A stretch of 64,000 nucleotides of DNA from Polaromonas sp. (GTDB lineage: Bacteria; Pseudomonadota; Gammaproteobacteria; Burkholderiales; Burkholderiaceae_C). Below the pieces are notes generated by a model, which was not told the origin of the DNA, did no database searches, and saw only the letters and a list, made by a program, of their open reading frames with translations. Shown in pieces: positions 1-64,000 of this stretch (its first letter is position 1; every line of letters starts with the position of its first letter). The translations under genes were made by a program, and so were the position numbers. Location of the stretch: positions 1-64,000 of the forward strand of contig JAJKJM010000044.1 in the NCBI GenBank assembly GCA_021153985.1. Reading direction: 5' to 3'.

Positions 1-80
1 AGGCCAAAGAGGCCATTGAAAAGGCCATGAAACCCATCAACCCCCAACTGAAGGAAGACCCCAACCATGGCAAGAGCTGA
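1..80 (+). CDS. 3' end of an upstream hypothetical protein (partial)
   Basis: Open frame from the window edge ...AKEAIEKAMKPINPQLKEDPNHGKS* ending at TGA 78-80, overlapping the next start. Confidence 0.45.
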   Translation, partial: AKEAIEKAMKPINPQLKEDPNHGKS

Positions 81-315
81 CGCCAAAACCGCCGTACTCG
101 CTGACGGCCTGCGCTACAAGTCCAAGGTGTCGGGATCACCGTTTGCCGCCACCACGTCTTTTGGCGCCGCCACCATGTCGTGTTTCATGTGCGGCAAACA
201 CCGAGCCCGCTCCCTGATGGGCACACGCAAGGTGCTGGGCAAGTCCCAGGCCGTGTGCTCGCCCTCGTGCAAAGCACTCGACGAAGCCCTCGAGAACGCC
301 GCCAACCAGAGTTGA
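67..315 (+). CDS. conserved hypothetical protein with CxxC motif
   Basis: 82 aa ORF, CFMCGKHR motif and a second Cys pair; followed by GC-rich hairpin region. Confidence 0.7.
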   Translation: MARADAKTAVLADGLRYKSKVSGSPFAATTSFGAATMSCFMCGKHRARSLMGTRKVLGKSQAVCSPSCKALDEALENAANQS

Positions 316-490
316 TCAGCTGATCTGCTCGTCAACAAAGGCCGCCTTGTGCGGCCTTTGGTCTTTGTTTGCCTTGCAAGGACCGCAATGCGGACTTGCT
401 TACCTTTTCGCCCAGCCGCCGTATTGATCACGGCGTGTCCCGGAGCGCATACTGGATGCTTGCAAACCGCATAGCAAAAGGTGATTTCCC

Positions 491-1042
491 ATGGCTTCCC
501 TGCCCACGCCGGACCCCATCCTCGAACCTGATGAGGCCATAGACCACATCCGCGGCCGCGCATCCGCCCCGGTCACCGTCGTTGAATACGGCGACTTCGA
601 ATGCCCCTCGTGCTTTCAGGCCCACGCCGCGCTGAAGATCATGCTGCCGCACTTCGACCGGCAGGTCCGTTTTGTCTTTCGCCACTTTCCGCTGCGCGAA
701 GTGCACCCGCATGCCGAGATGGCCGCCGAAGCCGCAGAAGCCGCCGGTGCGCAAGGCAAGTTCTGGCCCATGTACGAGTTGCTGTTTGCCAACCAGCAGC
801 ACCTTAAAGACAAACAGCTGCTCGACTACGCCGCGCAAGTCGGCTTGGATATGGCGCGCTACCAGAACGAGATGAGCGACCACGTCTACCTGCAGCGCGT
901 GCAAGAGCACATGCAAAGCGGCCGCCACCTGGGCATTCGCTCAACGCCGGCGTTTTACGTCAACGGCGTGTTCTGCGATGTGTCGTTTGGCCTGCAGCAT
1001 CTGCATGAGGCGATCGACAAGGCTCTCGGCCAGCAGGCCTAG
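491..1042 (+). CDS. DsbA-family thioredoxin-fold protein
   Basis: VTVVEYGDFECPSC active-site motif, STPAFYVNG cis-Pro loop. Confidence 0.9.
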   Translation: MASLPTPDPILEPDEAIDHIRGRASAPVTVVEYGDFECPSCFQAHAALKIMLPHFDRQVRFVFRHFPLREVHPHAEMAAEAAEAAGAQGKFWPMYELLFANQQHLKDKQLLDYAAQVGLDMARYQNEMSDHVYLQRVQEHMQSGRHLGIRSTPAFYVNGVFCDVSFGLQHLHEAIDKALGQQA

Positions 1043-1053
1043 ATGAATCTATC

Positions 1054-1193
1054 TATCCGCAGATTTCGCAGATTTACGCAGATAAAAACCATCAAGATGC
1101 AAGGTTATGGGCCGGCGTTTGAGTGAACTTTGAGATAAGCGATCCCGTTTCCAATCTGCGTAAATCTGCGTAAATCTGCGTAATCTGCGGATA
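1054..1193. repeat. Large inverted repeat built of short 'aatctgcgt' tandem units
   Basis: 1054-1083 and 1164-1193 are 30-nt inverted arms with one mismatch by hand alignment; 80-nt spacer; between convergent genes. Confidence 0.85.
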
Positions 1194-1197
1194 AATT

Positions 1198-1770
1198 TCA
1201 ACCGTCCACAGGTTGCAGAGGCGTCACTAGCGTCTTCTGCAAAAACGCCAAATCCAGCCAGCGGCCAAACTTGAACGCCGCCTGTTTGATCGTGCCGCTG
1301 TGCTCAAAACCCAGGCGCTTGTGCAACTCGATGCTGGCGCTGTTGCTCAGGTCAATCGCGCCGACCAGCACGTGCACGCCTTGCTCCTCGGCCTTGGCCA
1401 CGATGGCCTCCAGCAGCGTGCGCCCCAAGCCCTGGCCGCGGTGGCTTTTTTCAATATAGACCGAATGCTCGACCGTGTACTTGTACGCAGGGAACGCGCG
1501 GAACGTGCCGTAGCTCGCAAAACCCAGCAGCTTGCCAGCGTCGTCCTCAAGCCCGATCACCGGAAAGTTGTTGGCCCGCTTGGTGGCAAACCAGGTCACC
1601 ATGCTTTCAGGTGTGCGCGGCTTGTAGTCATACAGCGCGGTTGAATTGGCGATGGCCTCGTTGAAGATGGCGAGGATCTGGCCGGCGTGGCGCTCTTCGG
1701 TGCAATTGACGGGGTGCATGCGGATTTTGTGGTGGATGTTGGTGTTGCTCCGTTCGCTGTTGTCAGGCAC
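1198..1770 (-). CDS. GNAT N-acetyltransferase (phosphinothricin-acetyltransferase-like)
   Basis: VEHSVYIEKSHRGQGLGRTLLEAIV acetyl-CoA motif, ELHKRLGFEHSGTIKQAAFKFGRWLD. Confidence 0.9.
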   Translation of the reverse strand: MPDNSERSNTNIHHKIRMHPVNCTEERHAGQILAIFNEAIANSTALYDYKPRTPESMVTWFATKRANNFPVIGLEDDAGKLLGFASYGTFRAFPAYKYTVEHSVYIEKSHRGQGLGRTLLEAIVAKAEEQGVHVLVGAIDLSNSASIELHKRLGFEHSGTIKQAAFKFGRWLDLAFLQKTLVTPLQPVDG

Positions 1771-1806
1771 CAGCGAGCGGAGTGCGTGCAGCTATTTTGC
1801 CGGGCC

Positions 1807-2334
1807 TTAGCCCGCCGTGGCGGACCCGGGCAGGGGAGCCGCCTGCGCCGCACCGCGCGCACGTACGCGCCGCACCTGGAACGCCGCACCAATGACGTAC
1901 AGCAGCAGAAGTACCCCCGTGGCGGCCTTCAGCGCAGGCGCGTCGGCATTGGGCAACAACGGTGCGCCCAGCGGAAGGCGCGTCGAAGTCTCGGTAATCG
2001 CCGGGATCATGTGGAACACAAACGTGATCGAATAGCTCAGCGTCTCGACATAAGGCGATGCACGCCCCAGCACTTGGGTGGTGCCAGCCACCCAGGCAAT
2101 GCCCAGCACCAGTAGCGTGATGATGCCCAGCGCATGCGGCTTGCCGAAACCGCCGTGCTGGAAGATGCCAAAGCCCGTGAGGCAGGTCAGCACCGTGGTC
2201 CAGATATACACCTTGCCCAGCGTAGACCTGGCGATGATTTCCTTGTCGCGAAAAAAGGCAAGTAGGGCTGCCGCCACAGCCACCAGGCTGATCGCGGTGT
2301 GAATGACGCCCAGGTGCGTTAAACCATAGATCAT
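1807..2334 (-). CDS. integral membrane protein, hypothetical
   Basis: MIYGLTHLGVIHTAISLVAVAAALLAFF..., about four TM segments. Confidence 0.75.
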   Translation of the reverse strand: MIYGLTHLGVIHTAISLVAVAAALLAFFRDKEIIARSTLGKVYIWTTVLTCLTGFGIFQHGGFGKPHALGIITLLVLGIAWVAGTTQVLGRASPYVETLSYSITFVFHMIPAITETSTRLPLGAPLLPNADAPALKAATGVLLLLYVIGAAFQVRRVRARGAAQAAPLPGSATAG

Positions 2335-2525
2335 CGGAATCTCCTTGTGCCCTGGAGCGCCAGGGCCGTGGGTTGAACAAGCCTGCGTTGGCCCAAGCAA
2401 ACGCCATGCCGCGCAGATTGTGGCCCGCGGCATTGGTTTCGGCTACTGTCTTGAGGACTGGCCCGATAATCGGTAGAACACCGTGGCAGCGCCACCCCCA
2501 ACAAACCAATCAAACCAAAGTACTC

Positions 2526-2849
2526 ATGAAAAAAACATTTCAGCTCAAAGTCGAAGGCAAAAACCGAGAGCGCCTGCTCGAAGCCGCCAAACACGACATC
2601 CGCAAATACTTCAAACGCGAACGCGCCAAGCCGCTGCCCAAGGGCGTGGACTTCTGGGACTTTGATTGCAAGTCAGGCTACAGCCAGGATTCGGCAACTG
2701 TGGTGCCGGAGGCTGGTCTTATCAAGTCGATTGACGAGGTCGTGAAGGACGGCGGCGAGCAGTTTTATGTGGAGGTGCTGGCCAAGCCGGGGGTGAAGGT
2801 GCCACGTGCGAGCAATGAGGGTGGTGACGGTTTTGATGACGTCGAGTAA
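2526..2849 (+). CDS. conserved hypothetical protein (DUF6172-like)
   Basis: MKKTFQLKVEGKNRERLLEAAKHDIRKYFKRERAKPLPKGVDFWDFDC. Confidence 0.75.
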   Translation: MKKTFQLKVEGKNRERLLEAAKHDIRKYFKRERAKPLPKGVDFWDFDCKSGYSQDSATVVPEAGLIKSIDEVVKDGGEQFYVEVLAKPGVKVPRASNEGGDGFDDVE

Positions 2850-2851
2850 GC

Positions 2852-3355
2852 ATGCGCAGACTCCTTGCGCTCTTGCTGATGATGGCCTTTGCTTCGTCAG
2901 CGAATGCGGATCAAAATCTTCTCGGCCAATGGAAGTCTGACTCCGATATCAGCATGCGCTTCAATACAGAGCGCGCAAAGCTTGACAGCAAGACGGCCCT
3001 GTTTCTTTCGCAGGTGATGGGCCATATGACCCTGACCTTTACGGCAGATGCCATGACGTCCGAGTTGCCGGATCTGGAGACGCGAACGCAAGAGGGCCGG
3101 AAGAGGCCATTGACAGGCTTTCGCGAAACCCATCCCTATTGTGTCCTGGGCGTTGCGTCGGATTCGGTTGCCGTCAAAACCGTTGCGGCAGTGACCGGCA
3201 GGGACACCATCATTGTTTATAACTTCATAGGCCCAGACATGCTCTGGGTGTACGCTGGCGGCGAAGACAACTCGCAGAGTCTTCATCTTCGTGAATACTA
3301 TGTGCGGGTAAAAGATGTGCCCCAGCCCGAGACGCCCAAAAGCGCTCAACCCTAG
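2852..3355 (+). CDS. secreted hypothetical protein
   Basis: Signal peptide MRRLLALLLMMAFASSANA. Confidence 0.6.
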   Translation: MRRLLALLLMMAFASSANADQNLLGQWKSDSDISMRFNTERAKLDSKTALFLSQVMGHMTLTFTADAMTSELPDLETRTQEGRKRPLTGFRETHPYCVLGVASDSVAVKTVAAVTGRDTIIVYNFIGPDMLWVYAGGEDNSQSLHLREYYVRVKDVPQPETPKSAQP

Positions 3356-3375
3356 AAAGGTCGGTTCTGCGACCT

Positions 3376-3771
3376 ATGGATAGAGACCCAGAAGCCCCAC
3401 AAGGCCCTTACCCCGACACCATCCAGCAAGGCGATGTGTTCTGGCTGCAAGCTGATCCCACACGCGGTTCCATCCCCGGCTCGCCGCACCCCCATGTCGT
3501 CGTGCAAGACGACGTATTCAACCGGTCCCGCATCAGCACCGTGATCATCTGCGCGCTTACCTCCAACCTCAATCGCGCCACCGAGCCAGGCAATGTCCTG
3601 CTCGAGCCCGGCGAGGGCGATTTGGAAAAGCAGAGCGTGGTGGTCGTGTCGCAGGTGTCTTCGGTCTACAAGACGCGTCTGGGTGAGCACATCGGGACGC
3701 TGTCGTACGAGCGTGTTCAGCAGATACTGGCCGGCATGCGCTTTCTGCAGGCCGCATTTCACCAGCGGTAA
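3376..3771 (+). CDS. PemK/MazF-family growth inhibitor (no adjacent antitoxin ORF)
   Basis: QGDVFWLQADPTRGSIPGSPHPHVVVQDD ... [23 protein letters not shown]. Confidence 0.85.
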   Translation: MDRDPEAPQGPYPDTIQQGDVFWLQADPTRGSIPGSPHPHVVVQDDVFNRSRISTVIICALTSNLNRATEPGNVLLEPGEGDLEKQSVVVVSQVSSVYKTRLGEHIGTLSYERVQQILAGMRFLQAAFHQR

Positions 3772-3837
3772 CCATCAAATCGGCCTCCAGCCCAATACCC
3801 ACATTGGTTAGCGGCTATTGATTTGATAGCGAAGCGT
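3772..3837 (-). repeat. Dispersed ~65-bp intergenic repeat, copy 1
   Basis: Reverse complement gctatcaaatcaatagccgctaaccaatgtgggtattgggctggaggccgattt matches the copies at 9861, 16486, 38024, 43330. Confidence 0.7.
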
Positions 3838-3844
3838 GATGGGG

Positions 3845-3874
3845 TTGACGAACCAATAACCACATGGTTATGAT
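3845..3874 (+). promoter_or_regulatory. sigma70-type promoter with overlapping palindromic operator for the ArsR gene
   Basis: TTGACG (3845-3850), 18 bp, TATGAT (3869-3874); perfect palindrome ATAACC-acat-GGTTAT at 3856-3871. Confidence 0.6.
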
Positions 3875-3880
3875 TCGGGC

Positions 3881-4228
3881 ATGCAAACAGTCGCGAACGA
3901 ATTTTCCAGTCAGGTTTCAGACGAGGTCTTCAAGGCCCTGTCTGACCCGACACGCCGGGCGATCTTTGAGCGCCTGGCTCGCGACGGTGAGCAGACCGTG
4001 CGCGCCCTGACCGACCAGGCGGGCGTGTCGCAGCCGGCCGTCTCCAAGCACCTGCGTGTGCTGAAGCAAGCCCAGCTGGTCATCGACAGGCCCGAGGGCC
4101 GTGAGACGCACTACAGCGCCCAGCCGCTGGCGCTCTCGGCCCTGCGTGACTGGGTGAGCTTTTACGGCGCCTTCTGGAACGACCGCATCGACGATCTCGA
4201 ATCACTCTTAAAAAGGATGGACCAATGA
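3881..4228 (+). CDS. ArsR-family transcriptional regulator
   Basis: ALSDPTRRAIFERLARDGEQTVRALTDQAGVSQPAVSKHLRVLKQAQLV winged helix. Confidence 0.92.
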   Translation: MQTVANEFSSQVSDEVFKALSDPTRRAIFERLARDGEQTVRALTDQAGVSQPAVSKHLRVLKQAQLVIDRPEGRETHYSAQPLALSALRDWVSFYGAFWNDRIDDLESLLKRMDQ

Positions 4229-4656
4229 CTTCCACTACAGCCACTTCCGCAGCCACCGCCACTGAAACCCGCTCCGTCGTGGTCGAGCGCCAAATCCCTT
4301 ACCCACCCGAAAAGATCTGGCGCGCCCTCACGCAGCCGCACCTGATCGAAGAGTGGCTGATGAAAAACGACTTCAAGCCCTCGGTAGACCACCGCTTCAA
4401 GCTGAGCGCAGACTGGGGCGCCGTCGAATGCAAGGTGCTGGAGGTCGAACCGAACACCACGCTGTCCTACACCTGGGCCGCCTATGGCCTTGAGAGCATC
4501 GTCACCTGGACGCTCACCCCTGCGGGCACCGGCACGCATCTGCGCATGGAGCAGTCGGGCTTCCGGCCAGACCAGGAGCAGGCTTACCAGGGCGCCAAAT
4601 ACGGCTGGCAGCAGTTCTTTGCCAAGCTGGAGCAGGTGGTGGTGCGGGCAGATTGA
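4225..4656 (+). CDS. SRPBCC/AHSA1-family protein
   Basis: RQIPYPPEKIWRALTQPHLIEEWLMKNDF; ATGA overlap with the ArsR stop. Confidence 0.9.
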   Translation: MTSTTATSAATATETRSVVVERQIPYPPEKIWRALTQPHLIEEWLMKNDFKPSVDHRFKLSADWGAVECKVLEVEPNTTLSYTWAAYGLESIVTWTLTPAGTGTHLRMEQSGFRPDQEQAYQGAKYGWQQFFAKLEQVVVRAD

Positions 4657-4697
4657 CGGTTCACGCCTGAGCACACCTTTTAAAGCGAGGCACTGGA

Positions 4698-5129
4698 ATG
4701 AACGCGATGGCCAAAAAGACATCCGCCAAGCCGGCGCTCCTGTCAGGCGGCAATCCGCAAATTCCGAAAGGTGAGGGCGATGCCCCTGTGCAGGCCTACA
4801 TCGCCGCCATGCCAGGCTGGAAGCGCGATGTAGGCCGCCGGCTCGACACACTCATCGTGCAAACCGTGCCCGGCGTGCACAAGGCCGTCAAATGGAACTC
4901 GCCGTTCTATGGTGTGAAAGATGAGGGCTGGTTCCTCAGCTTCCATTGCTTCGCCAAGTACATCAAGGTGGCCTTCTTTCGCGGCCTGTCGCTCAAGCCC
5001 GTGCCGCCCGTCGAATCCAAAAGCCAGGACACGCGCTACTTTCACATTGCTGAAGACGGTCAGTTCGACGAAGCCCAGTTCACCGCCTGGGTGAAGCAGG
5101 CCAGCCAATTGCCACTAGAACGGATGTGA
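4698..5129 (+). CDS. DUF1801 domain protein
   Basis: MPGWKRDVGRRLDTLIVQTVPGVHKAVKWNSPFYGVKDEGWFLSFHCFAKYIKVAFF. Confidence 0.85.
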   Translation: MNAMAKKTSAKPALLSGGNPQIPKGEGDAPVQAYIAAMPGWKRDVGRRLDTLIVQTVPGVHKAVKWNSPFYGVKDEGWFLSFHCFAKYIKVAFFRGLSLKPVPPVESKSQDTRYFHIAEDGQFDEAQFTAWVKQASQLPLERM

Positions 5130-5158
5130 GCCGTATCAAAGCAGAAAGGAAAAACACC

Positions 5159-5617
5159 ATGCCGAAGACAAGCGCCACCAAAACAGCTGCGACAAAAACT
5201 GCGACAAAAAAAGTGATCACAGCCGCAACCAAAAGCAAGAACAGCAAGGCGGAAAGCAGCGCCCCTGCCTCCCAGCTGATCGACGAAAAAATCGCCAACC
5301 TGAATGACTGGCGCGGCGAAGCCCTTGCCAAAGTTCGCGCAGTCGTCAAGCAGGCCGTCCCCGGCGTGGTCGAAGAATGGAAGTGGAGCGTTCCGGTCTG
5401 GTCGCACAACGGCATCATCTGCACCGGCGAGACCTACAAGGCCGCCGTGAAGATGACCTTCGCCAAAGGCGCCAAGGTGGACGACCCTTCAGGGCTTTTC
5501 AACTCCAGCCTCGAAGGCAATACCCGCCGGGCGATTGACTTTCATGAGGGGGATGAGATTGATGAGAAGAAGTTGAAGGCGCTGGTGCGGGCGGCTGCGG
5601 CGTTGAATAAGGGCTAG
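5159..5617 (+). CDS. DUF1801 domain protein with K/T/A-rich histone H1-like N-terminus
   Basis: MPKTSATKTAATKTATKKVITAATKSKNSKAE then DUF1801 core VVKQAVPGVVEEWKWSVPVWSHNGIICTGETYKAAVKMTF; AAAGGA RBS before ATG 5159. Confidence 0.82.
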   Translation: MPKTSATKTAATKTATKKVITAATKSKNSKAESSAPASQLIDEKIANLNDWRGEALAKVRAVVKQAVPGVVEEWKWSVPVWSHNGIICTGETYKAAVKMTFAKGAKVDDPSGLFNSSLEGNTRRAIDFHEGDEIDEKKLKALVRAAAALNKG

Positions 5618-5713
5618 TATTTCGTCTAAGTTTTCGCTGAAACATTCCAGCTCACGTGAAGGCCGTCTTTTTCATTCAACTTCTTGAACTCAAAGGTATG
5701 CTTTGAACTATCA

Positions 5714-6658
5714 ATGGCAACTGCCCACTTATATTTGTTCAGCGATGCGTGCCCAACCGACTGGCTTGTCGATGGTGAGGATGACACTTGGCATACGATT
5801 GTGAACTTTGCTTTTCAGTCTGATCCACAACTCTTCTCGGACATCGAAGGTGGTCTGCCGCATGAGGAGGTGTTGAAACGTGATCCGCTATATGAGGGAT
5901 TTGTAACTCAGATGCGGTCGTCGTCCCTTCCTTCGATGCAGCTTCGAAAATGGGATACCAGCATTTCGCATAGGAATCGATTCTGCAAATCGTTTACTGC
6001 GATCCTCCGAAATTACAAGCCACTGGTCGCGGCACTGTCCTTCCAACAAAAGACTCTTCAAAAATCGAAGCTCGCCCTTTTTAATTCCTATAACAGTCAC
6101 ATTGGGGAAATCGAAGGCCAAGGCATTGGATTTGAGGAATATTTTGATAGCAAATCGCGACTTCGATTGAAGCATTCCTTTCTCAATTTTCACGGTCATC
6201 ACGAAATTGAGGGGCTTGAGCGACAGATGGTCATTCTCTTGCTCATGGCATTTTTCGTTGCAGACCAATTCCGCTTTTACTATCAAGATCTCGTGAAGAG
6301 TGGTCGGTATGGCTTTGATAAATTGCTGCTTACTGTGGTGTCTGACAGGCTTAGTGGTGATGGCGATGATCGCTTTCGGCGGAAAAGTGAACAAAATCTG
6401 AGGCACCTCATTGATCCTGACGGGGATGGTGCATTTGTACGGCTCACAAGATCCAACCAAATCGACGTTTTTTCAGGTGATCTAATCGCTGACAATCTCG
6501 CCGGTTGGCTCAATGCGGCGATTCGCGACCCTACGGGATGCTTCGCTGAGTACGTAAGACAAGCGGCTCCTTCTGGTGTGTGGACTGGCTGGCATACGCT
6601 TAGGCCGTCAGTGGAGAAGCTTGAATCAATCTCAGCAATGCAACTGTTGAGGGGCTAA
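5714..6658 (+). CDS. orphan hypothetical protein, atypically AT-rich
   Basis: Long ORF (324 aa from TTG 5684, or from ATG 5714); no family recognised by eye; base composition clearly lower GC than neighbours. Confidence 0.65.
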   Translation: MATAHLYLFSDACPTDWLVDGEDDTWHTIVNFAFQSDPQLFSDIEGGLPHEEVLKRDPLYEGFVTQMRSSSLPSMQLRKWDTSISHRNRFCKSFTAILRNYKPLVAALSFQQKTLQKSKLALFNSYNSHIGEIEGQGIGFEEYFDSKSRLRLKHSFLNFHGHHEIEGLERQMVILLLMAFFVADQFRFYYQDLVKSGRYGFDKLLLTVVSDRLSGDGDDRFRRKSEQNLRHLIDPDGDGAFVRLTRSNQIDVFSGDLIADNLAGWLNAAIRDPTGCFAEYVRQAAPSGVWTGWHTLRPSVEKLESISAMQLLRG

Positions 6659-6763
6659 AAACTTCAAGGTTCGGTGCCACCACCTCTATCTGACTTGGAA
6701 AGGCTTGAGTCTAAGAGCGTGTGGCGATTTCGAATCTCATTCGCGCCACCACCTCCACAGGCT

Positions 6764-6886
6764 ACTCACCGCCAAACCCGACTCACCCGCCCGCCCAGTG
6801 CGGCCGATACGGTGGGTGTAGTCAGTGGCTGAGTGGGGCAGGTCGTAGTTCACGACGACGGGCATTTGCGCGATGTCGATGCCGCG
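6764..6886 (-). pseudogene. Fragment of a DEAD-box RNA helicase (C-terminal motif V-VI region)
   Basis: [40 protein letters not shown]; ungapped alignment to 8608-8730 of the intact helicase gene with about 17 mismatches in 123 nt (hand count). Confidence 0.85.
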
Positions 6887-7011
6887 GGTTGAGCCCGGTG
6901 AGTCAGCATGAGCAAGCAGGGCTGCGGTTGTGTCGCAAGTGTCTTCCGTGTACAAAGGCGGCAAGTTGTTCTTCTTGCCGCCTACTTTGCAGACATCTGG
7001 CAACCCACCCC

Positions 7012-7557
7012 ATGCAAACCCCGAATCCATCCACCATCACGCTGCTCGTGTTTCTTCCGCTGGTCGCGTGGCGTGTCTACGCGCGCTTTCGCCGCATGGT
7101 TGGGCGCCAGCGCCTGTCGAGGATCCGTCCCTGGATCACCCTGGCCATCTTTCCCATCCTGCTTGTTTTGCTGTGCTTCGCCGCTCGTGAACACCTTGAA
7201 AGGCTTGGGTGGCTTGCCGGTGGCCTGGGCTTTGGTGGGTTGCTCGGCATCTTTGGGCTGCGCAAGACGCGCTTCGAGCCAACACCCCAAGGCCTGTTTT
7301 ACACGCCCAACGCTCACCTGGGCATTGCGCTTTCATTGCTGTTCGCTGGGCGCATTGCCTATCGATTGTTCGAAATCTATACGGCAGGGCCGACGGCGCA
7401 GCACGGAATGGGCGACTTCGCGCGCAGCCCGCTCACACTGGCCGTCTTTGGGCTGTTGGCGGGTTACTACATAAGCTACGCCATCGGCCTTGTGCGCTGG
7501 CGATTTGGTGTTTTGCGGGCCAAGCGGGAGCGTGAAGCGCTGGGGCGAGATGTTTAG
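7012..7557 (+). CDS. integral membrane protein, hypothetical
   Basis: [36 protein letters not shown]; several TM segments; the track ORF start at 6721 runs through the helicase remnant and is unlikely. Confidence 0.75.
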
Positions 7558-8011
7558 TCTTCCATTGATTGCGTCAGGTCTGACAGTCCTCGACCGCTTC
7601 AGCGCGCCGCTTGAACGACATGCTAAGCCTCTGCTGCGCACCGCAATGGTGTCTGTTTCCATGCTGCTTGCAGCTGTACCCGCGATGGCTGCCCAGGATG
7701 CCGGCGGCTTCGAGTGCAGGTATGACGGAAACCAGCAAGAGATGAATGCTTGCGCGGTCCGGGATTACAGGGCCGCGGACGTTGCTCTTAATCTGAAATA
7801 CCAGGCAGTGATGTCGGCTTTACCGGCAGGAGAGCGGATGGCCCTCCGGAAAGAGCAGCGGGCTTGGTTGCAGCGTCGGGATCCAGAGTGCAAAGCAGAG
7901 GCAAAGCCATCGGAAGGCGGGTCCATGTGGCCGCTCGAATACTTTGGTTGCATGCGGGCTGCAACAGAGCGTCGAACAAAAGAATTGGATCAACCAAAAA
8001 TCGCCAGGTGA
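7550..8011 (+). CDS. secreted LprI/DUF1311-like protein
   Basis: Signal-like segment VSVSMLLAAVPAMAAQ then FECRYDGNQQEMNACAVRDYRAADVALNLKYQAVM...LRKEQRAWLQRRD. Confidence 0.75.
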   Translation: MFSLPLIASGLTVLDRFSAPLERHAKPLLRTAMVSVSMLLAAVPAMAAQDAGGFECRYDGNQQEMNACAVRDYRAADVALNLKYQAVMSALPAGERMALRKEQRAWLQRRDPECKAEAKPSEGGSMWPLEYFGCMRAATERRTKELDQPKIAR

Positions 8012-8057
8012 TACCTGAAGGTTTAATCGCGCACTCAACTCTGGCTTGAATTGATTA

Positions 8058-8318
8058 TTACCGCGTAGTGTTTTCTGCCGAATGTGGTACCGGCGACTTC
8101 AGTTCGCAGAGTGTCTTGGTTGGACTATCGGCAAACTGAAGTGTCAGTATTACGACCTTTTCTTTATCTTCGTAAGAGGGATCGTCGCAAAAAAAACTAT
8201 TGCCGGCGCCCACGACGCGAAGGCCGTCCCCGTCCCCATAGTCAATGACCAAATCATCTTTCGTGGCACAACCCGTAATTACTAAAGCTGTGAGGGTCAA
8301 AAAAACTAGGAATTTCAT
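8058..8318 (-). CDS. small lipoprotein
   Basis: MKFLVFLTLTALVITGC lipobox, 86 aa. Confidence 0.6.
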   Translation of the reverse strand: MKFLVFLTLTALVITGCATKDDLVIDYGDGDGLRVVGAGNSFFCDDPSYEDKEKVVILTLQFADSPTKTLCELKSPVPHSAENTTR

Positions 8319-8403
8319 GCATTAACTATGGCTGTTTCAGGTGAGCCCAGTATGCATTCTGTTCGCAACTTTTATGCCCTTTTTAGCCAGATGGCCACCG
8401 GAC

Positions 8404-9669
8404 CTAGTGAGTACTGTTGTTCGCGGCCCGCAACTTATCCTTCTTACTGGGCCGCTTTCCCTTGATGCCACCTGTTCCCGCAGGATCAGCCGGGTTCGGT
8501 GGCAATAGCTCCACCGGTTCAAAGCCCGCCACCTGCTCACGCGCCACCTTGATCCCCTGACGCTTTTCAATCAGCTTGAAGTGCGCCTCAGTAGCAGCAC
8601 TCACAAAACTCACCGCAAGTCCCGATTCACCCGCGCGCCCAGTACGGCCAATGCGGTGGGTGTAGTCCATCGCTGAGCGGGGGAGGTCGTAGTTCACGAC
8701 GACCGGCATTTGTGCAATATCGATGCCGCGTGCGGCGACGTCGGTGGCCACCACCACTTGCACGGCTTTGATCTTGAAGTCTTGCAGCACCTGGGTGCGT
8801 TTTCCCTGGCTGAGTTCGCCGTGGAAGGGTTCGGCTTCGATGTCGACTTTGCGCAGTTTGTCGGCGACGATTTCTGCGGCGTGTTTGGTGGCGACGAAGA
8901 CCAATATGCGCTCCCATTTTTCGGTCTGCACCAGGTGGCGCAGCAGCTGGGTGCGGCGGGGGGCGTCGACTTCGATGGCGCGTTGGGTGATGTCGGGTGC
9001 GGTTTGCGCTACCTGTGCGACTTCTACGCGCAGCGGGTTGCGCAGCAGGCTTGATGCGAGTGCTTCAATGGCGGGCGGGAAGGTGGCTGAGAAGAAGAGT
9101 GTCTGGCGCTTGGTGGGCAGCAGGGCCAGGATGCGGTTGAGTTCTTCGCCAAAGCCGAGGTCTAGCAGGCGGTCGGCTTCGTCGAGTACCAGTGTGCCGG
9201 TGCTGGTCAGCGTCAAAGCGTTGTGATCGATCAGGTCGAGCAGGCGGCCGGGTGTGGCGACGACGATGTCGGCGCCGCCGCGCAGGTTCATCATTTGGGG
9301 GTTGATGGAGACGCCGCCGAACACGACTGCGACCTTGAGCCGTTGGGGGAGGTATTTGGCAAACCCCACGATGGCTTCACCGACTTGCGCGGCCAGCTCG
9401 CGCGTGGGTACCAGGATGAGCGCGCGTACCGGCCGGTGCTGGCGCCCGGCGGGCGCCGGTGCGTTGACGAGGTGCTGCAGCAGCGGCAGCGAAAACGCGG
9501 CCGTCTTGCCCGAACCCGTCTGCGCCGAGCCGAGCACGTCGCGTCCTTCAAGAATGGCGGGGATGGCGGCGGACTGGATGGCGGTGGGGGCGAGGTAGCC
9601 CTGTTCCTCCATGGCGCGCATCAGCGCGGGCAGCAGTACCGGCGAAAAACCCAGTGAAGAAAATGGCAT
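8404..9669 (-). CDS. rhlE: DEAD-box ATP-dependent RNA helicase (RhlE-type)
   Basis: [62 protein letters not shown]. Confidence 0.93.
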   Translation of the reverse strand: MPFSSLGFSPVLLPALMRAMEEQGYLAPTAIQSAAIPAILEGRDVLGSAQTGSGKTAAFSLPLLQHLVNAPAPAGRQHRPVRALILVPTRELAAQVGEAIVGFAKYLPQRLKVAVVFGGVSINPQMMNLRGGADIVVATPGRLLDLIDHNALTLTSTGTLVLDEADRLLDLGFGEELNRILALLPTKRQTLFFSATFPPAIEALASSLLRNPLRVEVAQVAQTAPDITQRAIEVDAPRRTQLLRHLVQTEKWERILVFVATKHAAEIVADKLRKVDIEAEPFHGELSQGKRTQVLQDFKIKAVQVVVATDVAARGIDIAQMPVVVNYDLPRSAMDYTHRIGRTGRAGESGLAVSFVSAATEAHFKLIEKRQGIKVAREQVAGFEPVELLPPNPADPAGTGGIKGKRPSKKDKLRAANNSTH

Positions 9670-9860
9670 GTGGAGGTCTCGGAAAAAAGAAGCTGCTGCG
9701 GGTGCCGGAGCTGGGGAGCATGGCGTCGACAGATGCCGGTGGGTCCAGGGGTGGCCCGGCAGTGGTTTAGCGGTTGGTACCTCGGGGTGGTTCGAAGCGG
9801 GGACGCACATCGCCCCTGTCAGGCCCCTGATTTTAAGCCAGCGGCGGCGGGCAGCCCGAT

Positions 9861-9927
9861 TTCGCTATAAAAATAATAGCTGCCAGCCAAGGTGCTCATT
9901 GGGCTACAGGCACATTTGGTCTTCAAT
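9861..9927 (+). repeat. Dispersed ~65-bp intergenic repeat, copy 2
   Basis: ttcgctataaaaataatagctgccagccaaggtgctcattgggctacaggcacatttg. Confidence 0.65.
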
Positions 9928-10143
9928 TCCCCGCGACGCGGCTGCGAACGGGGCGCCGCGCCGCCAGCGTTTGTGCGCCCAGCGCTGCCTAAACTTTTTC
10001 CTACTTGGGGGCGTGTGCACTGCTTACCCTTGCGCGGGCGCGCGGCCGCTACGGTGAAGTTTCCCGCTGACCAGCTTCCCGGCAAGGCCTTGCTGCGTGC
10101 TGGTTTCCCACCATCACCCAACCTTCACCACAAAGGAACTCCT

Positions 10144-11328
10144 ATGCTTGCCATGAACTATCGGGGACCTTACCGGGTCCGTGCACAGCAGAAACCTGAA
10201 CCGGAAATAGAGCACCCGTATGACGCCATCGTGCGTGTCACCCGCTCGTGCATCTGCGGCTCTGACCTGCATCTCTACCATGGCCTGGTGCCTGACACGC
10301 GCGTAGGCATGACATTTGGACACGAGTTCACCGGCGTGGTGGAAGAGGTGGGCTCTGGTGTCAAAAACCTCAGGCCCGGCGACCATGTGCTGGTGCCTTT
10401 CAACATCTTTTGCGGCTCGTGCTTTTTCTGCCAGCGAGAGCTCTACAGCAACTGCCACAACACCAACCCCGAGGCGACGGCCGTCGGCGGCATCTTCGGC
10501 TACGGGCACATCACCGGTGGCTATGACGGCGGGCAGGCCGAGTATGTGCGCGTGCCGTTTGCCGACATCGGCCCTACGGTGATTCCGCCTGACCTGGATG
10601 TGGACGACGCGGTGCTGCTGACCGATGCGTACCCCACCGGCTACCAGGCCGCCGAGATGGGCGAGATCGAGCAGGGCGACACGGTGGTGGTGTTCGGCGC
10701 GGGGCCGGTGGGCCTGTTTGCGGCCAAGTCGGCCTGGCTCCTGGGTGCCGGGCGGGTCATCGTGGTCGACCACATCGATTACCGGCTGGAGTTCGCGCAC
10801 AAGTTTGCCCAATGTGAGACGGTCAACTTCAAGGATGTCGACGACATGGCCATCCATATCAAGAAGATGACGGACTGGCTGGGCGCCGACGTGTGCATTG
10901 ACGCCGTGGGGGCCGAAGCTGCGGGCAGTTTCGCGCACCGGCTGACGGGCGTGAAGCTCAAGCTGCAGGGCGGCTCGGCCATCGTGCTGCACTGGTGCAT
11001 CAACTCGGTGCGCAAGGGCGGCGTGGTGTCCATCGTCGGGGTTTACGGCCCGACCTTTAACGCCATTCCGATCGGCAACGCCGTGAACAAGGGCCTGACG
11101 CTGCGCATGAACCAGGCCAGCGTCAAGCGCCACCTGCCGCGGCTGATCGAGCACATCCAGGCAGGGCGCATCAAGCCCAGTGAGGTGATTACCCACCGGG
11201 TGCCGCTTGAGGAAGTCTCAGACGCGTACCACCTTTTTTCGAGCAAGCTCGACAACTGCATCAAGACCGTGCTGGTGCCGCCGCGCGCCGCCATCGATAC
11301 CCCTACCCGCATCGCTGTACCCGCTTGA
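10144..11328 (+). CDS. zinc-dependent alcohol dehydrogenase (glutathione-dependent formaldehyde dehydrogenase-like)
   Basis: CICGSDLHLYHGLVPDTRVGMTFGHEFTGVVEEVGSGV, GAGPVGLFAAKSAWLLGAGRVIVVD. Confidence 0.93.
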   Translation: MLAMNYRGPYRVRAQQKPEPEIEHPYDAIVRVTRSCICGSDLHLYHGLVPDTRVGMTFGHEFTGVVEEVGSGVKNLRPGDHVLVPFNIFCGSCFFCQRELYSNCHNTNPEATAVGGIFGYGHITGGYDGGQAEYVRVPFADIGPTVIPPDLDVDDAVLLTDAYPTGYQAAEMGEIEQGDTVVVFGAGPVGLFAAKSAWLLGAGRVIVVDHIDYRLEFAHKFAQCETVNFKDVDDMAIHIKKMTDWLGADVCIDAVGAEAAGSFAHRLTGVKLKLQGGSAIVLHWCINSVRKGGVVSIVGVYGPTFNAIPIGNAVNKGLTLRMNQASVKRHLPRLIEHIQAGRIKPSEVITHRVPLEEVSDAYHLFSSKLDNCIKTVLVPPRAAIDTPTRIAVPA

Positions 11329-11340
11329 AAGGAGCAGACC

Positions 11341-11937
11341 ATGGATACCTTCGCTTCCAACGACTCTTCCGGTTCGTCCGGCTCTCCCGGTAACAGCAGC
11401 GGCGGCCCCGGCTTCCAGGTGCCGCCGCAGTACGCCCACATCCAGGGCTGGGGCGCCGACCTGGACCACGCCAACCGGCCGGCCTATCCACGTGAACGAA
11501 TCCCGCCCCGGCTGGAGGGCGTGCACTGGCATGAGCCTGAGCAGCAGCCGCAGACCGTCGAGATTCTTCATTCCAACGAGCGGCCGGGCATCACGCCGGT
11601 TTTCGGTACCAGCGTGCCGCCTTCGGGCCTGAGTGGTTCCATACGCCGCTATGCCTTTAAGTTCAGTGAGAACGACTTGCGCCACTGGATGCTGCTGCTG
11701 TTCGCTGATCGTGTGAACATGTTTGAAGGCATCGGGCAAGACCTGGCGCGCGGCCATATTCCCAATGTGTTCGCCGAGATGGGCGGCAAGGCCGAGTTCA
11801 AGTACAACCGCAAGGCCGCGGTGCAAAAGGCAGTGGTCGCCGGTGCTGTGGCGGGCCTGGCGGTGTGGCTGCTGATGCGGTCACGTGGGCAGCGCCAGCA
11901 CCAGCATCAACCTCATCGCCGCCTGCGGCACCGCTGA
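11341..11937 (+). CDS. conserved hypothetical protein with C-terminal TM and His-rich tail
   Basis: 198 aa ORF 12 bp downstream of the dehydrogenase; AVVAGAVAGLAVWLLMRSRGQRQHQHQPHRRLRHR. Confidence 0.75.
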   Translation: MDTFASNDSSGSSGSPGNSSGGPGFQVPPQYAHIQGWGADLDHANRPAYPRERIPPRLEGVHWHEPEQQPQTVEILHSNERPGITPVFGTSVPPSGLSGSIRRYAFKFSENDLRHWMLLLFADRVNMFEGIGQDLARGHIPNVFAEMGGKAEFKYNRKAAVQKAVVAGAVAGLAVWLLMRSRGQRQHQHQPHRRLRHR

Positions 11938-11950
11938 GGCGCGCTCTCGC

Positions 11951-13426
11951 TTAACGCGGCGTGCGCGCCCCGGCAGGCGCGAGGAACACCAGCGCACACG
12001 CCGACGCCCCCAGCGCGCACAGCACGCAGCCCAGCACCACCCAGCGAAACGCGTTGACCAGCACGTCGGGTGCCGCCGACTGCACCGGCCCCTGCAGGCT
12101 GATGGCAAACACCACGCCCAGCACCGCCACGGCCAGCAGGCCGGCGACGCGCGCCACGGCGTTGTTGATGCCCGATGCAATGCCGGCGTGGGCCGTCGGC
12201 ACCGCGTTCATGACGGTGGTGGTGAGCGGCGCGACGGCAATCGTCATGCCCAGGCCCAGCACCACCATGGCGGGGAAGAAACCTGTCCAATACGACCACC
12301 CCACGCCGGGCAACGCCAGCAATGCGAAGCCGGCGGCTGCCACGGCCGGCCCGGCCATCAGCATGCGCCGCGCTCCAAATCGCTCGGTAAGCTTGGCGGT
12401 GCTGGACGACAAGAAGCCGAGCAGCAGCGAAAACGGCAGCAGCGTGGCGCCCGCGGCGGTGGCGGAGTATTTAAAAGCGCCTATCAATACAAAAGGCAGA
12501 AAAAACAGCGCGCCGCTGAGCGCAAAGTACAGCAGCAGCGTGAGCAGGTTGGTGCCCACAAAGTCGCGCGACTTGAAGAGGCCCAGCGGCATCATGGGCG
12601 CACGCGTGCGGGCTTGCACAAACACAAACGCCACCAGCAGCGCCGCCCCCAGCGCGATAAAGCCCAGCACGCTGCCGGCTTGCCAGCCGCGCTCGGGCGC
12701 CAGCGTGAGGCCGTAGGTGAGGGCGCCCAGCCCGCTGGCCACCAGCAGCACGCCCGGCCAGTCGAGTTGCTTCGGCGCGTCCGGGTCGCGGCTGTCGGGC
12801 ACGGCATAGAGCGCCAGCCACACGGTGGCCACCGCCATGGGCACATTCAAAAAGAAGATAGACCGCCACGACACCGCATCGACCAGCCAGCCGCCCAGCA
12901 CCGGCCCGGCCGCGCCGGTGATGGCCGCCCACGCGGCCCAGGTGCCAATCGCTTTGCCGCGCGCCTCGCCCTCAAACACATTACCGATGATGGCCAGGCT
13001 GGCGGGCACCAGCAGCGCCGCGCCCATGCCCTGCACGGCGCGCGCGGCGATCAGCGCCAGCGGGCCGGGCGCAAAGCCGCAGGCCACCGAAGCTGCCGTG
13101 AAGATGGCAATGCCGAGGATAAATATCTTGCGGCGGCCGAAGCGGTCACCCAGCGAGCCGCCCACCAGCACCAGCGAGCCCAGCGCGAGCAGGTAGGCGT
13201 TGATGACCCACTGCATGGCCGCCAGCCCGTCGGCCGAGCCGCCCGTCAGGTCGCGCTGGATGGCAGGCAGGGCGATGTTGACAACCGAGCCGTCGATAAA
13301 CGCCATGGATGAGCCCAGCACCGTGGCGGCCAGCGCGAAGCCGGGGTGCGGTGCGCTGCTGCCGTTTTTCTTCGCTTGGGCGCGGATGATGCCTTCGTCG
13401 CAGGGGGCGTGCGGGTTGCCGGGCAT
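11951..13426 (-). CDS. MFS transporter, DHA2 (EmrB/QacA-like) drug exporter
   Basis: [65 protein letters not shown]; 14 TM pattern. Confidence 0.93.
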
Positions 13427-13495
13427 GAGGGCTCCTGGGGTTGAATGGGTTGAGGGGTGGACGGTGGAGATGGACGGTGGATGGTTGTCGAGTAT

Positions 13496-13524
13496 TTGAC
13501 AATTAGTCTAATTATGGATAATAT
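13496..13524 (+). promoter_or_regulatory. Strong sigma70-type promoter with palindrome in spacer
   Basis: TTGACA (13496-13501), 17 bp, TAATAT (13519-13524); AATTAG-t-CTAATT palindrome 13501-13513. Confidence 0.7.
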
Positions 13525-13530
13525 TTCCAG

Positions 13531-14565
13531 ATGACGACACCTACCGCGCAGCCACCCATGCCTCATCCTGCCAGTTTCCCGCCATCCAGGGCAAGCAGGC
13601 CGGCTGATGCCCAACTCCTGCTGCTGGACAAACGCCAGGTCGAATCCATGCTCTTGCCGGCTGACGTGCTGGAGGCCGTGCGCGAAGCCTTTGTGCTGCA
13701 CAGCCAGGGCGAAGGCCGCGTGTTCTCCCTCGTACGTGAAAAGCTGGCCACCGGCGGCGTGTTCGGCATCAAGTCGGGCGACGTGGGTGCGCAGTCGCTA
13801 CTGGGTTTCAAGGCGGCGGGTTTCTGGCCTGGCAATCCCGCCCGGGGCGCTGACGCCCACCAGGCCACCATCATGTTGATAGACCCCGCCACCGGCCGGC
13901 CAAGCTGCCTGATTGATGGCAACGCCGTCACCACCGAGCGCACCGGCGCGGCCGGCGGCCTGGGCCTGCAGCTGGCGCGGCCCGAAAGCCGCACGGTGTG
14001 CGTGTTCGGCAGCGGCGTGCAGGCGCAGGTGCAGTTGCGCTTTGCCCTTCGCCAGCTGCCCGGGCTGCGCCAGGTGTTTTACGCCACGGCCGACGGCCGG
14101 CCCAAGCCCGCGTTTGAGGCGATGTTTGCCGGCCGGTGCGCCGTTTCGCATGCGGCAGACGTGAATGCCGCCGTGGCCCAGAGCGATGTGGTGATCACGG
14201 CGACCACCGGCAAGGGCCCGCTGTTCGAGCTGGCCGCTGTACGGCCCGGCACCCACATCAATGCGGTGGGCAGCGACACCCAAGGCAAACGCGAGTTGCC
14301 CGAAGGCTTGCTTGCCAAAGCACGCGTGTTTGTCGACGATGCCGCCCAGTCGCGCGGCATCGGCGAATTGCAATGGGCGCCCGAAACCGCCTGCACTGAA
14401 ATCGGCGATGTGCTGTCGGGCAAGGCGGCCTTTGCGCGCAACGCCGGCGACATCACCTTGTTTGACATGACCGGCATCGCCTTGCAAGACCTCACCGTCG
14501 CGCGCATGCTGGAGCAGCGCGCGCGCCTTGCCGGCAAAGGGCAAAGTATTGCCTGGCCTTGGTAA
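13531..14565 (+). CDS. ornithine cyclodeaminase/mu-crystallin family protein
   Basis: VFGSGVQAQVQLRFALRQLPGLRQV, TATTGKGPLFELAAVRPGTHINAVGSDTQGKRELP. Confidence 0.92.
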   Translation: MTTPTAQPPMPHPASFPPSRASRPADAQLLLLDKRQVESMLLPADVLEAVREAFVLHSQGEGRVFSLVREKLATGGVFGIKSGDVGAQSLLGFKAAGFWPGNPARGADAHQATIMLIDPATGRPSCLIDGNAVTTERTGAAGGLGLQLARPESRTVCVFGSGVQAQVQLRFALRQLPGLRQVFYATADGRPKPAFEAMFAGRCAVSHAADVNAAVAQSDVVITATTGKGPLFELAAVRPGTHINAVGSDTQGKRELPEGLLAKARVFVDDAAQSRGIGELQWAPETACTEIGDVLSGKAAFARNAGDITLFDMTGIALQDLTVARMLEQRARLAGKGQSIAWPW

Positions 14566-14612
14566 ATAGATTTGAAGCGATTGAAGCCTTTTTTGAAATT
14601 CTGGAGATTCCC

Positions 14613-15764
14613 TTGACCGCCACGACACAGTCCCACCCCCTGGCCGCGCTGGACACGCCCGCCGCCGTGATTGACCTGCCGCGCATGGAGCGCAACATCG
14701 CGCGCATGCAGCAGCGCATGAACGCGTTGGGCGTGCGCTTTCGCCCGCACGTCAAAACCAGCAAGTGCACGCCGGTGGCCCGGGCCCAGCGGGCGGCAGG
14801 CGCGCAGGGCATCACGGTGTCGACGCTGAAAGAAGCCGCGCAGTTTTACGCCGATGGGTTTGGCGACATCCTTTACGCCGTCGGCATGGTGGCTACCAAG
14901 CTGCCGCAGGCGCTGGCCCTGCGCCGCCAGGGCTGTGATTTGAAAATCATCACCGACAGTGTGGCCTCGGCTGAGGCCATCGCCGCCTTTGGCCGCGAGC
15001 ACGGCGAAACGTTTGAGGTCTGGATCGAGATCGACAGCGACGGCCACCGCTCGGGCATCAAGCCCGGTGAGGCCGCCTTGCTGGAGGTGGCGCGCACCCT
15101 GCACCAGGGTGGCATGCTGCTGGGCGGTGTGATGACGCACGCGGGCTCCAGCTACGACCTCAACTCGCCCGAAGCGCTGACGGCCATGGCCGAACAGGAG
15201 CGCGCCGCGTGTGTGCACGCTGCCGAGCGCGTGCGCGCGGCGGGCTTCCCCTGCGCGGTGGTCAGCGTGGGCTCCACGCCGACGGCGCTGTCGGCGGTGC
15301 AACTCGACGGCGTGACGGAAGTGCGCGCCGGTGTCTATGTGTTCTTTGACCTGGTGATGCACAACATCGGCGTGTGCGCCACGGACGACATCGCGCTCAG
15401 CGTGCTCACCACGGTGATCGGCCACCAGGCCGAAAAAGGCTGGGCGATTGTGGACGCCGGCTGGATGGCCATGAGCCGCGACCGCGGCACGCAAAAGCAG
15501 CAGCATGACTTCGGCTACGGCCAGGTGTGCAGCACCGACGGCGAAGTGTTGCCCGGCTATGTGATCAGCGGCGCCAACCAGGAGCACGGCATCCTCTCGC
15601 GCGAAGGGGAGGCGGACACCGACATCGCCAGGCGCTTTCCCATCGGCACACAGCTGCGCATCTTGCCCAACCACGCCTGCGCCACCGGCGCGCAGTACCC
15701 CGAGTACCACGCGCTGGCTGAAGACGGCGAGCTGAGCACCTGGAGCCGGCTGCACGGCTGGTAA
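14613..15764 (+). CDS. D-threonine aldolase / DSD1-family PLP enzyme
   Basis: LDTPAAVIDLPRMERNIARMQ...RPHVKTSKC; GVMTHAGSSYDL; MHNIGVCATDDIALSVLTTVIG; track ORF from 14559. Confidence 0.9.
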   Translation: MTATTQSHPLAALDTPAAVIDLPRMERNIARMQQRMNALGVRFRPHVKTSKCTPVARAQRAAGAQGITVSTLKEAAQFYADGFGDILYAVGMVATKLPQALALRRQGCDLKIITDSVASAEAIAAFGREHGETFEVWIEIDSDGHRSGIKPGEAALLEVARTLHQGGMLLGGVMTHAGSSYDLNSPEALTAMAEQERAACVHAAERVRAAGFPCAVVSVGSTPTALSAVQLDGVTEVRAGVYVFFDLVMHNIGVCATDDIALSVLTTVIGHQAEKGWAIVDAGWMAMSRDRGTQKQQHDFGYGQVCSTDGEVLPGYVISGANQEHGILSREGEADTDIARRFPIGTQLRILPNHACATGAQYPEYHALAEDGELSTWSRLHGW

Positions 15765-15854
15765 TATCGCCGGCGTCAGCCGCGAAACGGGTTGCTGGAT
15801 GCAGTGCGCAAGTCCGGTTAGCGGCTTACTAAACAGCCAGGGCGCCGGAGTTTT

Positions 15855-16466
15855 ACTTCCTCTCCCTCTGGGAGAGGCAGGGGTGAGGGTCGGCGGTGGT
15901 TGGTATGTCGCTGGTGTTCCACCGCCGCGAGCCCTCACCCCAACCCTCTCCCAGAGGGAGAGGGAGCAAGAAGGGGAGAGGGAGCAAGAAGGAGAGAGGG
16001 ACGAAGAGGGAGGGCTCTGGCGGGTTCTACTCCCTCTCCCCTGGGAGAGGGCGGGGGTGAGGGCCAGCGATGGTTGATGTGTAGCTGATGTTCCACCGCC
16101 GCGAGCCCTCACCCCAACCCTCTCCCAGAGGGAGAGGGAGCAAGAAGGGGAGAGGGTGCGAAGAGGGCAGAGCTCTGGCGGGGTTCTACTCCCTCTCCCT
16201 CTGGGAGAGGGCGGGGGTGAGGGCCTGCGGTGGTTGATGTATCGCTGCATGGTCCACCGCCGGAAGCCCTCACCCCAACCCTCTCCCAGGGGGAGAGGGA
16301 GCAAGAAGGGGAGAGGGTGCGAAGAAGGCAGAGCTCTGGCGGGGTTCTACTCCCTCTCCCTCTGGGAGAGGGCAGGGGTGAGGGCCGGCGATGGTTGATC
16401 TGTCGCTGCATGTTCCACCGCCGCGAGCCCTCACCCCAACCCTCTCCCAGAGGGAGAGGGAGCAAG
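15855..16466. repeat. Tandem array of four ~160-bp palindromic REP-like units
   Basis: Repeated ctccctctccctctgggagagggcgggggtgagggc ... gccctcaccccaaccctctcccagagggagagggagcaagaagg; unit starts about 15858, 16031, 16190, 16351. Confidence 0.9.
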
Positions 16467-16485
16467 ACTGGGTCCGCAGCCGGGT

Positions 16486-16550
16486 TGGTGCTATAAAAAA
16501 TATAGCTGCAAGCCAAGGTGGCTATTGAGCTGTGGCTATTATTTTCTTAA
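16486..16550 (+). repeat. Dispersed ~65-bp intergenic repeat, copy 3
   Basis: ggtgctataaaaaatatagctgcaagccaaggtggctattgagctgtggctattattttc. Confidence 0.65.
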
Positions 16551-16691
16551 GAATTTCTGATGCTCTCTCAGGAGTGGGCCCGGCCGGGCTGCGCGCGCGG
16601 GTGTGTGAAAGTTTGTAGCCTGCGGAGCATCGGCAGCTGATTCATCGTCTAATGGCAAGTCATTGCAAGTCAACTGACCGGAGCTTTTTCG

Positions 16692-18419
16692 ATGGCCGAC
16701 GATTCGACCCGCCCTCAGACCCCTTCACCGCAAACACCCCCGGCGCTGGACACCAGCCGCCGGCACCAGATGTTCCCGGTACTCACCGCCGCAGAGATCG
16801 CGCGCATCCACCGTTTTGGCACGGTACTGCAGTTCAAAAAAGGCGACAGGCTGTTTGCCGCCGGAGAGCCCGGCCCCGGGATGTTTGTGCTGCTCAAGGG
16901 CTCGGTCACCATCACCCAGCGCGACGGCCTGGGCCATGTGGTGCCCATCGTCACCCAGGGGCCGGGCGAATTTTTGGCTGAAGTCGGCCAGCTCTCAGGC
17001 GCGCCCGCGCTGGTAGACGGCCATGCCGAAGAAGACGTTGACACCCTGCTGGTGCCGCCTGGCCAGTTGCGCGCATTGATCATTGCTGAAGCCGACCTGG
17101 GCGAGCGCCTGGTGCGGGCGCTGATTTTGCGGCGCGTGGCGCTGATCGAAGCCGGCGCCAGCGGGCCGGTGCTGATTGGCCAGCCGCAGTCGGCCGGCGT
17201 GATCCGCCTGCAAAGCTTTCTTAACCGCAACGGCGAGCCCAACCACGTCATTGACATCACCCAGGACGCCGACGCCGCGGCGCTGGCCGAGCAAGCCGGC
17301 GCAGCGGCCACCGACGTGCTGGCCGTCTGCCCCGACGGATCGGTGCTGCTGAACCCCAGCGAAGACCAGCTGGCGCGCTGCATGGGCATGGTTGATACGG
17401 CAGAACATGACGAGCTGTTTGACGTGATCGTGGTCGGCGCCGGGCCTGCGGGCCTGGCTACCGCGGTGTATGCCGCCTCGGAAGGCCTGCAGGTGCTGGT
17501 GCTCGACTGCAGGGCCTACGGCGGGCAGGCCGGCGCCAGCGCACGCATTGAAAACTACCTGGGCTTTCCCACCGGCATCTCCGGCCAGGCGCTGGCCGGC
17601 CGCGCCTACGTGCAGGCGCAAAAGTTCGGCGTCGAGATGCTGATCCCCGCGCAGGCCAAGTCGCTGGACTGCGCGCACAAGGCCATCAAGGGCGAGTTGC
17701 ACCTCAAGCTCACCGACGGCCGCAGCCTGCGCGCCAAAACCGTGGTGGTGGCCAGCGGTGCGCGTTACCGCCGGCCCGATGTCCCGGATCTGGAAAAGTT
17801 TGAAGGCCGCGGCGTCTGGTACTGGGCCTCGGCGCTCGAAGCCAAGATGTGCAGCCAGACTGAAGTGGTGCTGGTAGGCGGCGGCAATTCGGCCGGGCAG
17901 GCGGCGGTGTTTTTGTCGCAGCACGCCGCCAAAGTCAACATGCTGGTGCGCGGCCCCAGCCTGGCAGCCAGCATGTCGCGCTACCTCATTGATCGCATCG
18001 AAGCCGCCCCTAATATTGAGTTGCGCCCGCACACCGAAGTCGTGCAACTGCACGGCGATGACGATACGGGCCTCTCCGCCGTCACCTGGCGGCACCGCAA
18101 AAACGGCAACGAGCAAGAGGCCGCCGTGCGCAATGTGTTCCTCTTCGTTGGCGCCGACCCGGAAACCAGCTGGCTCACCACCTGCGGCGTGGCGATTGAC
18201 GCGCACGGCTTTGTCATGACGGGCGAGTCCGTCACCTGCAAACACTCGGATTACAAACCCGCCCCGCTGGAAACCAACATCCCGGGCCTGTTCGCCATCG
18301 GCGACGTGCGCAGCGGCTCCGTCAAACGCGTTGGCGGCGCGATAGGTGAGGGCGCTGCCGCGGTGGCAATGATTCACCAGCACCTGGCGGCGATGGACCG
18401 TGCGGCGGCTACGGCTTGA
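16692..18419 (+). CDS. cNMP-binding-domain / pyridine-nucleotide-disulfide-oxidoreductase fusion (TrxR-like fold)
   Basis: N-terminal IHRFGTVLQFKKGDRLFAAGEPGPGMFVLLKGSVTI; VVGAGPAGLATAVYAASEGLQVLVLD; VGGGNSAGQAAVFLSQHAAKVNMLVRG. Confidence 0.93.
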   Translation: MADDSTRPQTPSPQTPPALDTSRRHQMFPVLTAAEIARIHRFGTVLQFKKGDRLFAAGEPGPGMFVLLKGSVTITQRDGLGHVVPIVTQGPGEFLAEVGQLSGAPALVDGHAEEDVDTLLVPPGQLRALIIAEADLGERLVRALILRRVALIEAGASGPVLIGQPQSAGVIRLQSFLNRNGEPNHVIDITQDADAAALAEQAGAAATDVLAVCPDGSVLLNPSEDQLARCMGMVDTAEHDELFDVIVVGAGPAGLATAVYAASEGLQVLVLDCRAYGGQAGASARIENYLGFPTGISGQALAGRAYVQAQKFGVEMLIPAQAKSLDCAHKAIKGELHLKLTDGRSLRAKTVVVASGARYRRPDVPDLEKFEGRGVWYWASALEAKMCSQTEVVLVGGGNSAGQAAVFLSQHAAKVNMLVRGPSLAASMSRYLIDRIEAAPNIELRPHTEVVQLHGDDDTGLSAVTWRHRKNGNEQEAAVRNVFLFVGADPETSWLTTCGVAIDAHGFVMTGESVTCKHSDYKPAPLETNIPGLFAIGDVRSGSVKRVGGAIGEGAAAVAMIHQHLAAMDRAAATA

Positions 18420-18430
18420 AAGGAATCTCT

Positions 18431-18691
18431 ATGCGTATCAAACCCTGCACCCACGTTCCTGCTGAAATCCACTCACCCAATTCAAAAGGCTGCGAAGAGT
18501 GCCTCAAGATGGGCGACACCTGGATGCATCTGCGGCTGTGCGTACATTGCGGCCACATCGGCTGCTGCGACGATTCAAAGAACCAGCATGCCAGCAAACA
18601 CCACGCGGCCACCGGGCATGCGGTGATCCAGTCGTTTGAGCCCGGCGAAAGCTGGATGTGGTGCTACGACCACCAGTTGCAGGTTGGCTAG
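18431..18691 (+). CDS. UBP-type zinc finger protein
   Basis: CEECLKMGDTWMHLRLCVHCGHIGCCDDSKNQHASKHHAATGHAVIQSFEPGESWMWCYDH. Confidence 0.92.
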   Translation: MRIKPCTHVPAEIHSPNSKGCEECLKMGDTWMHLRLCVHCGHIGCCDDSKNQHASKHHAATGHAVIQSFEPGESWMWCYDHQLQVG

Positions 18692-18939
18692 CTCGCGTCT
18701 TCCGGTTTTTTCGTTGCCTTGGTGAATTCGATCGAGGCCACCATCACCGGGCTGGACTTCGGACTGCGCTGCCAGTGCTCGTCAGCGGCTTTTTGGACCG
18801 CGTCTTTGTCGTAGTTTCCCTTGGACAGATCGGCCCAGACATGCACATAAGCCCGGCACCATGCGTCGTGTGCTTCGTTGATTTTCTCTTCGGAGAGTTC
18901 CGGCGCAGGTTCCGGGTCGGGATGAGGTTCGGCGGCCAT
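18688..18939 (-). CDS. hypothetical protein
   Basis: 83 aa, MAAEPHPDPEPAPELSEEKINEAHDAWCRAYVHVWADLSKG. Confidence 0.6.
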   Translation of the reverse strand: MAAEPHPDPEPAPELSEEKINEAHDAWCRAYVHVWADLSKGNYDKDAVQKAADEHWQRSPKSSPVMVASIEFTKATKKPEDAS

Positions 18940-19018
18940 GAAACCATCCTAGCCAGCCTGCCGCAATGAGTCCACCCCAATGGTCGTTTTGCGGTCCCGG
19001 CTTACACGCTGCCGGGCG

Positions 19019-19663
19019 TCACGGGTTTTGGTAAACCTTCTCACTGTGCGGCGCAGCCGCGAATTCCGGCAACAGCTCGGCCCGCGCCGAGAACTCGCGC
19101 AAGGCTGGATAGTCCGCTGCATTTACCACCTCAGGCAGCATCGCCTGCGTAAAGTGCCAAGCGATGCCCACGGTCACGCCGTCCTGGCCCATGGTGTCGC
19201 TGGTCACGGCCAGCGGTTTGCGCTGCAGCTCCGCTTCAAGTTCGCCATACGCTGCCAGCAACTGGCTGGTCACGCGTGATACCCAGGGCTGGTGCAGTTT
19301 TTCGGCGGGGCGCAGCATGCGTTCATACACAATCTGCACGCTTTTTTCGCAGGCGGCCAGGGCCAGGCCGATGGCTCGCAGGGCCTGCTGGCGCTCAGGC
19401 AGCGTTGCCGGCATCAGGCTTCTGTGGGCCGGCGCCTGGGCGGCCAGCGCTTCGGCATAGTCGATGATGAGTGTGGAGTCCATCAGCACCGCGCCGTCGT
19501 CGCAGACGAGGGTGGGGGCTTTGACGACCGGGTTGATGCTGCGGAATTTCTCGAATGTGCTGAAGACCGAGACCGACTGGTGCTCAAAGCGCAGGCCGAG
19601 GAGTTGCAGGGAGATGGCTACGCGGCGGACGTAGGGGGAGTCGAGCATTCCGATGAGTTGCAT
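19019..19663 (-). CDS. glutathione S-transferase family protein
   Basis: MQLIGMLDSPYVRRVAISLQLLGLRFEHQSVSVFS. Confidence 0.92.
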   Translation of the reverse strand: MQLIGMLDSPYVRRVAISLQLLGLRFEHQSVSVFSTFEKFRSINPVVKAPTLVCDDGAVLMDSTLIIDYAEALAAQAPAHRSLMPATLPERQQALRAIGLALAACEKSVQIVYERMLRPAEKLHQPWVSRVTSQLLAAYGELEAELQRKPLAVTSDTMGQDGVTVGIAWHFTQAMLPEVVNAADYPALREFSARAELLPEFAAAPHSEKVYQNP

Positions 19664-19757
19664 GGGGTTTCCTGTCGCTATGAATAGGGTTGATGAAACT
19701 TTAACCGCTATGCAAGGATTGCGCAGGGCCTTGATACCTCAGCCTGAACGGAGGACG

Positions 19758-20822
19758 TCATGGTTTGCTGCGAAGGGGCAAGAGCAATGCCGCGAGATGG
19801 CGCTGACGCCGCACAAGCTCCAGCATGGCCAACGGCAGCAGCACGCCGGCCGCAAGGCTTGCCGCACTCAGGAGATAGAGGTTGCCGCTGATGTGGGACA
19901 GCGCCAGAAAAGCCCTTCCCTGCGCGGTGTAGTGAAACAGCAGAATGAACAGGCTGGCCGAGCCCACATAGCTCAACGGCCGCCGGAACGCCGCATACCG
20001 CTGCAACAGCGCTGAGGCACAGAGCACGAGGTAAATGCCCAGCGCGGCCTGCACGGTGCAAATGAGCGGGTTGCCGTAGATCCTTAAATTCAGGTCTATG
20101 GTCTCGTCGAAATAAAAGTGCAGCGCGGCGAATGCAATCGCAGCGCCCGCAAAACCGGCAGCACTGAAATGCATGGCCGCCACTGGCTTGCCAAGCAGAA
20201 AGCCGGCGAGCATGCAGGCCGTGCTGAAGAACGCCAGGTCAAGGCTCCAGGGCAGGCCGGGCAGTTTGTCCAGGCCCATAAAGTGCAGCCGCGCGGTGTC
20301 GATTTGCCAGAAGCTGTCTATCCACGCAATGCCGGCTGCCAGCAGGGCGCAGGTGATGAGGACGAGCCAGGCCCTGCGGTTCGGCAAAGGCCTGGTGACG
20401 CGGAGGATGGCCATGGACACGAGCGACGCCACGAAGAGGTGCGGCAAAAACCACAAGGGCGTCCATGCGATGGTAGGTGTGGTGGCATAAAGGACACCCG
20501 AAAAATACGCCAGCGGGGTCGTGGTGGCAACGGGGACCACGTGCGGGCTGAACATCTCTGCGATGCCCAGCAGCACGAGAACCACGAAGTAGGGTTTGAG
20601 AAGCACGTCGGCGCGGGACCGTGCAAACGGCCCCGGCAAGGCGGAGTCTTTGAGGAACACGCCTGAGAGAAAAAAGAAGAGCGGCAGGTGAAAGGAATAG
20701 ATCACCCGAAAGAGTTCGCCTTTGCCCTGCAGCACTGCCTCGTTGTGCCCCAGCACGACCAGGATGATGCCTATGCCCCTGGCGATATCGATGGTGGTGT
20801 TGCGTGGCGTGTGGGAGGGCAT
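19758..20822 (-). CDS. acyltransferase-3 family membrane protein
   Basis: TIDIARGIGIILVVLGHNEAV...FHLPLFFFLSGVFLK; multiple TM segments. Confidence 0.88.
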   Translation of the reverse strand: MPSHTPRNTTIDIARGIGIILVVLGHNEAVLQGKGELFRVIYSFHLPLFFFLSGVFLKDSALPGPFARSRADVLLKPYFVVLVLLGIAEMFSPHVVPVATTTPLAYFSGVLYATTPTIAWTPLWFLPHLFVASLVSMAILRVTRPLPNRRAWLVLITCALLAAGIAWIDSFWQIDTARLHFMGLDKLPGLPWSLDLAFFSTACMLAGFLLGKPVAAMHFSAAGFAGAAIAFAALHFYFDETIDLNLRIYGNPLICTVQAALGIYLVLCASALLQRYAAFRRPLSYVGSASLFILLFHYTAQGRAFLALSHISGNLYLLSAASLAAGVLLPLAMLELVRRQRHLAALLLPLRSKP

Positions 20823-21090
20823 GGCGTGTTGTCAGGTCATGGATGGCCATGTTGACGATTCAGCGATGAGGAGCGATGAGGAGGGCCGAGGCCGTCCGCC
20901 TGCATAAAACCATCGTACCAAGGCCTTGTAACCGTCTTGATACCCGATAAGCGCTCTGGGCTATACCGGCAGGTGCCTTGCCGGCCAGGTTGACAAAAAA
21001 TGCAGCGGTACCGCACATTACGAACTGGCATCACAACAACAGCTAAAGCTAAAGCAAAAAGCAAAAAGCAAAACAGCCTGAGGAGGGCTT

Positions 21091-22413
21091 ATGACACCGA
21101 AACAACTCGCGGCGCTTGGCGTTGCAGTGGGCCTGGCCGCGGCGCTTGCAGGGTGCGGCAAAAAAGAGGAGGCGCCCCGGCCGGCTGCAGCGCCCCCCGC
21201 CGTAGCGGTGCCAGCGGCTGCCACGCCGCCGTCGGCACCGGCGCCCGCCTCAGTTGCGCCTGTTGCACCTGTTGCAGCAGCGCCTGCCGCCTCCGCCTCC
21301 ACTGATCTCGACAGCCCCACGCCGCTGCCCTCCAAAGAGATCAAAGGCGTCGGGATCAAGCAGAAGCTGACCTACTACTACGCGCTGAACGCCGGCGCCG
21401 GCGCCATCAAGCTCACCGCAACGGCCAAAAACTCACCCAGCGGCGCCACGCAGGCGCTGGCTTTCGGGCTGCAAGACCTCAAGGCCAACAAGCTGTGCTC
21501 CGAATCGCACGGCAACACCAACGCCGACAAGACCATCACCATCAATTGCCAGGTTGAAAAAGCCCAGCCACTCATCCTGCGCCTGGACCTGAGCGAAGAA
21601 ACGATTGACTACGCGGTGTCGCTGGAAGGCCCCGTCGAATTGCCGCCGCCTTTGGCCGCTGGCGCCGCCAGTCCCCTTGCTGGCGCAGGCTCTACAGACA
21701 TCGACGAGCCGACACGGCTGAAGGGCAATCGCATCAAGGGCGAGGGCGTCAAGAAAGCCGTGTCGTACTACTACGCCTTCAACGCCGGGCCAGGCGAGCT
21801 GACGGTGACGGGCGACGGCAAAAACATTTCGGCGGCCATGAGTAATGCACTGACGGTGGGCCTCTATACCTTGCGGTCTGAACGGCTGTGCGAGCTGTCG
21901 CTGGGCAACACCACGCTCGACAAGCGCGGCGTGATGAGCTGCAAGCTCGACAAGCGCCAGCCGGTGATCTTGCGGCTGGACCTGGCTGCGGAGACGGTGG
22001 ACTTTCGTGCCAAATTCGATGGTCCCTACGACTTTGAAGCGTACACGCCACCCAAGGTGGTGACGATCGCGCTGGACTCCGCCGTGTTGTTTGACACCGG
22101 CAAGGCGGTGCTCAAACCCGAGGCGAAGCAGACATTGCATGAGGCGGCTGACCGCGTGAAGAAATTTGCCGATGCGTCGGTAATGGTGTCGGGCCATACC
22201 GACAACGTCGGCAATGAGGCCAGCAACCAGGTGCTGTCAGACAAGCGGGCCGCTGCCGTGAAGGACTACTTTGTGAGCCAGGAAGGTGTGCCTGCGCCGG
22301 GCCTGGCGGTGAAGGGCTACGGCAAATCGCAGCCGGTGGCCGACAACGCGACGGAGGAGGGGCGCGCGCGCAACCGGCGGGTTGACGTGGTAATCACGCC
22401 CAAGGGCAAGTAG
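21091..22413 (+). CDS. OmpA-family lipoprotein with two tandem homologous N-terminal modules
   Basis: Lipobox LAAALAGC; C-terminal OmpA motif VSGHTDNVGNEASNQVLSDKRAAAVKDYFV...GKSQPVADNATEEGRARNRRVDV. Confidence 0.92.
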   Translation: MTPKQLAALGVAVGLAAALAGCGKKEEAPRPAAAPPAVAVPAAATPPSAPAPASVAPVAPVAAAPAASASTDLDSPTPLPSKEIKGVGIKQKLTYYYALNAGAGAIKLTATAKNSPSGATQALAFGLQDLKANKLCSESHGNTNADKTITINCQVEKAQPLILRLDLSEETIDYAVSLEGPVELPPPLAAGAASPLAGAGSTDIDEPTRLKGNRIKGEGVKKAVSYYYAFNAGPGELTVTGDGKNISAAMSNALTVGLYTLRSERLCELSLGNTTLDKRGVMSCKLDKRQPVILRLDLAAETVDFRAKFDGPYDFEAYTPPKVVTIALDSAVLFDTGKAVLKPEAKQTLHEAADRVKKFADASVMVSGHTDNVGNEASNQVLSDKRAAAVKDYFVSQEGVPAPGLAVKGYGKSQPVADNATEEGRARNRRVDVVITPKGK

Positions 22414-22420
22414 TGTTGCT

Positions 22421-22543
22421 CCTTCCCCCTCTGGGGGAAGGCGGGGATGGGGGCTCCCCGCCCCCGGTTTGTCTCGTCAACGTGAGCGGGAGATTGATCG
22501 CTGCAAGCCCCCATCCCAACCTTCCCCCAGAGGGGGAAGGAGT
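22421..22543. repeat. REP-like palindromic unit
   Basis: ccttccccctctgggggaaggcggggatgggggc ... gcccccatcccaaccttcccccagagggggaagg. Confidence 0.85.
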
Positions 22544-22576
22544 TATTGCCGGGTCAAGTGCGGGTCGGGACGCCTC

Positions 22577-23950
22577 CTAAATCAACCGCTTGATCGCCTG
22601 CTTGCGCCACACCAGCCGGTAATACGCGGTCTGCAATCCCAGCATCGCTACAAAGGTCACCGGGTAGGCCATCCAGATGCCGTTGATGCCTATGCGGTGG
22701 CTCATGAACCAGGCCACGGGCACCTCGATCAGTGCGATGCAGAAAATTGAAATGCCCATGGGCACCCAGACCGTGCCGCTGGCGCGCATCACGCCCGACA
22801 CCACGCCCTGCATGCCGAAGACGATGCTGCTCCACAGCATGATGTGCAGCAGGGTTTGCGACAGTTCAATCACCGGCTCGCTGGTGATGAAAAAGCCCAT
22901 CAGGTGGCGCGAGAAGAGGTAGCCCAGCAACACCAGCGCACCGGTCAACGCCAGGTTCATCTGCAGGCCTGTGCGTGTGATCATGCCCAGCTTGTCAGTA
23001 CGGCCCGCACCGATGGCCTGCGCGCCGAGGATAGAAGCGGTGATGGCAATCGAAATCGCCGGGAACTGCACATACGCCACCACCTGATTCACCGCGCCAT
23101 ACGCCGCCGTGGCGCTGGAGCCATAGCCATTCACGAGCGACAGCAGCGCGATCTCTGCAAGTGAAATGACGATCAGCTGCACGCCGGTGGGCACGCCGAC
23201 TTTCAGCACGGTCTTGAGGATGGCGGGGTTCACGCGCAGGTGGCGCCTGAACTCTGCGTCGGGTGCCAGCGGGCTCTTGATGCGGTGCAGGCGCCAGGCC
23301 AGCCAGCTGGTCGAGATGATGAAGGACAGGATGGTGGCCACGGCGCTGCTGGCCACGCCAAGCTTGGGCAAGCCGCCCCAGCCGAGGATGAGCGCGGGCG
23401 TGATGACCAGGCCGCAGGCCGTTGAAATGCACAGCGTGTAGAGCGAGGTCACGGTGTCGCCCACGCCGCGCAGCATTGAGGTCGACAGCAGGAAGACAAA
23501 GAGCCCCGGCATGGCCAGCAGCATGATGCGGGCGTACAGCGTCGCGTCGGCCAGGATGTCGGGCGGCGTGCCCAGCGCTTTCAGCAACGGCGCGGTAAAT
23601 GTGCCGCCAAACACGGCGACCGCCAGGCCAAAACTTGCGCCCACCGCCAGCGTGGTGCCGGCCACGGCCTTGACCTTGCCGGTGTCGCGCGCGCCCCAGG
23701 CCTGGCCGATCAGCACGGACGCGCCTGCGCCCAGCCCGATGGTGAAGGCGATAAAGAAAAACATGATGGGAAAAAAGCTGGTCACAGCCGCCAGCGCGCC
23801 CACACCAATCATCTGGCCGATGTAGATGTTGTTGATCGTCCCCGAGAGCGACTGCAGGATATTGCTGAGCAGCATGGGGCCGAGGAAGGCCGCGAAGGTC
23901 TTCCACATCGGCACGCCGTCGCTCAGGGCTTTGGGTGCAATGGGCTTCAT
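22577..23950 (-). CDS. MATE family efflux transporter
   Basis: LSNILQSLSGTINNIYIGQMIGVGALAAVTSFFPIMFFFIAF...GAGASVLIGQAWGARDTGKV. Confidence 0.93.
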   Translation of the reverse strand: MKPIAPKALSDGVPMWKTFAAFLGPMLLSNILQSLSGTINNIYIGQMIGVGALAAVTSFFPIMFFFIAFTIGLGAGASVLIGQAWGARDTGKVKAVAGTTLAVGASFGLAVAVFGGTFTAPLLKALGTPPDILADATLYARIMLLAMPGLFVFLLSTSMLRGVGDTVTSLYTLCISTACGLVITPALILGWGGLPKLGVASSAVATILSFIISTSWLAWRLHRIKSPLAPDAEFRRHLRVNPAILKTVLKVGVPTGVQLIVISLAEIALLSLVNGYGSSATAAYGAVNQVVAYVQFPAISIAITASILGAQAIGAGRTDKLGMITRTGLQMNLALTGALVLLGYLFSRHLMGFFITSEPVIELSQTLLHIMLWSSIVFGMQGVVSGVMRASGTVWVPMGISIFCIALIEVPVAWFMSHRIGINGIWMAYPVTFVAMLGLQTAYYRLVWRKQAIKRLI

Positions 23951-24573
23951 TCGACGCTCCAGCTGGCGGCGGCAAGTTTGGCCAGCTGCAGGCGCACGTC
24001 TTCGGGCCAGGGCGCGACCAGGTTCTCAAATTTGACCAGGTCGCCCGCAAACAGCGCACGGCTGGCTTCTTCAAAGCCCGCAAAGTCGCCCGCCATTTCA
24101 CTCATGAAACGGTAGGCGTTCTCGCGCGAGGCGCGCACGCTGACGCGGCCCTCATTCGCCTTGCGGGATTCATCGATCAGGCGGCGCAGGGTGACTGAAG
24201 CACCGCCGGGCTGGCTGCCCAGCCATTCCCAGTGGCGCGGCAAAAGCGTGACCTCGCGTGCCACCACGCCGAGTTTGGGACGGCCTACCGGGCGGGCTGC
24301 GGTGGCCTCTTCGGCCGGGGCAGGCGAGGGCGTCGCTTCCGCTTCGGGACGCAGGTCCAGGTCAATGCGCTCGCCGGTGGCGTCGTTGAACACGCGGATC
24401 AGCGTGTCTTGGGTAGCGGCCAGCTTGCGTAGCGCGTGGATGACCTGGGTGCGGTCACCGGCGGCGACTTGCTGAAAGCCTGAGAAGGCGACGAGGCGTG
24501 GAGAAGTCTCGGGGGATGAAGAGGATGGAGGCGATGAAGGGGATGACGACGATGACGACGATGGAGATGGCAT
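23947..24573 (-). CDS. DUF2239 family protein with N-terminal poly-Ser tract
   Basis: LVAFSGFQQVAAGDRTQVIHALRKL...GRPKLGVVAREVTLLPRHWEWLGSQPGGASVTLRRLIDESRK; 4-bp overlap with MATE gene. Confidence 0.85.
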   Translation of the reverse strand: MPSPSSSSSSSPSSPPSSSSPETSPRLVAFSGFQQVAAGDRTQVIHALRKLAATQDTLIRVFNDATGERIDLDLRPEAEATPSPAPAEEATAARPVGRPKLGVVAREVTLLPRHWEWLGSQPGGASVTLRRLIDESRKANEGRVSVRASRENAYRFMSEMAGDFAGFEEASRALFAGDLVKFENLVAPWPEDVRLQLAKLAAASWSVE

Positions 24574-24622
24574 GAGAAATGGCTCGTGAAAAGGTTCGAA
24601 AGGGCGGCACGGGATGAATTTC

Positions 24623-24688
24623 ATCCGGGTGAATAAATTGTATAACACCCGGATATAAATTGGCAATACTTAAATTAAGCCGGGTGTA
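24623..24688. promoter_or_regulatory. Cluster of three CCGGGTG half-sites upstream of the DUF2239/MATE operon
   Basis: ATCCGGGTG (24623-24631), inverted CACCCGGAT (24646-24654), CCGGGTGTA (24680-24688). Confidence 0.55.
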
Positions 24689-24847
24689 ATTAACTGTAAA
24701 CACGCTCTATAGCTGGAATTCATCTAATAAGCGAACTTATTATTCTTTTGAGTTTGTGCTTGAGGCCTTTACATTCCCTACCTGTTCAAAAAAGAGCCGG
24801 CACTTTTCACAAGAAAGAAGCGGCAAATAAAGGGTTAGCGGGATTTC

Positions 24848-25915
24848 ATGATCGAACTCAAAGGTATTTTTCAAACCTACAGAGGCCTCACCGGCCCGGT
24901 CCAGGCGCTGAGGGGCGTGGACCTTCACATCCAGCCAGGCGAGGTCTACGGAATCATCGGCCGCAGCGGCGCCGGCAAAAGCTCTCTGGTGCGCGTGATC
25001 AATCTGCTGAACCGGCCCACCGAAGGCCAGGTGCTGGTAGGCGGGCGCGAGTTGACTTCTCTGAACGGCGAGGCCCTGCGGGTGGCACGCCGCGACATCG
25101 GCATCATCTTTCAGCACTTCAATTTGCTGTCGTCCCGCACGGTGTATGGCAACGTGGCCTTGCCGCTCGAAATCGCCGGCTTGCCGGCGGACGACATCAA
25201 GGCCCGCGTCGGGCCGTTGCTGGAACTGGTTGGCTTGAGTGCATTGGCAGACCGCTACCCGGCGCAGATCAGCGGCGGGCAAAAGCAGCGTGTCGGCATT
25301 GCGCGTGCGCTGGCCAACCGGCCCAAGGTGTTGCTCTCGGATGAAGCCACTTCGGCGCTGGACCCGGAAACCACGCGCTCTATCCTCGGCCTTCTGAGGC
25401 AGATCAACAAGGAGTTTGGCCTCACCATCGTGCTGATCACGCACCAGATGCAAGTCATCAAGCAAGTCGCCGACCGCGTGGCGGTGATCGACGCAGGCCG
25501 CATCGTCGAGAGCGGGCCGGTGATCAATGTCTTTACCCGCCCGCAGCACGAGACCACCCGCAGCCTGATCGCCGAAATCGTGCCGCAAGAGTTGCCCGAC
25601 AGCGTGCTGGCGCGCATCCGCACGCTGATGAGCGCCGAGCATGCGGAGGAAGGCCAGCTCTTGCGCCTGGCGTTTGCGGGCGATGAATCTGACCGGCCGC
25701 TGCTGTCGGACGTGATCCGCCGCTTTGGCATTGACCTTTCCATCGTGCACGGCCAGGTCGACGAAATCCAGGGCAAACCTTTTGGCTCGCTTGCGGTGTT
25801 TGCGCGCGGCGCGCGTGAGCAACTCAATGCTGCGGTAGCGCATTTACGCGGCGCCGGAGTGCATGTCGATCAGGTCGGTGCGGATTTACCGGGAGGCCTG
25901 GCTCATGTTCAGTAA
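24848..25915 (+). CDS. metN: methionine ABC transporter, ATP-binding protein
   Basis: [49 protein letters not shown]-terminal NIL domain. Confidence 0.93.
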
Positions 25916-26570
25916 TTTTTCACAAGCCCTGCTTGAGCTTTTTGTCAGCTCGCTGTGGGAGACCATCGTCATGGTCGGCATCTCGGGGCTGGTGGGCGCG
26001 TTCATCGGCGTTCCGCTGGGCGTGTTTTTGCGGCTCACAGACCAAGGGGGTGTGCTGCAGAACGCGGTCACCAACCGAGTAGTGGGCGGCATCGTGAACG
26101 CAGTGCGCTCCACGCCTTTCATCATCTTGCTGGTGGCCATCATTCCGTTGACTCGATTCCTCACAGGTTCGTCGATCGGTACGGCGGCTGCCGTGGTGCC
26201 GCTCACGATTGCGGCTGCGCCCTTTATTGCGCGGCTGGTGGAAACCTCTTTGCGCGAAGTCGACCACGGCCTGATCGAAGCGGCGCTGGCCATGGGCGCT
26301 ACCACGCGCCAGATCGTGCTCAAGGTCTTGCTGCCCGAGGCATTGCCCGGCATCGTGGCGGGCCTGACGATTACGTTTGTGAGCCTCACCGGCTATTCGG
26401 CGATGGCCGGCGCCATTGGCGGCGGCGGTCTCGGCGACCTGGGCATCCGCTACGGCTACCAGCGCTTTTTGCCCGAAGTCATGCTGGCCGTGGTGCTGGT
26501 GCTGATCTTGTTTGTGCAAGCAGTGCAGAGCCTGGGCGACTGGGCTGTGCGCAGGTTGAGCCATAAATGA
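25905..26570 (+). CDS. metI: methionine ABC transporter, permease
   Basis: [26 protein letters not shown]..., [44 protein letters not shown]. Confidence 0.93.
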
Positions 26571-26592
26571 AGAATATTTCTCTCGGGCTTTT

Positions 26593-26862
26593 CTCCCTCC
26601 CCCGCTGGGGGAGGGCAGGGGTGGGGGCCGGCGGCGGTCAGACGGCTGCCTGGCTTGCAAAGGCCGCGAGCCCTCACCCCAGCCCTCTCCCAGGGGGAGA
26701 GGGAGCAAGAACATTGCCGCGGCGATGTTGATCCCCGAATTCCTCCCTCTCCCTCCGGGAGAGGGCAGGGGTGAGGGCCAGCGGCGGTCAAACTGCCATT
26801 AACGGTACCAACGCTGCTGGCCCTCACCCTAACCCTCTCCCAAGGGGAGAGGGGACAAGATT
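26593..26862. repeat. Two REP-like palindromic units between metI and metQ
   Basis: ctccctcccccgctgggggagggcaggggtgggggc ... gccctcaccccagccctctcccagggggagaggg and a second similar unit. Confidence 0.88.
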
Positions 26863-26899
26863 AAGAACAACCATTTTTCAATTCATCAAAGGAAACACC

Positions 26900-27694
26900 A
26901 TGAACAAACGCACCCTCATCCAGTCCGCCATCGCACTCGCGCTGGCCGCCGCATTGCCCGCTGCCGTGCTCGCACAAGACAAGCCGCTGAAGATCGGTGT
27001 CACCGCCGGCCCGCATGCACAAATCTTTGAGCAGGTCAAAAAGATCGCTGAAAAAGACGGCCTGAAAATCCAGATCGTTGAGTTCAGTGACTACATCCAG
27101 CCCAACGCCGCGCTCGCCGCCGGCGACCTGGACGGCAACAGCTACCAGCACAAGCCCTTCCTCGACCAGCAGGTCAAAGACCGCGGCTACAAGATCGTCA
27201 ACGTGGGCTACACCGTCAACTTCCCGATCGGCCTCTATTCGAAAAAGGTCAAAAGCCTGGCCGAGCTGAAAGAAGGCGCGCGCTTCGGCATCCCCAACGA
27301 CCCGACCAACGGCGGCCGCGTGTTGCTGGTGCTGCAAGACAAGGGATTGATCAAGCTCAAGCCTGAGGCCGGCCTCAAGGCCACGCCGCTGGATGTGATT
27401 GAGAACCCCAAGAAGATCAAGTTTGTTGAACTCGACGCCGCCCAGCTGCCGCGCTCACTCGACGACCTCGACGCCTCGGCCGTCAACACCAACTACGCGC
27501 TGTCGGCTGGATTGAACCCCAAGGATGCGATTGCCCAGGAAGCGGCCAAGTCGCCTTACGTCAACTTGCTGGCCGTGCGTGAGCAAGACAAGGACAAGCC
27601 ATGGGTCGCCAAACTGGTGAAGGCCTACCACTCGGAAGAGATCCGCAAGTACGTGCAGGCCGAGTTCAAGGGTGCCGTATTGGCCGGCTTCTAA
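26900..27694 (+). CDS. metQ: methionine ABC transporter, substrate-binding protein
   Basis: Signal peptide; LKIGVTAGPHAQIFEQVKKIAEKDGLKIQIVEFSDYIQPNAALAAGDLDGNSYQHKPFLDQ. Confidence 0.94.
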   Translation: MNKRTLIQSAIALALAAALPAAVLAQDKPLKIGVTAGPHAQIFEQVKKIAEKDGLKIQIVEFSDYIQPNAALAAGDLDGNSYQHKPFLDQQVKDRGYKIVNVGYTVNFPIGLYSKKVKSLAELKEGARFGIPNDPTNGGRVLLVLQDKGLIKLKPEAGLKATPLDVIENPKKIKFVELDAAQLPRSLDDLDASAVNTNYALSAGLNPKDAIAQEAAKSPYVNLLAVREQDKDKPWVAKLVKAYHSEEIRKYVQAEFKGAVLAGF

Positions 27695-27715
27695 ACCCGG
27701 CTTAAGGGCGCGCAC

Positions 27716-28837
27716 ATGTCGCACCTGCTCACGCTTCCCGACGCCGGCGCCTTGTCCATACGTGCCAAGGCGCTGGTGTTCGAAGACCCAGGCTCGGTTG
27801 CCTTGCTTGAGCGCGTGGAGCAGGTCGCGCCCACCGATGCCACCGTACTGGTGATCGGCGAGACCGGCACCGGCAAAGAACTGCTGGCGCGCCGCGTGCA
27901 CCAGGGCAGCGGCAGGCGCGGGCCGTTTCTTGCCGTGAACTGCGGGGCCTTCAGCGAGGCGCTGATTGATGCCGAACTGTTCGGCCACGAAAGCGGCGCT
28001 TTCACCGGTGCATCACAGGCGCGTGCCGGCTGGTTTGAATCGGCCAATGGCGGAACGCTCTTTCTCGACGAGATTGGCGACCTGCCGCTGGCTTTGCAGG
28101 TCAAGTTGCTGCGTGTGTTGCAGGAGCGGCAGGTGGTACGCCTGGGCTCTCGCAAGCCCATCTCTCTGGATGTACGCCTGATTGCCGCCACCAACGTCGA
28201 CCTGCGCAACGCGGTGGCGGCTGGCCACTTTCGCGCTGACCTCTATTACCGCATCAGCGTGGCCACGCTGGAGCTGCGCCCGCTGTATGAACGCCCCGGC
28301 GACATCCTGCCGCTGGCGCGCCATTTCCTCGCCAACTATTCAGCGCGCCTGGGCATCACGGGCGCCAGTCTGGCGCCCGATGCCGAGCAGGCCTTGCTCG
28401 CGCACGACTGGCCCGGCAATATCCGCGAGCTGGAAAACGTCGTGCATTACGCCTTGATCGTCGCGCCCAGCAGCAGGTTGACGGCGGTTGACTTGCAGGT
28501 GAACCAGCGCTCGGTCGCCGGCGCATCGCGTGGTAGGGCAATACCGGTACCGGCTGCTGCGGCGGTGCAGGGCGCCGATACCCCCGTCGCGCCCGCACCG
28601 GCCTCCGACGCGCTGCGCGACCTCTTGCTGCAGCGCATGCACGCCGCGCAGCCGGATCTGTTCAACAGCGTCGAAGAAACGCTGGTCAAAGCCGCCTTTG
28701 AATTGTGTGGCGGCAACCAGGTTCATACCGCACGCCAGTTGGGCTTGTCACGCAATGTGCTGCGCACGCTGCTCAAGCGCCATGGCTTGCTCGACGCCGG
28801 CCTGGACGCTCCCGAAGCCCCGGCGGCCGCCAGCTAA
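27716..28837 (+). CDS. sigma54-dependent transcriptional activator without N-terminal sensor domain (SfnR-like)
   Basis: VIGETGTGKELLARRVH, GHESGAFTGAS, GGTLFLDEIGDLPL, C-terminal Fis-type HTH. Confidence 0.88.
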   Translation: MSHLLTLPDAGALSIRAKALVFEDPGSVALLERVEQVAPTDATVLVIGETGTGKELLARRVHQGSGRRGPFLAVNCGAFSEALIDAELFGHESGAFTGASQARAGWFESANGGTLFLDEIGDLPLALQVKLLRVLQERQVVRLGSRKPISLDVRLIAATNVDLRNAVAAGHFRADLYYRISVATLELRPLYERPGDILPLARHFLANYSARLGITGASLAPDAEQALLAHDWPGNIRELENVVHYALIVAPSSRLTAVDLQVNQRSVAGASRGRAIPVPAAAAVQGADTPVAPAPASDALRDLLLQRMHAAQPDLFNSVEETLVKAAFELCGGNQVHTARQLGLSRNVLRTLLKRHGLLDAGLDAPEAPAAAS

Positions 28838-28967
28838 GCCGCCGCCGCGCTGTTGCAATTCATGCAGCAAGATGCGCTGTGTGTTGCCTCGCCACCCGGA
28901 ACTGTCTGCTTCGCAACAGGCCATGCTTTTAGAACGATAGAAACAGGTGTTTCAGGCCGGTTTTTAC

Positions 28968-28983
28968 TGGCACGACTTCTGCC
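28968..28983 (+). promoter_or_regulatory. sigma54 -24/-12 promoter upstream of the TauD-like gene
   Basis: TGGCACG-actt-CTGC, GG-N10-GC spacing exact (GG 28969-28970, GC 28981-28982). Confidence 0.75.
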
Positions 28984-29033
28984 TCTTCTGCCTTTTCAAC
29001 CCAGGCCTGCAAAGGCCACCAGCAAAGGCACCC

Positions 29034-29993
29034 ATGACCCAAGTTCAATCGTCGCATCCCGTCCTTGACATCACGCCAGTCGCCGGCCGCATAGGCGCAG
29101 AAGTGCGCGGCCTGCGTTTGTCGGCTGATATTTCCGGCGACACCGTGGTGGCGCTGAACCAGGCGCTGCTCAAGCACAAGGTGCTGTTCCTGCGGGGCCA
29201 GCAGCATCTGGACGATGCCGCGCAAGAGGCTTTCGCGCAGCGGCTGGGCGACCCGGTGCCGCACCCGACGGTGCCCTCGCGCCAGGGCACCGGCTACATC
29301 CTGGAGCTGGATTCAGCGCACGGCGGCCGCGCCAATTCCTGGCACACCGATGTGACCTTCGCCGTTGCACCGCCCAAGATCTCGGTGCTGCGCGGCGTGG
29401 TGATCCCGCCCTGGGGCGGCGACACGGTGTGGGCCAATACCGCCGCGGCCTATCAGGGCTTGCCATCCGCACTGCGTGAGCTGGCCGACAAGCTCTGGGC
29501 TGTGCACGGCAATGATTACGACTACGCCGCGCACCGTCCGGAGAAGGACATTTCGGACGAGGGGGCGAAGCACTACCGCGAGGTGTTCACCCGCACCCTG
29601 CATGAGGCCGAACACCCCGTGGTGCGCGTGCACCCTGAAACGCGTGAGCGCGCGCTGGTGCTGGGCCACTTTGTCAAAAAGCTGGTGGGTTACTCGAGCA
29701 CGGATTCGCAGCATCTGCTGTCGGTGCTGCAGGAGCACATCATCCGCCTGGAGAATACCGTGCGCTGGCGCTGGACGCAGGGCGACGTCGTGATCTGGGA
29801 CAACCGCGCCACGCAGCACTACGCCATCAACGACTACGGCGACCAGCACCGCGTGGTGCGCCGCGTGACACTGGCGGGCGATGTGCCTGTCAGCGTCGAC
29901 GGCCGGCGTTCGGTGGTGCATGGGAAGGCTGCGCAGCCTGGTAGTGGTAGCGCCGGCAAAAGTCCGGCAGCGACGGTGGCTGTCGCTGCCTAA
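29034..29993 (+). CDS. TauD/TfdA-family alpha-ketoglutarate dioxygenase
   Basis: SWHTDVTF HxD motif, VIWDNRATQHYAINDYGDQHRVVRRVTLAG. Confidence 0.92.
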   Translation: MTQVQSSHPVLDITPVAGRIGAEVRGLRLSADISGDTVVALNQALLKHKVLFLRGQQHLDDAAQEAFAQRLGDPVPHPTVPSRQGTGYILELDSAHGGRANSWHTDVTFAVAPPKISVLRGVVIPPWGGDTVWANTAAAYQGLPSALRELADKLWAVHGNDYDYAAHRPEKDISDEGAKHYREVFTRTLHEAEHPVVRVHPETRERALVLGHFVKKLVGYSSTDSQHLLSVLQEHIIRLENTVRWRWTQGDVVIWDNRATQHYAINDYGDQHRVVRRVTLAGDVPVSVDGRRSVVHGKAAQPGSGSAGKSPAATVAVAA

Positions 29994-30007
29994 AGCGGGA
30001 GTGAAAA

Positions 30008-30038
30008 AAAAGCCTGCGGTATGAAACCGCAGGCCTTG
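30008..30038 (-). terminator. Rho-independent terminator for the minus-strand LLM gene
   Basis: Minus strand gcctgcggt-ttcat-accgcaggc followed by T tract. Confidence 0.8.
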
Positions 30039-30082
30039 AAAATCCCACCCACTGGGACACGAGCATTCGAATCAACTGAGAG

Positions 30083-31435
30083 TCAGGCGACCTTCTGCGC
30101 CTTCACCGTGAACTGATTGGCCGGCCGGTCCAGGCCCAGGTTCTCGCGCAGGGTACTGCCTTCATATTCGGTGCGGAAGAGGCCGCGCCGCTGCAGCTCG
30201 GGAATCACCAGCTCGACAAAATCATTGAGCGATTCAGGCAAGACCGGCGGCATCACATTGAAGCCGTCGGCGGCGCCGTTTTCAAACCACTCCTGCATCT
30301 TGTCGGCAATGGTCTGTGGCGTGCCCACCACCACCCAGTGGCCGCGTGCGCCGGCCAGGTATTCATACAACTGGCGCACGGTGAGCTTGTCGCGGCGGGC
30401 CAGCTCCAGCACCACATGGGCGCGGCTGTTTTGTCCGGGCGGCGGCTCGGGGATGTAAGGCGGTGGCGCGTCCAGGTCCCACTTCGACAAGTCTTCGCCG
30501 GGCCAGAAGGTGTGCAGCGTGTTCAGGCCCACCGATGGGTGGATCAGTTTTTGCAATTCAGCCCACTTCGCGTCGGCCTCTTCCTGCGTGCGGCCCACCA
30601 CCGGGGAGATGCCCGGCAGCACCAGCAACTGCTCGGGCCGGCGGCCGTATTTGGCAAGCCGGCCTTTCACGTCGCGGTAAAAGGTCTGGGCCTCGGCCAG
30701 GCTGGTCCACGCAGTGAAGATGGCTTCGGCCGACGCGGCGGCTAGCTCACGGCCTGGCTCCGACGAGCCCGCCTGCACGATCACCGGATAGCCCTGCGGC
30801 GGGCGCTCCAGGTTCAGCGGGCCGCTGACCTTGAAGTACTTGCCCGAATGGTTGATCGCATGCACTTTGGCCGGGTCGAAATATTTTCCTGATGCCGGGT
30901 CGCGAAAGAAGGCGTCGTCTTCAAAGCTGTCCCACAGGCCCTTGACCACATCGATAAACTCATGCGCCTGCTCATAGCGCACGGCGGGCTCGGGGTGTTT
31001 GTCCAGGCCGAAATTGCCGTACACGTTGTCGGCGCCTGTGGTCACCACGTTCCAGGCCGCGCGGCCCTTGCTGAGATGGTCGAGCGAGGAGAACTTGCGC
31101 GCCAGCAGAAAGGGGTCTTCATACGTGGTGGACGCTGTTGCCACAAAGCCGACGTGTTTTGTCACGGCCGAAAGCGCAGCCCACAAAGTCACCGGCTCGA
31201 AGTAAGACACCCGGCCCTGGCGGCTGAAGGCTTCTTCGTCGCCATGAAAGGCCATGCCCGGGCTATCGGCTACAAAGACCTGGTCGAAGAGGCCGCGCTC
31301 GGCGATTTTGGCTACCTCGATGTAGTGGTCGATGTTGACACCCGAGTCCACCTGCGAGCCTGGGTGGCGCCAGGCGGCGATGTGGTGGCCAGTGGCCATG
31401 ATGAAAGCGCCCAGGCGCAGTTTACGTTTTGTCAT
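30083..31435 (-). CDS. LLM-class flavin-dependent monooxygenase (NtaA/SnaA/DszA family)
   Basis: KRKLRLGAFIMATGHHIAAWRHPGSQVDSGVNIDHYIEVAKIAERGLFDQVFVADS. Confidence 0.93.
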   Translation of the reverse strand: MTKRKLRLGAFIMATGHHIAAWRHPGSQVDSGVNIDHYIEVAKIAERGLFDQVFVADSPGMAFHGDEEAFSRQGRVSYFEPVTLWAALSAVTKHVGFVATASTTYEDPFLLARKFSSLDHLSKGRAAWNVVTTGADNVYGNFGLDKHPEPAVRYEQAHEFIDVVKGLWDSFEDDAFFRDPASGKYFDPAKVHAINHSGKYFKVSGPLNLERPPQGYPVIVQAGSSEPGRELAAASAEAIFTAWTSLAEAQTFYRDVKGRLAKYGRRPEQLLVLPGISPVVGRTQEEADAKWAELQKLIHPSVGLNTLHTFWPGEDLSKWDLDAPPPYIPEPPPGQNSRAHVVLELARRDKLTVRQLYEYLAGARGHWVVVGTPQTIADKMQEWFENGAADGFNVMPPVLPESLNDFVELVIPELQRRGLFRTEYEGSTLRENLGLDRPANQFTVKAQKVA

Positions 31436-31472
31436 GAGGATTCTTTCTGTCGATCAGAGGTTGGCTTTGAGG

Positions 31473-32324
31473 TCAGCTGCGGGTCTGGACTGGCTTCCAT
31501 GCGGTGAAATGGCTCTCCAGCTTTTCCAGCACGAAGTTCAAGGTGACGCCGATCGCGGTGATGGCGATGATCCCGAAATACATGTCGGCAATCAGGAAGC
31601 TGAACTGGGCGTAAATGATCAGGTAGCCCAGCCCGGCCTTGGCTCCCACCATCTCGGCGGCGATCAGCACCAGCATGGCGGAGGCGGCGGCCAGGCGTAT
31701 GCCCACGAAAATCGTGGGAATCGACGCCGGCAGGATCACCTTCAGGAACAGCTGGCGTGACGTGGCGCCCATGGTTCGCGCCGATTTCACCAGCAGCGGG
31801 TCGACCTGGCGCACCGCGGAGATGGTGTTGAGCAAAAGCGGCCAGGCGCAGGCATACACCACGATGGAAATCTTGGACACTTCACCGATGCCTAGCAGCA
31901 ACAGGAACACCGGCAGCAAGGCCAGCGGCGCGGTGTTGCGCAGCAACTCGATCAGCGGGTTCAGGGCATTGCCCAGGCGCTGGTACCAGCCGATGGCCAG
32001 CCCGAGCGGGATGGCGAAGACGATGGCGAGCAGCAAGCCGCCCAGCGAGCGCGCCAAGCTGATGGAGGTGTGCTCCCAGAGCTGGCCGTTCAGCGCCAGT
32101 GCCCAGCCGGCGGCCAGCACTTCACTTAGCGGCGGTAAAAAGGTCGGGTCCGTCAGGCCCAGGCGCGGCGCCAGTTCCCACAGCAGGGCGAGCGCCACGA
32201 TGAGGCCCGAGCGCCAGGTGGCGTTGGCTAGCTGGTGGTAAGCCCGCAGCCACACCGGCGGGGTTTTCAGTTGCAATCCGTGGGTTGCCGGATGCGTTCC
32301 TGCCTTCAGGGCAAGGTCAGACAT
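31473..32324 (-). CDS. ABC transporter permease (SsuC/TauC family)
   Basis: LARSLGGLLLAIVFAIPLGLAIGWYQRLGNALNPLIELLRNTAPLALLPVFLLLLGIGEVSKI. Confidence 0.92.
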   Translation of the reverse strand: MSDLALKAGTHPATHGLQLKTPPVWLRAYHQLANATWRSGLIVALALLWELAPRLGLTDPTFLPPLSEVLAAGWALALNGQLWEHTSISLARSLGGLLLAIVFAIPLGLAIGWYQRLGNALNPLIELLRNTAPLALLPVFLLLLGIGEVSKISIVVYACAWPLLLNTISAVRQVDPLLVKSARTMGATSRQLFLKVILPASIPTIFVGIRLAAASAMLVLIAAEMVGAKAGLGYLIIYAQFSFLIADMYFGIIAITAIGVTLNFVLEKLESHFTAWKPVQTRS

Positions 32325-33171
32325 GGGAGAGTTCTTTCTTTTCAGGTTGTGAGGCAATGCGGGCACGGCGCTCCTGGCGCGCCGAGGCCACCTCGTCATG
32401 CAGCTGTGACCAGATCTCATGGCGCAGCTCACCGAAGAGCGGCAGCGAGCGCACGTCGGCGGTTCCGGAGCGTAGAGAGTCGGGAATGTCCACGATCTGC
32501 TTGATGCGGCCGGGGCGCGTGGTCATGATGGCCACGCGCTGGCCCAGCACCACGGCTTCGTCGATGCCGTGCGTGATAAACACGATCGTCTTGCCAGTGC
32601 GCTGCCAGATCTCGACCAGTTCTTCCTGCAGCGTTTCACGCGTCTGTGCGTCCAGGGCGGCAAAGGGCTCGTCCATCAGCAACACTTGCGGTTCGTAGGC
32701 CAGGCTGCGTGCGATGGCCACGCGCTGCTTCATCCCGCCCGACAGCTCATGCGGAAAGCGGTTGGCAAAGTCGGTCAGGCCCACCAGCGCCAGGTAGTGT
32801 GCGGCCTTTTCACGCCGGGCGCGCTTGCCGACGCCTGCTACTTCCAGGCCGAAAGCCACATTGTCCAAGGCGCTTAACCAGGGGAAGAGGGCGTATTGCT
32901 GGAACACCACGCCGCGGTCGCGCGCCGGGCCTGTGATGGGCTGGCCGTCGATCAGCACGCGGCCGCTGGTGGGCAGCGCCAGGCCCGCCAACAAGTCAAG
33001 CAAGGTTGACTTGCCGCAGCCGCTGGGCCCGACCAGCACCAGAAACTCGCCCGGCTTCACGTCCAGTGTGACGTCGTGCACCGCGACAAAGCGCTTGGCG
33101 GCGCCGCCGTCGTCCGCGCGCACGGTGAACTCCTTGCTGACGTTTTCAAAGCGGATCTTGGCGGCGCTCAT
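32317..33171 (-). CDS. ABC transporter ATP-binding protein (SsuB/TauB family)
   Basis: LVGPSGCGKSTLLDLLAGLALPTSGRVLIDGQPITGPARDRGVVFQQYALFPWLSALDNV, LSGGMKQRVAIARSL. Confidence 0.93.
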   Translation of the reverse strand: MSAAKIRFENVSKEFTVRADDGGAAKRFVAVHDVTLDVKPGEFLVLVGPSGCGKSTLLDLLAGLALPTSGRVLIDGQPITGPARDRGVVFQQYALFPWLSALDNVAFGLEVAGVGKRARREKAAHYLALVGLTDFANRFPHELSGGMKQRVAIARSLAYEPQVLLMDEPFAALDAQTRETLQEELVEIWQRTGKTIVFITHGIDEAVVLGQRVAIMTTRPGRIKQIVDIPDSLRSGTADVRSLPLFGELRHEIWSQLHDEVASARQERRARIASQPEKKELSHV

Positions 33172-34187
33172 TTGGCGGACGCCAGTTTGTCGGCGTTGGT
33201 GAAGTAGGGGTTGAAGGCGTTGGTGTACAGGTCTGCGGGCTTGACTTGCCCGGCCTTGAGCAAGCCGTCTTTCACCAGCCAGTTGATCCAGACCTGCAGC
33301 TCGGTATCCTTGATCACGCCGCCGGTTCCCGCTACGCCGGTGCTCTTCCAGTACTGGATGCTGTCGGCGCTTTCGGCGCGCTTGCGTCCCTCAATGATCT
33401 TGACGAAGCGCGCCCGCACCTCGGCAGCCGGCGTGTTGCGAGCCCACTCGATGGAACGCGCCAGCGCCGACACGAGGTGGCGGCTGGTATTGGGGTTCTG
33501 CTCGATGAATTTGTTGTGCAGGACGATAGAGCCGGCCGTGAAATTTCCATACAGGGCGCGGTCTGTGAAGAGGGGGCGTATGCCGCCACGCTCCAGTGCC
33601 TTGTCGCGCAGCACACCGCCCAGTGTGGTGACTTCCACATGGCCCTGGCGCAGCGCCTGTTCTCCAGTCACCGGGGGGGTTACCACCAGCGTCACCTGCT
33701 TGGCCTCTGCGTCGGTGAGCCTGGCCCGCTCCAGGTATTCACGCACCATGAACTCGTGGTGCGCGCCCAGCGTGTTCACCGCGATCTTTTTGCCGATCAG
33801 GTCGCGTGCGGATTTGATGGGGCTGTCTTCCTTGACGTAGTAGCCGCTCCAGGTGTTTTCGTCCACGCCGTAGTAGCCGAGCACTGCCTTGATCGGTGCT
33901 TTCTTGGCCAGCAGCTTGACGACCGCGCCGTTGAAGGCGCCGCCCAGGTCGACATCACCGGTGACGACGGTCTGGATGTCTTGCGGACCGCTGATGGTGT
34001 TGCCCACCCACCTGGCTTTGAGCGGTGCGAGGTAGCCGAGGTCTTCGGCCAGCTCGATCCAGGTAACCTGGCCGACCCAGCCCTGGTAGCGGATCTCGGT
34101 TTTCTCCAGCGGTGGGGCGGCATGGGCCTGCGTGGCGAGCAGGCCGAAAGACAAGGCGGCAAGGCCGAGGAAGCGTGTGATAGTCAT
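33168..34187 (-). CDS. ABC transporter substrate-binding protein (SsuA-like)
   Basis: Signal peptide MTITRFLGLAALSFGLLATQAHA; periplasmic binding fold; 4-bp overlap with ATPase gene. Confidence 0.9.
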   Translation of the reverse strand: MTITRFLGLAALSFGLLATQAHAAPPLEKTEIRYQGWVGQVTWIELAEDLGYLAPLKARWVGNTISGPQDIQTVVTGDVDLGGAFNGAVVKLLAKKAPIKAVLGYYGVDENTWSGYYVKEDSPIKSARDLIGKKIAVNTLGAHHEFMVREYLERARLTDAEAKQVTLVVTPPVTGEQALRQGHVEVTTLGGVLRDKALERGGIRPLFTDRALYGNFTAGSIVLHNKFIEQNPNTSRHLVSALARSIEWARNTPAAEVRARFVKIIEGRKRAESADSIQYWKSTGVAGTGGVIKDTELQVWINWLVKDGLLKAGQVKPADLYTNAFNPYFTNADKLASAK

Positions 34188-34228
34188 GGCGTGAGGAGTG
34201 GATAGTGAGTGGTAGACAAGCTCCACAT

Positions 34229-34244
34229 CGCAGCATCCATGCCA
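34229..34244 (-). promoter_or_regulatory. sigma54 -24/-12 promoter upstream of the ssuABC-like/LLM operon
   Basis: Minus strand TGGCATG-gatg-CTGC, GG-N10-GC spacing exact, about 43 bp before the start codon. Confidence 0.65.
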
Positions 34245-34513
34245 GTGATTCAGGGCTGATTTCGGGCAATTTCGCGGGTTTGCGCGGCCTGGCTGTTGGG
34301 TCTTCAACAGTTGCCTGGTGATCGGCTGACAGTACTGCTTCCTTCCGTGCAGCTGCGGGATGCGCCGGGGTTTAGCTTGCCGTCCTACAGCGCGGTTTCT
34401 GAAAATGCCTTACATATACGGGGTTGGCATTTTCTTTCGCCGTCTTCCCATCCATCCATCCATCATCCATCCACCTCGTTAGTTCCGGCTAACCCTCTTT
34501 CCTGGAGAACCCC

Positions 34514-35062
34514 ATGGCCCAATACAACATCGCCGTCATCGTCGGCAGCATCCGCAAGGACTCGTTCAACAAAAAGCTCGCCCGCGCGCTTGAAAAACTG
34601 TTCCCGGCGGACTTCAGCTTTACCCATGTGCGCATTGACGACCTGCCGCCCTACAACCAGGACGACGATGGCAACCCGTCCGCTGAAGTGAAGCGGCTCA
34701 AGGGCGAGATCAAGGCGGCGCAGGGCCTGCTGTTTGCTACGCCTGAATACAACCGCTCAATCCCCGGCGTGCTGAAAAACGCGATTGACCATGCCTCGCG
34801 TCCGTACGGCCAAAGCGCCTGGGACGGCAAGCCCGCCGGTGTGATCGGCGCGTCGGTTGGCGCCATCGGCACGGCGCTGTCGCAGCAGCACCTGCGCAAC
34901 ATCCTGGCCTACCTGAACGCCCCCACGCTGGGCCAGCCCGAGGCCTTCATCCACAACAAGGAAGGTTTGTATGACGCCGACGGTAATCTCAGCGAAGGCA
35001 GCAGGAAATTTTTGCAGACCTGGGTTGACGCGTACGTGGCATGGGTGAAAAAGCACGCCTGA
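34514..35062 (+). CDS. NADPH-dependent FMN reductase
   Basis: IAVIVGSIRKDSFNKKLARALEKL, FATPEYNRSIPGVLKNAIDHASRP. Confidence 0.93.
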   Translation: MAQYNIAVIVGSIRKDSFNKKLARALEKLFPADFSFTHVRIDDLPPYNQDDDGNPSAEVKRLKGEIKAAQGLLFATPEYNRSIPGVLKNAIDHASRPYGQSAWDGKPAGVIGASVGAIGTALSQQHLRNILAYLNAPTLGQPEAFIHNKEGLYDADGNLSEGSRKFLQTWVDAYVAWVKKHA

Positions 35063-35124
35063 GCTTGCGTTTCCCATTGCTGCTTTTGCCCGGCGGCTAG
35101 GTTTTTACCGCCGCAGGCTCCCGC

Positions 35125-36045
35125 TTAAAACGGCGCGTCGCCTTCGATGGTGGTGCGGTAGAGCTTGCGGCGCAGGTGGTCGGGTGTGCCTGCCGCCAGG
35201 TGGGTGACTGAGCGGTTGTCCCAGAACACCATGTCATGCGGCTGCCATTGGTGGCGGTAGGTGAGTTCGGGACGCGAGGTGTGTTCGAACAGTTCGCTCA
35301 GCAGCGCGGTGCTTTCGTCCTCTGGCATGCCCAGGATGCGGGTGGTGAAATGCTCGCTGACAAAGAGTGCCTTGCGGCCGTTTTCAGGATGGGTACGCAC
35401 CACCGGGTGAACCACCGGTTTGACCTCTTCAACCTGTTCCTGCGTGAGCTTGGGCCGCCACGGGTTGCGGCTGCGCAGCTCTTCGTATTTTGCGAGGTAG
35501 GTGTGTTCGGCGCGCAAGCCCTGGACGGCGGTCTTGAGCGCGTCGGGCAGGGTGTCCCAGGCCGTGTGCTGGTTGGCGAACAAGGTGTCGCCGCCTTCTG
35601 CGGGCAGTTCTTGTGCGTGAAGCAGCGAACCCAGGCTGGGTTTGTCTTTGTACGAGAGGTCGGAGTGCCAGAAATGGCCGGCGTCGCCCAGGCCGATGGG
35701 TTCACCGTTTTCCTTGATGTTGGAAACGATCAGGATTTCCGGGTGGTTCTGCAACTGGAAGTTTTTCAGCACGTGGATTTGCAGGGGGCCGAAGCGGCGG
35801 CTGAAATCAACATGCTGTTGCGGCGTGATGCGCTGGTCGCGAAAGACCAGCACGTGGTGGTCCAGGTGGGCGCGGTGGATGCGGCTGAAATCGGCGGTGC
35901 TGAGCGGTTTCGAGAGGTCCATCCCCAGCACTTCGGCGCCCAGCGGGGCATCAAACGGCCGGATCTCGATGGAGGAGGGGGTGTGCTGTGATGTTGCTGC
36001 CGCATTCGCGCGGTCGTCCGGAGCCAAGGTCGCTGTCATCTTCAC
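35125..36045 (-). CDS. TauD/TfdA-family dioxygenase
   Basis: HFWHSDLSYKDKPSLGSLLHAQELPAEGGDTLFANQHTAWD, MVFWDNRSVTHLA. Confidence 0.93.
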   Translation of the reverse strand: MKMTATLAPDDRANAAATSQHTPSSIEIRPFDAPLGAEVLGMDLSKPLSTADFSRIHRAHLDHHVLVFRDQRITPQQHVDFSRRFGPLQIHVLKNFQLQNHPEILIVSNIKENGEPIGLGDAGHFWHSDLSYKDKPSLGSLLHAQELPAEGGDTLFANQHTAWDTLPDALKTAVQGLRAEHTYLAKYEELRSRNPWRPKLTQEQVEEVKPVVHPVVRTHPENGRKALFVSEHFTTRILGMPEDESTALLSELFEHTSRPELTYRHQWQPHDMVFWDNRSVTHLAAGTPDHLRRKLYRTTIEGDAPF

Positions 36046-36177
36046 CTTTCTTGTTCAAGCCAGTGCCCGTGAACGGGGCAAACGCTGAGTGTAGGGACAC
36101 GCCGGCCCAAAGTGAACTACTTGTTAGTCATTAAATAATTACCGGGGCCGCAGCGATGCAGCATTTCGGGAGTACAT

Positions 36178-36206
36178 AAAAAAGCCCGCAAATGCGGGCT
36201 TTTTTG
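36178..36206. terminator. Bidirectional intrinsic terminator
   Basis: aaaaaagcccgcaaatgcgggctttttt. Confidence 0.85.
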
Positions 36207-36223
36207 GTGCGCGATACACCAGC

Positions 36224-36874
36224 TCAGGCAGCCAGCGCGGCCTTGGCCTGGTTGGCGGACGGCTGGGTGTGCGTCACGATTTCGATTTCGGCGGCAGCCA
36301 GTGCTGCCGCCTTGGCGGCTTCGCCCATGGCCAGGCCTTCGGCGCGCACAAAGCGCACGTCGGTGATGCCGAAGAAACCGAACACCACTTTCAGGTAGCT
36401 CTCCTGGTGTTCCAGGGCCGTCATGGCTTCGCTGGTCGAATACACACCGCCGCGGGCCGAAGCCACGATCACGGTCTTGCCGCCGGCCAGGCCGACGGGG
36501 CCTTTGTCGGTGTACTTGAAGGTGCGGCCGGCTTGTGCGATGCGGTCGATCCAGGCTTTGAGCTGGCTGGGGATGGCGAAGTTGTACAGGGGTGCGCCCA
36601 CCACGATCACATCGGCGGCCAGGAATTGCGACACCAGGGCTTCAGACACAACGTTCTCGCGTTTCTGCGCATCGCTCAGCACCGCATCGGCAGGCATGCG
36701 AAAGCCCAGCGATTCAGCCGACAGGTGGCTGGGCGTGTTGGCGGCCAAGTCCAGGTAGCTGACTTCGGTGCCGGGGTTGGCGGCGCGCCACGAGGCCACG
36801 ATTTGGGCGGTCAGCTGGCGGGAAACCGAGTTGCCGCCAAGAATGCTGGAGTCGACGTGAAGAAGCTTGGTCAT
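36224..36874 (-). CDS. azoR: FMN-dependent NADH-azoreductase
   Basis: [61 protein letters not shown]. Confidence 0.93.
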
Positions 36875-37008
36875 GATGAAAATCCTTGAAGTTATGTTGT
36901 GAAGGGTTGTGGGAATCAGGTTCTTAGGCCGTGTTCACCGTGAATCGCAGCCATGGATAGATTGTGCGGATGGTGTGAGTGTTTGATAAGTCGGCATAAA
37001 TGTGACTT

Positions 37009-37030
37009 ATTGTTCTATTAATGGGACAAT
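37009..37030. promoter_or_regulatory. Imperfect palindrome in the azoR-LysR intergenic region
   Basis: ATTGTtctattaatgggACAAT between divergent genes. Confidence 0.5.
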
Positions 37031-37083
37031 AAAGGCCTGAAAATTCTGTTTTCAGGCGACGAAGGACAAAAAGGAGCTCCTCC

Positions 37084-37989
37084 ATGCAAGACCTCAATGA
37101 CATGCTGTATTTCGCCGAAGTGGTGGAGCGCGGCGGTTTTGCCGCCGCCGGCCGGGCACTGGGCTTGCCCAAGTCGCGCCTGTCGCGCCGGGTGGCCGAA
37201 CTGGAGACGCACCTGGGCGTGCGCCTTTTACAGCGCACCACACGCAAGCTCTCGCTCACCGAAGTCGGCGAGATATATTTGCGCCACTGCACCGCGATGC
37301 GCGACGAAGCCATGGCGGCCTCTGAAGCCGTGGCGCAAATGCAGGTCGAGCCGCGCGGCACGCTGCGCATCACCTGCCCGGTGACGCTGGCGCAAGGCGC
37401 GGTGGGTTACCTGGTGCCGCGTTTTATGGCGCTCTACCCTCAGGTGCGCGTCGACATGCGCGTGACCAACCGGGTGATCGACCTGGTGGAAGAGGGCATC
37501 GACATCGCCCTGCGCGTGCGGCCCACGCTCGATGAGAGCGGCAGCCTGGTGATCAAGAACCTGGGCGCCAGCGCCGGCCATCTGCTCGCCAGCCCGGCTT
37601 TGCTCAAACGCCAGGGCATCCCCGAAAAACCCGAAGACCTGCACAAGCTCGACACCGTGGCCATGTCATGGGCCGACGGGCGCACGTCATGGACGCTGAT
37701 CGGCCCTGAGGGGCAGGAGTTTGTGCTGCAGCACCAGCCGCGCTACGTGGCCGACGACCTGCAAACCTTGAAGCTGGCCGTACTGGCCGGCACCGGCATG
37801 AGTTTTCTGCCGGAGTCGATGAGTGCGGCCGAGCGGCAGGCGCAGTTGCTGGTGCCGGTGTTGCCGGGGTGGGCAATACGGTCCGGGTTGGCCCACGCAG
37901 TGTTTACCTCGCGGCGGGGGCAGGTGCCTGCGGTCCGGAGTTTTCTGGATTTCCTGGGGGAGAGGATGAAGGGGGAGATGCTGGTTTGA
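37084..37989 (+). CDS. LysR-family transcriptional regulator
   Basis: MLYFAEVVERGGFAAAGRALGLPKSRLSRRVAELETHLGVRLLQRTTRKLSLTEVGEIY; GGAG RBS. Confidence 0.94.
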   Translation: MQDLNDMLYFAEVVERGGFAAAGRALGLPKSRLSRRVAELETHLGVRLLQRTTRKLSLTEVGEIYLRHCTAMRDEAMAASEAVAQMQVEPRGTLRITCPVTLAQGAVGYLVPRFMALYPQVRVDMRVTNRVIDLVEEGIDIALRVRPTLDESGSLVIKNLGASAGHLLASPALLKRQGIPEKPEDLHKLDTVAMSWADGRTSWTLIGPEGQEFVLQHQPRYVADDLQTLKLAVLAGTGMSFLPESMSAAERQAQLLVPVLPGWAIRSGLAHAVFTSRRGQVPAVRSFLDFLGERMKGEMLV

Positions 37990-38023
37990 GTTTTTTTGCC
38001 GTTCTGGCCGTTCTGGTCCGGAT

Positions 38024-38090
38024 TCAAAACGCTATCAATTCAGGAGCTACCAGCCAAGGTGGATATGGGCTGGAGGCCAATTCCATTAAG
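38024..38090 (+). repeat. Dispersed ~65-bp intergenic repeat, copy 4
   Basis: aaaacgctatcaattcaggagctaccagccaaggtggatatgggctggaggccaattcc. Confidence 0.65.
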
Positions 38091-38094
38091 AACT

Positions 38095-39198
38095 TCAAGC
38101 AACAAGCCGCTCAAGCGCATGCTCCGCATAAGCCCTCCCAAACCGGTTGGACAGAAAATCCCCCAACCCAATCTCCTCCTGCCGCACAAACCCCTTCGCC
38201 GGCAAGTGCCCATGCGCCAGCAAGTCCAGCACCGCACAAATGCCTGACGCCGTGGTGACCTGGATCGCACTGCGCATCACGCCATCCACCACCTGGCTGT
38301 AGACCTTGTGCGCATAGGTCTCTTGCGTGAGGCGGCCTTCGCGCTGGCCGCTCACGGTGACGAACACGATCACCACGTCTTGCAGCGTGACGGGCAGGGC
38401 GTTTTCCAGCAGGTCTTTCAGGACGTGGCGGCGCTCCCGCAAGCGCAGATCGTTGAGCAGCACCTTCATGATGGCCGCGTGGCCGGGGTAGCGGATGGTT
38501 TTGTAGTTGAGGTGCGTGACTTTGCCCGCCAGGGTTTCGCACAGCGTGCCCAGGCCACCAGAGGTGTTAAAGGCTTCGTACGTCACACCGTCGAGTGAAA
38601 ACTCTTCATGCTCGGCCAGCGGTGGCACCTGGCGCAGCACGCCTTCAACAATCGCTTCGCAAGGCTCGCAGTACTCGTTGATGACGCCGTCGGTGCTCCA
38701 GGTCAGGTTGTAATTGAGCGCGTTCGACGGGAACTGCGGCAGCGCGCCGACGCGCATGCGCACGCTGTGCAGGCTGTCAAAACGCTTGCACAAATCGGCC
38801 GCGACGATGGAGACAAAGCCTGGTGCCAGGCCGCACTGCGGGATCAGCGCGGTGCGTGCGGTGGCGGCCAGTTCTTTCACGCGCCGTGTGCTGGCGACGT
38901 CTTCGGTCAGGTCGAGGTAATGCACGCCCGCGGCCACGGCGGCTTCGGCGATGAGGGTGGTGAGATGAAAGGGCGCGGCGCTGAGTACGGCATATTGCCC
39001 GGCCAGCGCGGCGCGCAGGGCTGCCGGATCTGTGATGTCCAGCGTGAGGCGCTGTACGCGCGGCCCGGTTTTGATGGCTGCGAGTGCTTGCGGCGATGCA
39101 TCCGCCACCGTGACGGTGTAGTCGGCCGTGGCGGCCAGCAGCCCGGCAATCGCTGAGCCAATCTTGCCGGCGCCTGCGATCAGGATGTTCTTTTTCAT
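38095..39198 (-). CDS. saccharopine dehydrogenase family protein
   Basis: MKKNILIAGAGKIGSAIAGLLAATADYTVTVADASPQALAAI; LAPGFVSIVAADLCKRFD. Confidence 0.9.
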   Translation of the reverse strand: MKKNILIAGAGKIGSAIAGLLAATADYTVTVADASPQALAAIKTGPRVQRLTLDITDPAALRAALAGQYAVLSAAPFHLTTLIAEAAVAAGVHYLDLTEDVASTRRVKELAATARTALIPQCGLAPGFVSIVAADLCKRFDSLHSVRMRVGALPQFPSNALNYNLTWSTDGVINEYCEPCEAIVEGVLRQVPPLAEHEEFSLDGVTYEAFNTSGGLGTLCETLAGKVTHLNYKTIRYPGHAAIMKVLLNDLRLRERRHVLKDLLENALPVTLQDVVIVFVTVSGQREGRLTQETYAHKVYSQVVDGVMRSAIQVTTASGICAVLDLLAHGHLPAKGFVRQEEIGLGDFLSNRFGRAYAEHALERLVA

Positions 39199-39371
39199 GT
39201 TGCCTCCTTGGTGTGGGTACGTGTATGTGGATGTGGGTGTGTGGGGGTGTGTTTGATTGTGGAAGTGAGTGGTGGCGGTTACCAGTATCAATAACTACAA
39301 ATTACAGCCATAATTTAGTGAAATAGGCTATCTAAAAAGTCTATTCGACTAGTTTGACTTCGGAGTGCCGC

Positions 39372-39803
39372 ATGAACCTCGACGCCATCGACCAGACCCT
39401 GCTCAGCGAACTGCGTGAAAACGCGCGCTGCCCCATGGCCTTGCTGGCCCGCAAGGTCGGGCTGTCGCGTACGGCGGTGCAGGCCCGCATCACCCGCCTG
39501 GAGCGCGACAAGGTCATCACCGGTTATGGTGCGCGCATTGGCGATGCTTATGAGCAGTCGCTCGTATCAGCGCATGTGATGCTCACCGTCGGCCCCAAGC
39601 TCTCGGGCCCGGTCGAGGCGGCGCTGCGCAAGATTCCGGAGGTGCGCTCGCTGCTGTCGGTCAGCGGCACTTTCGACATGATTGCCATCGTGCAGGCAGG
39701 CTCGATTGAGCGGCTGGACTCGTTGATTGACGGGATTGGCCTGCTGGAAGGAGTCGAGCGGACCAACACCTCGGTGGTGTTATCGGCGCGCTTTCAGCGC
39801 TGA
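39372..39803 (+). CDS. Lrp/AsnC-family transcriptional regulator
   Basis: LDAIDQTLLSELRENARCPMALLARKVGLSRTAVQARITRLERDKVITGYGARI. Confidence 0.93.
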   Translation: MNLDAIDQTLLSELRENARCPMALLARKVGLSRTAVQARITRLERDKVITGYGARIGDAYEQSLVSAHVMLTVGPKLSGPVEAALRKIPEVRSLLSVSGTFDMIAIVQAGSIERLDSLIDGIGLLEGVERTNTSVVLSARFQR

Positions 39804-39812
39804 AATCCTCTT

Positions 39813-39839
39813 ACTCCCTCTCCCAGGGGGAGAGGGAGT
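39813..39839. repeat. Single REP-like half-unit hairpin
   Basis: actccctctcccagggggagagggagt. Confidence 0.7.
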
Positions 39840-39852
39840 GAATGCGGCGCAG

Positions 39853-39994
39853 CTATTCTTCGCTGCTGCGCTCGCCCTTGAGGCGTACCTTTGCCTCAAA
39901 GCGTGAAGCTTTTCCGGTCGGCCAGCTTCTTGAAGTCAGCGGCGGACCTGCCGGTTTTTGCCTGGATGTTGTCGATGTAGGCCTGGAAGGTCAT
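39853..39994 (-). pseudogene. Remnant of a DUF4287-type gene
   Basis: MTFQAYIDNIQAKTGRSAADFKKLADRKSFTL* with stop at 39896-39898; +1 frame continues ...FEAKVRLKGERSSEE*. Confidence 0.6.
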
Positions 39995-40073
39995 GAGGCG
40001 CCTTGCAAAGAAAGAGGTTTGCCAGTCTAGGCGGTTGGCGTTGGGCGATCAATCCCGATGTCAGTCAGGCGTG

Positions 40074-40718
40074 TCAGGCCTGCCACGGCGCATGCTTTTG
40101 CATCACATCCGCATACAGCGCACTCGCTTCAAACTGCGCCAGCCAGATTTGCAGGCGCGGCCACGGTTGTGCGGCAAACCAATCGGGATCGGTGTGCGCG
40201 AACTGGCGCACAAAGGGCAGCAGCGCCATGTCGGCCAAACTGGCGCGGGGGCCGAACAGCCACCCGCCGGCCAGCATGCCGTCGAGCTTGAGCAGCCACG
40301 CCGCAGCCCCATTGCGTTGCTGTTGCGCAAAGGCCTGAACGTCGCCGCCGGATTCTTCGGAGTAGCGATTCGGGTACTTGTAGCGGTCCAGGCTGCGCTT
40401 GAACGCGCCGTCGTTGCCGGTGATGAGCGCAAGCATGCTGCCTAGATCGCCTTGTGCAGAGGCGAGCCAGCTCTGCGGGTCATTGCGCCGCAGCGCCCAC
40501 AGCATCACGTCCAGGCTTTCGTCAATGACCTCGCCGCCGGGCAGCACCAGCACAGGCACCGTGCCTTTGGGTGAGGCGGCAAGCATTTCGGCGGGTTTGT
40601 TTTTCAGTGTGATTTCGCGGTGCTCGACATGGATGCCGCTTACCGCCAGTGCCAGCCGCGCACGCATCGCGTACGGGCAGCGGCGAAACGAATAGAGGAC
40701 GGGCAGGGCGCCGGTCAT
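40074..40718 (-). CDS. glutathione S-transferase family protein
   Basis: LPVLYSFRRCPYAMRARLALAVSGIHVEHREITLKNKPAEMLAASPKGTVPVLVL. Confidence 0.93.
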   Translation of the reverse strand: MTGALPVLYSFRRCPYAMRARLALAVSGIHVEHREITLKNKPAEMLAASPKGTVPVLVLPGGEVIDESLDVMLWALRRNDPQSWLASAQGDLGSMLALITGNDGAFKRSLDRYKYPNRYSEESGGDVQAFAQQQRNGAAAWLLKLDGMLAGGWLFGPRASLADMALLPFVRQFAHTDPDWFAAQPWPRLQIWLAQFEASALYADVMQKHAPWQA

Positions 40719-40738
40719 GGATTGAATGGATGGAAGAG

Positions 40739-41686
40739 TTAAGCGCCGGGCTGGCGCACGCCGATGTGCGCGGCCTGGCGCTTTTCGGCCAGCTCGACCT
40801 GTCGCTGGCGTTCGCGGTAGCCGGCTTTTTGTTCGTCGGTGGTGCTGCCGTGGCAGTGCGGGCAGCTCACGCCCAACTCATACAGCGGCGATTGGCGGTC
40901 TGCTTCGCTGAGCGGGTCGCGGCAGGAGCGGCACAGCGTGAAGCCGCCGGGCTTGAGTCCGTGGCCGACGGAGACGCGCTCATCAAACACAAAACACTCG
41001 CCCTCCCAGGTGCTTTGCGCTTCGGGCACGGTCTCCAGGTATTTGAGGATGCCGCCTTGCAGGTGATAGACCTCTTCAAAACCTTTGGAGCGCAGCAGCG
41101 CGGTGGATTTTTCGCAGCGTATGCCGCCGGTGCAGAACATCGCCACCCTGGGCTTTTTGCCGTCTTGCGCGGCAAGCCTGCCGCCTTCGGCCATCTCGCG
41201 CTCAACCCAGTCCGGCAATTCAGAGAAGCTGCTGGTGTGCGGGTTGATGGCGCCTTCAAAAGTGCCGATGGAGACCTCGTAGTCATTGCGCGTGTCGACC
41301 AGCACCACGCCGGGCTCATGGATAAGCTGGTTCCAGTCCTCGGGCTTGACGTATTCGCCGGCCATTAGTGCGGGGTGTACCTCGGGCACGCCCATGGTGA
41401 CGATCTCGCGCTTGAGGCGCACTTTCATCCGGTAAAACGGCAGGTGGCCGGCCCAGGCCTCTTTGTGTTCAAGCTCGGCCAGGCGCGCATCGCTGCGCAG
41501 GTAGGCCAGCACGGCGCGCACGCCGGCTTCAGGCCCGGCGATGGTGCCGTTGATGCCCTCGGCCGCCAGCAGCAGCGTGCCCTTGACGTTGTTGGCCTCG
41601 CACTGCGCAAGCAGCGGCGCCTGCAGCTCGGCAAAGTCGGGCAGCTCAACGAATTGGTAGAGGGCGGCAGTCAAAAATTCAGGCAT
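40739..41686 (-). CDS. trhO: tRNA uridine(34) hydroxylase, rhodanese-related (YceA/TrhO family)
   Basis: [64 protein letters not shown]. Confidence 0.94.
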
Positions 41687-42030
41687 GGCACAAGAAACGG
41701 GTCAAAAAACGGCTGGAGGGCGAATAAAAGCTGACAGAAAGCGGACAAAAAGCTGACGGCCTGGGGCACGGCAAAGCGCAAAAAACGCTCTGAAGCGGTG
41801 CGCATTACCCAGACTCCATCGTAGCGGCTCGGCTTTACCTCTTTCAGGGAGAGATTTTGTGGCGGAAAGCACCTGAATCAAGGTTTTTGAGCTCTCGTCC
41901 GATAGACATTTTGCTGCGATGCAGCAAAATGACAGTGTACTTATTGTTTCAGTTCAGGATGCCTGGCCGATCGCCTGCATTCGCCCCTGGCGCTGAGCAC
42001 CTCCATGACCCTACAACTTCACTCCCACCC

Positions 42031-43287
42031 ATGGCCAAAAGCCTGAGCAGCCTCTGGCTGAAAAGCCTGCGCCGCGTGAGCAAGGTCCAGCAGGCCCAGC
42101 AGGCGCGAGGCTTGCAGCTGTTTAAAAGCATGCTGCCCAAGGCCGCGGCCGCCAAAAAGCCGCGCAGGCCCAGGCTGAAGGCGCTCAAGCTGGTGGCGGC
42201 TGTGGCTGCGCCATCTCCCAAAACCGCCCCGAAGTCCCGCCGGCCAACCGCCGCGCAGGCGCGTGCGGCGGCCGGCCTGCCCGGCACCTGGCGCAAAGCC
42301 TGGTTTACCTTGCCGGGAGACGGCCCGTGGACGGAGACGCGGCGCATGCTGTACTGGCTCTATCTTCCTGCCGGGGTGGCTGATCCGCTGAAGGTGCCTT
42401 CTTCACTTGTTCCGCCTGACTCACCAGAAACGCCCAAGGCGCCCAAGCCGCGCCCGCTGGTCGTGATGTTGCACGGCTGTGAGCAGACGGCCGCCGACTT
42501 TGCCGCCGGCAGCCGCATGAACCAACTGGCCGAACGCAAAGGCTTTGCGGTGCTGTACCCGCAGCAATCCGGCACCGCCGATGCGCACCGCTGCTGGCAC
42601 TGGTACAAGCGCGCCACGCAGCAGGGCGAAGGCGACATCGAAGTGATCGCCGCGATGATTGCGCAGGTTCAGCAAAAACACGGGCTGGACACCTCGCGCA
42701 CTTACGTGGCGGGGCTGTCGGCCGGGGCGGCACTGGCGGCAATTTTGGCGCTGCGCCACCCGGGGCTGTTTGCCGCCGTGGGCATGCATTCGGCGCCGGT
42801 GTTCGGCACCACGCATTCGCCCTTCAGCGCCTACCGCGCCATGCAGCATGGCTCGGCCTCGTCTTACGGTGCGGCGGCGCGCGTCTTTACGGGCGCCGAA
42901 TCGCAGTTTCCCGGCATGCCGGCCATCCTGATCCATGGTGACCATGACACCGTGGTGCGGCGGGTCAATGCCGACCAGCTGGCCGAGCAGTTTGAAATCG
43001 TCAACGGCCCGGCGCTAAGCCAGGCCGCATCGCGTGAAGGACCGCAGGTGCGCCGCCACCCCGAGCGCCGGGGTGGCCGCAAGCCGCGCCATGCCTATCA
43101 AACATCCACCTGGTATGCAGGCCGCAAGCCGCAGCTGGTGAAGTGCGACGTCGATTCGCTGGGCCACGCCTGGAGCGGCGGCGACGCAAGTGTGAAATTC
43201 AACGAGCCGCACGGCCCCGATGCCACGCTGATGATGTGGACCTTCTTTAGCTATCACCGCCGCGTGGCGGTTTTGCCTGAGGCGTGA
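42031..43287 (+). CDS. PHB depolymerase/esterase family hydrolase
   Basis: RPLVVMLHGCEQTAADFAAGSRMNQLAERKGFAVLYPQQS; YVAGLSAGAALAAILALRHPGLFAAVGMHSA. Confidence 0.92.
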   Translation: MAKSLSSLWLKSLRRVSKVQQAQQARGLQLFKSMLPKAAAAKKPRRPRLKALKLVAAVAAPSPKTAPKSRRPTAAQARAAAGLPGTWRKAWFTLPGDGPWTETRRMLYWLYLPAGVADPLKVPSSLVPPDSPETPKAPKPRPLVVMLHGCEQTAADFAAGSRMNQLAERKGFAVLYPQQSGTADAHRCWHWYKRATQQGEGDIEVIAAMIAQVQQKHGLDTSRTYVAGLSAGAALAAILALRHPGLFAAVGMHSAPVFGTTHSPFSAYRAMQHGSASSYGAAARVFTGAESQFPGMPAILIHGDHDTVVRRVNADQLAEQFEIVNGPALSQAASREGPQVRRHPERRGGRKPRHAYQTSTWYAGRKPQLVKCDVDSLGHAWSGGDASVKFNEPHGPDATLMMWTFFSYHRRVAVLPEA

Positions 43288-43329
43288 GGCCTGAGGACGG
43301 CGGCTGGTGGTTGCTTGCGGTTGCTTGCT

Positions 43330-43392
43330 GTTGCTATTTATTTGATAGCTAGCTGCCCATGCGGATATTGGGCTAGAGGCCGATTTTGTTCA
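43330..43392 (+). repeat. Dispersed ~65-bp intergenic repeat, copy 5
   Basis: ttgctatttatttgatagctagctgcccatgcggatattgggctagaggccgatttt. Confidence 0.7.
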
Positions 43393-43454
43393 TAAATCCG
43401 CTTGTGCCGCTTGTGCCGCTTGTTCCGGTTTTTCGTTGGCTGTTGGCTGTTGGC

Positions 43455-44384
43455 TCAGCGTGTGTAAACCAAACCTGACATGAAGGCGTCGACAGCTTCG
43501 GTGTACGCGCCCGGCAGGCCCAGCGTGGTGTTGACTTGCTCGTGGCTCAGGTCTTGCGGCAGCACGCTGGCCTGTGTGCTTCGGGGGGCTGCTTTGGCGT
43601 TCACCTTCACCGCAAAGTCCCGCGCCTGGGCGCATGAGCCATCGGCCCGCTGGGTGGAGCACACCAGCAGCATGGGCGTGGCGTCTGTTGCCAGCACGCT
43701 GCTGGGAGATACGCTGCGCCAATAGGCCGGGTCGGCGCCAAAGACGCGGTCGTAAAACCGCATGTGCCGGGTGTTCATGATGCGCTCCAGGTCCAGCGCG
43801 GCGCTGTCGAGTGCGACGGTGCCCAGCCAGGGCCTGGCACCGGCCTCACGCGCCAGCGCGGGTGATGCGCCCAGCAGTGCCACCAGGTGCGCGCCGGCCG
43901 AATGCCCCATCAGGATGACCTTCGCTGGGTCGCCGTCCCAGGAGGCAGCCAGCGACTGCGCCTTGGCCAGCGCTGTGGCCACGTCGCGCGCCTGCAGCAG
44001 CGGATCGACCTGCGGCGAGAGCCGGTAATTCACCGACACAAAGAGGTAGCCTTTCCGCCCGACCCAGTAAGCCACCTTGTTTTCCACTACCTTGGGCATC
44101 GCCTTGTTGCCCACCATCCACGCGCCGCCATGCACCATGACGATGACGGGCGCATTCGCCGTACCCGTCATGGAGGCTGGCAGGTACACATCCATGCGCT
44201 GGCGTGGATCTGTGCCGTAGGCAATGTCGGGGATCTGCCGCAGCTCGGCCGGTACGGTGGCCTTGGCGGCTTTGCGCACGAGGCGTCCGCTGTCTTGCTG
44301 GGCGGGCGCCGGCCCGGCGTGGAAAAGCACCATCAGCACCAGCGCAAGGGCCGGCCAGCAGGGGAGTCGGAGGGCAGGGGGCAT
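43455..44384 (-). CDS. alpha/beta hydrolase (HSL/esterase type), secreted
   Basis: APVIVMVHGGAWMVGNKAM, VILMGHSAGAHLVALLGASP; signal peptide. Confidence 0.9.
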   Translation of the reverse strand: MPPALRLPCWPALALVLMVLFHAGPAPAQQDSGRLVRKAAKATVPAELRQIPDIAYGTDPRQRMDVYLPASMTGTANAPVIVMVHGGAWMVGNKAMPKVVENKVAYWVGRKGYLFVSVNYRLSPQVDPLLQARDVATALAKAQSLAASWDGDPAKVILMGHSAGAHLVALLGASPALAREAGARPWLGTVALDSAALDLERIMNTRHMRFYDRVFGADPAYWRSVSPSSVLATDATPMLLVCSTQRADGSCAQARDFAVKVNAKAAPRSTQASVLPQDLSHEQVNTTLGLPGAYTEAVDAFMSGLVYTR

Positions 44385-44485
44385 GTGATGGCTCCAGTAG
44401 CGTTATGCCGAGCAAGCCGTAAAGCATACCCGGCGCATATCAAAACCAAAAAGGCCGGCGCGCACGGCGCCGGCCTGAATCACCT

Positions 44486-45160
44486 TCAGAGGAAGTGGTA
44501 GCGCAGGCCGAAATTGACCTGGTTGATTGCGCTGGTGCCTGTGGCGGAGGTGCCGACGCGGTTGTAGCGAACCAGTTCTCCCGTGGCGTCTATGTTGGGC
44601 GAGATGGCATAGGCTACGCCGGCGCCCAGCGCCAGCGAGGTGTTGGAGCCGGTCGTCGACACGTTGGCGGTGCTGCTGGTGGTTGAAGCCGTGTCAAGCG
44701 AGGTGTGCCATTGCTCGACCCCGGCGCGGCCGTAGACCGACCACTGGTTGTCGATGGGGGCGATCCCCAGCACATGCAGGCCGAAGCCGTGTGCCTTCCA
44801 GGTACCCGTTGCGCTGTCTGCCGCCGGTGATGCGATGGCCGATTGCAGGCCCGTCGAGCCGATGCGGTCGTAGCTGGCTTCGACGGCCAGGTTGGGATTG
44901 AGGCGGTAGCCCAGCCGCAGGCCTGCGGAGGTGCCCGGCGTGCCGGCCGAGGTGCTGCTGGCCAGCCCCTGGTTGGCCAAGGCGCCGTCAATGTTGCCGC
45001 CCAGGCCGGGCGCGCGGCTGTAGGCGATATTGCCGCCGAGGTAAACATCCTGTGAGCCTGCTGCCAGGGGCGCCGCCTGTGCCGGTTGCGCCAGTGCGGC
45101 GCCCAGCGACAGCGCGGCGGTAGACAGCCACAACAGCCTGGATGAAAGGGTGAACTTCAT
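44486..45160 (-). CDS. outer-membrane beta-barrel protein (OmpW/OmpA-barrel-like)
   Basis: Signal peptide ...AALAQPAQA; amphipathic barrel repeats; C-terminal NQVNFGLRYHFL ending in aromatic-x. Confidence 0.88.
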   Translation of the reverse strand: MKFTLSSRLLWLSTAALSLGAALAQPAQAAPLAAGSQDVYLGGNIAYSRAPGLGGNIDGALANQGLASSTSAGTPGTSAGLRLGYRLNPNLAVEASYDRIGSTGLQSAIASPAADSATGTWKAHGFGLHVLGIAPIDNQWSVYGRAGVEQWHTSLDTASTTSSTANVSTTGSNTSLALGAGVAYAISPNIDATGELVRYNRVGTSATGTSAINQVNFGLRYHFL

Positions 45161-45317
45161 GTTTTCTCCGGAAAAAGCCGGCGCATGGCACCGGCAACTT
45201 CTGACCTGCCTGGGCGGGCAACCAATGCAAAGTGCACCCTGTTGTTCAACCCAGGCCGCGCAGGACCCTGCGCATCGCCATTGAGCGATCGCCCGGTATC
45301 TCGGCGGTCTAGCGCCG

Positions 45318-45349
45318 GTAAACCGTTGGTAAAAAATTTGTGACTTTAC
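45318..45349. promoter_or_regulatory. GTAAA-N6-GTAAA box plus inverted TTTAC upstream of the barrel gene
   Basis: ggtaaaccgttggtaaaaaatttgtgactttacg. Confidence 0.5.
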
Positions 45350-45368
45350 GCAGCACCTTGCGGCGGCC

Positions 45369-46022
45369 TTAACCGAACTGCACAAGGTTGAGGATAGGCA
45401 GCGGGCCGCCCGGGAACTGCGCCAGGCGCGCACCCACGGCCAGTGCGCCCAGGTCTATGCCTGAGAACCCGAGCTTGGTGATGAGTGCCGCTACGGTGGC
45501 CTTGGCTGCCGCGTCGTCGCCGGAATAAAACATGACGCGTTTGCCGCCTTTGTCAGCGGGGTCGGTGGCCAGCAGGGCTGCGGCCAAGTGGTTAAAGGCT
45601 TTGACGACACGTGCGCCGGGCACGAGGTCGGCCACGATTTCACTGGAGAGGCGACCGTTCAGTTCCGCGGGCTTGAAGAGCGGCGCTTCGATCGGGTTGT
45701 TGGTGTCGATGACGATGCGCCCGCCAAAGTTGGGCAGGCCGGCCAATGCGGCGGGCAGGCGGCCCCAGTTGACGGCGACAAACACGATGTCTTTGGACGC
45801 GGCTTCTTCGCGAGTGCCGGCTTTGATGCTGGGGCCGAGTTCGCGCACCAAGTCTTTCAGTGAATCGGGGCCGCGGCTGTTCGACAGCGTGGCGGGAATG
45901 CCGTGGCGGGCCAGAATGGTGGCGACGGCCGAACCGATGGCGCCTGAGCCGATGATGCCGATGCTGGGGGTGGCGGTTGGCGCTGTGGTTGGGGTGGTGG
46001 TTGAGGTGGTGGTTGCAGTCAT
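45369..46022 (-). CDS. NAD(P)-binding oxidoreductase (F420-dependent NADP reductase-like)
   Basis: SIGIIGSGAIGSAVATILARHGIPATLSNSRGPDSL; the longer track ORF (618 aa) is an upstream antisense extension. Confidence 0.9.
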   Translation of the reverse strand: MTATTTSTTTPTTAPTATPSIGIIGSGAIGSAVATILARHGIPATLSNSRGPDSLKDLVRELGPSIKAGTREEAASKDIVFVAVNWGRLPAALAGLPNFGGRIVIDTNNPIEAPLFKPAELNGRLSSEIVADLVPGARVVKAFNHLAAALLATDPADKGGKRVMFYSGDDAAAKATVAALITKLGFSGIDLGALAVGARLAQFPGGPLPILNLVQFG

Positions 46023-46151
46023 AAATTCACTCCTTGGGTTGTTGATGGGGTGAATGATGGGATTTGGATTGCTTTTTGATAAGGTGGTAATGCCTTGAAT
46101 CATCTTCAAGCATTGGTTGAATAAAGGCCCGAACAGCCCTAACATTGGCCG

Positions 46152-47081
46152 ATGGAAACGCTGGCCAACCTTGAATCTTTTGTCCGCAGCGCCGAAGGCC
46201 GCAGCTTCTCCGCTGCCGCGCGGCGCCTGGCGCTCACGCCCGCAGCCGTGAGCCGCAACGTCGCCATGCTGGAGCGCAACATCGGCGTGCGGCTGTTCCA
46301 GCGCTCGACCCGCAAACTCACACTGACCGAGGCCGGTGAACGTTTCCTGGTGTCGATTGGCGGCAACCTCGACGCGCTGCAGTCGGCCATTGCGGCGGTG
46401 GCCAGTGACAGCGGCGAGCCAGCCGGGCCGCTCAAGGTCAGCATGTCGCCCACCTTTGGCATTGACTACATCGTGCCGCTGCTGCCGGATTTTTTGGCGC
46501 GCTATCCACTGGTGCGGCCTGACTGGCATTTTGAAAACCGCCCGGTGGACTTGATCGCCGAGGGCTATGACGCCGCGATAGGCGGCGGTTTTGCCTTGTC
46601 GCCGGGTGTGGTGTCGCGCCCGCTGGCGCCCATGCACCTGATCGCGGTGGCGTCGACGGCCTTGCTGGCGGGGCGGCCAGCGCCCACAGACCCCGCGGGC
46701 CTGGCGGCGCTGCCCGGCATCGTGATGCGATCCAGCGCCACTGGGCGGGTACGCCAGTGGGTGATGCGCGACGCGGCGGGCACTGAAGTTGCCGCGAACA
46801 TGAGTGAATCGCTGGTGCTGAACGACCCCACCGCCATGCGCGCCGCCGCACTCATGGGTCTGGGCGTGACGCTGATCGCCGTACCCGATGTGCTGCCGCA
46901 GCTGGAGCGCGGCGAGCTGGTGCGGGTGCTGCCGCACTGGTATATCGATGCGGGGGCCATCTCGATTTATTACCCTACGCGCAGCCAGATGCCGGCCAGG
47001 ACCCGCGTGTTCATTGACTTTGTGGCTGAGGCTTTTGAGGGCGAGCAGTTGGGGCGGCGTTTTGCGGGCAGCCTGGGGTAG
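46152..47081 (+). CDS. LysR-family transcriptional regulator
   Basis: LANLESFVRSAEGRSFSAAARRLALTPAAVSRNVAMLERNIGVRLFQRSTRKLTLTEAG. Confidence 0.94.
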   Translation: METLANLESFVRSAEGRSFSAAARRLALTPAAVSRNVAMLERNIGVRLFQRSTRKLTLTEAGERFLVSIGGNLDALQSAIAAVASDSGEPAGPLKVSMSPTFGIDYIVPLLPDFLARYPLVRPDWHFENRPVDLIAEGYDAAIGGGFALSPGVVSRPLAPMHLIAVASTALLAGRPAPTDPAGLAALPGIVMRSSATGRVRQWVMRDAAGTEVAANMSESLVLNDPTAMRAAALMGLGVTLIAVPDVLPQLERGELVRVLPHWYIDAGAISIYYPTRSQMPARTRVFIDFVAEAFEGEQLGRRFAGSLG

Positions 47082-47199
47082 GGGGATTATTCGCCGCCGG
47101 TGAAGCCGCCAGCAAACATCGCGCACTTCACCCACAATCCGAGACTTCGCATCCCGCATGTCGCATACCGCATCTCTTGCTGAAAGTTGAAGGCTCTTC

Positions 47200-48117
47200 A
47201 TGACCACCCAATCCCCCAAGCTCAAAGTCGCCGTGATGGGCGCAGGCGCTGTCGGCTGTTATTTCGGCGGCATGCTCGCCCGCGCCGGCCACGATGTGGT
47301 GCTGATCGCGCGGCCGCGGCATGTAGACGCCATTGAAGAGAGTGGCCTGCACATGGAAACGCGCACATTCGACGAACACGTGCGCCTGGCAGCCAGCAGC
47401 GAGCCCAGCGCGGTGCAGGGCGCGCAACTGGTGCTCTTTTGCGTCAAGTCCACCGACACCGAATCGGCCGGCGCACTGATCCGCCCGCACCTGGCGCCCG
47501 GCGCGCTGGTGCTGTGCCTGCAAAACGGCGTTGACAACGCGGACAGATTGCGCGCCGTGCTGCCCGGGCACGCGGTGGCGGCCGCCGTCGTCTACGTCGC
47601 CACTGAAATGGCCGGCCCCGGCCACCTCAAGCACCATGGCCGCGGCGACCTGGTGATTGAGCCTTCAGCCCTCAGCGATACCGTCGCGCAGGCCCTGATC
47701 GCCGCCGGCGTGCCGACAGAAATCTCGCCCAACGTGCGCGGCGCGCTCTGGGCCAAGCTGATTCTCAACAGCGCCTACAACGCCGTCTCGGCCATCGCCC
47801 AGTTGCCTTATGGCAAGACGGTGCAGGGCGTGGGCATCGTCGACGTGATGCGCGACGTAGTCGCCGAATGCCTGGCCGTGGCGAAAGCCGAAGGGGTGGA
47901 AGTGGCCGGCGACGTGCACGCCGCCGTCGACAAGCTCGCCGGCAGCATGCCCAACCAGTACGCCTCGACTGCCCAGGACCTGGCCCGCGGCAAACCCACC
48001 GAGATCGATTACCTCAACGGCCTGATCGTCAAACGCGGCGAAGCACTGGGCGTGCCGGTGCCGGCGAATAGGGTGCTGTGGGCGCTGGTGAAGTTGCTGG
48101 AAGGCAAGCAAGCCTGA
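47200..48117 (+). CDS. 2-dehydropantoate 2-reductase (ketopantoate reductase family)
   Basis: VAVMGAGAVGCYFGGMLARAGHDVVLIARP; LWAKLILNSAYNAVSAIAQLPYG. Confidence 0.93.
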   Translation: MTTQSPKLKVAVMGAGAVGCYFGGMLARAGHDVVLIARPRHVDAIEESGLHMETRTFDEHVRLAASSEPSAVQGAQLVLFCVKSTDTESAGALIRPHLAPGALVLCLQNGVDNADRLRAVLPGHAVAAAVVYVATEMAGPGHLKHHGRGDLVIEPSALSDTVAQALIAAGVPTEISPNVRGALWAKLILNSAYNAVSAIAQLPYGKTVQGVGIVDVMRDVVAECLAVAKAEGVEVAGDVHAAVDKLAGSMPNQYASTAQDLARGKPTEIDYLNGLIVKRGEALGVPVPANRVLWALVKLLEGKQA

Positions 48118-48128
48118 GGCTGCTTCCC

Positions 48129-48650
48129 TTATTGCGGCCGGGCACCGCCAAGCTCTGCCAGCAGTGCCGGTAGGGCCTTGTCGGCTGTCTGAAGCTGCTC
48201 GGGGCTGAGCTGGGCCAGCAAGGCCTGCGCTGCGGCATCCAGCGTAGCCAGGGTGGCAGCGCGTCTTTGGGCGTCACGCAGCAGGAGCTGGAAGGTGTCT
48301 TTTGCCGTCTGCTGCTCTGGCATTGGCTGGCCTGACGGTCCGGCGGTGGCCATCTCAAGAAAGCTGCCGCGAAAAGCTTCCCAGGCGGGGCCTTGCTCGC
48401 GCGTGATCAGCAGTTGCACCCGCAAGTCATACAGTTTGGTGCTGACCTGCTCCCACCGCGTCTGGCTGCGCTGCGGGGTTTGCATGCCCGCTTTGGCCTG
48501 GCCCTGGCCGCCCCGCTGGCGCGGCTGGCCACCGCCACTGCCGCCACCAAACTGGGCATGGCTGCTGCAAGCTGCGCCTGCCAGAAAAAGAGCCATGACC
48601 CCCATCCGGCGGCGTGAAAAGGGGGAGCCCGTGGGCAATGAAAAAGGCAT
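48129..48650 (-). CDS. Spy/CpxP-like (LTXXQ-type) exported protein
   Basis: Signal peptide; WEQVSTKLYDLRVQLLITREQGPAWEAFRGSFLEM ... AQLSPEQLQTADKALPALLAELG. Confidence 0.7.
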   Translation of the reverse strand: MPFSLPTGSPFSRRRMGVMALFLAGAACSSHAQFGGGSGGGQPRQRGGQGQAKAGMQTPQRSQTRWEQVSTKLYDLRVQLLITREQGPAWEAFRGSFLEMATAGPSGQPMPEQQTAKDTFQLLLRDAQRRAATLATLDAAAQALLAQLSPEQLQTADKALPALLAELGGARPQ

Positions 48651-48729
48651 GTCTTCTCCGGTTGTATGCACGCAGCCATCTGCGCCCGGGTATTTCAAAA
48701 CGGACGCGCATCGGAGATGTAGTGCCGCG

Positions 48730-48771
48730 GTAAAGCGGGCGTAAACCGCTGCCGGAATCCGCCAACTTTAC
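48730..48771. promoter_or_regulatory. GTAAA-N6-GTAAA box plus inverted TTTAC upstream of the Spy/CpxP-like gene
   Basis: ggtaaagcgggcgtaaaccgctgccggaatccgccaactttacg. Confidence 0.5.
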
Positions 48772-49085
48772 GTTGCGCCGCGTCACCGGGTAGGGCGCAA
48801 CTGGCACCAAATATTTGCCTGTTGATTCCGGAATGCACACATTTGGGGCGGCGCATTCGCCTTCGGAGTGCCTGAAGCGCCCGCAACACCGGTCCCCCCG
48901 TGATTTTGAGGCGGCACGGTATGTGCTTCCACCTGTCAGGTCAGGCTAACGAAGGCCTGCGCAGGGTACGTGAGCTTCGCGTTGCCCAATCGATCTGAAT
49001 GGATAACGGCGTCCACTTCGGGCTTCATTTTTTGAAGATCTCGGAGTGGATTTTTTTTTGGCTTTTTCAGGATTTGAGGGATCGT

Positions 49086-49898
49086 ATGGCTTATCTAGTG
49101 CCTTCTGAATTTGTGACCAAGATGGTGGATGCGGGTGAGTCCAAAATCTTCATGTCCACCCGCGACACCGTGATCCGGGCCTACATGGCCGGCGCCATCC
49201 TGGCGCTGGCGGCCTGGTTCGCCGTCACCATCAACGTACAGACCGGCCAGCCGCTGCTGGGCGCCGTGCTGTTCCCGGTGGGTTTTGTCATGCTCTACCT
49301 GTTCGGCTTCGACCTGCTCACGGGCGTGTTCGTGCTGTGTCCGCTGGCGCTGATTGACAAGCGGCCGGGCGTGACGCTGAAGGGTGTGCTGCGTAACTGG
49401 GGCCTGGTGTTCACCGGCAACTTCCTGGGCGCCTTCACGGTGGCGGTGATGATGGCGATCTACGTCACGAACGGCTTCTCGACGGAGCCCAGCGCCGTCG
49501 GCAAGGCCATTGGGGTTGTGGGTGAGAACCGCACCCTGGGCTACCAGAAGTACGGCGCAAACGGCATGCTCACCTTGTTTGTACGCGGCATGCTGTGCAA
49601 CTGGATGGTGTCGGCCGGCGTGGTGGGCGCGATGATCTCCACCCAGGTCAGCGGCAAGGTGATCGCCATGTGGATGCCCATCATGCTGTTCTTCTACATG
49701 GTGTTTGAGCACTCCATCGTGAACATGTTCCTGTTTCCCTCCGGCCTGCTGCTGGGCGCGCACTTCACTATCATGGACTACCTGATCTGGAACGAAATCC
49801 CGACGGTGCTGGGCAATCTGGTGGGTGGCCTGGCTTTCACCGGCTTGACGCTGTATGCCACGCACGTTAAAACGGGCCCGACACGTTCCATCAAATAA
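49086..49898 (+). CDS. formate/nitrite transporter (FNT) family channel
   Basis: RAYMAGAILALAAWFAVTINVQTGQPLLGAVLFPVGFVMLYLFGFDLLTGVFVLCPLALIDKRPGVT. Confidence 0.93.
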   Translation: MAYLVPSEFVTKMVDAGESKIFMSTRDTVIRAYMAGAILALAAWFAVTINVQTGQPLLGAVLFPVGFVMLYLFGFDLLTGVFVLCPLALIDKRPGVTLKGVLRNWGLVFTGNFLGAFTVAVMMAIYVTNGFSTEPSAVGKAIGVVGENRTLGYQKYGANGMLTLFVRGMLCNWMVSAGVVGAMISTQVSGKVIAMWMPIMLFFYMVFEHSIVNMFLFPSGLLLGAHFTIMDYLIWNEIPTVLGNLVGGLAFTGLTLYATHVKTGPTRSIK

Positions 49899-49911
49899 CC
49901 GCCTCCAAACA

Positions 49912-49946
49912 AAAGCCCTCGCGCATCGAGCATGCGCGAGGCTTTG
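49912..49946 (+). promoter_or_regulatory. Intercistronic hairpin between FNT and kinase/phosphatase genes
   Basis: aaagc-c-ctcgcgcat-cgagc-atgcgcgag-gcttt; long stem, weak T tract. Confidence 0.6.
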
Positions 49947-49958
49947 CCGGTACCCCAC

Positions 49959-51704
49959 ATGTCCAGCGAACTGAAGATATCGGCAGGCCAGTATTCGGAC
50001 AAGGGCCGCAAGGAAACCAACCAGGATTTCCACGGCATCTATGTACCGAAGGAGCCGCAGCTGAGCGCCAAGGGCATCGCCATCGCGCTGGCCGACGGCA
50101 TCAGCAGCAGCGCCGTGAGCGATGTGGCCAGCCAGTATGCCGTCACCGGGTTCCTGGAAGACTATTACTGCACCTCGGAAGTCTGGTCGGTCAAGACATC
50201 GGCCGAGCGCATATTGAGCGCCACCAACTCGTGGCTGCATGCGCAGACGCAAAAAAGCCAGTACCGCTACGACAAGGACAAAGGTTATGTGTGCACCTTG
50301 AGCGCCATGGTCATCAAGTCGACCACCGCGCATATTTTCCATGTCGGCGATTCACGTATTTACCGCCTGCGCGGCAAGGCGCTGGAGCAACTCACCAGCG
50401 ACCACCGCGTGTGGATTTCCCAGGGCCAAAGCTATCTGGGCCGTGCGTTGGGTTTCAAGCCGCAGCTTGAAATCGACTACCAGACCCAGCTGGTTGAGCA
50501 GGGCGATATCTTTTTGCTGGCCACCGACGGCGTGTACGAACATGTCAGCGAGCACGCCATGGCCGGCATGATCCGCGCCAGTGCCGATGCGCCTGAAGGA
50601 CTGGACGCCGCGGCGAAAGCCATCGTCGAAAAAGCCCTGCAGCAGGGCAGTGACGACAACCTCACGGCACAGCTTGTGCGTGTCGACGAGTTGCCCCGCC
50701 AGCACGCTGCCGAGATGGTCCAGGAGCTGTCGGGCTTGCCGCTGCCGCCCATCCTGGAGGCCAGGGCGGAGTTTGATGGCTACCAGATCATTCGCGAAGT
50801 GCACGGCAGCAGCCGCAGCCATATCTACCTGGCGACCGACACCGAAACGGGCGCGCTCGTTATCCTCAAAACACCGTCGATAGACCTGGGCGGCGACCCG
50901 GCCTACCTGGAAAGGTTCTTGACGGAAGAGTGGATCGCCAGGCGCATCAACAGCGCGCATGTGCTCAAACCCCATGTGCCGACCCGCAAGCGCCACTATG
51001 TGTATGTCGCCACCGAATACATTGACGGGCAAACACTGGGCCAGTGGATGATTGACAACCCCCGGCCCGGCCTGGAGGCGGTGCGCGGGCTGGTGGAGCA
51101 AATCGCCAGGGGGCTGCTCGCCTTTCACCGGCTGGAGATGCTGCACCAGGACCTGCGGCCCGAGAACGTCATGATCGACAAGACCGGCACAGCCAAAATC
51201 ATCGACTTCGGCTCCACGCGCGTGGCCAGCCTCATGGAAGCCGATGCCCCCGGCGGGCACGAGAGCATCCTGGGCACAGTCCAGTATTCGGCGCCGGAGT
51301 ATTTTCTGGGCGAAGGCGGCACCACGCGCTCGGACCTCTTTTCGCTCGGCGTAATCACCTACCAGATGCTGACAGGCAAGCTGCCCTACGGCGCCGAAGT
51401 GGCCAAATGCCGCACCCGTGCCGCGCAAAACAAGCTGCGCTACGACTCCGTGCTGTATGACGACCAGGGCATACCCGCCTGGATGGACGGCGTGCTGCGC
51501 AAGGCCGTGCACCCTGATCCGGCAAAGCGCTATGGCGAGTTGTCGGAGTTTTTATACGACCTGCGCCACCCGAACCAGGCTTTCCTGGACAAGGCCCGCC
51601 CGGCTTTGCTGGAGCGCAACCCGGTGGCTTTCTGGCGGGGTGTGGCGTTGATCCTGGCTGTGGTCGTTGTGGTGCTGGTGGCGTTGAGGTCTGGCGGTGG
51701 ATAG
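49959..51704 (+). CDS. bifunctional PP2C-type phosphatase / Ser-Thr protein kinase
   Basis: SDKGRKETNQDFHG ... IALADGISSSAVSDVAS (PP2C); HQDLRPENVMIDKTGTAKIIDFGSTRV (kinase); C-terminal TM. Confidence 0.93.
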   Translation: MSSELKISAGQYSDKGRKETNQDFHGIYVPKEPQLSAKGIAIALADGISSSAVSDVASQYAVTGFLEDYYCTSEVWSVKTSAERILSATNSWLHAQTQKSQYRYDKDKGYVCTLSAMVIKSTTAHIFHVGDSRIYRLRGKALEQLTSDHRVWISQGQSYLGRALGFKPQLEIDYQTQLVEQGDIFLLATDGVYEHVSEHAMAGMIRASADAPEGLDAAAKAIVEKALQQGSDDNLTAQLVRVDELPRQHAAEMVQELSGLPLPPILEARAEFDGYQIIREVHGSSRSHIYLATDTETGALVILKTPSIDLGGDPAYLERFLTEEWIARRINSAHVLKPHVPTRKRHYVYVATEYIDGQTLGQWMIDNPRPGLEAVRGLVEQIARGLLAFHRLEMLHQDLRPENVMIDKTGTAKIIDFGSTRVASLMEADAPGGHESILGTVQYSAPEYFLGEGGTTRSDLFSLGVITYQMLTGKLPYGAEVAKCRTRAAQNKLRYDSVLYDDQGIPAWMDGVLRKAVHPDPAKRYGELSEFLYDLRHPNQAFLDKARPALLERNPVAFWRGVALILAVVVVVLVALRSGGG

Positions 51705-51721
51705 GCCTGCTCGCCCTTGTC

Positions 51722-52618
51722 TCAGACCTGCTCCGTCGTCGCTTGCGCCAGCAGCCAGGTGCGGAATACCTTGAGGGCTTCAAGCCCGGCCGACTCTTCC
51801 GGGTACACAAGGTAGTAGCCGCGCGTAGACACCCATTGTTTCTTCGAAAGCTGGCGCAAGCGGCCAGTGGCGACTGCATCCCTGGCCATGAAATCAGGCA
51901 GCAGCACTGCGCCCAGGCCTACCACTGCCGCATTCAGGGCCATCGACATCAACTCATAGCGCGGCCCCTCTTGCCCGGTACCCATCTCCAGTCCGGCATG
52001 GTCGAACCATTTTTGCCAGGCATCCAGTACCGTGGTGTGGTGCACAAGGGCGGATAGGGGCGTGCGGGAGCTCAGTGTCTTTCCGTTTTTGGCAATCCAG
52101 GCCGGTGCGGCATACGGGGACATGGCCAGGGGCAACACAAAGTCGTTGTGCAGACCTGCGCGCTTTCCGTCACCGAACTCAAGGGAGGCATCGACCGGCA
52201 TGCTTTTGAAATCCACCGAGCCCACGCGGGTGGCGAAGTTCAGGGTGATTTCGCTGTACGCGCGGGTGAAGTCCGGCAGGCGGGGGATCAGCCAGTAGCT
52301 GCCCAGCGATGCGCCTACCGACAGCGTCAGCGAACCGCCACGCCCCTTGAGCGCCATCACATTGGCCGTGGCGCGCTCAAGGCGCTGGAGAATGGCGCTG
52401 ACTTCGTCCAGGTAGTAGCGGCCGGCCTCTGTCAGGACCACCGCATCCCGGCGCCGCACAAACAGCTTGAGGTCAAGGCGGCTTTCAAGCGCCATGATCT
52501 GGCGGCTGACTGCGCCTTGTGTCAGGTGAAGCTCTTGCGCTGCCGCAGTAAAAGACCGCAGCCGCGCGCTGGCTTCAAGGCACAGCAGTGACATCGTGGA
52601 AGGCGCGCGCAGCATCAT
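51722..52618 (-). CDS. LysR-family transcriptional regulator
   Basis: LLCLEASARLRSFTAAAQELHLTQGAVSRQIMALESRLDLKLFVRRRDAVVLTEAG. Confidence 0.92.
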   Translation of the reverse strand: MMLRAPSTMSLLCLEASARLRSFTAAAQELHLTQGAVSRQIMALESRLDLKLFVRRRDAVVLTEAGRYYLDEVSAILQRLERATANVMALKGRGGSLTLSVGASLGSYWLIPRLPDFTRAYSEITLNFATRVGSVDFKSMPVDASLEFGDGKRAGLHNDFVLPLAMSPYAAPAWIAKNGKTLSSRTPLSALVHHTTVLDAWQKWFDHAGLEMGTGQEGPRYELMSMALNAAVVGLGAVLLPDFMARDAVATGRLRQLSKKQWVSTRGYYLVYPEESAGLEALKVFRTWLLAQATTEQV

Positions 52619-52645
52619 GGTGCATGAGAAAAAGACATGGAAGAC

Positions 52646-52679
52646 GGACAAATTGTCGTTTGTAGCCTGAGGTTTGTCC
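52646..52679. promoter_or_regulatory. Inverted repeat in LysR/Bug divergent intergenic region
   Basis: GGACAAA...TTTGTCC 7-bp arms. Confidence 0.4.
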
Positions 52680-52726
52680 ACGCATCATTCAGTTTTCTCA
52701 TTCACCAATCTTAAAAGGTGGGCTCC

Positions 52727-53707
52727 ATGACTGAATTTCAAGCCAGCCGGCGAACGCTTCTCAAGCTGGGTGCGGCCGCAATGGCATCGGCGCCATTGCT
52801 GGCACGCGCCGCCTGGCCCGACCGGCCCATTCGGCTGATCGTGCCGTCTTCCGCCGGTGGCTCGCCAGACAACATATGCCGCATCCTGACGGCCGAGCTG
52901 ATGAAGTCGCTGGGCCAGCCTTTTGTGATTGACAACAAGCCCGGCGCAAGCGGCAACATCGGCACACAGGAGATCGTGCGCGCCGCGCCGGATGGCTACA
53001 CGCTGGGCTACGGCAATGTGGGTACCCTGGCGATCAACAAAGCCCTTTTCGCCAAACTCCCTTATGACCCCGACAAGCAATTGATACCGGTGGCGCTGCT
53101 CGGTTATGTGCAAAACGCGCTGGTCGTACGGAATGATCTTGGCGTGAAGAGTGTGGCCGAATTGATCGCGCTGGCCAAATCCAGGCCAGGCAAGCTCAGC
53201 ATGGCTTCATCAGGCAACGGCACCACGGGGCACCTGGGCGGCGAACTGTTCAAGAGTATGACCGGCACCTTCATGACCCATGTGCCCTATCGCGGCAGCC
53301 CGCAGGCGATCCAGGACCTGATGGGCGGCCAGGTTGACCTGATGTTCGACAACCTGTCGTCCATCGCGCCGCATATCAAGAGCGGGCGCGTCAAGGCGCT
53401 GGGGGTTTCAGGCCGGGCACGCAGCGCGCAGTTGCCCGACGTGCCCACCATCGGAGAGTTTGTCAAAGGCTATGAAACGACGGCCTGGGGCGGCATTGTG
53501 GCGCCGGCCGGCACGCCGCGGGACATCGTGATGCGGCTCAACAGCGACATCAACAGGGTCCTGGGCAACGCCGCAGTCAATGAGCGCTATGCCGCCATTT
53601 CATTCGAAACCACCATCGGCCCACCCGACCGCCTGTTTGACCGCGCCATGCGGGAGACGCGCATGTGGGCCGAGGTCGTCAAGCGCGCCGGCGTTCAACT
53701 GGATTGA
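52727..53707 (+). CDS. Bug-family tripartite tricarboxylate transporter substrate-binding protein
   Basis: WPDRPIRLIVPSSAGGSPDNICRILTAELMKSLGQPFVIDNKPGASGNIGT. Confidence 0.94.
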   Translation: MTEFQASRRTLLKLGAAAMASAPLLARAAWPDRPIRLIVPSSAGGSPDNICRILTAELMKSLGQPFVIDNKPGASGNIGTQEIVRAAPDGYTLGYGNVGTLAINKALFAKLPYDPDKQLIPVALLGYVQNALVVRNDLGVKSVAELIALAKSRPGKLSMASSGNGTTGHLGGELFKSMTGTFMTHVPYRGSPQAIQDLMGGQVDLMFDNLSSIAPHIKSGRVKALGVSGRARSAQLPDVPTIGEFVKGYETTAWGGIVAPAGTPRDIVMRLNSDINRVLGNAAVNERYAAISFETTIGPPDRLFDRAMRETRMWAEVVKRAGVQLD

Positions 53708-53713
53708 GCGCGC

Positions 53714-55153
53714 ATGTTCGATCTCATCATTGAAGGCGGCGAGGTGATTGATGGAACCGGCGCGCCCCGCCTGCGTGCCGACGTGGGTGTGTTCCGGGGA
53801 AAGATTGCGGCCATCGGCGACCTGGCCTCTGCATCGGCAACAGAACGCGTCAGTGCGCGCGGGCGCATCGTGGCGCCGGGTTTTATTGATGCGCATACCC
53901 ATGACGACCGCTTGCTGCTGATGCCCACGACGGGCCCGCACCCCAAGCTGTCGCAGGGCGTCACGACAGTCATCGCGGGCAATTGCGGGGTCAGCCTGGC
54001 CCCGCTGGTCACCACCAACCCGCCGGCGCCGCTGGACATTCTGGGAAACGATGGCTGGGTCTACCGGAGTTTTGCGGCCTACCTGGATGCGCTGGCCCAG
54101 TCCAGCCTGGCCCTCAACGTCGCCTGTCTGGTTGGCCACTCCACACTGCGGGTCAAGCACATGGCAGACCTTGAAAGGGCCGCAACGCCTGAGGAGGAGG
54201 CAAGCATGGCGGCAGATCTCACGGCCGCGCTGGCGGCAGGGGCCATCGGTTTGTCGACCGGGTTGTACTATCCGCCCGCAAAAGCCGCCACGGCGCAAGA
54301 AGTGATCGCCGTGGGCGCACAGCTCAAGGCGTTAGGGGGCATCGTGGCCATGCACATCCGCGACGAAGGCGACGCCATTGACGAGGCGCTGCGCGAGGCC
54401 CTGCACATAGGCCGCGAGCTGGGCGTGGGTACCGTGATTTCCCACCACAAACTGGTCGGCACGGCCAATCACGGCCGGTCTGTAGAGACATTGGCCTTGC
54501 TGGAGCAGGCCGCGCAAGGGCAGTCGGTGTGTTTCGACTGCTATCCATACAACGCCTCGTCCACCATGCTGCTGCCGTCACGCGTGAAGCAGTCCAGCGA
54601 CGTGCTGGTGACCTGGTCGCAGCCTGAGCCAGGAGCTGCCGGCCGCTCACTGAAAGAGCTGGCGCGCGAACGCAATCAGACCGAAGAAGACGTGGCCCGC
54701 GCCCTGCAGCCGGCCGGGGCTATTTACTTCGCGATGAGTGAAGACGACGTCAGCCGCATCTTGAGCCATCCGATGGCCATGGTCGGCTCCGACGGCCTCG
54801 CGCATGACGTGCGGCCCCATCCGCGCCTGTGGGGGACTTTCCCCCGTGTACTGGGGCACTATGTACGCGAAAGAAAGCTCTTTTCACTTGAGACGGCCAT
54901 CTACAAGATGACCGGCCTCAGCGCACGGCGCTTTGGCCTCACAGGCCGGGGAACGCTGGCGCCGGGCCATCACGCCGACATCGTCATCTTTGACCCGGAC
55001 CGTGTGAACGCCAACGCGAGCTACGGGAACCCGACCGAGGTCAGCTCCGGCATTGACGCCGTTTTTGTGAATGGGAAACTCGCTTGCCGCGATGGCAGCA
55101 CTGTGTGCGCGGGTGCCGGACAGGTGCTGCGCAGGCAGGGCGCTTTGCTCTGA
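53714..55153 (+). CDS. N-acyl-D-amino-acid deacylase family amidohydrolase
   Basis: FDLIIEGGEVIDGTGAPRLRADVGVFRGKIAAIGDL; GFIDAHTHDD; GNCGVSLAPL. Confidence 0.93.
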   Translation: MFDLIIEGGEVIDGTGAPRLRADVGVFRGKIAAIGDLASASATERVSARGRIVAPGFIDAHTHDDRLLLMPTTGPHPKLSQGVTTVIAGNCGVSLAPLVTTNPPAPLDILGNDGWVYRSFAAYLDALAQSSLALNVACLVGHSTLRVKHMADLERAATPEEEASMAADLTAALAAGAIGLSTGLYYPPAKAATAQEVIAVGAQLKALGGIVAMHIRDEGDAIDEALREALHIGRELGVGTVISHHKLVGTANHGRSVETLALLEQAAQGQSVCFDCYPYNASSTMLLPSRVKQSSDVLVTWSQPEPGAAGRSLKELARERNQTEEDVARALQPAGAIYFAMSEDDVSRILSHPMAMVGSDGLAHDVRPHPRLWGTFPRVLGHYVRERKLFSLETAIYKMTGLSARRFGLTGRGTLAPGHHADIVIFDPDRVNANASYGNPTEVSSGIDAVFVNGKLACRDGSTVCAGAGQVLRRQGALL

Positions 55154-55204
55154 TCATGCTGAGCCGGAAGGCCATTCCCCTGCAGTGTGGTAATCAGGCG
55201 CCAA

Positions 55205-55282
55205 TGCTGGCTGCACCGGTGTGATGGAGATCCGCTTGCCCTTGCGCAGGCTGATCAGGTCTTCCAGATCTTTGTGGCTCTG
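55205..55282 (-). pseudogene. Vestigial 3' fragment of an EVE-domain gene
   Basis: Minus strand KDLEDLISLRKGKRISITPVQP, compare intact EVE protein ELADLQVLRKGNRLSITPVEP. Confidence 0.65.
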
Positions 55283-55297
55283 TAGCAAAAGCTACAG
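55280..55297. promoter_or_regulatory. Perfect palindrome CTGTAGC-aaaa-GCTACAG (candidate Crp/Fnr operator)
   Basis: 16-bp core TGTAG-N6-CTACA has CRP-like geometry; TATCTT -10 candidate at 55318-55323. Confidence 0.6.
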
Positions 55298-55372
55298 AAC
55301 GCTTTCCCCGGCGCGGCTATCTTCGCGTTCATGCCCGCATTGCGGCATGCAACCAAGAAAGAAAAACCCATC

Positions 55373-55771
55373 ATGTCCAAGGAAATCTACTGGCTGGCGT
55401 TGACCCTGGCCGCTGCGGCTTTGTTCGCCTTGCCTTACGTCCTCAACCGCATAGCCGTGCGTGGCCTGGGCGGTACGCTGGCCAACCCGATCGTCACAGA
55501 AAAACCCCTTGCCGAGTGGGCCCAGCGCGCACAGCGGGCCCATGCCAATGCCACCGAAAACCTGGTGATTTTTGCGCCGGCCGTGTTGGCGGTGCAAACC
55601 AGCGGCCGAGCCGATTCGGTGACGGCCGCCGCCTGCGCCGTCTACTTTTTTGCGCGGCTCATTCACTATGTGGTCTACACGCTTGGTGTTCCCGGCGCAC
55701 GCACACTTGCCTGGGCGGCGGGCTGGTCGGCTACGCTGGTGTTGATCGGGCGCCTGCTGGGGGTGCTGTGA
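55373..55771 (+). CDS. MAPEG-family membrane protein
   Basis: EIYWLALTLAAAALFALPYVLNRIAVRGLG...RAQRAHANATENLVIFAPAVLA. Confidence 0.9.
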   Translation: MSKEIYWLALTLAAAALFALPYVLNRIAVRGLGGTLANPIVTEKPLAEWAQRAQRAHANATENLVIFAPAVLAVQTSGRADSVTAAACAVYFFARLIHYVVYTLGVPGARTLAWAAGWSATLVLIGRLLGVL

Positions 55772-56415
55772 GCCGGCCCTTCGCACTCATCGCGGGGAGC
55801 GGAGGTGTGCTCGGCGAATCGCTTGCACGGCAGTTCAGCGGGGCAGGGTATGAGGTGGCGGGCCTGCGGCGTGCAGATTGCGATCTGGCGGACGGTGACG
55901 CGGTGGCGCAAGCCATCGCGGCCCTAACCGAGCGCCACGGGCCCGTCGACACGCTGCTGTACAACGCGGGTCATCTGGCAATTGCTCCTTTTCTTGAACT
56001 GGAGGCGGGTGCGCTGCGCGAGTGCCTTGAGGCCGGCCCCGTCGGGGCGGCGCACTGCGCCCTGGCCGTGCTGCCGGGCATGCTGGCCGTGGGGCGCGGT
56101 AACTTGCTCTTCACTGGCGCCACGGCTTCGCTGCGCGGGTCGGCCCGCTTTGCGGCCATGGCTGCGGGCAAATTTGGCCTTCGCGGGCTCGTGCAGTCAC
56201 TGGCAAGAGAGTTCCAGCCGCAGGGCATCCACGTGGCCCACGTCGTGCTGGACGGCATGCTCAGCGGCTCTGCTGCCGCATCGCGCTACGCGGCAGCCGA
56301 AGCCCCAGTGATGGCGCCTGACGGCGTGGCTGCCAATTTCATGTGGCTTGCGCAACAGGCGCGCACCGCATGGACGCAGGAGCTGGACCTGCGGACCGCA
56401 TCGGAGAAGTTCTGA
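55768..56415 (+). CDS. short-chain dehydrogenase/reductase
   Basis: GTG start overlapping the MAPEG stop; ALIAGSGGVLGESLARQFSGAGYEV, LLYNAGHLAIAPFLEL. Confidence 0.88.
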   Translation: MSRPFALIAGSGGVLGESLARQFSGAGYEVAGLRRADCDLADGDAVAQAIAALTERHGPVDTLLYNAGHLAIAPFLELEAGALRECLEAGPVGAAHCALAVLPGMLAVGRGNLLFTGATASLRGSARFAAMAAGKFGLRGLVQSLAREFQPQGIHVAHVVLDGMLSGSAAASRYAAAEAPVMAPDGVAANFMWLAQQARTAWTQELDLRTASEKF

Positions 56416-57119
56416 TGGAGCCGATGCGGCTGAACGCCGACCGTACGGAGCCCGTCCTCGTACGGGCCGGGTCGCTGCCGTGGCTGCCGTCGCCGCAACC
56501 CGGGGTCGAGCGGCGCATGCTAGAGCGTGCCGGTGCAGAGGTGGCTGTGGCAACGTCGCTTGTGCGCTATGCAGCTGGCAGCCGGTTTGACGCGCATTCG
56601 CATGCGCTGGGCGAAGAATTTTTTGTGCTCAGCGGCGTATTTGCCGATGAGCACGGCTCATACGGCCCCGGTACCTATGTGCGCAATCCGCCGGGCTCCA
56701 GCCATAGGCCTTTTAGCGACGAGGGTTGCATCATCTTCGTCAAGCTGCGGCAGATGAACGCACTCGAACAGCGCCGCGTTGTCATCCGTGCAGCAGACAG
56801 GCCCTGGGTGGATGCAGGAATCGCCCGGCATCGGCGTGCATTGCTGCATGAGGGGCCCAGGGAAACCGTTTTCCTCGAACGGCTGGAACCGGGGTGTACC
56901 ATGGCCGCGCAGCACGCGCGTGGCGGGCAGGAAATGCTGGTCGTCGAGGGCTCGGTTCGTGTCGAAGCCGGTGACAGCACGAACGCACGCGCTGCGGGTG
57001 CGCAGGACCTTGGCCCTATGTGCTGGCTGCGTAATCCACACACCCGGCAGCCTGCGCTGGCCAGTTCCGAAGGTGCCTTGTTGTGGGTCAAACGTGGCCA
57101 CGTGGTATCGACGGTTTGA
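56415..57119 (+). CDS. ChrR-type (anti-ECF sigma) double-cupin protein without an ASD domain
   Basis: FDAHSHALGEEFFVLSGVFADEHGSYGPGTYVRNPPGSSHRPFSDEG; second cupin in the C-terminal half. Confidence 0.87.
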   Translation: MEPMRLNADRTEPVLVRAGSLPWLPSPQPGVERRMLERAGAEVAVATSLVRYAAGSRFDAHSHALGEEFFVLSGVFADEHGSYGPGTYVRNPPGSSHRPFSDEGCIIFVKLRQMNALEQRRVVIRAADRPWVDAGIARHRRALLHEGPRETVFLERLEPGCTMAAQHARGGQEMLVVEGSVRVEAGDSTNARAAGAQDLGPMCWLRNPHTRQPALASSEGALLWVKRGHVVSTV

Positions 57120-57150
57120 AGGTGCGGCAGGCCGCCGCGAATGGAGCACT

Positions 57151-57828
57151 ATGCAGGTCTTACGTGAGCTTGCCCTTTTCGAGCCTTTCAGCCGCCTGAG
57201 TGCTGATGGCCGTAGCCTGTTGACGGAGGGCGCGGTTCCGATGAATGCGCTGGCAGGGGCCGGCATCATTCACAAGGGCCAGCCGGCCTCCGGCGCCTAT
57301 GTGGTGCTGTCAGGCCGGTTGCGCGTATACACCGTCACGCCTGCCGGTACCGAGGCGACGCTCTATCTGGTGGAGCCCGGCGAGACCTGCGTGCTCTCGC
57401 TCAACTGCCTGTTCAACGATCTCCTTTATCCTGCCTGGGTTCAGGCCGACAAGGCCACGCGTGTCGCCGTCATTCCAGGCCCCTTGTACCGGCAGCTCTT
57501 CAAGCAGGAAGCCTGCATCCAGGACCTGACGCTGCATGCGCTCTCGACACTCGTTTTCAGGTTGATGGCAGAACTCGATGCTGTTCATTCCTTCAACCAT
57601 CGGCAACGCCTTGTGCATTTTGTGTTGCTGCACGCCTCGTCCGATGGGGTACTGAAAACGACGCAGCAGCAGCTGGCCGGGCACCTGGGTACATCGCGTG
57701 AAGTGGTGGCGCGGCTGATGCAGGGGCTGGTCGCGGAAGGGTTCCTGAAAAGCCAGCGCGGTCAGATCATCATCAAAGACCTGTTCGGTTTGCGCCGCCT
57801 GCAAAGCCTGCCGGAGTCCGGCGCCTGA
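57151..57828 (+). CDS. Crp/Fnr-family transcriptional regulator
   Basis: cNMP-like beta-roll GQPASGAYVVLSGRLRVYTVTPAGTEATLYLVEPGETCVLSLNCL; HTH TTQQQLAGHLGTSREVVARLMQGLVAEGFL. Confidence 0.9.
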   Translation: MQVLRELALFEPFSRLSADGRSLLTEGAVPMNALAGAGIIHKGQPASGAYVVLSGRLRVYTVTPAGTEATLYLVEPGETCVLSLNCLFNDLLYPAWVQADKATRVAVIPGPLYRQLFKQEACIQDLTLHALSTLVFRLMAELDAVHSFNHRQRLVHFVLLHASSDGVLKTTQQQLAGHLGTSREVVARLMQGLVAEGFLKSQRGQIIIKDLFGLRRLQSLPESGA

Positions 57829-57836
57829 CAGGCTTC

Positions 57837-58295
57837 TCACTTTTTGCCGGTGATGGCTTTCCAGTGCTTCGGCTCGACCGGCGTGATGGACAGGCGATTG
57901 CCCTTGCGCAGCACCTGCAGGTCGGCAAGTTCCGGCCGCGCGCGCAGGGCGGGCAGGGTGATGTTGGGTATCTTGCGCAACACCTGCACATCCACCAGCA
58001 TCCATCGCGGCTCTTCGGGTTTTGACTTGGGGTCGTAGTAGGGTGATTTCGGATCAAACTGCGTGGGATCAGGGTAGGGCGTAGACGCTACCTCTGCAAT
58101 GCCGACAATGCCAGGCTCGGCACAACTCGAGTGATAAAACAACACCCCGTCGCCAACCTGCATGCCGTCGCGCATGAAATTGCGCGCCTGGTAGTTGCGC
58201 ACACCTACCCAGGGAACCGTCGATTTCTTCGCCGCGAGCGCGTCGTCGACCGAGCATTCTTCAGGTTCGGATTTCATGAGCCAGTAGCTTGTCAT
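57837..58295 (-). CDS. EVE domain protein
   Basis: YWLMKSEPEECSVDDALA...WVGVRNYQARNFMRDGMQVGDGVLFYHSSCAEPGIVGIAEVAS. Confidence 0.95.
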   Translation of the reverse strand: MTSYWLMKSEPEECSVDDALAAKKSTVPWVGVRNYQARNFMRDGMQVGDGVLFYHSSCAEPGIVGIAEVASTPYPDPTQFDPKSPYYDPKSKPEEPRWMLVDVQVLRKIPNITLPALRARPELADLQVLRKGNRLSITPVEPKHWKAITGKK

Positions 58296-58411
58296 GGAGC
58301 GGCCTTTGGGGTTCGGTCAGGGGAATGCGCAAGCTTAGCGGAGCATCGATTCCCCCTCAAGCCACTGTGATTCCCAAGACGAGTTGGCCGCGTTGACCCG
58401 CGTGGCCAATG

Positions 58412-59524
58412 TCAGCGCCGGAATTTCCCGTCCGTGCCGATGATCGAGAGATCGGCAAAGTCCAGGCCGGTATGGTCTTCGGGCGAAAAGCTCACCTCCA
58501 GGCCACCCAGATCGTACTTGCGCATGCCCTCCAGGGCTGCCTGGAGTTTTTCGCGAGTGGGCTTGGGGCCGGCGCGGCGCAGGCCTTCGACCAGCACCTT
58601 GGCGGCGGCAAAGCCTTCGAGCATGGCGGGGCTGATGTCGTCCCCGCCTTTGGCTTTGGCGAGTTCTTGAGCCTCTTTGACCATGCTGAAGGCGATGGAG
58701 CGTTCATAAGGAAAGACCTGGGTCACGATCACGCCGCGTGCGTTGTCGCCCAGGCTTTTGATGAAGCCGGAAGAGGCGTTGTTGGACAGCGTGACGATTT
58801 GCGCCGCGGAGCCGGCGGTGCGGAAGGCCTTGGTGCCGTCAACCACCGCCTGGCCGGATGCCACCATGATGATGGCCTGCGCGTTGGACTGCATGATTTT
58901 GGGAGCGATGGGCCCGAAGTCAGGTTTGGTGCGGTTGAACTTTTCCAGCACGGCGGGCTGCAGTTTGGCGGCGGCCAGGCCTTTTTGTGCGCCGGCCACG
59001 CCGTCAGCGCCGAAGCTGTCATCTGCATAAACAATCGCAATCCGCGTGATGCCCATGGAGTTCAGGTGGCTGACGGCTTTTTCGGCTTCGCGCTGGTAGG
59101 TCGCGCGTACATTGAAGATGTACTTTTGCACAGGCTGGTGCAGCACCATAGCGCCGGTAGACGGGCCCACCAGGACCACGCCGTGCTTTGTGAGGTGAGG
59201 AATGATGGCTTCGGTATGGGGCGTTCCGCGCGTCAGGAAAAGCGCCATTACGTTTTGCTCTTCAATCAGTTTTTTGGCGTTCTCACTGGCCAGCTTGGGG
59301 TCGAACTTGTCATCGAGTGAAATGAGTTCGACCTTTTGCCCGTTGACACCGCCCTTGGCATTGACGGAATCGATGTAGAGCTTGGCGCCATCCGTGGTTT
59401 CTTTGACGCCTGCGCCAACCGGGCCGGTGAAGCCGGCGGTCTGCCCGACCAGGATTTGCGCCTGGCTGGCTTGGGACAGTGCGACCAGTGCGATGGTTGC
59501 ACACCATATGGTTAATTTTTTCAT
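58412..59524 (-). CDS. branched-chain amino-acid type ABC transporter substrate-binding protein
   Basis: Signal peptide; ILVGQTAGFTGPVGAGVKETTDGAKLYIDSVNAKGGVNGQKVELISLDDKFDPKLA. Confidence 0.93.
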   Translation of the reverse strand: MKKLTIWCATIALVALSQASQAQILVGQTAGFTGPVGAGVKETTDGAKLYIDSVNAKGGVNGQKVELISLDDKFDPKLASENAKKLIEEQNVMALFLTRGTPHTEAIIPHLTKHGVVLVGPSTGAMVLHQPVQKYIFNVRATYQREAEKAVSHLNSMGITRIAIVYADDSFGADGVAGAQKGLAAAKLQPAVLEKFNRTKPDFGPIAPKIMQSNAQAIIMVASGQAVVDGTKAFRTAGSAAQIVTLSNNASSGFIKSLGDNARGVIVTQVFPYERSIAFSMVKEAQELAKAKGGDDISPAMLEGFAAAKVLVEGLRRAGPKPTREKLQAALEGMRKYDLGGLEVSFSPEDHTGLDFADLSIIGTDGKFRR

Positions 59525-59780
59525 TGGTAGTCTCCAGGAGTAGGTCTCCTGGTTGCAAATCTAACCAACAAAGCTCTCCGTTGAAAAGCAGGAAAACCAG
59601 TACGGGGCACCTAAATTTGCGACTTAAGGCATAAATTGCGGGGAATCGGCAGGTAATGGACCCACTTGGGCGACGTTGGGTTTGCCGATGACTTACCGAG
59701 AGGGTTGCGAAGAATCGCGGCCGCAAGGGCATGCGGCGCCCTGCAGCTTCAGGATGGGCCGCCTGGCCTTTGTCTCGACG

Positions 59781-60458
59781 CTAGCGCTTCGTCATCCACA
59801 CGGCCATGGTGTCGAGCAGTTCCTCACGCACCTGCGCATCGGTGCGGCCCGAACGCACCAGCACATGGAAGGCGTGGTCGGCGCCGTCCACGATGTGCAG
59901 GGTTGCCTTTTTGCCGAGGCTTGCCGTTGTCTGCGTGATCAGCGCCAGATCAGCGAGGCTATCGCGCGTGCCTTGCAGAAAAAGCATCGGCAGCTTGACG
60001 CCCGCCAGGTGCGCAGCGCGTTCGCTCGAAGGTTTGCCGGCAGGATGAAGCGGAAAGCCCACCAGCACAATGCCCTCTACGCCGGGCAATGGCTCCATCG
60101 CCTGCGCCTGTGTGCTCATGCGTCCGCCGTATGACTTGCCACCCGCAAACAGCGGTACACCGGGAGTTCGCCGCGCCGCTTCAGCGACCGCCGCGCGAAT
60201 CGCCGCATGCGCAATGGCGGGAGAGTCCGGGCGTTTGGAGCCTTGTTCCATGAACGGAAAATTGAAGCGCAGGCTGGCAATGCCCCGTTCTGCGAGGCCC
60301 TGGGCGATGGCTTCCATGAAGGTGTGATTCATGCCCGCGCCCGCGCCGTGGGCGAACACGTAGCAGGCCTTTGCACTGACGGGCGTCTGCAGCAGGCCCG
60401 AAATGGTGCCGCCTGAGGGGAGCGAAATGGTCAGGGAAATAGGGTGTGTCGGCATCAA
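59781..60458 (-). CDS. alpha/beta hydrolase family protein
   Basis: CYVFAHGAGAGMNHTFMEAIAQGLAERGIASLRFNFPFMEQG; FAGGKSYGGRMSTQAQA. Confidence 0.9.
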   Translation of the reverse strand: MMPTHPISLTISLPSGGTISGLLQTPVSAKACYVFAHGAGAGMNHTFMEAIAQGLAERGIASLRFNFPFMEQGSKRPDSPAIAHAAIRAAVAEAARRTPGVPLFAGGKSYGGRMSTQAQAMEPLPGVEGIVLVGFPLHPAGKPSSERAAHLAGVKLPMLFLQGTRDSLADLALITQTTASLGKKATLHIVDGADHAFHVLVRSGRTDAQVREELLDTMAVWMTKR

Positions 60459-60468
60459 TGGAAAACGC

Positions 60469-60741
60469 TCATTTTGAGGGCTGTATTGCAGGGTCGGCGA
60501 TCCCGGGCGGCAGGCGATTCAGCATCCAGCGGATCGCCAGCGAAACCAATACCAAATCGTCGGCAATGCCAATGACGGGCAGGACGTCGGGGATGAAGTC
60601 AATGGGTGAGAGCAGGTAGAGCGCAACCGCTGCGGTACCCCATTTCAGCCACACGGGCGCTTCGGGATGGCGCAACGCGATCCACAACCGCCGTGCGTCG
60701 CCGCGTATTAAAACCCAGAGCAGAGTCAGGCGTTTGAACAT
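60469..60741 (-). CDS. YkvA/DUF1232 family membrane protein
   Basis: LWIALRHPEAPVWLKWGTAAVALYLLSPIDFIPDVLPVIGIADDLVLVSLAIRWM. Confidence 0.92.
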   Translation of the reverse strand: MFKRLTLLWVLIRGDARRLWIALRHPEAPVWLKWGTAAVALYLLSPIDFIPDVLPVIGIADDLVLVSLAIRWMLNRLPPGIADPAIQPSK

Positions 60742-60861
60742 GAAAGCTCCTTAAAGGCAACCAGCGGGTCGCTGGGTTTCAAATAGCGCTACTTTCCCGG
60801 GCTACAAGGGCACTCAACAGGGCGTTACATTCGCGCGCCGGCATGCGGCTTGTTCCTCTCA

Positions 60862-60980
60862 CTCCTTCCCCCTTTGGGGGAAGGTTGGGATGGGGGCCTG
60901 CAGCGTTTGATAGCACCGCAGCTTTGGATTGGAGGCCGGCGGCCCCATCCCTGCCTTCCCCCAGCGGGGGAAGGAGGAGG
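60862..60980. repeat. REP-like palindromic unit
   Basis: tccttccccctttgggggaaggttgggatgggggc ... ccccatccctgccttcccccagcgggggaagga. Confidence 0.85.
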
Positions 60981-61010
60981 AGAAGGCCAGCCAGCGAGCC
61001 GGCTCTGCGG

Positions 61011-61256
61011 TCAGTGCGCCAGATCGGCAACCAGCTTGTCTGCCGCCTGAACGGCCTCAGCGCGCGTGAGCCAGGTCCTGTCGCTGTCGTGCAGGGGCGG
61101 CAGCGATTCAATGTGTATGACATCGATGTACCAGGGGCCGTCGGGGAAGTGGCACAGCCTGGTCATGTAGTTGCGGCCGTTGGCGGTGCCTGGGACGTAT
61201 TCCTCAATCGGTTCGGGTTCTTCGTCTGGTGCTTCTTGTTGTGGTTCCATGTCCAT
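61011..61256 (-). CDS. hypothetical protein
   Basis: MDMEPQQEAPDEEPEPIEEYVPGTANGRNYMTRLCHFPDGPWYIDVIHIESLPPLHDSDRTWLTRAEAVQAADKLVADLAH. Confidence 0.7.
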   Translation of the reverse strand: MDMEPQQEAPDEEPEPIEEYVPGTANGRNYMTRLCHFPDGPWYIDVIHIESLPPLHDSDRTWLTRAEAVQAADKLVADLAH

Positions 61257-61303
61257 CGGGGTCTCTTTCCAAAACCTGATTATCGGCAAGCTTGCTTGCA
61301 GGG

Positions 61304-61513
61304 CTAATCCTTGAGTTCCACTTTCAGCGCAGCGAGCTTTTTGGCGTAAGCATCCCTGCGTTTTGCCGCTTTGTTTGCTGTCTCGACGGCCTTCTGGATC
61401 GCCTTGGGGCCTTTTGTCGCGGCAGCTTTGATCAAACCGGATTTGTGAGCAGCTTCGGCCTCCGCCCGCTTGAAAGTGGCGATGAGTTCGGCATGGGGTA
61501 AGGGAGGATTCAC
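61304..61513 (-). CDS. hypothetical Lys/Ala-rich protein
   Basis: MNPPLPHAELIATFKRAEAEAAHKSGLIKAAATKGPKAIQKAVETANKAAKRRDAYAKKLAALKVELKD. Confidence 0.6.
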   Translation of the reverse strand: MNPPLPHAELIATFKRAEAEAAHKSGLIKAAATKGPKAIQKAVETANKAAKRRDAYAKKLAALKVELKD

Positions 61514-61547
61514 GGGAAGCTCTTTACTTCTTTACGGCTATTTGCAC

Positions 61548-62297
61548 TCAAGATTCAAAACGCAACTCTACTGCACCGGCTCCCGCTATTTCACCGCGCA
61601 CGGTCGAGTCCACGGGTGCGGCCAACAGGCCGGTACATGACCCGGTAGTCACGATCTGGCCCGCGCGAAGCGGTTGACCGCGGCCGGCACAATGCACCGC
61701 AAGCCATGACAGCAGGCGCCAGACGTCCTGAGCCGGATTGCCGCCCAGGGTGTGGGTGGCAGGTGCGCGGCAAAAACTCAGGGTCGCCTCCAGCGTGCGC
61801 AAGTCAACATGTGCAGGCGTTAACCCAGACGGGCTTCCCAGCACCAGCGCGCTGTGGCACTGCAGGTCAGCCAAATGGGCCAGCGGGTCAGCGGTTTGCC
61901 CATCAAGCAAACGGCTTTCCACAAGTTCAATCACTGGCAGCACCGCGTCAAAGGCGTCGGCCAATTCAGCGGGAGCCAGCAACCTGCCTTTGGGATCCAG
62001 GTCGCGGCCCAGCCGGAAAGCAAGCTCCACCTCGACACAGCGCCACCGCCAGACGGGGCCTTTCAGCGTGACGCCCGAAGCATGTATGCCCGAAGCAGGC
62101 AGCGGTGCGCAATGGGGTTCGGTATGCGGGCTTTTGGCGCCCACCTTCCAGCCGGCGATGGGCCCAATCGTGGCAAGCGTGGCATCCTGGATGGCATAGG
62201 CACCAGCGCGGTCGGCCGGGAGCATGTCGCGCCAAAGCACAGCGGGCCCGCCGGTTCGTGCGGCCACGAGCAACCGGGCGGCTTGCTGAGGGGTCAT
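61548..62297 (-). CDS. 2-keto-4-pentenoate hydratase / fumarylacetoacetate hydrolase-like protein
   Basis: AYAIQDATLATIGPIAGWKVGAKSPHTEPHCAPLPASGIHASG; VEVELAFRLGRDLD. Confidence 0.9.
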   Translation of the reverse strand: MTPQQAARLLVAARTGGPAVLWRDMLPADRAGAYAIQDATLATIGPIAGWKVGAKSPHTEPHCAPLPASGIHASGVTLKGPVWRWRCVEVELAFRLGRDLDPKGRLLAPAELADAFDAVLPVIELVESRLLDGQTADPLAHLADLQCHSALVLGSPSGLTPAHVDLRTLEATLSFCRAPATHTLGGNPAQDVWRLLSWLAVHCAGRGQPLRAGQIVTTGSCTGLLAAPVDSTVRGEIAGAGAVELRFES

Positions 62298-62333
62298 GGG
62301 GACATGACGGTCAGGTCCAGGCAGCGAAAGCCG

Positions 62334-63611
62334 TTACGAGCGTTCCAGGAAAGCGGTGCTACCTGGGCGACCGGACAGCCGCAGCTTTGTTGCGACTTCC
62401 GGCGTCGCCGCCAGCAACTGCCCTTTCTTCCACACCTTCAGCCGGTTCGCCCGTAGCCGGATCGCCTCCACAGGGTCACGCGCCTGCAGCAGCACAAAGC
62501 TTGCATCGCATCCAACGTCCAGGCCATAGCCTTTGAGGTGCATCACCTTGGCGGCATTGGTGGTGACGGCATCAAAGCACTGGCGGATGCCTTTCTGACT
62601 GGTCATCTGCGCCACATGCAGGCCCATGTGTGCCACTTCCAGCATGTCACCGCTCCCCATGCCGTACCACGGGTCCATCACGCAATCATGGCCGAAGGCG
62701 ACGTTGACGCCTGCGGCCATGAGTTCGGGTACGCGGGTCATTCCACGGCGTTTGGGATAGGTGTCGTGGCGGCCTTGAAGGGTGATGTTGATGAGGGGGT
62801 TGGCAATGACGCTGACGCCGCTCTCTGCGATCAGGGGCAGCAACTTGCTGACGTAGTAGTTGTCCATGCTGTGCATGGAGGTGCAGTGGCTGCCGTTGAC
62901 CCGGCCCTGCAGGCCCAGGCGTTGCGCTTCGTACGCCAGGGTTTCGATGTGGCGCGACAGCGGGTCATCGGACTCGTCGCAATGCATGTCAACCAGCAGG
63001 CCGCGTTCGGCGGCGATTTCGCAGAGCAGCCTGACGCTGGCGGCGCCGTCGGCCATGGTGCGTTCAAAGTGGGGGATGCCGCCGACTACGTCTACGCCTT
63101 TGTCGAGTGCGCGTTTGAGGTCGTCAACGCCGCCTTTGGTGCGAAGCACGCCGTCTTGCGGGAAAGCGACGAGTTGCAGGTCGATGTAGGGCGCGACCTG
63201 TTTTTTTACTTCGAGCAGGGCATCGACGGCCAGCAGGCTTGCGTCGCTGGTGTCTACATGGCTGCGAATGGCCAGCAGGCCCTTGGCGACGGCCCAGTCG
63301 CAATAGGTGAGGGCGCGTTCGACTAAAGCCTCGGCCGTTAGCAGCGGTTTCAGCTCTCCCCACAACGCGATGCCTTCGAGCAGCGTGCCGCTTTCATTGA
63401 CGCGGGGCAAGCCGTAGCTGAGCGTGGCGTCCATGTGGAAGTGCGGGTCGACGAAGGGCGGGCTGAGCAGGTAGCCGCCGGCGTCTATGGTTTCGTGGGC
63501 TGGCGCTTGCAAGCCGGGCTCGACGGCGGTGATGGTGCCGTTTTGCACGGCAATGGACATGCCGCTGCGGCCGTCAGGCAAAGTGGTGTTGGTGATGAGC
63601 AGGTCTAGCAT
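62334..63611 (-). CDS. cytosine deaminase-type amidohydrolase
   Basis: PPFVDPHFHMDATLSYGLPRVNESGTLLEGIALWGE; DMHCDESDDPLSRHIETLA; VAFGHDCVMDPWYGMGSGDM. Confidence 0.92.
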   Translation of the reverse strand: MLDLLITNTTLPDGRSGMSIAVQNGTITAVEPGLQAPAHETIDAGGYLLSPPFVDPHFHMDATLSYGLPRVNESGTLLEGIALWGELKPLLTAEALVERALTYCDWAVAKGLLAIRSHVDTSDASLLAVDALLEVKKQVAPYIDLQLVAFPQDGVLRTKGGVDDLKRALDKGVDVVGGIPHFERTMADGAASVRLLCEIAAERGLLVDMHCDESDDPLSRHIETLAYEAQRLGLQGRVNGSHCTSMHSMDNYYVSKLLPLIAESGVSVIANPLINITLQGRHDTYPKRRGMTRVPELMAAGVNVAFGHDCVMDPWYGMGSGDMLEVAHMGLHVAQMTSQKGIRQCFDAVTTNAAKVMHLKGYGLDVGCDASFVLLQARDPVEAIRLRANRLKVWKKGQLLAATPEVATKLRLSGRPGSTAFLERS

Positions 63612-64000
63612 GGCATGGGCCTTTCAGCGGCGATTTGAAGGCTCGCTAACCAGCGAGCGCGAGGCAGGCGGTACACACAGCAGCGGCGTTCAGCGCTGTC
63701 GGGCGGGAAAGCCGGGTGGTCGAATTCATCAACCATGCTCTCCTGCATGCCCAGGCGTTGCATGACGGCGCGCGAGCGGGTATTGCGCAGCGTGGTCACC
63801 GCGACGATCTCTTCCAGGCGCAGGGATTCAAAACCGGCGCGCAAGGACAGGCTGCCTGCCTCACTGGCCAGGCCCAGGCCCCAGAAACGCGGTGCGAGCC
63901 GCCAGCCTACTTCCGCGCAGGGGCCACAAGGCAGTTCCGGGTCTGGAATGTTGAGGCCGGTAAAGCCTGCGAACTGCGGCGCCAGTGCTCCTTCGGCCAG
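63605..64000 (-). CDS. GNAT acetyltransferase (RimJ/RimL type), 5' part beyond the window
   Basis: Frame open to window edge: ...EVGWRLAPRFWGLGLASEAGSLSLRAGFESLRLEEIVAVTTLRNTRSRAVMQRLGMQ. Confidence 0.88.
   Translation of the reverse strand: MAEGALAPQFAGFTGLNIPDPELPCGPCAEVGWRLAPRFWGLGLASEAGSLSLRAGFESLRLEEIVAVTTLRNTRSRAVMQRLGMQESMVDEFDHPAFPPDSAERRCCVYRLPRARWLASLQIAAERPMPC

Follow-up and report, generated by a model that had tools for sequence, protein, structure and literature searches.

A Crp/Fnr-type regulator, its predicted class II operator and an exchangeable set of neighbouring genes in a MAPEG–SDR–bicupin operon of a Polaromonas-type bacterium

What controls a compact group of four same-strand genes, and does the ChrR-like cupin encoded among them take part in that control or belong to what is controlled? 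The question is raised by a locus in the window analysed here, a stretch of 64,000 nucleotides from a Polaromonas-type bacterium, where genes for a MAPEG-family membrane protein, an SDR-fold protein, a stand-alone bicupin and a Crp/Fnr-type regulator occupy positions 55373-57828 of the plus strand. The original prediction regarded the four genes as a single unit with its own palindromic operator under Crp/Fnr control, and the cupin as a signalling part that had lost its sigma factor. The coordinates, the Pfam families and the close packing of the genes agree with that description: the first two genes overlap by 4 bp (GTGA, the SDR gene starting with GTG), the second and third by 1 bp (TGATG), and a 31-bp gap precedes the regulator gene. 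For the MAPEG gene we prefer the start given in the table, because the ATG of the longest open reading frame, at 55331, would lie inside the leader hairpin described below. No Rfam family was matched in the whole window.

Table 1. Coordinates of the genes and of the predicted control elements of the operon (positions in the window).
Feature	Position	Strand	Details
Operator TCTGTAGC-AAAA-GCTACAGA	55279-55298		core TGTAGC-N4-GCTACA (TGTA-N8-TACA)
-10 hexamer TATCTT	55318-55323	+	begins 29 bp from operator centre; predicted +1 at 55330
5'-terminal mRNA hairpin CATGCC-CGCATTGC-GGCATG	55330-55349	+	begins at predicted +1
MAPEG-family membrane protein gene	55373-55771	+	132 aa; Pfam 3e-23
SDR-fold gene	55768-56415	+	215 aa; Pfam adh_short 5.8e-24
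Stand-alone ChrR-type bicupin gene	56415-57119	+	234 aa; Cupin_7 1.3e-46
Crp/Fnr-type regulator gene	57151-57828	+	225 aa; HTH_Crp_2 (PF13545) 6.8e-14, cNMP_binding (PF00027) 5.7e-13

The unity of the four genes is supported by their distribution. Among 301 genomes of the same family, the window's own included, an orthologue of the Crp gene is present in four; the other three proteins are 71-82% identical to that of the window, the next-best matches being only about 32% identical, and the order MAPEG-SDR-cupin-Crp is found in all four carriers. Altogether the same order is seen in the window and in four other Burkholderiales genomes: G165, Ramlibacter ACE_PRO44, Polaromonas A23 and a groundwater Burkholderiales MAG (L037). 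The flanking genes are dissimilar among the window, G201/Polaromonas A23, the G048/G165 pair and L037, and therefore the four genes travel together, in keeping with the single unit that had been proposed. One genome (G499) harbors the MAPEG-SDR-cupin triplet without Crp, beside a LysR gene. A wider partnership of MAPEG with SDR and cupin genes was considered and rejected, as in a class-level search the MAPEG homologues found elsewhere had none of the other genes with them. In L037 a second MAPEG gene (10270-10665), 72% identical to that of the window, lies about 3.6 kb downstream of the block. Upstream of the operon the window contains genes of a TctC-type binding protein and an amidohydrolase (Pfam), which in the neighbourhoods of relatives are not conserved alongside it. 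Directly upstream of the operator, on the minus strand (55208-55285), there is a remnant that resembles the C terminus of EVE-domain proteins (58% over residues 117-142), and an intact EVE gene (57837-58295, minus strand) ends just downstream of the operon; the two may be a trace of how the four-gene block was inserted.

The regulator itself is far more widespread than the block. Two peptide patterns taken from it and run against 84,980 species genomes retrieved 69 loci, which are mutually related, so that counts over them are not counts of independent events. They encode relatives 52-81% identical to the window's protein, in Betaproteobacteria, Gammaproteobacteria (including Thiodiazotropha symbionts) and Alphaproteobacteria (Magnetospirillum). 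In most of these relatives the Crp gene stands behind a SCO4226-like gene, a gene of a MauG-type di-haem peroxidase, or both; a smaller group has it following a DUF4142 gene. The five regulators linked to MAPEG-SDR-cupin form one clade (SH-aLRT 99) nested within the SCO4226/MauG-linked set, and the MAPEG-SDR-cupin payload is therefore derived. In the literature on ChrR with MAPEG, on the operator letters and on Crp with MauG or SCO4226, we found no description of a MAPEG-SDR-cupin-Crp system.

The palindrome lies where it had been proposed, its centre at 55288.5 falling at the predicted position -41.5, with no visible -35 hexamer. At a first look, about 40 loci showed TGTA-N8-TACA sites ahead of the operon. 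In a scoring of the operator (maximum 12) that covered 3.3 kb ahead of each Crp gene and 300 bp behind it, 45 of the 69 loci had a best site of at least 11, the figure for five control half-sites being 3 of 345, and a score of at least 10 was reached upstream of 59 of the 69 operons; the remaining 10 loci lack a good site, some of them owing to short contigs. Although the -10 offset played no part in the choice of these sites, the distance from the operator centre to the first base of TANNNT is 29 bp in 44 of the 59 promoters and 30 bp in 7, other offsets being nearly empty, so that a class II layout, with the transcription start predicted from sequence only, is found in 51 of 59. Judged by these comparisons, the operator belongs to the Crp subfamily at large and is no peculiarity of the Polaromonas strain.

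Within the 4.5-Mb draft genome the core TGTANCNNNNGNTACA occurs exactly once, and the regulator's own operon is therefore most probably the only one that it activates. The full pattern of operator and -10 likewise has one perfect match, at the MAPEG-operon promoter; with two or three mismatches it finds merely the reverse-strand reading of the same palindrome and one chance-like site, and a reversed control pattern matches the genome more often than the true one. A genome-wide regulon was accordingly considered and rejected, only the operon's own site being a fit. In relatives most of the distant operator matches lack a -10. In three loci (L039 1388, L099 4487, L072 3063-3169) another copy of the operator, equipped with a -10 of its own, stands in front of an isochorismatase-family gene close to the Crp gene, and this gene is likely to be an additional regulon member there. 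As a separate observation, the exact 12-base palindrome is present in six copies in G103 and in five in G213, two genomes without a close Crp orthologue, where the copies are probably repeats.

The predicted transcript begins with a hairpin, and this feature too extends through the subfamily. A stem of at least 5 pairs whose start falls no more than about two bases from the predicted +1 is found in 29 of 51 promoters (the window and 28 related leaders), irrespective of the genes downstream, as compared with a mean of 2.7 and never more than 9 in 500 shuffles. The letters of the stem vary with the pairing kept (GUGCC/GGCAC, AUGCC/GGCAU, GCUGC/GCAGC, ACUAC/GUAGU and others), which points to structure in the RNA and not to another binding site in the DNA, and the mean folding z is -1.33 for the leader versus -0.32 for the spacer. 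Stem-loops at the 5' end commonly slow the decay of bacterial mRNAs.

As to the regulator, its two Pfam domains place it in the Crp/Fnr superfamily, and the PDB matches are all of the CRP type, 3dv8 being the top fold match of the AlphaFold model (pLDDT 81.7), which serves for fold assignment only and is of low confidence at residues 82-84, in the region of Cys80. The recognition helix reads R183-E184-xxx-R188. The protein belongs neither to CRP proper, whose Arg82-Ser83 is replaced by Tyr93-Pro94, invariant in a 53-row alignment, nor to FNR, as the window's protein has no cysteine before residue 80. With Arg-Ser changed to Tyr-Pro and the N-terminal cluster cysteines missing, the protein is expected to use neither cAMP nor a cluster of the FNR type. 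In the subfamily alignment Cys80 is kept in 69 of 69 proteins, His146 in 68 and Cys86 in 45; in the other 24 Cys86 is replaced by Ser or Ala, and a Cys80-Cys86 disulfide therefore cannot be the general sensing step. The invariant Cys80 is the prime candidate for the input of the inducing signal, which by our inference would be thiol-reactive or of the haem type.

A sister group with the Cys-x5-Cys arrangement, about 32% identical, has cysteines at the positions of both Cys80 and Cys86 in all 26 proteins examined and lacks the His146 and YPAW signatures. YgaP-like membrane (TM) genes were seen in two of its scanned neighbourhoods, and CxxCxxCC genes also adjoin the sister Crp (L026 1211-1567, L014 2107-2388, L016 2386-2670); these neighbours hint at sulfur or metal chemistry. 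As many hosts of the subfamily are sulfur oxidisers, sulfur sensing may be entertained as no more than a lead; a search of the literature on it yielded nothing specific.

The three proteins encoded ahead of the regulator differ in how closely they follow their families. The MAPEG protein scores 82.8 bits against PF01124 (cut-off 23.4), retains the MGST1-like glutathione motif RAQRAHANATEN (R-x-x-R-A-H-x-N-x-x-E-N) and matches MGST1 in the PDB (2h8a, 3.5e-5); according to PMC6798054, MAPEG-type glutathione transferases of cyanobacteria, in particular a MAPEG2-like protein, function in tolerance to lipid peroxidation. In the SDR-fold protein Lys135 and Ser121 are kept, and the catalytic Tyr is replaced by Met131 in all four orthologues, which removes the classical Tyr-x3-Lys signature and makes the role of a simple carbonyl reductase doubtful; its closest PDB structure, 3h7a (2.7e-35), has Phe at the same position.

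The cupin consists of two Cupin_7 stretches (Pfam), i.e., it is a bicupin, and its sole PDB match, 3o14 (1.2e-69 with a 5-row profile), is itself a bicupin that is named ChrR in the PDB and aligns with it end to end. The ligand pattern HxH...E...H noticed originally is borne out by H61, H63, E67 and H97 of domain 1, invariant in 5 orthologues and corresponding in kind to the zinc ligands His141, His143, Glu147 and His177 of ChrR, whose cupin-domain metal site is required for the release of the sigma factor by singlet oxygen (PMC6852236). The anti-sigma part is indeed missing: the protein begins at the cupin, and the NCBIfam model anti_sig_ChrR gives 32.8 bits against a cut-off of 124.5. A sigma-70 region 2 gene was also sought and is absent from the window's contig, 12 being located elsewhere in the genome. 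Of 300 Burkholderiales genomes, 49 encode stand-alone bicupins of this type, and the contexts vary (in the sampled loci, next to genes of GST, an EamA transporter, amine oxidase, DsrE, OsmC, VIT1, LysR and others), and among the annotated genes adjacent to them in that sample neither a sigma factor nor, in particular, an ECF partner was encountered. The cupin is therefore read as payload.

Taken as a whole, the locus is in our opinion quite probably under the control of a local class II autoactivator. The Crp/Fnr-type protein would bind TGTAGC-N4-GCTACA at -41.5 and activate one promoter, giving one four-gene transcript that carries the 5' stem-loop; as this transcript would include the regulator's own message, the loop would be positive and local, its positive sign being inferred from the operator position only. 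As the input we envisage a reactive species whose target would lie at, or close to, the invariant Cys80, within what in CRP is the cAMP-binding pocket. The operon as a whole would be a self-contained detoxification unit, the three proteins encoded ahead of the regulator being probable enzymes of detoxification or metabolism. The MAPEG protein may be a glutathione transferase or peroxidase of the membrane, the bicupin a metal-dependent enzyme or a ligand binder, and the SDR-fold protein, having lost its classical catalytic Tyr, would act jointly with the two. A peroxide or electrophile role of the operon is plausible, because the MAPEG protein carries the glutathione motif and a MauG-type peroxidase fills the same slot in relatives; that the three proteins specifically handle lipid hydroperoxides or reactive carbonyls is possible and is put forward tentatively, as something short of an even expectation.

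Several other explanations must be weighed against local autoactivation. Short palindromes do arise by chance, and the exact 12-base motif is present in 22 of the 297 genomes that lack the regulator; one could thus suppose an inverted repeat, or an unrelated element, in front of four genes without common control. Such a coincidence is scarcely credible, as the motif, its position and the -10 spacing recur in dozens of operons of three classes, and the locus scores and the uniqueness of the pattern in the genome contradict it, as do the counts in carriers: three of the four have the exact motif, one copy each and at the operon, and the fourth, Polaromonas A23, has an operator with two mismatches at the same place. 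If the operator is real, the regulator might still be an autorepressor or act in both directions, being freed from its site by the signal, since autoregulation through a promoter palindrome is also common among repressors. We consider this quite unlikely: a centre at -41.5 without a visible -35 is the standard layout of class II activators, and a repressor would tolerate other positions, whereas the 29-30 bp spacing is kept in 51 of 59 promoters from the three proteobacterial classes.

The remaining alternatives concern the signal and the enzymes rather than the sign of control. Catabolic pathways often employ cupins and SDR-fold proteins, diketone cleavage is known for some cupins, and the TctC-type and amidohydrolase genes lie upstream, so that a small catabolic operon for a diketone-like, aromatic or lipid compound could be imagined, with Crp sensing a metabolite and not stress; it is nevertheless unlikely, though less so than autorepression, because those upstream genes do not accompany the operon and the same regulator would in relatives drive di-haem peroxidase-type and SCO4226-like proteins rather than a catabolic set. 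The view that the ChrR-like cupin is a sensor of peroxide or singlet oxygen which signals to Crp instead of an ECF sigma factor has in its favor the four retained ChrR zinc ligands (PMC6852236) and the predicted co-transcription with the regulator. This part of the original prediction found no support and now appears very improbable: most Crp relatives pair with other genes, about 60 of them managing without such a cupin, and therefore Crp needs no cupin to sense, stand-alone bicupins are frequent and in the sampled neighbourhoods had neither Crp nor a sigma factor as partner, and MAPEG-SDR-cupin is also found without Crp.

The analysis gives a previously uncharacterised and unnamed subfamily of an already known type of regulator a predicted operator, a promoter geometry and a set of targets: SCO4226-like, MauG-type peroxidase, DUF4142, isochorismatase-like and MAPEG/SDR/bicupin proteins. 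The exchanged payloads also offer a route to the signal, since unrelated enzyme sets must all answer the same one. A bolder extension, which seems to us rather doubtful, is that the regulator, the -41.5 operator, the -10 and a working 5' stem-loop form a portable cassette that is kept across proteobacterial classes while the enzymes are exchanged, with Cys80 as a thiol sensor of a new kind. Were this true, the stem-loop could multiply the output, e.g., by protecting the 5' end, or constitute a second step of control, and the Cys80 sensor would have been built in the old cAMP pocket.

The comparison with known systems delineates what is shared and what is peculiar. With CRP and FNR of E. coli, both class II activators, the regulator has in common the fold and the -41.5 position, and with CRP also the R-E-xxx-R recognition helix and the 5-N6-5 symmetry of the operator; under the site rules of CRP and NtcA, the half-site spacing TGTA-N8-TACA is that of NtcA, and the operator found here is like it. 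The regulator differs from the CRP/FNR activators in the half-site TGTAGC, in having nearly a single target per genome and in the change of Arg-Ser to Tyr-Pro, and from FNR in the missing N-terminal Fe-S cysteines. CooA binds haem through Cys75/His77; Cys80 lies in a comparable segment, but there is no His at the CooA position. The closest solved structure, both for the Cys-x5-Cys Crp/Fnr relatives and for the regulator, is 3dv8. The MAPEG protein shares motif and family with MGST1 and the bacterial MAPEG glutathione transferases, the overall similarity being weak as judged from the sequence match. Finally, ChrR of ECF11 from Rhodobacter sphaeroides shares with the bicupin a cupin domain and its four metal ligands, whereas the bicupin possesses two cupin domains and neither an anti-sigma domain nor an ECF partner, so that from the label "ChrR" on a cupin one should not conclude that a sigma factor is involved.
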